Assembly (NCBI GenBank): GCA_020722985.1
Contig: DYJU01000017.1
Location: forward strand, 1 to 34,943
DNA from: Candidatus Methylomirabilis sp.
Lineage (GTDB): Bacteria; Oederibacteriota; PGYV01; DYJU01
Length of the DNA stretch: 34,943 nucleotides
Direction: 5' to 3'
This document shows, one piece after another, positions 1-34,943 of the stretch. Each line of letters begins with the position of its first letter. The first letter of the stretch is position 1. Below the pieces are notes generated by a model. The model was not told the DNA's origin, did no database searches, and was given only the letters and a program-made list of their open reading frames with translations. The translations under genes were made by a program, and so were the position numbers.

Positions 1-71
1 AATATATAAATTATTTGATTCATATTAATAAAAAATGTAAAATAAGATATAAAAAATATAAGGATGAAATT

Positions 72-947
72 ATGGATATAGAAAATAAAAAATTAAAATG
101 GATTATGTGTAAAAATCCTGATTTGGACAATAAAAACTTTCCTTATATTTTATTTTTGGAAAAAAATCCAGGAAATTATATTTATTTAAAAACTCAAGAT
201 AAATGGCCAGCAACAGGAAAAAAAATTTTTTGTAAATATAAAGGGGAAATAAAAGAAGAAAATTTACCACAATTGGAAATAATAGAAACAAATTATATCA
301 CAACAATTCGCCAGTATGGAAAAAGATTAACAGTTATTCTTGATAGGAAAATAAAAAAAAGATGTTGGTTTATTTTTATTGAAAAAGAATATAAAACAAA
401 GCAGGGAAAATATTATCAGGTATTCTGGGATACGCAATCTTTTATAGTTTCAGAAAGACCCGGAGCATATATTTCAACAGGTGGTAAAAAAATTAAATTT
501 GATGAAATAATCATAGATATAAATGAAAAATATCCATATAAATTTGAAAATCAAAATATAAAAAGAGAAAAATTGGATGTCGGAGATTATGCTTTAAAAA
601 TAAATAATATGATAATTGCGGTGGTTGAAAGAAAAACTTTCAATGATTTTAAGACACAATTAAAAAAACTTGATGTGTTTAAGGCACAACTTTTAGAACT
701 TTCAAAATATAAATATAAAGCAGTTATTTCTGAAACTCCTTTTGCAGATTTTATGGATAATGATAAATTAAAGCATTATCCTGGTTATTTTGTTTCTGAG
801 GTAATTACCCAGTTGATGGTTGAGTTTAAAGATATTCAGTTTGTTTTTTTAAGTAACAGAAAAGTATCTCAGGAATGGTTATTCAGATGGTTTAAAAGAA
901 TTTTTATTTATGAGGTAAAAGAGAAAAATAATGAATTTAAAAATTGA
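72..947 (+). CDS. ERCC4-domain nuclease-like protein
   Basis: ORF 15..947. Contains LDVGDYALKINNMIIAVVERKTFNDF, matching the GD...ERKxxxD signature of ERCC4/XPF-type nucleases. ATG at 72 follows an AAGGA sequence and is a likelier start than 15. Confidence 0.7.
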   Translation: MDIENKKLKWIMCKNPDLDNKNFPYILFLEKNPGNYIYLKTQDKWPATGKKIFCKYKGEIKEENLPQLEIIETNYITTIRQYGKRLTVILDRKIKKRCWFIFIEKEYKTKQGKYYQVFWDTQSFIVSERPGAYISTGGKKIKFDEIIIDINEKYPYKFENQNIKREKLDVGDYALKINNMIIAVVERKTFNDFKTQLKKLDVFKAQLLELSKYKYKAVISETPFADFMDNDKLKHYPGYFVSEVITQLMVEFKDIQFVFLSNRKVSQEWLFRWFKRIFIYEVKEKNNEFKN

Positions 948-2739
948 TTTTAAAAGCAAAGAAAAATTTTTTATATTATTTTTTTTATTTGTAATTTTTT
1001 ATTTATATTTAAAAATTTTATATCCTGCCTTTGCCATAAATGATTCTCCCGAAACTATAACAGCAATTTATACTCTTGGAATTTCTCATCCGCCAGGATA
1101 TCCATTATATACTATGGCAGGTAAAATATTTTTAACCTTAAAAACAGGTAGCCCTGCTTTTAATTCTAATTTGTTTTCTTTAATTTTAGGTCTTTTTTCT
1201 CTTTTACTTTTGTTTTTTATATTAAAATATTTATATAAGGAAAGTTTGATAGTTTTTTCTGGTATTTTATTTTTTCCTTTTGTTTATGGTTTTTTAAAAG
1301 AAACCATACAGGCAAAAGGTGGTATTTATATTTTAAATCTTATTTTTTTAGAATTGATAATTCTTAATATACTCTGGCTTTTAAAAGAGTATTCTATAAA
1401 AAAAATATATTTATTGTTTTTTATATATACACTTTCTCTTTCAAATCACTGGCAGACAATGATTTTTTTTCTCCCTGTGATTATATATTTTTTTATAATT
1501 TATATAAAAAAAATAAATGCAAAAAATTATTTTTTTATTCTTTTTTTTATCTTTTCAGGAATTACACCATATATTTTTCTTTTAATAAGGGCATCTTCTG
1601 GTGTGGTATTAAATCATGGCGATCCTTCTAATTTTATAAATTTGATAAAACATATTTTAAGGATAAATTATTCAGGGGAATTTGCCAGTTTTAACAGATC
1701 AATATTATTTTTTCAAATAAAAGAATTTTTCTATGTTTGGACAGAAAGTTATGGAGTCTTAATTCTATTATTTTTTATTGAATTATTTTATGTTTTTAAA
1801 AATAAAGATAAAATTTTAATTATTTTGTTTTTATTTTTTTTAATAAATGTTTTAGCGGTTGTATTTTTTTTCAGGCGTCAACAGGATTCTTCGTGCTATT
1901 ATCTGCCAGCAATATTTGTTTCAGCAATATTTATATCGGGTTTTTTAAAAAATATTTTTAATATTGAAAAAAAACTAAAGGTTTTATCTTTTGCAATAAT
2001 TTTTTTAATTGCCATTTTAATTTTAATAAAAAATTATAGGTTTATGAATAATTCAAAAAATTTTTTGAGTTACGATTATATAAATAATATATACAAAACA
2101 ATAGATTCGGGTTCTATATATATTGGTTCTTCTGATTTTGATATAACCCCAATTTTTTATATGAAATATGTGTTAAAAAAAAGAAAGGATTTAAAAATAA
2201 TTTTTTTAAATTTTCTTTCTTTTGATTGGGGTGTAAAACAATTTAAAAAAGATTTTAAAGATTTTCAAGGAGAATTAGAATTAAAAAAATCAGGTAAAAA
2301 TATCATTAATATAATAAAATATTACTATGAGCATGCAAATATTTATGCTGGTTATAATTATGAAACAGTTCAAAAAATAAATATGCCGCATATACAGACA
2401 GGTTTAATAATGGCAACTGGTAAAAAAGTAAAAGAAAAGGTAAACATAAATTACTTTAAAATATATTCATATAGAGAAATTTTTAATAATAATTATAAAA
2501 AAACAGGAGATACTTTTAGATTGATTTCAAATTATGCTGGAAATATGGTAAACTATGGAAATGAATTTTTAAAAAATGGTAATTTGGATAAAGCGATTGA
2601 ACTTTATGAAAGTGCAGTTAAATTGCCTTTTAATAGATCAAAAAAGATATTTTATCATAATTTATATATTGCATATACAAAAAAAGGAGATTTAAAAAAG
2701 GCGCAGGAATATTATGAAAAAAAAGAAAGAACAAAATAA
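931..2739 (+). CDS. DUF2723-type multi-pass membrane glycosyltransferase-like protein with C-terminal TPR
   Basis: DSPETITAIYTLGISHPPGYPLYTMAGKIF is typical of DUF2723 proteins; many TM segments; C-terminal TPR-like NLDKAIELYESAVKLP...KKGDLKKAQEYYEK. Confidence 0.75.
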   Translation: MNLKIDFKSKEKFFILFFLFVIFYLYLKILYPAFAINDSPETITAIYTLGISHPPGYPLYTMAGKIFLTLKTGSPAFNSNLFSLILGLFSLLLLFFILKYLYKESLIVFSGILFFPFVYGFLKETIQAKGGIYILNLIFLELIILNILWLLKEYSIKKIYLLFFIYTLSLSNHWQTMIFFLPVIIYFFIIYIKKINAKNYFFILFFIFSGITPYIFLLIRASSGVVLNHGDPSNFINLIKHILRINYSGEFASFNRSILFFQIKEFFYVWTESYGVLILLFFIELFYVFKNKDKILIILFLFFLINVLAVVFFFRRQQDSSCYYLPAIFVSAIFISGFLKNIFNIEKKLKVLSFAIIFLIAILILIKNYRFMNNSKNFLSYDYINNIYKTIDSGSIYIGSSDFDITPIFYMKYVLKKRKDLKIIFLNFLSFDWGVKQFKKDFKDFQGELELKKSGKNIINIIKYYYEHANIYAGYNYETVQKINMPHIQTGLIMATGKKVKEKVNINYFKIYSYREIFNNNYKKTGDTFRLISNYAGNMVNYGNEFLKNGNLDKAIELYESAVKLPFNRSKKIFYHNLYIAYTKKGDLKKAQEYYEKKERTK

Positions 2740-3526
2740 AATAAAAATTTCAGTATGTATTATAACTAAAAACGAGGAAAAAATTTTACCCTGCTGTCTT
2801 TATTTTCTTTCATGGGTTGATGAGATTATTGTTGTTGATGGTGGGAGTTCAGATAAAACAGTAGAAATTGCTAAAAATTATGGGGCAAAAGTTTTTTATA
2901 AAAAATGGGAGGGGTATGCAAATCAGAAAAATTTTGCAATATCAAAGGCAAAAGGTGAATGGATTCTAAGTATAGATGCTGATGAAATTGTAAAAGATGA
3001 GTTAAAAAAAGAAATATTATCTGTTATAATACAGGATAATGAGATAAAAGGTTATTTTATTAAAAGAAAAAATTATTATTATGGGAAATTTATAAATTTT
3101 GGCGCATGTAAAAATGATTATCAGTTAAAATTATTTAAAAGAGGTTATGGCAAATATGAGGCAGCGCCTGTTCATGAAACGATAAAAATAAATGGCAAAA
3201 GCGGTTATTTGAAAAATTTTTTGTTGCATTATACTGCAGAAAGCATTCATAAACATATTGAAACAGTTAATAAATATACAGAATTAGAAGTTGAGGATTT
3301 AAAAAATAAAAATTATGTCCCAACAGGATATTCTATTTTATTAAAATGGTTTTTTATGTTTATAAAAAATTATTTTTTTAAAACTGGATTTTTAGATGGT
3401 TTAAAAGGATTAGTATATAATGTCATTTCTGCATGTTATATATTTATTAAAGAAATAAAATATTCAGAAAAATATGGGTTAAACAAAGTAAAATTTTTAA
3501 AAACAATATTTAAAAGGGCTAAATAA
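2714..3526 (+). CDS. Glycosyltransferase family 2 (LPS core/WaaE-like)
   Basis: ISVCIITKNEEKILPCCLYFLSWVDEIIVVDGGSSDKTVEIA and DADE motif. Confidence 0.85.
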   Translation: MKKKKEQNKIKISVCIITKNEEKILPCCLYFLSWVDEIIVVDGGSSDKTVEIAKNYGAKVFYKKWEGYANQKNFAISKAKGEWILSIDADEIVKDELKKEILSVIIQDNEIKGYFIKRKNYYYGKFINFGACKNDYQLKLFKRGYGKYEAAPVHETIKINGKSGYLKNFLLHYTAESIHKHIETVNKYTELEVEDLKNKNYVPTGYSILLKWFFMFIKNYFFKTGFLDGLKGLVYNVISACYIFIKEIKYSEKYGLNKVKFLKTIFKRAK

Positions 3527-3533
3527 AATAGAA

Positions 3534-5366
3534 TTATTTTAATAATGCCTTAAAAAAATCAGATGCTATCGGTGCTGCGACCTGCATCCCTTTGCCTTCT
3601 TCATCGCCTAAGATTGCAATTGCAAATTGTGGATCATCAGCAGGTGCAAAAGCAATAAACCAGGCATTAAGTTCTGATTTTCCGCCGGATGTGCCGGTTT
3701 TTCCGGCAATTTTTAAACCTTTTACTCTTGCTTTTCGACCAATTCCTTTTTCAACAACATCAATCATCATTGATTTTATTTTTTCTGCTGTTTGCGGAGA
3801 AATTGAGATTTTCAAAGGTTTTATTTCAGAAGAATAAATAAGTTTGCCGTTTATATTTCTTATTTCTTTTATTAAAAAAGGATTCATCATAACGCCTTTA
3901 TTTGCAACAGTTGCAGCAAGTAAAGCAGCGTGTAATGGTGTAATAAGATACTGTTTATTTTTATCAGGTGTTAATCCACAGGCATGCATTGCAAGTTCAT
4001 ATCTATCTTTATCATCAGGTGGGAATATAGATTTTTTAACAGGAATAGAAATTTTTTGATTTCTTAATTTATCATAAAAACCAATATCAAACTCAGTATT
4101 AAATCCAAATCTTATATTATACTCAGAAAGTTTAGGATATCCAATTGCAAAACCTAAAAAAGCAGCCCCTATGTTACAGGATGTTTCAATTGCTTCTTCT
4201 ATACTTGAAACTTTTCCATGTTTTTTCCAGCAAAAGAATGCTTTATTATCAAAAACAGTAGAACCTGCACATTTTACAGGAAAAATATTTTTTTCATTTA
4301 TACCCGACTCAAATGCAGCTGCAATTGTAATTATTTTTGCTATTGAACCAGGTTCATATAATTTATCAATTGCCCGGTTTAAGAATGGTTTATTTTTATT
4401 TGCTATTATTTTATAATAATATTGTGGATTATGAAGATTATTTGGTGAAAATACAGGTTGATTATAAAGTGCAAGTATTTCACCTGTTTTCGGATCCAAA
4501 ACAACAAAACTTCCTTTTCTCCAGCCCATTGCAGATGCAACAGATTTCTGGACTTTTGAATCTATTGTAAGATAAATTTTATTTCCGGGTATATAATCTT
4601 TTAAAAACTTTTCAATCCCTTCTACTTTATTTCTTTTTTCATCATTATAACCTGTTATATGTGCGGTTTTGCTATCTAACATATAAGTTCTTTTATTTTT
4701 TAAATCAATCAAATTATATCTTGCAAGTGGTTCTCCATTTCTATCAAATAAATAGTATATAGCGCCTTTGTTTTTATCATCTTCTGCCATAGCAAGATTT
4801 TTTTTGGCTGATGTAAATTTGGGATTATAAGTTAAAGATTTATTATAATAAATAATTGCTGTGTCAAGTTTTCCAAAAGCATGATAGCAGCATGCAAGTC
4901 CAAAAAGAGATTTATAATCAATAGAATAGAGTTTAAGCGCCTGAGTGAATTCGTATTCTGCTTGTTTATAAAGCCCTGCATTTAAATAATTTTCTCCGAA
5001 TTCTACATGTTTAATTGAATGGTTATATTTTAAATTTAAACTTAACGCTTCATTAAAATATTTTATTGCTTTATCAAAGTCTCCCTGTTTTAAATAAGTA
5101 GAACCTAATCCATCATAAGCAAGAGGGTTTTTAGGATTGAAATTTATTGCTTTGTTAAAATCCGAAATAGCATAATTTAATTTACCCTTTTTTAGGTTAT
5201 TTAACGCACTATTTATAAGTAATTGATATTTTAAATTTTTACTACCAAAATTAAAAAGTAAATATAATCCTATCAAAATAGCAATAATTATTAAAATTAA
5301 ATTAATCCTTTTCCTATTATAGTAATTTTTTGCTGACAAATGTGTAATAGGTTTATATTTGATCAT
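3534..5366 (-). CDS. Penicillin-binding protein transpeptidase with N-terminal TM and TPR repeats
   Basis: SxxK (YEPGSIAKI), SCN (ETSCNIGAAF) and KTGTSGG motifs; N-terminal TM followed by TPR-like repeats (AISDFNKAINFNPKNPLAYDGLGSTYLKQGDFDKAIKYFNEALSLN). Confidence 0.88.
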   Translation of the reverse strand: MIKYKPITHLSAKNYYNRKRINLILIIIAILIGLYLLFNFGSKNLKYQLLINSALNNLKKGKLNYAISDFNKAINFNPKNPLAYDGLGSTYLKQGDFDKAIKYFNEALSLNLKYNHSIKHVEFGENYLNAGLYKQAEYEFTQALKLYSIDYKSLFGLACCYHAFGKLDTAIIYYNKSLTYNPKFTSAKKNLAMAEDDKNKGAIYYLFDRNGEPLARYNLIDLKNKRTYMLDSKTAHITGYNDEKRNKVEGIEKFLKDYIPGNKIYLTIDSKVQKSVASAMGWRKGSFVVLDPKTGEILALYNQPVFSPNNLHNPQYYYKIIANKNKPFLNRAIDKLYEPGSIAKIITIAAAFESGINEKNIFPVKCAGSTVFDNKAFFCWKKHGKVSSIEEAIETSCNIGAAFLGFAIGYPKLSEYNIRFGFNTEFDIGFYDKLRNQKISIPVKKSIFPPDDKDRYELAMHACGLTPDKNKQYLITPLHAALLAATVANKGVMMNPFLIKEIRNINGKLIYSSEIKPLKISISPQTAEKIKSMMIDVVEKGIGRKARVKGLKIAGKTGTSGGKSELNAWFIAFAPADDPQFAIAILGDEEGKGMQVAAPIASDFFKALLK

Positions 5367-5393
5367 TTTTAATTTTCTCCTAAAAAAAAATTG

Positions 5394-5422
5394 TTGTAAA
5401 TAATAACATTTACAGTTATAAT
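5394..5422 (+). promoter_or_regulatory. Candidate sigma70-type promoter for cstA with possible operator half-sites
   Basis: TTGTAA (5394-5399), 17-nt spacer, TATAAT (5417-5422). TGTAAAT (5395-5401) inverted against ATTTACA (5408-5414), with a further ATTTACAA at 5421-5428. Confidence 0.5.
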
Positions 5423-5475
5423 TTACAATAAAAAAATTTTGTATATTTTTATAAAATAATTTTGAAGGAGGAAAA

Positions 5476-7059
5476 ATGGGAATACTTTTATTTTTGATTG
5501 CTTTTTTTCTTTTTGTAATTGCTTATTTTATTTACGGCAGGTATATAAGTAAAATTTTAAAAATAGATGATAAAAATTCTGTCCCTTCAAAAACAAAAAA
5601 TGATGGAGTTGATTATGTGCCGACAAATAGATTTGTTCTTCTTGGACATCATTTTGCTTCCATTGCAGGAGTGGGACCTATTGTTGGGCCGATTTTAGGT
5701 GCGACGTATGGCTGGTTACCTGCTTTTTTATGGATTGTTCTGGGAAGCATATTTTTGGGAGCAGTTCATGATTTTGTAACCCTTGTCATTTCAATAAGAA
5801 AAGAGGGCAAAACAATAGGCACTATAATAAAAGATTTTTTAGGGCAAGAAGGGAAATTGGTTTTTTTAATTTTTACATGGTTTACCTTAATTCTGGTAAT
5901 TGCTGTTTTTACAATAGTGGTTGCCAAAACTTTTGTTTCACATCCTGAAGCAGGAACTGCATCAATATTATTTTTACTGCTTGCACTCATTATGGGATAT
6001 TCAATATATGTGGCAAGAATAAATCTTGGAGTTGCTACCTTCATAGGGGTCATTTTGCTTTTTTTTAGTGTTTTTTTAGGAGTAAAATTTCCTTTAAAAT
6101 TTTCTTATAATATCTGGGTTATTTTACTCATTATTTATATATTTTTAGCATCTACAATGCCTGTATGGCTATTATTACAACCAAGAGATTATTTAAATTC
6201 TTTTTTGTTATATGTCATTTTATTGGGGGGGATTTTAGGTATATTTTTTTATAAACCAGATATAAAGTTAGAAGTGTTTACAGGATTTTATGATAAAAAT
6301 TTAGGATACTTATTTCCGGTTTTGTTTGTAACAATTGCCTGTGGGGCAATATCTGGATTTCATTCTCTGGTTTCATCTGGCACCAGTTCGAAACAGATAG
6401 ATAAAGAAAGTGATGCTCAATTTGTGGGTTATGGGGGCATGCTTTTAGAAGGTATTTTAGCAGTTCTTTCTTTAATTACAGCGGTTATGTTATTAAGAAA
6501 AGATTTTTTATCAGCGGTTAAAAATCCAATAGCATTATTTTCTAATGGGATGGGTAATATTTTAAATTCATTGGGAATTCCTTATGAATTTGCTGTTTCT
6601 TTTGCTGCGCTTGCAATAAGTGCCTTTGCATTAACATCCCTTGATACTGCGGTAAGGATAGGCAGATATACATTTCAGGAATTATTCGCTGATACAAAAA
6701 TTTCATTTTTGAAAAATAAATTTATTGCAGCATTTATTACTGTTATTAGTGGTTATTTATTTGCTTTTAATGAAAGTGGAGTAATGTCAATCTGGCCTGT
6801 ATTTGGTTCTGCAAATCAGATGCTTGCAGCTCTTGCTTTAATCACTGGAACTTTATTTCTTATTAATAATAAAATGGAGTATAAAATTACTTTAATTCCT
6901 GCAATTTTTATGTATTTAGTAACCTTAACAGCGTTAGGCAGTTTAGTTTACCAAAATTTAAAAGTAAATAACTTAAATTTAACTGTGATCGGTTCTATTT
7001 TATTTTTAATTGCCATTTATGTTGGTGTTCTTGTTTTTAAAAAAATAAAAAGTATCTAA
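5476..7059 (+). CDS. cstA: Carbon starvation protein CstA family transporter
   Basis: GRYISKILKIDD...FVLLGHHFASIAGVGPIVGPILGATYGWLPAFLWIVLGSIFLGAVHDF is the CstA signature; RBS AAGGAGG upstream. Confidence 0.9.
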   Translation: MGILLFLIAFFLFVIAYFIYGRYISKILKIDDKNSVPSKTKNDGVDYVPTNRFVLLGHHFASIAGVGPIVGPILGATYGWLPAFLWIVLGSIFLGAVHDFVTLVISIRKEGKTIGTIIKDFLGQEGKLVFLIFTWFTLILVIAVFTIVVAKTFVSHPEAGTASILFLLLALIMGYSIYVARINLGVATFIGVILLFFSVFLGVKFPLKFSYNIWVILLIIYIFLASTMPVWLLLQPRDYLNSFLLYVILLGGILGIFFYKPDIKLEVFTGFYDKNLGYLFPVLFVTIACGAISGFHSLVSSGTSSKQIDKESDAQFVGYGGMLLEGILAVLSLITAVMLLRKDFLSAVKNPIALFSNGMGNILNSLGIPYEFAVSFAALAISAFALTSLDTAVRIGRYTFQELFADTKISFLKNKFIAAFITVISGYLFAFNESGVMSIWPVFGSANQMLAALALITGTLFLINNKMEYKITLIPAIFMYLVTLTALGSLVYQNLKVNNLNLTVIGSILFLIAIYVGVLVFKKIKSI

Positions 7060-7075
7060 TTTTTAAGGAGTAATT

Positions 7076-9295
7076 ATGGATAAAAACAAACTTTTAAATC
7101 CTGCATTAACAGAAAATGCGCTGACAGTTTTAAAAAAAAGGTATTTTATTAAAAATGATAAAGGGAAACCAATAGAAACGGCAAGAGATTTGTTTTTCAG
7201 GGTTGCAGAAAATATAGCACAGGCAGATCTATTATATGATAAAACTGCTGATTTGAATAAAACTATTTTAGAATTTTACGAAATGATGGCTTCTCTTGAT
7301 TTTTTACCAAACTCTCCAACACTTATGAATGCTGGTAGGGATTTGCAGCAACTTGCTGCATGTTTTGTTTTGCCTGTTGAGGATTCAATAGAAGGTATAT
7401 TTGAAGCAGTAAAAAATGCAGCTTTAATTCATAAAAGCGGTGGTGGAACAGGTTTTTCATTTTCAAGATTAAGACCAAACAGGGATAAAGTTAAAACAAC
7501 AAACGGAGTATCATCAGGACCAGTTTCATTTATGAAAGTTTTTAATGCAGCGACAGAGGCAATAAAACAGGGGGGAACAAGACGCGGGGCTAACATGGGC
7601 ATACTTCGCATAGACCATCCTGATATAAGAGAATTTATAACATGCAAAGCAGATAACAGGGAAATTACTAATTTTAATATATCTGTTGCCTTAACAGAAG
7701 AATTTATGAAAATTTATAAAAATGATGGAAAATATAAATTGATAAACCCGAGGAATTCAGAAATTGTAGGAGAAGAAAGTGCAAAAGAAATTTTTGATAT
7801 GATAGTGCATTATGCATGGAAAAATGGCGATCCCGGGATTATTTTTATAGATAGAATAAATAAGGATAATCCAACACCTGAAATTGGAGATATAGAAGCA
7901 ACCAACCCCTGCGGTGAACAACCACTTTTGCCATATGAGGCATGTAATTTGGGCTCTATAAATCTTGCACATTTTGTCACAAAAGATAAAAAAGTAGATT
8001 ATGATAGATTAAAAGATGTTGTAAATAAAACGGTGCATTTTCTTGACAATGTAATTGATATGAGTAAATATCCTTTACAGAAAATTGATGAAATGGTTAA
8101 AGCAAACAGAAAAATAGGGCTTGGAATTATGGGATGGGCTGATATGTTAATACAGTTAGATATACCTTATGATTCAGATGAAGCAATAAAACTTGCAGAA
8201 AAAGTTATGGGATTTATTTATAAAAAAGCAGAAGAAACATCCAGAGAACTTGCTGAAAAAAGAGGAGTATTTCCTAATTTTGAAAAGTCAATTTATAAAA
8301 AACAAAACAAAAAACTAAGAAATGCAACATTAACAACTATCGCACCGACCGGAACATTAAGTATGATTGCAGGTTGTTCATCTGGTATAGAACCATTATT
8401 TGCAATTGCTTATACAAAAACTGTTATGGATAATGATAAATTACCTGAAATAAATTCTTTTTTTATAGAAAAACTTAAAGAGGCAGGAATTTATAGTAAT
8501 GATTTAATAAAAGAAGTGGCTGAAACAGGGAAAATAAATCACATAAAATCAATACCTGATAATATAAAAAGAATTTTTGTAACAGCACATGATATTACTC
8601 CTGAATGGCATATAAAAATGCAGGCAGCATTTCAAAAGTCAACAGATAATGCAGTATCAAAAACAGTAAATTTTAAAAATGAAGCAATCGAAGAAGATGT
8701 TAAAAAAGTTTATCTTCTTGCCTATGAACTCGGTTGCAAAGGAGTTACAATTTACAGAGATGGTTCAAGGGAAGAACAGGTTTTAACTCATTCAGTAATT
8801 TCAGAAGAAGGGAAAAAGCAGTTAGAACCGAGAAAAAGGCCAGAAGCAACTTATGGCAGAACAATAAAAATAAAAACAGGTTGTGGAAATTTATATGTAA
8901 CTATAAATGAAGATGATGAAGGGTTATGTGAAGTTTTTACTGCTATGGGTAAATCAGGTGGTTGCGCAGCGGCACAATCCGGTGCAATAAGCCGATTGAT
9001 ATCAGTTGCATTAAGGGCAGGGGTAAATCCAGAGGTAATAATAAAACATTTAAGGGGAACGAGGTGTCCTTCACCTGCATGGCAGGATGGTGGAATAGTG
9101 CTTTCCTGTCCTGATGCTATAGGTATAGCTCTTGAGAAATATCTGCATGAAAAAAGTGGAACAAAAGAAAAATTTAAAATAAATCATTACCGGGAAGAAA
9201 AATTTAATGAAAATTGTCCCGAATGCGGATCTACATTAGAGCATGAAGGCGGTTGCAATATTTGCAGGGTTTGCGGATATTCAAAATGTTTGTAA
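7076..9295 (+). CDS. nrdJ: Adenosylcobalamin-dependent (class II) ribonucleoside-diphosphate reductase
   Basis: FLPNSPTLMNAGRDLQQLAACFVLPVEDS, NPCGEQPLLPYEACNLGSINL, TSCPD-like C-terminal region and terminal CPECG...CRVCGYSKC zinc motif. Confidence 0.92.
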   Translation: MDKNKLLNPALTENALTVLKKRYFIKNDKGKPIETARDLFFRVAENIAQADLLYDKTADLNKTILEFYEMMASLDFLPNSPTLMNAGRDLQQLAACFVLPVEDSIEGIFEAVKNAALIHKSGGGTGFSFSRLRPNRDKVKTTNGVSSGPVSFMKVFNAATEAIKQGGTRRGANMGILRIDHPDIREFITCKADNREITNFNISVALTEEFMKIYKNDGKYKLINPRNSEIVGEESAKEIFDMIVHYAWKNGDPGIIFIDRINKDNPTPEIGDIEATNPCGEQPLLPYEACNLGSINLAHFVTKDKKVDYDRLKDVVNKTVHFLDNVIDMSKYPLQKIDEMVKANRKIGLGIMGWADMLIQLDIPYDSDEAIKLAEKVMGFIYKKAEETSRELAEKRGVFPNFEKSIYKKQNKKLRNATLTTIAPTGTLSMIAGCSSGIEPLFAIAYTKTVMDNDKLPEINSFFIEKLKEAGIYSNDLIKEVAETGKINHIKSIPDNIKRIFVTAHDITPEWHIKMQAAFQKSTDNAVSKTVNFKNEAIEEDVKKVYLLAYELGCKGVTIYRDGSREEQVLTHSVISEEGKKQLEPRKRPEATYGRTIKIKTGCGNLYVTINEDDEGLCEVFTAMGKSGGCAAAQSGAISRLISVALRAGVNPEVIIKHLRGTRCPSPAWQDGGIVLSCPDAIGIALEKYLHEKSGTKEKFKINHYREEKFNENCPECGSTLEHEGGCNICRVCGYSKCL

Positions 9296-9323
9296 AAATG
9301 AATAATAGAATAGGTTAAATGAT

Positions 9324-9348
9324 AAATTAATCACCAAATTATTAATTT
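9324..9348. repeat. Inverted repeat (8-bp stem) in the nrdJ-deaminase intergenic region
   Basis: AAATTAAT-CACCAAATT-ATTAATTT followed by TT; may be a weak terminator for nrdJ. Confidence 0.3.
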
Positions 9349-9464
9349 TTAAAAGTTAAAAAATGTAATATAAAAAAATTTTATGATAAAGCAAAGGCAA
9401 AAAAATCTTGATTTATATAAAATAATAAAGGATAATTTATAAAATTTTTAGTGGAGGAAATTTT

Positions 9465-10493
9465 ATGTTTATAGGATTTACAGGACCAAATGCAGCAGGA
9501 AAAGGAGAAGCAATAAAATATTTAGTGGAAAAATATAAATTTATATCTACATCTTTATCTGACATAATAAGGGCTGAAGCAAAGGCAAGAAATTTAGAAT
9601 TGGCAAGAGAAAATTTAATTGCAATAGGTAATGAGTTAAGACAGAAAGAGGGACCTGCGGTTCTTGCTAAAATGGCAGTTAAAAAAATAAAAAATATGCC
9701 GCAGGCAGTTATTGACAGTATCAGGAACATTGCTGAAATAGAAGAGTTAAGAAAGAATTTAAAAAATTTTAAATTGATAGGTATTAATGCTGATATAAAA
9801 ATAAGATTTGAAAGGGCAAAAAAACGTGGTCGTATAGGAGATGGCACAACTTTTGAAGAGTTTAAAGCACAGGAAGAAAAAGAACTAAAAGGCGATGAAA
9901 CATCACAGCAGTTATTAAAATGTTTTGAAATGGCTGATATAAAAATAGATAATTCAGGCGATATAAATAAACTTTATAGCGAACTTGATAAAATATTAAA
10001 AGCGTTGGATTATAAACCATATAAAAGGCCAACATGGGATGAATATTTTTTAAAAATGGCTTATTTAGTTGCAGAGCGTTCAACATGTCTTCGCCATCAT
10101 GTTGGTGCCGTAATTGTAAAAGATAACCATGTAATAAGCACGGGTTATAATGGTGCTGCGGCAGGAGTTAAAGATTGTTTAGAACTTGGTTGTCTGCGCG
10201 ATCAACTGGGGATTGCCTCAGGAACCAGGCATGAAATATGTCGCGCAATACATGCAGAACAAAATGCTATAATTCAGGCATCGCTTCACGGAAAGTCAAC
10301 AGAAGGTGCAACAATTTATTGCACGCATTCGCCCTGCATTATATGCGCAAAGATGATTGTTAATGCTAAAATAAAAAAATTTATAACAGGTAATTATTAT
10401 CCTGATAAATCCTATGAAGAACTTTTTAAAGAAGCAGGGGTAGATTTTAAAATTATAAAAAGACCTGAACTTTACATAACCATTCTTGACTGA
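9465..10493 (+). CDS. dCMP deaminase with N-terminal P-loop nucleotide/dephospho-CoA kinase-like domain
   Basis: N-terminal Walker [11 protein letters not shown]-terminal deaminase motifs HAEQNAI and SPCIICAKM, with [12 protein letters not shown] region. Confidence 0.85.
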
Positions 10494-10495
10494 AA

Positions 10496-11152
10496 ATGAA
10501 AAAATTTTTATATTTTTTTATTTTTATATTTGTTATAAATTTGTTTGCATATGATATTAACAAAATAAAAAAATATTTTATAAATTATGATAAAAAATAT
10601 ATAATTTATATTTTAAAAGGGCAAAAAAAACTTTATTTAATAGATTCAAATTATCAAATCATAAAAGAATATAAAATTTCAACTGGTTTAGAAAAAGGAC
10701 CAAAGTTATATGAAGGTGATAATAAAACTCCAGAAGGTGAATATAAAATAATAGATATTCTTTCTTATAAGAGGACAAAATATACATCAGATATTGAGTT
10801 CGAAAAAAATAAAAATAACTTAAAAAGAATGAATAGTATTTATCTAAAAGCAAAGGATGGTCATAAAAAATTCGGAACAGATGAAGATCTTGGTTATGAT
10901 TCTTATGGTCCAGTTTTTATAAGATTAAATTATCCAAATGAAGAAGATAAAAAGAGATATAAAGAAGCAAAGAAAAAGAAATTAATTCCAGAAGGGAGGA
11001 AAATAGGTTCTGGAATTGCTATACATGGGACAAATGATGAAGCTTCTTTAGGTTATAATGCTTCTTCTGGATGTATAAGAATGAATAATAATGATATAGA
11101 AGAATTACTGGATTTTATTAAAAGAGATATGAAAATAATAATTGAACCATAA
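10496..11152 (+). CDS. L,D-transpeptidase (YkuD family)
   Basis: IAIHGTNDEASLGYNASSGCIRMNNNDIEEL: HGT...SxGCIRM catalytic motif; N-terminal hydrophobic signal-like segment. Confidence 0.88.
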   Translation: MKKFLYFFIFIFVINLFAYDINKIKKYFINYDKKYIIYILKGQKKLYLIDSNYQIIKEYKISTGLEKGPKLYEGDNKTPEGEYKIIDILSYKRTKYTSDIEFEKNKNNLKRMNSIYLKAKDGHKKFGTDEDLGYDSYGPVFIRLNYPNEEDKKRYKEAKKKKLIPEGRKIGSGIAIHGTNDEASLGYNASSGCIRMNNNDIEELLDFIKRDMKIIIEP

Positions 11153-12155
11153 AGATTCTGGAGGTTACAATATGAGCAAAGAGGTAAAACTATCACAAAA
11201 AGAAAAAGAAAAAGTAGATTTATTAAATGAAGTTTTATCAGAAGTTTCAAAAGTAATAGTTGGTCAGAGTAAGATGGTAAAATCCCTTATACTTGGACTT
11301 TTAACACGTGGTCATATTTTATTAGAAGGAGTGCCAGGGCTTGCAAAGACCCTTTCCGTAAAAACATTAGCAAAAACAATACAGGCAAAATTTTCAAGAA
11401 TACAATTCACACCTGATCTTTTGCCAGCTGATTTAACAGGAACCAGAATTTATAATGCAAGAACAGGAACTTTCTCAATATCTTTTGGACCAATTTTTGC
11501 AAATATTATCCTTGCTGATGAAATAAATAGAGCGCCAGCCAAAGTTCAGTCAGCTTTATTGGAGGCAATGCAGGAAAAACAGGTAACCATAGGTGACAAA
11601 ACTTTTCAATTGGAAGAACCATTTATAGTTTTAGCAACGCAAAATCCGATAGAGACAGAAGGAACCTATCCATTGCCTGAAGCGCAGGTTGATAGATTTT
11701 TAATGAAAATTCTTATTGATTATCCATCAAAAGAAGAAGAAATAGAGATTATAAATAAAATGACAACAGGTAAAGAGATAGAAGTTAAAACAATTTTAAA
11801 ACCTAAAGATATTTTGGAAATGAGAGAAATAGTAGATGAGATTTACGTTGACGAAAAGATAAAACATTATGTCACAGATATTGTATTCGCAACAAGAAAG
11901 CCGGAGGAGTATAAACTTCAACTTTCTCATATAATTGATTTTGGTTGTTCGCCGAGGGCATCAATAAATCTTATTCTCGCTGCTAAAGCAAATGCATTTT
12001 TAAATGGTAACGGTTATGTGTCTCCGGATGATATCAAAGAAGTAATTTTTGATGTATTAAGACACCGTCTTATTTTATCCTATGAGGCAGAAGCGGAAGA
12101 AATAAAACCTGATGATGTCATTAAACAGATATTAAATAAAATTAAAGTTCCATAA
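11142..12155 (+). CDS. MoxR-family AAA ATPase
   Basis: GHILLEGVPGLAKTLSVKTLA Walker A; ADEINRAPAKVQSALLEAMQEKQVT; ATQNPIETEGTYPLPEAQVDRFLMK. Confidence 0.93.
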   Translation: MNHKDSGGYNMSKEVKLSQKEKEKVDLLNEVLSEVSKVIVGQSKMVKSLILGLLTRGHILLEGVPGLAKTLSVKTLAKTIQAKFSRIQFTPDLLPADLTGTRIYNARTGTFSISFGPIFANIILADEINRAPAKVQSALLEAMQEKQVTIGDKTFQLEEPFIVLATQNPIETEGTYPLPEAQVDRFLMKILIDYPSKEEEIEIINKMTTGKEIEVKTILKPKDILEMREIVDEIYVDEKIKHYVTDIVFATRKPEEYKLQLSHIIDFGCSPRASINLILAAKANAFLNGNGYVSPDDIKEVIFDVLRHRLILSYEAEAEEIKPDDVIKQILNKIKVP

Positions 12156-12161
12156 TTTGAG

Positions 12162-13046
12162 ATGATTTATAAAGAAATCTTAAAAAAAATAAAACGCATA
12201 GAAATTACAACCAGATACCTTGTAAATACTGTATTGCAAGGTGAATATCTTTCAACTTTTAAAGGTAGGGGTATAGAATTTACCGAAGTAAGAGAATATG
12301 TAGAAGGTGATGATGTAAGAACAATTGACTGGAATGTAACAGCAAGAATGAATCAACCGTATGTAAAAACATTTATAGAAGAAAGAGAATTACAGGTTAT
12401 TTTTGCTGCTGATTTAAGTGCATCCTTAATCTCGGGTTCAAAGGAAAACTTAAAAAATGAACTTTTATTTGAATTTATTGCAACTTTGGGATTTACTGTA
12501 AATATAAATAACGATAGGGTAGGATTTTTAGGTTTTACCTCTGAACTTGAAAAATTTATTCCGCCTAAAAAGGGGAAGAAACACATTTTAAGAATAATAA
12601 GAGAGATTTTATATCATGAAAGAAAAAATCAAAAAACAAATATTAATTTTGCAATAAATTATCTTAATCATATTTTAAGAAAGAAAAGCACTATCTTTTT
12701 AATATCTGATTTTTACACTGCCGATGATTTTTATGATTCATTAAGGGCATTAAGATATTATCACGATATAATTGCGATTATAGTAAGAGATCCTATGGAT
12801 TTTGAACTTTTACCTATAGGTTTAATTCCTGTATATGATGCTGAAAATAAAAAAGTTTTATGGCTTGATACTTTTAATAAAAAAGATGTGGGAAAATATA
12901 AAAAAACAAGTTTAAGTTATGATAATAAAATAATAAAAAATTTTAAATCGCTTGGTATAGATTATATTTATATAACCTGTGGCAAACCTTTCATTCAGGA
13001 TTTAATTGCATTTTTTAAAAAAAGAGAAAAACGTCTGGCAAGGTGA
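12162..13046 (+). CDS. DUF58 domain protein
   Basis: GRGIEFTEVREYVEGDDVRTIDWNVTAR motif; position directly after moxR. Confidence 0.92.
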   Translation: MIYKEILKKIKRIEITTRYLVNTVLQGEYLSTFKGRGIEFTEVREYVEGDDVRTIDWNVTARMNQPYVKTFIEERELQVIFAADLSASLISGSKENLKNELLFEFIATLGFTVNINNDRVGFLGFTSELEKFIPPKKGKKHILRIIREILYHERKNQKTNINFAINYLNHILRKKSTIFLISDFYTADDFYDSLRALRYYHDIIAIIVRDPMDFELLPIGLIPVYDAENKKVLWLDTFNKKDVGKYKKTSLSYDNKIIKNFKSLGIDYIYITCGKPFIQDLIAFFKKREKRLAR

Positions 13047-14056
13047 AAATGGTATTTGCAAATATTAAATTATTACTATATTTTATAATCGGTTTCATTT
13101 TGCTACTTATAGTTTTATTGTTTAAAGATATTAAGTATAAAAAGATAAATTTTTCTAATTTTCTATCAATTTATAAATTAAATTTAAAAACAGGTAATTT
13201 TTACTGGGTTGTGGATTTTTTAAAATTGATAGGTATAATACTTTTGATAATAGCTGCATTAAGACCACAGGAAATAAAAAAAGAGACAAAAGAAAAAATA
13301 AAAGGAATTGATATTATAATTGCTCTTGATGTATCAGGCAGCATGCAGGCAGATGATCTGAATCCAAATAGATTAGAATCTGCAAAAGATGTATGTAAAA
13401 GATTTATAAATGGACTTACAAGCGATAGAGTTGGACTTGTAGTTTTTGCTGGAAAAAGTTTTACCCAGTGTCCACTTACCATTGATTATCATATAGTTAA
13501 AAATTTTATTGATCAGATAAACTTTCAAACAGTAAGGATAGATGGGACAGCAGTAGGCGATGCCATTTTAAATGCAATAAACAGGCTGGAAAATTCTAAA
13601 GCATCTAAAGTTGTTATTTTAACAACTGATGGCGTAAGTAATACAGGTTTTTCTCCAGTGGAAGCAGCAAAGATGGCTGCTTACAAAGAGATAAAAATTT
13701 ATACAATTGGTATAGGGAAAAAAGGTGGTGCACCAATGATGACGATAGATAGGTTTGGTAGAAAAGTTCAGGTGTATGATAGATGGACAGGTAAACCATT
13801 AAAATGGGAAGAACCAGATGAAAAAACATTAACATATATTGCTGATATAACAGGGGGGAAATATTTCAGGGCAACAGATGAGAAAAGTTTAAAGGAAATT
13901 TATGATTTAATTGCAAAAATGGAAAAACAGGAAATAGATATAAAAACTTATAACAGATATGAAGATAAATTTTATATTTTTTTACTATGGGGTTTTATAT
14001 TTTTGTCAATTGCTATTTCTCTTGAAATTTTTAAATTTACAAGGATCATAATATAA
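13043..14056 (+). CDS. VWA-domain membrane protein (BatA-like)
   Basis: IIIALDVSGSMQADDLNPNRLESAK MIDAS motif and terminal TM segments. Confidence 0.88.
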   Translation: MKMVFANIKLLLYFIIGFILLLIVLLFKDIKYKKINFSNFLSIYKLNLKTGNFYWVVDFLKLIGIILLIIAALRPQEIKKETKEKIKGIDIIIALDVSGSMQADDLNPNRLESAKDVCKRFINGLTSDRVGLVVFAGKSFTQCPLTIDYHIVKNFIDQINFQTVRIDGTAVGDAILNAINRLENSKASKVVILTTDGVSNTGFSPVEAAKMAAYKEIKIYTIGIGKKGGAPMMTIDRFGRKVQVYDRWTGKPLKWEEPDEKTLTYIADITGGKYFRATDEKSLKEIYDLIAKMEKQEIDIKTYNRYEDKFYIFLLWGFIFLSIAISLEIFKFTRIII

Positions 14057-14076
14057 TTTCAAGGAGATTTTAAAAT

Positions 14077-15072
14077 ATGAAATTTGCCAACAAAGACATT
14101 TTAAAATTATTCTTTATAATAATACCAGTTTTTATTTATTTTTTTTATAAGATAATAATTATACTAAAAAATTATAAAAATTTTTTTAATAAAAAGATAC
14201 GCGAAAAATTTTTAATACAGATATCAAATAGCCAGGTTATAATAAAATATCTATTATTGTTATTATCTTTTATTTTTTTTACAATAGCACTTGCAAGACC
14301 TCTCGGTGAACCCATAAAATCAGAAATAGAATTTAAAGGTATAGATGTTATGATATTGTTAGATGTTTCTTTAAGTATGGCGGCAATTGATATTCAACCT
14401 GACAGAATGGAAGCAATTAAAAATGGTTTAAAAAAATTTTTAAATTTATTATATGGCGATAGAGTCGGAATAATTACTTTTGCGGGTATTGATTTTATTC
14501 AGTGCCCTTTAACAACTGATTATGACGCAGTTGATATGATAATAGATGGTCTTTATCCTGGAATGCTGGCAAAAGATGGAACATATCTTGGTAATGCTAT
14601 AAAATCAGCGATTGAAAGATTGATGGTGGATGCTGGAAAATCAAAAATTATGGTTTTAATAACAGATGGTGAAAATACAGGTGGTTTATCCCCAATAGAT
14701 GCTGTTAAATTTGCAAAAGAAAAAGAAATAAGAGTTTATACGATAGGTGTTGGTACAAAAGAAGGCGGAAAAATTCCAGAAGGGCAGGATTTTTTTGGAA
14801 GAGTTTATTATAAAACCTATCAGGGGCAGGTCGTCATATCAAAGTTAGATGATACTGAACTAAAAAAAATAGCAGAAATAACTGGCGCAAAATATTTCAG
14901 ATTAACTGATGCGGGTGCCTTTAACTCTATTGTTAAAGATATTAAAAATATGGAAGAAAATAAAATAAAAGAAAAGAAAACAATAAAATATAAGGAAAAT
15001 TATGAAAAGTATTTATTTGCAGGATTATTTTTATTTTTACTTTCACAGATAATACCTGTAAAGAAATTGTAA
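14077..15072 (+). CDS. VWA-domain membrane protein (BatA/BatB-like paralogue)
   Basis: VMILLDVSLSMAAIDIQPDRMEAIK MIDAS-like motif; tandem paralogue of the preceding gene. Stop codon TAA lies in the end of the adjacent repeat element. Confidence 0.87.
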   Translation: MKFANKDILKLFFIIIPVFIYFFYKIIIILKNYKNFFNKKIREKFLIQISNSQVIIKYLLLLLSFIFFTIALARPLGEPIKSEIEFKGIDVMILLDVSLSMAAIDIQPDRMEAIKNGLKKFLNLLYGDRVGIITFAGIDFIQCPLTTDYDAVDMIIDGLYPGMLAKDGTYLGNAIKSAIERLMVDAGKSKIMVLITDGENTGGLSPIDAVKFAKEKEIRVYTIGVGTKEGGKIPEGQDFFGRVYYKTYQGQVVISKLDDTELKKIAEITGAKYFRLTDAGAFNSIVKDIKNMEENKIKEKKTIKYKENYEKYLFAGLFLFLLSQIIPVKKL

Positions 15073-15390
15073 CAGTTTAGCCACTGGTAGAATAAAATTA
15101 GCCAATAAATAAATTTTTGTTCTGTCATTTTAAAGTCAGGCGAATAATAACTTCTGACTTCTATTCCCTCGTTTAATGAACCTGACAAAGCAATCTTGCT
15201 TTTATTACCGCTTGCCTTCTTATCTTGTCTGCCTTCCGCTTTTCAACTGTTAGATTGCTTCGTTCGGCTCATATTACCCTTATTTCCCATTTTACATTTC
15301 TCTTTCGGCTTACTAAGAATGACAGTGTTAGGTTTTTCCTTACTAGTAGCAAAACTTTTACAAGTTTACTTCTGGTGGCTGAACTATTAC
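15069..15390 (-). repeat. MITE-like interspersed repeat, copy 1 (~322 bp)
   Basis: Ends GTAACAGTTTAGCCACTGG (15069-15087) and CTGGTGGCTGAACTATTAC (15372-15390) form an imperfect 19-bp TIR. Reverse complement aligns by eye with copy 2, including GCCGAAAGAGAA, GAAGCAATCT, GGTAATAAAA, ATTGCTTT and TTGACTTTAAAATGA/CTGACTTTAAAATGA blocks. Confidence 0.75.
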
Positions 15391-15393
15391 AAT

Positions 15394-16167
15394 TTATTTA
15401 AAAATCAACCATATTCCTATAATAATCTGCAAAAGAGAAAGTAAAATATTTAAAAAATATCTATCTGCTTTTATTGCTGTTTTAGAACCTATAAGTGCCC
15501 CTGAAAATACTGCAATTGAAAGTAGCATAATTAATTTCCAGTTAATATTTCCTATCAATGAATGCCCTAAAAGACCGGTTAAAGAAGTTGAAACAATCAT
15601 AGCAGAAGAAGTTGCTGCGGCTATTTTTATTGGCGTTTTAAAAATCAGAGTCATAAGAGGAACTTTTGCAAAACCGCCGCCAATGCCTATTATACTTGAT
15701 ATTACTCCTGCAAAAAAAGAAATAGGAATTCCAAGCCAGAGATTAATTGAATAATATCCATCTTTATGTTTTTTATGAATTATACCAAAAGATTTTTTGG
15801 GCTTTTTTGTATTTAATTTTTGTGGAAAGAAATGCAAAAAAGCAGAAATAAATAGAATAATAGCGAACAATATTTCAAGAAATCTAACTGGGAAAATTTT
15901 TGAATTATAGCTGCCTAAAAAGGCGCCAAGTATGGTAAAAGGTTCTATTAAAGAAAAAATATGCCAGTCAATCAGTTTTTCTTTAAAATAAATAAATGCT
16001 GCTGTAAAATTCATTATAGCCATAATTGCAAGTGATGTTGAAACTGCCTGATGAAAATCAATACCTGCACTTATTAAAACAGGAACATATAGTATTCCGC
16101 CACCCAACCCTAACATAGAAAAAATGAATGCAATACAGAAAAAAATTAAAATAAGTAAAATATTCAA
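15394..16167 (-). CDS. TauE/SafE family sulfite exporter/permease
   Basis: FSMLGLGGGILYVPVLISAGIDFHQAVSTSLAI and SSIIGIGGGFAKVPLM repeats characteristic of TauE/SafE. Confidence 0.88.
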   Translation of the reverse strand: MNILLILIFFCIAFIFSMLGLGGGILYVPVLISAGIDFHQAVSTSLAIMAIMNFTAAFIYFKEKLIDWHIFSLIEPFTILGAFLGSYNSKIFPVRFLEILFAIILFISAFLHFFPQKLNTKKPKKSFGIIHKKHKDGYYSINLWLGIPISFFAGVISSIIGIGGGFAKVPLMTLIFKTPIKIAAATSSAMIVSTSLTGLLGHSLIGNINWKLIMLLSIAVFSGALIGSKTAIKADRYFLNILLSLLQIIIGIWLIFK

Positions 16168-16880
16168 TTATAAATCCCTTTTTTATAATTTTTCTTTATC
16201 TTAAAAAGTTCAAAGAACATTTTAAAAGAATCTTTTATTGCTTTTACTTTTGTGCCTTTTGAGTTATACCATTCAACCGGATGTTCTTTTATTTTATATC
16301 CTTTTTTTTGGGCTATGAAAAGTATTTCAGGGTCAAAGCCAAAATCAAAAATTGTTTGTTTTGAAAAAATGTCCTTTGCGACGTTACTTTTAAAACTTTT
16401 AAAACCACATTGTGTATCTTTTATATTTAAACCTAAAATAATTCTCACAGTTATATTAAAAATTTTTCCCATTGTGTCGCGTATAAATGGTTGTTTTACT
16501 TTTTTTTCAGCACCTTTGCACGCACGTGACGCAATTACAATATCATATCCCATCTCATGATTTTTGAGGAAAGGAATTAAAAATTCAATCGGAGTTGAAA
16601 GATCCGCGTCAGAAAATAATATTATTTCATTTTTAGATTCCATTACTCCACGATTTATACAAAAACCTTTTCCCATATTTTTTTTGTTATTTATAAGGCG
16701 TATATTATTTTTATTATATTTTAAAACAACTTCAGAGGTTTTATCAGTGCTACCATCATTTAAAACAATAATTTCAGCATTTAATTTATTTTTATTTATA
16801 AAAGCGATAATTTTTTCAAGTGTCTCTGGCAACCTTTTTTCTTCATTATAAGCAGGAATAATTATTGAAACAGAAAACAT
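16164..16880 (-). CDS. Glycosyltransferase family 2 (dolichyl-phosphate mannosyltransferase-like)
   Basis: SIIIPAYNEEKRLPETL, LNDGSTDKTSEVV, DADLSTP, DTQCGFKSFK. Confidence 0.88.
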   Translation of the reverse strand: MFSVSIIIPAYNEEKRLPETLEKIIAFINKNKLNAEIIVLNDGSTDKTSEVVLKYNKNNIRLINNKKNMGKGFCINRGVMESKNEIILFSDADLSTPIEFLIPFLKNHEMGYDIVIASRACKGAEKKVKQPFIRDTMGKIFNITVRIILGLNIKDTQCGFKSFKSNVAKDIFSKQTIFDFGFDPEILFIAQKKGYKIKEHPVEWYNSKGTKVKAIKDSFKMFFELFKIKKNYKKGIYN

Positions 16881-17079
16881 TTTTTACTCCTTTTTTTTAA
16901 ATTTAAAATAATATAAATTAAATTAGATAAAAAGTCAAATTATAAAAGATTTAGTATTTCAAGGTGTGATAAAGATTTTTTAGATTATCTTTCTGAAATT
17001 ATAAATCGAAAATTAAAATAATATTTGAAAAATTGGGTTAAAATTGTTAAAATTAAAAACAAAAAGGATGGTGAAAGTT

Positions 17080-17760
17080 ATGATAAAATTTGATGATATT
17101 TTAAATAAAAAAATTATCACTGTAAAAGAAGGAAGGCAATTTAATAAAATAACAGAAATATTAATAGATAAAAGTCAATATGAATTAAGGTATATTTTAA
17201 TTGGTAATTTAGAAAAATCTTTAAATTTTACTGATATTACATCAATTGGTGAAAATAACATTGTTATACAATCAGAAGAAAAATTACAGGATATAAACTC
17301 AATAAATAAAGAGAATTTAATAGAATATGGTAATTTAAAAAAATTAAAAATCATTTCTGAAAAAGGGCTTGAAATAGGTAAGATACAGGCAGTATATGCA
17401 AAAGAAGAAAATGGGAAAATATCACATTATGAGATAGCATCAACACCTGTAAGCGAGCATAGAATTCTATCTCAGGAAGGAATATTATCTCTAGGGCAGG
17501 ATGTTATAATAATTAGCGAGGCAGCGGTTGAAGTTTCACAGATGATGAAATCCAGAACAGGTTTTATGAACATTTTAAAAAAATTATTTGTAGGAACAAA
17601 GAAAACTTCTGAAAATACAAAGGAAAAAATAGAAGAAGTAAGCGGTAATATAGGGAAAAAAGCAGGCGAAGTAATAGAAAAGGCAAAACCAAAAATTGAA
17701 AAAGTTACTGAAAAAATGAAAGATATTATTAAAAAAGACAAATCCGACAAACAAGAATAA
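17080..17760 (+). CDS. PRC-barrel domain protein with charged C-terminal tail
   Basis: ORF 17044..17760. ATG at 17080 (MIKFDDILNKKIITVKEG) is preceded by GGTGAAAG and is a better start than the non-ATG 17044. Two PRC-barrel-like beta segments, then a Lys/Glu-rich tail. Confidence 0.6.
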   Translation: MIKFDDILNKKIITVKEGRQFNKITEILIDKSQYELRYILIGNLEKSLNFTDITSIGENNIVIQSEEKLQDINSINKENLIEYGNLKKLKIISEKGLEIGKIQAVYAKEENGKISHYEIASTPVSEHRILSQEGILSLGQDVIIISEAAVEVSQMMKSRTGFMNILKKLFVGTKKTSENTKEKIEEVSGNIGKKAGEVIEKAKPKIEKVTEKMKDIIKKDKSDKQE

Positions 17761-17780
17761 ATAATTAGATTTTGCATTGT

Positions 17781-17809
17781 TTGACATTTTAAAATTTAAC
17801 TGATATAAT
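17781..17809 (+). promoter_or_regulatory. Near-consensus sigma70 promoter with extended -10
   Basis: TTGACA (17781-17786), 17-nt spacer, TGA-TATAAT (-10 at 17804-17809). Confidence 0.75.
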
Positions 17810-17845
17810 TTTTAACATATTTTAAAATCTTAAGGAGAAAAATAT

Positions 17846-18523
17846 ATGGATAAACAGGATAAAAAAGCAAGAGGCTCTTTTGTATTGTTTTTTATTCTTA
17901 TCGGCTTTATATTGGGTGCTGGTATAGGAATTATATATTATGATAAATTATTTGAAGTTTATCTTACAACATTAAAGAGTTATGTTATGGAAGATTATAA
18001 AAGGACAGAAGCATATGCAAATAAGGTTGTTGATCAGGCAGTAAAGTTAAGAAAAATGCTTGCCGATAATAAAATAAAATATGATAATTTGATTTTTGAA
18101 AAAATTTTTGATACACGTAGCAGATTATTAGGCTCTGATAATATGCAGGAAAAGGCAGAGTATATAAATAAATATGAAGAGGACTTCAATAAAATACTTG
18201 AATTTTATAATTTAAGGATGGATTTGAGGAATAAAAGGTTCGGATATATTGAGTGGGGAATGGAAACAGGAAAATATATAAAAGAGTATGTATATAATAA
18301 AGATAGATATCGCGATTCTTCAAAAGAATATAATGAAAAGTTAAAGAAATTTCCTTTGATTTTAATTACAAAAAGAAAAAATTTTAATTCTTATCCTGAA
18401 TTAAGTGCAAGTATAATAATTGAACCAAGATTAAGAACAGAAAAATATGTAAAAGATGATCTTAAAGAATACAAAGATGAGCAGGATAAACCAGTAGAGG
18501 CTGTTGCAGAAGAAAATGAATAA
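17846..18523 (+). CDS. Hypothetical membrane-anchored protein
   Basis: Single N-terminal TM (SFVLFFILIGFILGAGIGIIYY), Lys/Glu-rich soluble domain; RBS AAGGAG upstream. 3' end overlaps rnpB. Confidence 0.65.
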   Translation: MDKQDKKARGSFVLFFILIGFILGAGIGIIYYDKLFEVYLTTLKSYVMEDYKRTEAYANKVVDQAVKLRKMLADNKIKYDNLIFEKIFDTRSRLLGSDNMQEKAEYINKYEEDFNKILEFYNLRMDLRNKRFGYIEWGMETGKYIKEYVYNKDRYRDSSKEYNEKLKKFPLILITKRKNFNSYPELSASIIIEPRLRTEKYVKDDLKEYKDEQDKPVEAVAEENE

Positions 18524-18904
18524 TTTTTTTCTGAGGAAAGTCCGGACTCCATGAAGCAAAGTCCCTGTTGGTAAAACAGGAGTTGTATTTTAACAAAGAT
18601 ACAACATGGAAAGTACCACAGAAAACAGGTAGCCATGTTAAATGTCTTTTTTTGCATTTTAACAGGGTGATAGTGAAAAGGTGAGGTAAGAGCTCACCGC
18701 ATAAAATCGTAAGGTTTTATGGCACGGCAAACCCGGCTTGGAGCAATGCCAAATAGAGGGCAAATTCTGTAAAGTAAAATTTATAGATAGGTTCGCTTCG
18801 CACCTTCTTGCTCAGGGTCGGCAGCATAGATTAATGACAGCCATTTAAAAAGTTGTAAAACTTTTTAAATACAGAATCCGGCTTATTTACGGTTTATCCT
18901 GCTT
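18479..18904 (+). ncRNA. rnpB: RNase P RNA (bacterial type A-like)
   Basis: GAGGAAAGTCCGGACTCC, ACAGAAAAC, AGGGTGATAGTGAAAAGGTGAGGTAAGAGCTCACCGC, GGCAAACCCGGCTTGGAGCAATGCCAAATAG, ACAGAATCCGGCTTA. P1 GCAGGATAAACC (18481-18492) pairs perfectly with GGTTTATCCTGC (18891-18902). Confidence 0.93.
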
Positions 18905-18926
18905 TATTTTATTAAAGGAGAAAGCA

Positions 18927-19754
18927 ATGTATAATTTTATTGATATGCATATCCATTCAACATTTTCCTGGGACTCAGAGATGTTGGTGGATAATATTGT
19001 AAACCTTGCAAAAGAAAAAAATATTTATCATATTGGGCTTTCTGAACATTTAGACTTTCACAGCAGGCATAAAAAAAGCTATATGTTTTTTAATTATGAA
19101 GAATGTATAAAAAAAATAAATGAAGTTAAAAATAATTTTAATAATTTAAGTATAGGTATTGAAGCAGGAGAACCCTATTTATATAAAGATGAATATGAAA
19201 AATATTTAGAAGGTAAAAAATTTGATTTTATTATGGGATCTGTTCACTGGATTGAGGATTTATCGCCGGTGGAAGACAGGTTTTTTTTAAAATATAAAAA
19301 TATAGAGGATGCTTATAGAATTTATTTTGAAGAAGAATATAAATTATTAAAATATGGTAATTTTGATGTGGTTGCCCATCTCACTTTAGTTCACAGAAAT
19401 GGAAAAAAATTTGAAAAGGAATTTTCCTATGAAAAATATAAAAAAGAAATAGATGATTTGTTAAAGTTAATTATACAAAAAAAAATTGCACTTGAAATAA
19501 ACTGTTCTGGTTTAAGAATGGCGGCAGAGGATTTAATACCAGGAAAAGATATCATCAAAGCATATATATCACTTGGCGGAGATTTGATAACAGTGGGATC
19601 TGACTCCCATAGATATAACCATTTATTTTTTGGTCTTGAAAAAGCATACGAAATACTTATGGAATTAGATGTAAGAGAAATAGTTGTTTATAAAAATAGA
19701 AAACCGATAAAAATACCATTACCAGTTAAGGAAATTATAAAAGATGAAGGATAA
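18927..19754 (+). CDS. PHP-domain phosphatase (histidinol-phosphatase-like)
   Basis: DMHIHSTFSWDSEM, GLSEHLDFH, GSVHWIED, VVAHLTL, TVGSDSHRY. Confidence 0.85.
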   Translation: MYNFIDMHIHSTFSWDSEMLVDNIVNLAKEKNIYHIGLSEHLDFHSRHKKSYMFFNYEECIKKINEVKNNFNNLSIGIEAGEPYLYKDEYEKYLEGKKFDFIMGSVHWIEDLSPVEDRFFLKYKNIEDAYRIYFEEEYKLLKYGNFDVVAHLTLVHRNGKKFEKEFSYEKYKKEIDDLLKLIIQKKIALEINCSGLRMAAEDLIPGKDIIKAYISLGGDLITVGSDSHRYNHLFFGLEKAYEILMELDVREIVVYKNRKPIKIPLPVKEIIKDEG

Positions 19755-20415
19755 TAAAATAAAACTTATAATATTTGATTTTGACGGAACATTGGCTGAT
19801 TCTGTTCCGGGTATTGTAAAAACCGCAAATATAATAGCAAAAAAATACAAAATAGGTATTATATCAAAAAGAAAAGTCGTAAATTCTGTGGGCGCCGGAC
19901 TGGATCTGTTTTTAGAAAAAGTTTTTAAAGACAAATTAAAAAATTTTAATTTAAAAGAAATAAAAAAACAATATGTAAAAATCTATAAAAATAATTTTTT
20001 TTATAAATTGGAGCCCTATAAAGGAGTCAGGCAAACTCTTTCTTTTTTATATAGAAAAAAAATAATAAATATAATAGTTTCAAATAAATTAAAAAAATTT
20101 GTAAAAAAATCAAGTATATACCTTGGTATTAATAAATATATAAAGGAAATTTATGGCAGGGGTGATTTAGAGAAAGATAAACCGCATCCTTTCCCTGTAT
20201 TATACGCAATGAAAAAATATAATGTAACCAAAAAACAGGTACTTGTAGTTGGTGATAGCAAATATGATTGTATAGCTGCAAAAAAAGCAGGAGTGCCTTT
20301 TGTTTTTCTAACTTATGGATATGGAAATAATAAAGAAGTTTTAAAAGAAAAACCAGATTATTGTTTTAAAGAATTTACCAGAATAAAAAATATAGTTCTT
20401 AAATATGAGGAATAA
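19744..20415 (+). CDS. HAD-family phosphatase (phosphoglycolate phosphatase-like)
   Basis: FDFDGTLADSVPGI, VSNKLKKF, KPHPFPVLYAMKKYNV, VGDSKYDCIAAKKAGVP. Confidence 0.88.
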   Translation: MKDNKIKLIIFDFDGTLADSVPGIVKTANIIAKKYKIGIISKRKVVNSVGAGLDLFLEKVFKDKLKNFNLKEIKKQYVKIYKNNFFYKLEPYKGVRQTLSFLYRKKIINIIVSNKLKKFVKKSSIYLGINKYIKEIYGRGDLEKDKPHPFPVLYAMKKYNVTKKQVLVVGDSKYDCIAAKKAGVPFVFLTYGYGNNKEVLKEKPDYCFKEFTRIKNIVLKYEE

Positions 20416-21342
20416 ATGCTTATTTTAAATGGCATATTACCAGTTTTTATTATTATCGGATTAGGATATTTTTTAAAAAAGAAAAAAATTATGGATGATT
20501 CTATAGAGAATTTTATTAATAACCTTGCTTATTATCTGATTTTGCCATGCATGATATTTTCAAGTATTTATGATGCACATCTTATTAATATTATTGGTTA
20601 CATAAAAATCATTACAGGATTATATATAGTTATTGCTTTAACATTTTTTTTATCTTTATTTATTTTTAAAAATCAAGATGAAAAAAAGAAACGAAGTTTA
20701 GTTACAACTTCTTTCAGGACAAATATAGCATATATAGGATTTCCAATAATATTGAATTTTTATGGACAAAATGGACTTGCAGAGATTGCAATAATAACAG
20801 GATTTATAGCTCCTTTTACAATAATACTTTCAAATGCTTATTTAAGTTTAACTTCCAGTAAAAAAATAAGTAATGAAAACTGGTCATCTGTAATATTAAA
20901 AGATCCGCTTGTAGTAACCTCAATTATTGCTTTGATTTTTTCATATTATAAAATCTGGTTGCCAAAGTTTTTATTAAACACAATAAATTTATTATCTGAT
21001 ATGGGTTCTCCACTTATGCTTTTGGCTGTTGGAGCCGGGCTTAAAATTATTGTCATTAAAAATGACAAATTTATACTGGCAATGTCATCCATTATCAAAT
21101 TAATAATTATGCCATTTTTCTCATTTTTAATTTTTAGATATTTAATTATTATTAAAAATTCAACTGATTTTGGAATCGCAGTATTAACTTTAGCATTTTC
21201 AACTGCGCTTGCAAGCTATGTAGTTGTAAAAAAGTATGATGCAGATGCTGAAATCTGCGCAGCAGCAATAACTTTTTCAACAGTAGTTTCTATTTTTACA
21301 ATTTCATTATGGACATATTTATTAATATCTGTAATTAAATAA
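20416..21342 (+). CDS. AEC (auxin efflux carrier) family transporter
   Basis: Multi-pass protein; LNGILPVFIIIGLGYFLKKKKIMDD...FINNLAYYLILPCMIFSSI and SFRTNIAYIGFPI are typical of AEC permeases. Confidence 0.85.
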   Translation: MLILNGILPVFIIIGLGYFLKKKKIMDDSIENFINNLAYYLILPCMIFSSIYDAHLINIIGYIKIITGLYIVIALTFFLSLFIFKNQDEKKKRSLVTTSFRTNIAYIGFPIILNFYGQNGLAEIAIITGFIAPFTIILSNAYLSLTSSKKISNENWSSVILKDPLVVTSIIALIFSYYKIWLPKFLLNTINLLSDMGSPLMLLAVGAGLKIIVIKNDKFILAMSSIIKLIIMPFFSFLIFRYLIIIKNSTDFGIAVLTLAFSTALASYVVVKKYDADAEICAAAITFSTVVSIFTISLWTYLLISVIK

Positions 21343-21563
21343 TAAAAAAGTTTTTTTAAACTTCTAATTTAATAATAATAGTAAAACTAAAAATTTATAA
21401 TAAAAATGTTGATATTTTATTGTTTCAATAAAAAATACCTTTAAAATAAAGGGTTTTTTAAAGTTGACAATGTTGATAAATTGTGGAAAACAATTGATAA
21501 AAACATCCGAATTACTTGTAAATTTATGCATTTTCACATTATTAACATTATTAAGATTTTTTT

Positions 21564-21880
21564 GTAATAGTTCAGCCACCAGAATTAACTTGTAGAAGTT
21601 CATATAAGTATAGGACACATGGAGGTGTCATTTTTATAAAGCCGAAAGAGAATGGCGGAATGGGGAAAAAGGACAAATAATATGTGGGTTAACGAAGCAA
21701 TCTTGTAGTTGAAAGCCAGAAGAGGATAATGGAAGAAGGCATCAGGTAATAAAAATAAAATTGCTTTTTCAGGATCAATAAGCAAGATAATAGAAGAAAA
21801 AGGGATTTGGCGCTTGACTTTAAAATGATAAAGTGAAAAAATTATAGATCAATTTTATGTTCCAGTAGTTAAACCATTAC
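21564..21880 (+). repeat. MITE-like interspersed repeat, copy 2 (~317 bp)
   Basis: GTAATAGTTCAGCCACCAG (21564-21582) and CCAGTAGTTAAACCATTAC (21862-21880) form an imperfect TIR; internal blocks shared with the reverse complement of 15069-15390. Confidence 0.75.
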
Positions 21881-21935
21881 TTTTTTGTTTTATGATGTAT
21901 AAATTCTTAAAATAAGTAAACAATTCTAAAATAAA

Positions 21936-21964
21936 TTGACGGTTATTAAAAATTATGTTATTTT
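21936..21964 (+). promoter_or_regulatory. Candidate guaB promoter
   Basis: TTGACG (21936-21941), 17-nt spacer, TATTTT (21959-21964) preceded by TGT; followed by AAAAGGAGG RBS and ATG at 21984. Confidence 0.45.
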
Positions 21965-21968
21965 ATAA

Positions 21969-23477
<1,509 letters not shown>

Positions 23478-23501
23478 ATAATTTTTTATAAGGCATATAC
23501 A

Positions 23502-25034
23502 ATGAATAATAATTCAATAATCATACTTGATTTTGGCTCACAATATACACAATTAATTGCAAGGAGAATAAGAGAACTGAATGTTTTTTCAGAAATTTAT
23601 CATTTTAATATTTCTGCAGAAAAAATTAAGCAAATTAATCCAAAAGGAATAATATTATCAGGTGGTCCTGCCAGTGTTTATGAGCAAAACGCTCCTTTTC
23701 CTGACAGGCAAATTTTTAAATTAAATATACCAATACTTGGTTTATGTTACGGATTACAGATAATTACTGAAATATTCAATGGTAGGGTAAAAAGTTCTCA
23801 TGCGAGAGAATATGGTTTTGCAGAACTTTATATACTAAGTAAAAAAAGTATTTTTTTCGGATTAAAGAATAAAGAAAAAGTGTGGATGAGTCATGGTGAT
23901 AAAGTAATAAAAATGCCATCAAATTTTAAGGTTATTGGGAAAACATCAAATTCAGATTTTGCCGCTATAGAAAACACAAAAAAGAAAATATATGGTTTAC
24001 AATTTCATCCAGAAGTTATACATACTGAAAATGGAATAAAAATATTTGAGAATTTCATAAAAATATGTGGTGCAGAAAGGACATGGGTCCCAGAAGCATA
24101 TATAAAAAATACTGTGGAAGAAATTAAACAAATTGTTAAGAATGATAAAGTGTTATGTGCTGTAAGCGGCGGAGTTGATTCGACAGTAACTGCAGTTTTA
24201 GTAAACAAGGCTATAGGTAAAAATCTTATTTGCGTTTTTGTAAATAATGGGCTTTTACGTTTGGATGAAGATAAAAAAGTTTTAAAAATGTTTAAAAAAG
24301 TAGGAATAAATGTTCGTTATATAAATGCGGAAAATTTATTTTTAAAAAAATTAAAAGGTGTTACAGATCCGGAAAAAAAGAGAAAAATTATAGGAAATTT
24401 ATTTATAAAAGTTTTTGAAAATTATTCAAAAAAAATTGGTAGATTTAAGTTTCTGGCTCAGGGAACACTTTACCCGGATTTAATAGAAAGTGTTTCTGTA
24501 AAAGGACCATCTACTACCATTAAATCACATCATAATGTTGGCGGTTTACCGAAAAAAATGAAATTAAAACTAATAGAACCATTAAAATCTTTATTTAAAG
24601 ATGAAGTAAGAAAAATAGGTGAGAAAATTAATATTCCATATGAAGTTTTATGGCGTCAACCATTTCCAGGGCCTGGTCTGGCGGTTAGAATTATTGGAGA
24701 AATTACAAAAGAAAAAGTAAATATTTTAAGAAAAGCAGACCATATAATAATTGACGAAATAAAAAAAGCAGGTTATTATGATAAAATATGGCAGTCATTT
24801 GGAGTTTTGTTACCTATAAAAACAGTTGGCGTGATGGGTGATAAAAGGACTTATGAAAATGTAATTGCTATAAGAGCAGTTCATTCAAAAGATGGTATGA
24901 CAGCAGATTGGGTAAAATTACCTTGTGATTTGTTAAATATAATAAGTTCCAGAATTATTAATGAAGTAAAAGGTGTAAACAGAGTTGTTTATGATATTTC
25001 AAATAAACCACCCAGTACAATAGAATGGGAATGA
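23502..25034 (+). CDS. guaA: GMP synthase (glutamine-hydrolysing)
   Basis: [57 protein letters not shown]-terminal KPPSTIEWE. Confidence 0.97.
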
Positions 25035-25063
25035 AATTTGATTTTAATATTTAAGGAGAAAAG

Positions 25064-27100
25064 ATGATAAGTTTCGGGAGACATATCTGTAATGATTTTA
25101 AAGTCGCAATAGAAAAGGAATGGTTACTTACAAATAAAAAAGGAAGCTATGCTTCTTCAACAATCCTGATGACTAATACAAGGAAATACCATGGTATTTT
25201 AGTTGCAAAGTTACCACAGTTTGATAATAGATTGGTAATTTTTCCCAGTTGTGATGAAGAAGTAGAAATAGCAACACATGTCTATCATATATCAACTCAT
25301 CAATATCAAAAAATAGTTTATCCTTCTGGTTATTATTTTTTGGAAAATTTTTCTTTAAAAGATGATGTTGTTACTTTTATTTTTTTAATAGAAAATGTTA
25401 GGATAAAAAAAGAGATTTTTTTGTTGAAAGATTCAAATACTACAGTCGTAACATATACTTTATTAACACCTGATAGTTTTGCTAAAATTTTTATAAAACC
25501 ATTTATAGCTTTTAAAGAGGCAAATATTCTAATTAATGAAATTCCTGCATTTTACCCTGAGATTACAAAAATATCAGAAGAAAAAATTAAGATTGCTCCA
25601 TATAAAAATATGCCATCTGCTTATATTTATAATCCTGATAAGGGAAAAGTAAAATTAGAAGGGGTCTGGTACAGGGATTTCTATTATGTAAGAGAAGATC
25701 GGTCGGGCTACGATTGTGTAGAAGATTTATATAATATAGGAATAATAGAATTTGAATTAGAACCAAATGTTTCCAAATCAATTTTTTATTCCACAGAAGA
25801 AAACGAAGTTGTTGATAAGAATATTATATTTGAAAGATTTAGAAAACAACAAAAAGAACTAATAGATATTTATATAAAAACAGGGGCATGTGTTAGTGGT
25901 GATGAGTATAGTTCTTTTTTAAGGCATCTTATTTCTGCGGCGGATTTTTTTATAATGGAAGATGAAAACAAAGTGCCGTATATAATTTCGGGATTTTTAT
26001 GGCCTAATTATATTTGGTTCAGGGATATGTATGCTTCTTTGCCGGGTATTTTTTTAATACCTGGAAAATTTAAAGAAGCAAAAAAATTATTAGAAGAAAC
26101 AATAAAGTTTGAAAAAGATGGCTTGCTTCCTCTTAATATGACTTTTAATAAAAATGAAATAAAATATTTTTCCGCAGATTCGGCATTATGGTATTTTTAT
26201 GCACTGTATAAATATCTTTTATATACTGATGATTTTGAAATTGTAAAAGAAAATTCTGAAGTTTTGAAAAGATTGTCATTTATTATTCATAAGTATATAA
26301 ACTCAACAAATTATAATATTTATATGGATAAAAATGATTTCCTTATTTATGCTGGTTTTTCTGAAAATCCACTAACTTGGATGGATAGTAAATTATCAAA
26401 TGGAATGATAGTTACTCCGAGAATTGGAAAAACAGTTGAAATAAATGCCTTATGGTACAATGCTATAAGAATAATGCAGTTTATATCTGAAAAAAATAAA
26501 AATAAAGAATGGGCAAAGGCATATAAAGAATTGGCAGATAATATATATAAGAGTTTTAATGAAAAATTTTGGGATGATGAGGCAGGGTGTCTTTTTGATT
26601 TTTTTGACGGCGATTACAGAGATAAAGATATAAGATTAAATCAGATATTTGCATTGAGTTTGCCTTTTGAACTTGTTGATGATAAAGAAAAAAAAGAAAA
26701 GATAATGAATGCAGTTATCAAAGAATTATATACTTCTTTTGGGCTGAGGACATTAAGTAATACGAATAAAAATTTTAAACCAAAATGTGAAGGTGATGAA
26801 AATTTAAGGTTGGGTGCAATGCATCAGGGAAGTGTCTGGCCATGGGCCATAGGATATTTTGTAAATGCATATTTAAGAACTTTTGGAAGAAAACAGGATA
26901 GTTTACAATTTATACAAACAGTTTTTGAACCAATTTTTGAACATTTGAAAACAGCGGGTCTTGGAACCATTTCTGAAATTTTTGATGGCTCTTTCCCGTA
27001 TAATGCGAGGGGGAGAATATCACACGCCTGGGCAGTCGGAGAAGTAATAAGATCTTATTTTGAAGATTTTTTAGGAAACTATGGAAAACCAAAGGAATGA
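25064..27100 (+). CDS. Glycogen debranching enzyme-like (amylo-alpha-1,6-glucosidase family)
   Basis: EWLLTNKKGSYASSTILMTNTRKYHGILVAKL N-terminal motif; GFLWPNYIWFRDMYASLPGIFL, MHQGSVWPWAIGYFVNAYLRTFG. Confidence 0.85.
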   Translation: MISFGRHICNDFKVAIEKEWLLTNKKGSYASSTILMTNTRKYHGILVAKLPQFDNRLVIFPSCDEEVEIATHVYHISTHQYQKIVYPSGYYFLENFSLKDDVVTFIFLIENVRIKKEIFLLKDSNTTVVTYTLLTPDSFAKIFIKPFIAFKEANILINEIPAFYPEITKISEEKIKIAPYKNMPSAYIYNPDKGKVKLEGVWYRDFYYVREDRSGYDCVEDLYNIGIIEFELEPNVSKSIFYSTEENEVVDKNIIFERFRKQQKELIDIYIKTGACVSGDEYSSFLRHLISAADFFIMEDENKVPYIISGFLWPNYIWFRDMYASLPGIFLIPGKFKEAKKLLEETIKFEKDGLLPLNMTFNKNEIKYFSADSALWYFYALYKYLLYTDDFEIVKENSEVLKRLSFIIHKYINSTNYNIYMDKNDFLIYAGFSENPLTWMDSKLSNGMIVTPRIGKTVEINALWYNAIRIMQFISEKNKNKEWAKAYKELADNIYKSFNEKFWDDEAGCLFDFFDGDYRDKDIRLNQIFALSLPFELVDDKEKKEKIMNAVIKELYTSFGLRTLSNTNKNFKPKCEGDENLRLGAMHQGSVWPWAIGYFVNAYLRTFGRKQDSLQFIQTVFEPIFEHLKTAGLGTISEIFDGSFPYNARGRISHAWAVGEVIRSYFEDFLGNYGKPKE

Positions 27101-27635
27101 TGTAATTTTAATCACATCAAGTCCGAGGAAAAAAAGTAATTCAACTTATGCGGGTAAATTTATAGTAAAAAAATTATTTTCTGATTATGAAATTATTAAT
27201 ATAAATGAATATAAAATAAATAATTGTAATGGATGCAATAGGTGTAAAACTTTTTTTAAATGTATTTTTAATGATGATGCGGGAGAGATTATTAATAAAA
27301 TAGAAAATTCTAAATTTGTAATTTTAACATCGCCAATTTATTTTACAGGGGTTCCGGCTAAATTGAAAGCATTTATAGATAGAAATCAGGTTCAGTGGTA
27401 TAAAAATAAAGATAAAATAAAAAAAGATAAAAAAGGTATAATCATTTTAACTGCTGATTTAAAGTATAAAAAAAATTTTTTAGCAGCAGAAAGTGAAATA
27501 AAATCATTTTTTGCTGTAAATAAAATAAAATCAATTGCCATAATTAAACTTTCAAACAAAATTTTAGACAATAAATCTAAAATAAAAATTTTATTAAAAA
27601 AAAGAATAAAAAAATTAAGGGAAAAAATTGGCTGA
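27081..27635 (+). CDS. NADPH-dependent FMN reductase/flavodoxin-like protein
   Basis: ILITSSPRKKSNSTYAGKF, CNGCNRCKTFFKCIFNDD, VILTSPIYFTGVPAKLKAFIDR. Confidence 0.8.
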   Translation: MENQRNDVILITSSPRKKSNSTYAGKFIVKKLFSDYEIININEYKINNCNGCNRCKTFFKCIFNDDAGEIINKIENSKFVILTSPIYFTGVPAKLKAFIDRNQVQWYKNKDKIKKDKKGIIILTADLKYKKNFLAAESEIKSFFAVNKIKSIAIIKLSNKILDNKSKIKILLKKRIKKLREKIG

Positions 27636-28515
27636 AAAATTTTATAAAGATAAAATAGATGATTTTATTAAGTTTATTAAATTTGAAAAGGGGCTCTCAG
27701 AAAATACAGCAATAGCATACAGGAATGACCTTAAATTATTTGAAAAATTTTTAATTAATTTAAAAATAGATAAAGTTGATGAAGATATAATTACGGATTT
27801 TATATTTGAATTAAAAAATAAAAATTATTCAAATCTTTCTATCGCAAGGGTCCTTGTGAGTATAAAAAATTATTATAAATTTTTATTAAAAGAAAAAATA
27901 ATCAATAAAAGTCCTTTTGAAAATATAGAATCATTTAAAGTCAGAAAAAAAATTCCAGAGATACTCACTCTTGGTGATATAGAAAATTTATTAAATCAGA
28001 TAGATTTATCAACAAAAGAAGGAATAAGAGATAAAGCAATTTTAGAACTATTATATTCGTCTGGAATAAGAGTTTCCGAACTTACAAATATGGAATTAAC
28101 AGATGTAAATTTAGATGAAAAAATTGTCAGGTGTTTTGGTAAAGGTGCAAAGGAAAGGTTAATACCGATAGGGGATTATGTTATTGAAGCATTGAAAAAT
28201 TATTTAAAACATAGGGCTGAAATATCACCTGAATTTTCAAATTATCTATTTATTACACGTTTAGGAAAAAAATTTACAAGAGCGGGTATATGGAAAATAA
28301 TTAAAAATTATGCGAAAAAAGCAGGAATTACTAAAAATGTATATCCGCATATTTTTAGACATTCTTTTGCAACCCACCTTTTAAAAGGAGGAGCTGATTT
28401 AAGAAGTGTTCAGGAGATGCTCGGACATTCTGATATTTCAACAACGCAGATTTACACGCACGTAGATAGAAGCCATCTAAAAAATATTCATAAAAAATTT
28501 CATCCAAGAGGATAA
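27628..28515 (+). CDS. Tyrosine recombinase XerC/XerD-like
   Basis: ELLYSSGIRVSELTNMEL, GKGAKERLIPIG, HIFRHSFATHLLKGGADLRSVQEMLGHSDISTTQIYTHV (R-H-R-H-Y). TTG start. Confidence 0.9.
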   Translation: MAEKFYKDKIDDFIKFIKFEKGLSENTAIAYRNDLKLFEKFLINLKIDKVDEDIITDFIFELKNKNYSNLSIARVLVSIKNYYKFLLKEKIINKSPFENIESFKVRKKIPEILTLGDIENLLNQIDLSTKEGIRDKAILELLYSSGIRVSELTNMELTDVNLDEKIVRCFGKGAKERLIPIGDYVIEALKNYLKHRAEISPEFSNYLFITRLGKKFTRAGIWKIIKNYAKKAGITKNVYPHIFRHSFATHLLKGGADLRSVQEMLGHSDISTTQIYTHVDRSHLKNIHKKFHPRG

Positions 28516-28516
28516 A

Positions 28517-29248
28517 ATGAAATACGGAATTTTTTCTGATTTGCATTCTAATTATGATGCTTTGTTAGAAGTAATTAAAATATATGAAAGAGAAAAGATT
28601 GAAAAATTTATATGTGCTGGAGATATAATTGGTTATGGTGCAGAACCAGATAATTGTGTAAGAAAAATAAAAGAAATAAATGCTCAATGTGTTATGGGAA
28701 ATCATGAATATGCATTGAAAAAACACGAATTTGCTAATATTTTTAACGATGTAGCATATTATGCTATAAAATGGCATGGAGAAAATATGAAACATTCATC
28801 GCTTGATTATGTAATTAAAATAAAATTAAATATAGTTGAAAATATCTTTTCTGTTTATCATGGATCTGCTTATGAACCAGAACAATTTCATTATGTATTG
28901 ACAGATGAAGATTATCTTAAAAATTTTAATTTTTTTAACACAAAAGTTTTAATAATAGGACATACACATGTGCCTGATACTTTTTATTTTGATGAAAAAA
29001 AAAGAATTTTTGGTCATATTTCATCGCCTGTTTTTTCTTTAGAAAAAGATCTAAGATATATAATAAATGTTGGCAGTATAGGACAACCGAGAGATAAGGA
29101 TAGTAGAGCATGTTTTTGCATATATGATGACGAAACTAATGTTTTTTATATTAAAAGGGTAGAGTATGATGTGAAAAATGCAATGAAAAAAATTATTGAT
29201 GCTGGTTTGCCAGAAATTCTGGCATATCGGCTTTACCAAGGGTTATGA
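28517..29248 (+). CDS. Metallophosphoesterase (YfcE/MJ0936-like)
   Basis: GIFSDLHSNYDAL, CAGDIIGYGAEPDNCV, VMGNHEYAL, IIGHTHVPD, INVGSIGQPRD. Confidence 0.9.
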   Translation: MKYGIFSDLHSNYDALLEVIKIYEREKIEKFICAGDIIGYGAEPDNCVRKIKEINAQCVMGNHEYALKKHEFANIFNDVAYYAIKWHGENMKHSSLDYVIKIKLNIVENIFSVYHGSAYEPEQFHYVLTDEDYLKNFNFFNTKVLIIGHTHVPDTFYFDEKKRIFGHISSPVFSLEKDLRYIINVGSIGQPRDKDSRACFCIYDDETNVFYIKRVEYDVKNAMKKIIDAGLPEILAYRLYQGL

Positions 29249-29730
29249 AATTTTATTATACGATTTTAATAACTACAATAATAACACTTGCAGTTATTTT
29301 TATTACAGGTAAAATTATCACAGGTAATACATATAATAAATTTAAATCAAAAGTTATTGAAGTTATAGATGGAGATACAGTGAAAATAGAAGATGGTTCT
29401 TTAATACGTTTGCTTGGCATTGATGCTCCTGAAACTAATCATCCTTCTCTGCCTGAACAAAAATTTGGAAAAGAAGCAAAAGAATATTTAAAAAGCAGGA
29501 TATTGAATAAAATTTGTTTGTTTGAATATGATAGAAATAATAAGTTTGATATATATAATAGAATATTAGCTTTTGTATATCTGGATGGAGAACTGATAAA
29601 TGCCGAAATGATAAAAAAAGGGTATGCTTATGTATATTTAAAAAGTAAAAATAAAAAAACAAATGAATTTTTAATGCTTGAGGAAATTGCCAGGAAACAG
29701 AAAAAAGGTGTATGGTTATTGATGCCGTAA
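29245..29730 (+). CDS. Thermonuclease (SNase) family nuclease
   Basis: KVIEVIDGDTVKIEDGSLIRLLGIDAPETNHPS...FGKEAKEYLKSRI...NRILAFVYLDGELINAEMIKKGYAYVY. Confidence 0.92.
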   Translation: MKFYYTILITTIITLAVIFITGKIITGNTYNKFKSKVIEVIDGDTVKIEDGSLIRLLGIDAPETNHPSLPEQKFGKEAKEYLKSRILNKICLFEYDRNNKFDIYNRILAFVYLDGELINAEMIKKGYAYVYLKSKNKKTNEFLMLEEIARKQKKGVWLLMP

Positions 29731-29743
29731 AGGAGCATAAAAA

Positions 29744-30211
29744 ATGAATGGAAAGTTAAAAGAATTTTTATTAAAAATAATTACAATCACGGTTGCGCTG
29801 ATATTAATTTTGTTTTTTACAAATTTATGGATAATAAAACCACTTATCAACATAAAAACAATTTATAAAAATGATTTTAAAAGTGATATAAAATCTTATA
29901 CATTCAAAGAAAAAGAAAATATTAAAATAGATTGGAAAGATGCTAACAAATATGTTGGTAAATATGTAATTACAGAAGGATTAATCGTTTCTTCTTATAA
30001 TAATGGAAAAGTTTGTTATTTAAATTTTCATAAGGATTATAAAAATTATCTTTCTCTTATTATTTTTTCTTCTGCTTTTAAGAAATTTCCATTAAACCCT
30101 GAAAAATATTATTTAGGTAAAAAAGTAAGAGCGGAAGGAAGAATAAAAGTTTATAACGAAAGGCTGGAGATTATCCTTGAAAGCAGCGATCAGATAAAGG
30201 TAATGCAATAA
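29744..30211 (+). CDS. Membrane-anchored OB-fold-like hypothetical protein
   Basis: N-terminal TM; DANKYVGKYVITEGLIVSSYNNGKVCYLNFHKDYKNYLSLIIFSSAFKKFP...GKKVRAEGRIKVYNERLEIILES resembles OB-fold nucleic-acid-binding domains. Confidence 0.55.
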   Translation: MNGKLKEFLLKIITITVALILILFFTNLWIIKPLINIKTIYKNDFKSDIKSYTFKEKENIKIDWKDANKYVGKYVITEGLIVSSYNNGKVCYLNFHKDYKNYLSLIIFSSAFKKFPLNPEKYYLGKKVRAEGRIKVYNERLEIILESSDQIKVMQ

Positions 30212-30275
30212 TTTATGATTTAAAAATTTTTTTATAATATCAGAACTTAGTATTACAGATAAAAAATTAGTTTTA

Positions 30276-30304
30276 TTGACGAATAAAGTTTATTATGCTA
30301 TATT
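30276..30304 (+). promoter_or_regulatory. Candidate promoter for DUF47-pit operon, extended -10
   Basis: TTGACG (30276-30281), 17-nt spacer, TGC-TATATT (30299-30304). Confidence 0.55.
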
Positions 30305-30340
30305 TTTATCGTTTTTATTTTAAAAAAGGAGTAAAAAAAT

Positions 30341-30967
30341 ATGTTTAGAAAATTTTTACCACGGGATTTTAATTTTTTTGATTTTTTTGATAAAGAAGTA
30401 GAGTGCGTTATGCAGGCATCAAAAATTTTTAATGAAATTATAAAAAAAGGTGAGGTTAATATAGAAGAACGTGAAAAGATGAGATATATAGAACATGAAG
30501 GGGATAAAATTGCATATGGAGTTATTGACCATTTAAATAAAACATTCATAACGCCTTTTGATAGAGAGGATATCCATTCTCTTGCAAAAAAATTGGATGA
30601 TGTAAATGATATGTTGAATACAATAGTGAGCAGATTAAAAATATATAAAATTAAAAAAACAAATACTTATCTATTAAAATTTGGCGAACTCATAGAACAA
30701 TCTGTATCAGCCCTTGAATGTGGAATAAAAAAACTAAGAAGTATGAAAAATTTTGATATAATTTTAAAATCATGTCTTGATATGAATCGTCTTGAAAGCG
30801 AGGCGGATAAATTAAGGGATGCGGCGCTTGAAGAATTATTTGAAAGAGAAAAAGACCCGATAGAAGTTATTAAATGGAAAGAAATTTATCAGGATGCGGA
30901 AACGGTTCTTGATATATGTAAAGCAACTGCCCATGTCATAGAATCAATACTTGTAAAAAATTTTTAA
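30341..30967 (+). CDS. DUF47 (PhoU-like) phosphate transport regulator
   Basis: IEHEGDKIAYGVIDHLNKTFITPFDREDIHSLAKKLDDVNDMLN typical of DUF47; adjacent to pit. Confidence 0.9.
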   Translation: MFRKFLPRDFNFFDFFDKEVECVMQASKIFNEIIKKGEVNIEEREKMRYIEHEGDKIAYGVIDHLNKTFITPFDREDIHSLAKKLDDVNDMLNTIVSRLKIYKIKKTNTYLLKFGELIEQSVSALECGIKKLRSMKNFDIILKSCLDMNRLESEADKLRDAALEELFEREKDPIEVIKWKEIYQDAETVLDICKATAHVIESILVKNF

Positions 30968-30968
30968 A

Positions 30969-31976
30969 ATGGATACATTATTTTTCATAACTATATTTTT
31001 AGTTTTTCTTGCTTTAACTTTTGATTTTTTAAATGGTTTTCATGATGCTGCAAATTCAATTGCGACAGTGGTATCAACAAGAGTTTTACATCCTAAATTT
31101 GCAGTTTTCTGGGCTGCTTTTTTTAATTTTATTGCTTTTTTATTTTTAGGCACCCATGTTGCAAAAACAATAGGAAAAGGGATAATAAATGTAAGTTTGG
31201 TGAAAGATGAAATTCATTTAATAATTTTTGCAACACTAATAGGCGCCTCTTTCTGGAACATTTTTACATGGTATTTTGGACTTCCTGTGAGTTCTTCGCA
31301 TGCTCTTATTGGTGGATTGATAGGTTCTGCTATTGCAAAAGTTGGTTTTGATGCTCTTGTTTGGGAAGGAATAATAAAAACTGCTGTATTTATAGTTTTA
31401 TCACCAATTATTGGTTTTATTCTGGGTGTAATAAATGCGATTTTTATATATAATATTTTTGCAAGGGTTGCTCCTTATAAAGTTGATTCTTTATTTAGAA
31501 AAGGGCAATTAATTTCTGCAGCATTATATAGTTTGGGACACGGGGGTAATGATGCACAAAAGACAATGGGTATTATAATGGCATTGATATTCGTAGATAA
31601 ACAGACAGAAGTTAGTTTATGGATTGTTCTTTCATGTCATACAGCAATTGCTTTAGGCACTCTTTTTGGTGGATGGCGTATTGTAAAGACAATGGGACAG
31701 AGAGTTACAAAATTAAGACCAGTTGATGGATTTTGTGCAGAAACATCAGCAGCTACAAGTTTGTTTTTCTCAACCTTTTTAGGTATTCCTGTTAGCACAA
31801 CACATACTATAACAGGGGCTATAATGGGGGTGGGCTCAACACGGAGATTTAGTGCAGTAAAATGGGGAGTTGCAGGAAAAATTATATGGGCATGGATTTT
31901 AACAATACCTATTGCTGCTATGGTTTCATGGGGTACTTATGAAGTTACAAAATTTGTTTTATTTAAAATTTTTTAA
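30969..31976 (+). CDS. pit: Inorganic phosphate transporter (PiT family)
   Basis: DFLNGFHDAANSIATVVSTRVL, GHGGNDAQKTMGII, GIPVSTTHTITGAIMGVGS. Confidence 0.94.
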   Translation: MDTLFFITIFLVFLALTFDFLNGFHDAANSIATVVSTRVLHPKFAVFWAAFFNFIAFLFLGTHVAKTIGKGIINVSLVKDEIHLIIFATLIGASFWNIFTWYFGLPVSSSHALIGGLIGSAIAKVGFDALVWEGIIKTAVFIVLSPIIGFILGVINAIFIYNIFARVAPYKVDSLFRKGQLISAALYSLGHGGNDAQKTMGIIMALIFVDKQTEVSLWIVLSCHTAIALGTLFGGWRIVKTMGQRVTKLRPVDGFCAETSAATSLFFSTFLGIPVSTTHTITGAIMGVGSTRRFSAVKWGVAGKIIWAWILTIPIAAMVSWGTYEVTKFVLFKIF

Positions 31977-31993
31977 ATTTTGATATAATAAAT

Positions 31994-32158
31994 ATGTTAA
32001 AAAATTTAATGGTAAAAATAAGGAATGCTTTTTTTAAATTAATGATCAAACTTGATAATGGCTTTTTATGTGATACATGTAGATATAATCATCATTCTAC
32101 ATGTATAAACCCAAAACGACCAAATGTAAAAAGTTGCAAGGAATATACTAAAAAATAG
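31994..32158 (+). CDS. 54-aa Cys-rich small protein (putative Zn-binding), not in supplied ORF track
   Basis: Manual translation: MLKNLMVKIRNAFFKLMIKLDNGFLCDTCRYNHHSTCINPKRPNVKSCKEYTKK*. Pattern CxxCx7CxnRPxxxxCxxY. Exact start uncertain (in-frame ATGs at 32009 and 32042). Confidence 0.6.
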   Translation: MLKNLMVKIRNAFFKLMIKLDNGFLCDTCRYNHHSTCINPKRPNVKSCKEYTKK

Positions 32159-32167
32159 AAACAGGGT

Positions 32168-33568
32168 ATGGAAAAGATGAAAAAAATTACAGCCATAATT
32201 TTAGCTGCGGGTAAAAGCACAAGAATGAAATATTCTATAACAAAAGTATTAAGGCGGGTAAGTGGCAGGGCGATATTAGAACATGTTATAGAATCGTGCT
32301 TGGGAAATGGTATAAATGATATAGTAATAGTTGCGGGAAATAATTATTCTGAACTTAATAAATTTGTTCGGGAAAAATATAAAAATATTATCAAACCCAG
32401 ATTTGTTTTGCAGAAACAACAGATGGGAACTGCTCACGCTGTGAAAGTTGTTTTAAATTCAAAAGCAAGATTAAAAGATAATATATTAATTTTAAACGGT
32501 GATGTCCCTGTAAGCAGAAAAACCATAAGAAATTTAATTAATGAATTTTTTAAGCAAAAAAATGATGGAACAATTGCTGTTTCCGAGATTCCGAATCCAG
32601 AAGGTTATGGCAGGATTATTCAGGATTTTAAAGGGAATATTATAAAAATAGTAGAAGAAAAAGATGCTAATAAAAAAGAAAAACAGATAAAATTGATAAA
32701 TGGTGGTATTTATATTTTTACCAAAAAATCATTAAGAAAATATATAAATAAGATTAAATTAAATCCAAAAAAGAAAGAGTATTACTTTACAGATATTGTT
32801 GAAATAATGGCAAATGATGGGAAAAAAATTGGGGCAAAATTGACTCCCTTTAAAGAATTAACAGGTGTAAACAACAGATTACAACTCATGGAAGTTGCGG
32901 AAATTAAAAACAGGGATATGATAATAAAATTATCCAGGCGTGGTGTAACGATCAGGGATTTTAATACAATATTTATAGATGATACAGTAAAAGTCGGAAG
33001 AGAAACCGTGATAAGATATTATACAAATTTAAGACGTAATACAAAGATAGGACAGAGATGTTTAATAGGGCCAGGCAGTATCATAGAAAATACGATAGTT
33101 GGAAATGATGTGGAGATTATTAAATCAATTATAAGAGAAGCAAAGATTCAGGATAAAACAAGAGTTGGACCTTATTCACATTTAAGGGCAGGGACTAAAA
33201 TAGGAAGAAATTGCAGGATAGGAAATTTTGTTGAAATAAAAAATTCAAAAATTGGCAATAATACAAAAGTTGCACATATGACATATTTAGGCGATGCCGT
33301 GATAGGTGATAATGTAAATATTGGTGCTGGAACAATAACATGTAACTATGATGGGACTCAAAAACATAAAACAATAATTGGAAATAATGTTTTTATTGGA
33401 AGTGGAGTTAAATTTATAGCACCAGTTGAGATAGGCAATAATGCTGTAATTGCAGCAGGTTCAGTAATTACCGAAGATGTTCCGCCATTTGCTTTAGCAA
33501 TTGCAAGGGCAAGGCAGGAAAATAAATTAAACTGGGCAAAAAAAATGAAAAGGAGAAAACAAAAATGA
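32168..33568 (+). CDS. glmU: Bifunctional UDP-N-acetylglucosamine pyrophosphorylase/glucosamine-1-phosphate N-acetyltransferase
   Basis: AIILAAGKSTRMKYSITKVL, QQMGTAHAV, C-terminal hexapeptide repeats, YSHLRAGTKIG, GAGTITCNYDGTQKHKT. Confidence 0.93.
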   Translation: MEKMKKITAIILAAGKSTRMKYSITKVLRRVSGRAILEHVIESCLGNGINDIVIVAGNNYSELNKFVREKYKNIIKPRFVLQKQQMGTAHAVKVVLNSKARLKDNILILNGDVPVSRKTIRNLINEFFKQKNDGTIAVSEIPNPEGYGRIIQDFKGNIIKIVEEKDANKKEKQIKLINGGIYIFTKKSLRKYINKIKLNPKKKEYYFTDIVEIMANDGKKIGAKLTPFKELTGVNNRLQLMEVAEIKNRDMIIKLSRRGVTIRDFNTIFIDDTVKVGRETVIRYYTNLRRNTKIGQRCLIGPGSIIENTIVGNDVEIIKSIIREAKIQDKTRVGPYSHLRAGTKIGRNCRIGNFVEIKNSKIGNNTKVAHMTYLGDAVIGDNVNIGAGTITCNYDGTQKHKTIIGNNVFIGSGVKFIAPVEIGNNAVIAAGSVITEDVPPFALAIARARQENKLNWAKKMKRRKQK

Positions 33569-34506
33569 AAGATAGGTTATTAATTTTTTCAGGTAATTCC
33601 AATATTACACTTGCAAAACAGATAGCAAAAACAGTTGGGGTAAATGTAGGGGATGCCCTTGTTTCAAAATTTCCAGAAGGAGAAATAAGAGTGAGAATTT
33701 ATGATAATGTAAGAGGGGCAGATGTTTTTATAATTCAGTCAACCTGTCCACCGGTAAATGATAATTTGGTTGAATTGCTTGTTATGATAGATGCAATTAA
33801 AAGAGCATCTGCAAAAAGAATAACAGCAGTTTTACCTTTTTATGGTTATGCGAGGCAGGACAGGAAAGATCAGCCCAGAGTTCCTATAACTGCAAAACTT
33901 GTTGCAAATTTACTTACAACTGCTGGCGCAGATAGAGTGCTTACTATGGATTTACATGCAGGGCAGATACAGGGATTTTTTGATATTCCGGTTGACCATC
34001 TTTTAGCTGCGCCTGTTTTTATTAATTATTTTAAAAAGAAAAAATTAAAAAATTTAATAATAGCAACAGCTGATATTGGTGGTATAAAACTTGCCTGGTA
34101 TTTTGCCGAAAAGTTAAATATACCACTTGCAATTGTTGATAAAAAAAGAAGCGGGCCTGAATCAGTAGAGGCAATGCATCTTATAGGCGATGTAAAAGGA
34201 AAAGACGTACTTATCCCTGATGATATGCTTGCAACCGGCGGGACTTTAGTTCAGGCAGCTAAATTTTTAAAAAGTAAAGGGGCGGGAGATATATATGCAT
34301 GTATGACACACGGACTTTTTTCAGGAGAGGCAATTTCAAAAATAAGCGAGGCACCAATAAAAGAAATTGTTGTAACAGATACAATTCCCCAGCAGGATAG
34401 GGGAAATAAATTAAAAAAATTAACAGTCCTTTCAGTAAGCAAATTATTTGGAGAGGCAATTAAAAGAATACATATGGAAAAAACAATAAGCGAATTGTTT
34501 AAATAA
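33565..34506 (+). CDS. prs: Ribose-phosphate pyrophosphokinase
   Basis: LLIFSGNSNITLAKQIA, FPEGEIRVRI, YGYARQDRKDQPRVPITAKLVANLL, TMDLHAGQIQGFF, DDMLATGGTL. Confidence 0.97.
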   Translation: MKDRLLIFSGNSNITLAKQIAKTVGVNVGDALVSKFPEGEIRVRIYDNVRGADVFIIQSTCPPVNDNLVELLVMIDAIKRASAKRITAVLPFYGYARQDRKDQPRVPITAKLVANLLTTAGADRVLTMDLHAGQIQGFFDIPVDHLLAAPVFINYFKKKKLKNLIIATADIGGIKLAWYFAEKLNIPLAIVDKKRSGPESVEAMHLIGDVKGKDVLIPDDMLATGGTLVQAAKFLKSKGAGDIYACMTHGLFSGEAISKISEAPIKEIVVTDTIPQQDRGNKLKKLTVLSVSKLFGEAIKRIHMEKTISELFK

Positions 34507-34553
34507 AAGTTATATTTGATCATAAAAAAATTTTAATAGATACTTATTGGAAC

Positions 34554-34715
34554 GTGTTCAGAAAACACCAAACTCCTGTTTGGTGATGAATGAACACAAC
34601 TATAATAAAAATCTTTATCTACTTTGCCAAGAGAGTCCAGAGAGGATACTCTCTGGTCAATCAACAAAGTTGATTAAGTTTTATGGGAGCCTCGGGCTTT
34701 AGCCCGAGGGGACCC
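34554..34715. repeat. Cluster of four inverted repeats/hairpins downstream of prs
   Basis: (1) GTGTTCA...CACCAAAC-TCCT-GTTTGGTG...TGAACAC (34554-34597); (2) CCAGAGAG-GATA-CTCTCTGG (34637-34656); (3) AATCAAC-AAA-GTTGATT (34659-34675); (4) CCTCGGGCT-TT-AGCCCGAGG (34690-34709). Confidence 0.8.
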
Positions 34716-34878
34716 ACTTATAAAAAAAATAAACTTTTTACTATATTATTTATCAAATTCCTTTTCATTTTAATTGCCAGTAAAAATATTTTGTTTAAAT
34801 TAATTTAATTATGGTGGTTATATACTGCTTTTTAATAGCCTGCAATTTTTAATAAAAAATACTTGTTATAAAATAATT

Positions 34879-34943
34879 TTAATAGTTCAGCCACAAGGAG
34901 TAATTAAAAAGTTCGTATATTAAAAAAAACACCTGGCGATGTC
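34879..34943 (+). repeat. MITE-like interspersed repeat, copy 3, truncated by window end
   Basis: TTAATAGTTCAGCCACAAGGAGTAA...AAGTTCGTATA...GGCGATGTC aligns with the left end of copy 2 (GTAATAGTTCAGCCACCAGAATTAA...AAGTTCATATA...GGAGGTGTC). Confidence 0.6.

Follow-up and report, generated by a model that had tools for sequence, protein, structure and literature searches.

A new, abundant and mosaic MITE family with 8-bp target duplications in Candidatus Methylomirabilis sp.

Introduction

The 34,943-bp contig DYJU01000017.1 (assembly GCA_020722985.1, Candidatus Methylomirabilis sp.), here called the window, contains two similar intergenic blocks of about 320 bp that end in inverted repeats. 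A reading of the sequence alone had proposed that they represent either a MITE or a structured-RNA repeat. This raises the question of whether the blocks are copies of a mobile DNA element and, if so, how far it has spread, what made its copies differ, and which enzyme would have moved it. In the definition used here, a prokaryotic MITE is shorter than ~500 bp, has terminal inverted repeats (TIRs) of 4-30 bp and flanking direct repeats from target duplication, carries no internal transposase, is dispersed over AT-rich intergenic sites and has an autonomous relative able to act in trans (PMC10969869).

Results and discussion

Copies and structure of the element

Copy 1 and the reverse complement of copy 2 (Table 1) aligned end to end (317 vs 322 bp, 72% identity, E = 1.2e-34), as the sequence-only reading had described. 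Copy 1 is strongly diverged, differing from the family consensus by 26%. The window's own genome, designated G000, is a MAG of 2.13 Mb in 122 contigs that is 84% complete. In this genome, copy 1 alone gave 49 blastn matches, copy 2 among them, and a TIR pattern of 16 bases with at most 2 mismatches was matched 302 times, as compared with 2 matches for the reversed control. The 302 end matches correspond to ~150 elements at a density of one in ~14 kb, a copy number that is based on pattern counts and on targeted stretches of G000. When 306 kb of stretches chosen around TIRs were searched with a profile made from 25 aligned copies, 145 matches were obtained, 72 of them essentially full length.

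The full-length copies have a median length of 319 bp (range 291-358), under the ~500-bp limit for MITEs, and TIRs of ~19 bp with GTAATAGTTYAGCCACYRG at both ends, inside the 4-30 bp range. Their termini are sharp, as nearly all start with GTAATAG and end with TATTAC or a close variant. The left end of the family is GTAATAGTTCAGCCACCAG and the right end, given as the reverse complement, is GTAATAGTTTAGCCACTGG. With sharp termini and the excess of TIR matches over the control, the earlier description of both blocks as TIR-ended is upheld. The interior of the element holds two more main inverted pairs, TGTCATT..AATGACA and GAAGCAATCT..AGATTGCTTT.

Table 1. Positions of the element copies and their parts in the window.
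Feature	Position	Strand	Description
Copy 1	21564..21880	+	317 bp; between Mem_trans permease gene and IMP dehydrogenase gene (guaB)
Copy 2	15069..15390	-	322 bp; between two convergent genes, VWA/BatB-like and TauE/SafE
Third copy, left part (profile positions 2-70)	34880..34943	+	cut by contig end
Left TIR of copy 1	21564..21582	+	GTAATAGTTCAGCCACCAG
Right TIR of copy 1	21862..21880	-	plus strand ..CAGTAGTTAAACCATTAC
Left TIR of copy 2	15372..15390	-	GTAATAGTTCAGCCACCAG
Right TIR of copy 2	15069..15087	+	GTAACAGTTTAGCCACTGG
Target-site flank of copy 1	21556..21563	+	ATTTTTTT vs TTTTTTGT (21881-21888); degenerate 8-bp duplication, 2 mismatches
Target-site flank of copy 2	15061..15068	+	AAGAAATT vs AATTTATT (15391-15398); degenerate 8-bp duplication, 3 mismatches
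Nested inverted-repeat core of copy 1	21626..21829	+	TGTCATT (21626-21632) / AATGAT (21824-21829)
Inner pair within copy 1 core	21693..21703 / 21757..21773		CGAAGCAATCT / AAAATTGCTTTTTCAGG

An intergenic location was found for 53 of the 54 copies tested. Only 1 of the 54 overlaps an ORF of at least 100 aa by more than 60 bp, and there by 61 bp, which agrees with the earlier statement that no ORF spans the blocks. No gene-sized ORF spanning the element was found, nor coding capacity for a transposase in either ordinary or enlarged copies. At copy 2, the VWA gene upstream (ORF 14077-15072) takes its stop codon from the terminal GTAA of the element (15069-15072).

Target duplications and empty sites

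Perfect 8-bp duplications flank 24 of the 56 full-length copies, and a further 6 have an 8-bp duplication with one mismatch, whereas random re-pairing of the flanks gives 0.4 and 0.7 copies, respectively. The duplicated targets are AT-rich. No duplication of 7 bp or of 9 to 14 bp was present in any of the 56 copies. The 4-nt flanking duplications suggested earlier for the two window copies were not supported, since only 3 of the 56 copies match at 4 bp and the rule of the family is 8 bp. The duplications are bimodal, with the 24 perfect and 6 one-mismatch cases set against 24 copies that have at least 3 mismatches and random-looking flanks. Nearly half of the full-length copies lack a recognisable duplication, and rearrangement, recombination or misassembly is needed to explain these cases.

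The genes of a congener (G001) are close to those of G000, with neighbours of the element mostly at 70-95% protein identity. No element was found in G001 using the end pattern and blastn, or using the profile over 660 kb. At the site of copy 2, the flanking genes are ~7 bp apart in G001 as compared with 322 in the window, and at the site of copy 1 both flanks can be aligned to the DNA between the permease gene and guaB in G001, where the element is lacking. Hence, both window copies are absent from their orthologous sites. A further copy, at C39:25701, is flanked by the duplicated target ATTTAATC, of which G001 has a single version, TTTTAATC. The empty-site claims are limited to these three copies, as other candidate sites aligned poorly. 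Movement of the element is established by the duplications together with the empty sites, against which the insertions are precise. The proposal of a MITE is thus supported by the many genomic copies, the uniform 8-bp duplication and the empty orthologous sites. In its length, TIRs, flanking duplications, lack of an internal transposase and dispersal in AT-rich intergenic DNA, the element agrees with the definition given above (PMC10969869), and it is a new, abundant MITE family of an already known kind.

The nested inverted repeats also fold on paper, and the minus strand folds better than shuffled sequences (z = -2.66), which would favour a conserved structured RNA, either cis-regulatory or trans-acting, repeated at many loci. 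However, the plus strand folds no better than shuffles (z = -0.79), and the consensus fold of 26 copies (~22% divergence) has nested helices without covariation, the covariation term being 0.1 kcal/mol and compensatory change being seen in 2 of 38 pairs. The inverted repeats are therefore best read as DNA features. In addition, no Rfam match at the element reached the gathering threshold, a sub-threshold snoRNA-like match touching copy 2, and the 8-bp duplications and empty sites are those of a mobile DNA element. A structured RNA is thus very improbable, and this branch of the sequence-only reading is largely refuted. The window encodes a bacterial class A RNase P RNA at 18487-18900 (200.6 bits).

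Distribution of the family

None of the 44 other phylum members compared has the end pattern. In a scan of GTDB contigs, one chance-like match aside, it turned up only in three contigs of a MAG labelled Acetofilamentum sp. isolate SulCav, which carry several copies of the element; the scan may omit other contigs of the SulCav MAG. One gene on these contigs is 87% identical to G001 and is missing from G000. The SulCav MAG therefore belongs to the same genus or is nearer still, despite its label. TIR matches in Synechococcus lacustris (L131) and in a viral contig (L132) were assigned to chance, as no full element surrounds them, and plasmids and phages gave no element match.

A different high-copy repeat, unrelated to the element and ~200-400 bp long, is present in the congener; it contains the hairpins CCGTAAAAACGCATTTTCTAATGCGTTTTTACGG and CCTGAAAA..TTTTCAGG and lies, for example, at L144:16313-16552, L154:19200-19432 and L143:4036-4277.

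Divergence and mosaic structure of the copies

The copies differ from one another by ~22% on average. Those with perfect duplications (24 copies) have a mean mutual identity of 80% and differ from the consensus by 14%, and those without duplications show 78% and 15%, respectively. As judged by the ratio of 24 perfect to 6 one-mismatch duplications, decay in place amounts to only a few percent. Divergence that accumulated in place should have left mainly intermediate duplications, but the pattern seen is bimodal. Divergence alone is not unprecedented, given that QMITE1 of Coxiella burnetii shows comparable divergence with conserved ends; about half of its copies share <75% identity with the full-length form, and the ends and duplications are better conserved (PMC10969869).

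Linkage between 46 two-state sites falls from an r2 of 0.23 at 1-5 bp to ~0.03 beyond 40 bp, and the correlation of linkage with distance (-0.198) was as low in 0 of 2000 permutations. All four combinations are present in nearly all pairs of variable sites, and the best-matching partner shifts along each copy, with 5.1 partners over 7 windows. The simplest reading of this mosaicism would be exchange of tracts among copies, some of which would also have swapped flanks, and gene conversion may be its cause. Diversity-generating mutation was also considered and rejected, as the substitution spectrum is ordinary with no excess at A. Nothing directly relevant was found in the literature on mosaic MITEs.

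Chimeric short-read assembly might instead have produced the mosaic pattern as well as the lack of duplications in some copies. The repeat did break the assembly, many contigs of G000 ending inside a copy in the profile search, and the conserved interior blocks could permit misjoins. However, misjoining is opposed by the ~22% difference between copies, by the 24 copies whose ends are tied by a matching duplication and which were therefore joined correctly at both ends, and by linkage that is low already at 6-20 bp. Chimeras could contribute to the mosaic diversity but are unlikely to account for it.

Search for a transposase

The transposase with matching TIRs that had been suggested to reside elsewhere was not found, and neither was an autonomous copy, in genome-wide searches with PF03050 and PF01609 and in the part of the TIR locations that was read. 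For the IS66 transposase family (PF03050), there was no match in G000 or the congener G001, and weak partial matches were seen in two more distant genomes. As IS elements, being repeated, often drop out of MAGs, the absence of a transposase carries little weight.

The search of G000 for DDE_Tnp_1 identified an intact IS1380 transposase (C24:6189-6887) beside an element copy and a truncated IS1634/IS4-like transposase (C63:58712-58852) near a contig end, neither of which is bounded by the element ends. The two transposase regions have an identical stretch of 52 bp in common. The IS1380 at C24 lacks a matching end on the side away from the copy, and elements of this family make duplications shorter than 8 bp. 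Hence, this IS1380 was not taken as the partner of the element.

Enlarged TIR-to-TIR copies (398-643 bp) were rejected as candidate autonomous elements, as what they contain is other palindromic repeats or parts of the element in duplicate. No transposase was recognised in them, their short ORFs lying outside the family-library comparison. Enlarged or composite copies in G000 are located at C7:1177-1756, C55:7262-7843, C40:1-448, C24:4997-5617, C78:510-907, C7:25114-25756 and C94:17539-17973, and several carry other palindromic repeats (GTAGGGGCAATTCATGAATTGCCCCTAC, CCCTCTCCCC..GGGGAGAGGG types and GACGCCCATCCCTGGGCGTC).

IS66-family insertion sequences and their derivatives have GTAA ends and produce an 8-bp target duplication. 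The element shares both traits, GTAA being the start of nearly all full-length copies, and no IS66 transposase gene accompanies it in G000 or the congener. A narrower form of the preferred explanation assigns the mobilisation of elements with GTAATAGTTYAGCCAC ends to an IS66-family transposase in particular, one that was lost or else was missed in assembly or binning. The comparison with IS66 covers these two traits and, in the ends, GTAA only. In favour of this narrower form, short-read MAGs often lack multi-copy IS elements, and G000 is 84% complete; against it stands the lack of any PF03050 match in either genome. We regard specific mobilisation by an IS66-family enzyme as a tentative proposal.

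Relatives of the inner core

The inner core of the element has relatives across the phylum. With at most 1 mismatch, the core motif TGTCATTGCGAGGA has 41 occurrences in G000, abounds in several relatives, and is matched in 28 of the 45 genomes of the phylum, reversed controls being near zero. In the relatives, the core forms palindromes of ~95-150 bp with GACGAAGCAA inside, and the core of copy 1 is a diverged form of this phylum-wide TGTCATTGCGAGGA..GACGAAGCAATCT palindrome. Four short core motifs lie in the same order in the interior of the G000 element, with many substitutions; at loose thresholds they were detected in 40, 49, 48 and 20 of the 56 copies, and the similarity is confined to blocks of 13-17 bp.

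In genome G014, the same core palindrome lies inside a separate MITE-like element of 159-164 bp with CTAGTGTAGTG ends (L184, L186-L189, L192). In G026, a core pair encloses a small GIY-YIG nuclease gene (L191:301-708), and core pairs are located on both sides of a small GIY-YIG gene in G030 (L219), G036 (L216) and G039 (L214). The association is partial, being absent from most of the 30 loci examined. The arrangement of GIY-YIG genes enclosed or flanked by TGTCATTGCGAGGA palindromes in these relatives resembles that of REP-RAYT systems. The G000 element differs from REP/RAYT and from the TGTCATTGCGAGGA palindromes in being larger and in having ends of its own that are flanked by 8-bp duplications, and G000 yielded no small GIY-YIG gene; the size of the element and its duplications likewise set it apart from REPs. 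No paper was found in the literature with the core sequence or on palindromic repeats linked to GIY-YIG genes.

Given the presence of the core motif in so many genomes of the phylum and its position around small GIY-YIG genes in several of them, the mobile unit could be the inner TGTCATTGCGAGGA palindrome, with a GIY-YIG nuclease as its enzyme and the outer ends as passengers. However, the 8-bp duplications in G000 abut the GTAATAG ends and not the core, and the sole GIY-YIG match in this genome is a frame of 595 aa, the size of UvrC. For this family, the core as the unit of movement is contradicted by where the duplications lie and is improbable in the extreme. The shared core may, at a speculative level, point to a modular class in which a core linked elsewhere to small GIY-YIG genes would have been taken up time and again, in different lineages, by MITEs whose ends are unrelated, and in which continual tract exchange among the ~150 G000 copies would make fresh copies ~20% different from one another; this combination is possible but doubtful.

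Comparison with known MITEs

Compared by description, the element resembles QMITE1 and QMITE2 of C. burnetii, MITEs that are also non-coding, measure a few hundred bp and are present in tens of copies. It differs from them in number, with ~150 copies as against 45 and 78, respectively (PMC10969869). A similar likeness, also by description, is seen to the Chunjie MITE of Geobacter uraniireducens (178-235 bp), which has conserved ends and duplications, an intergenic location and many partial copies. Chunjie has fewer copies, and a phylum-wide core is not described for it in the available part of the same source (PMC10969869).

Conclusions

The best explanation as a whole, to which we assign a probability of roughly 0.93, is a MITE that spread to ~150 sites and was made mosaic by tract exchange. 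The element would have spread to AT-rich, mostly intergenic sites in the G000 lineage, probably at least in part after the split from the congener. It may have been mobilised in trans by a DDE enzyme encoded elsewhere, with a possible IS66-like kinship. During or after the spread, exchange of short tracts between copies, by ectopic recombination or gene conversion, would have produced the mosaic family.

These data add a well-documented, very abundant MITE family, with its movement established, in a thinly sampled phylum. How small palindromes travel between lineages becomes a question open to testing, given that elements with different ends contain the same core. If the mosaic pattern holds true in long reads, the family would provide a system for measuring recombination among dispersed bacterial repeats.
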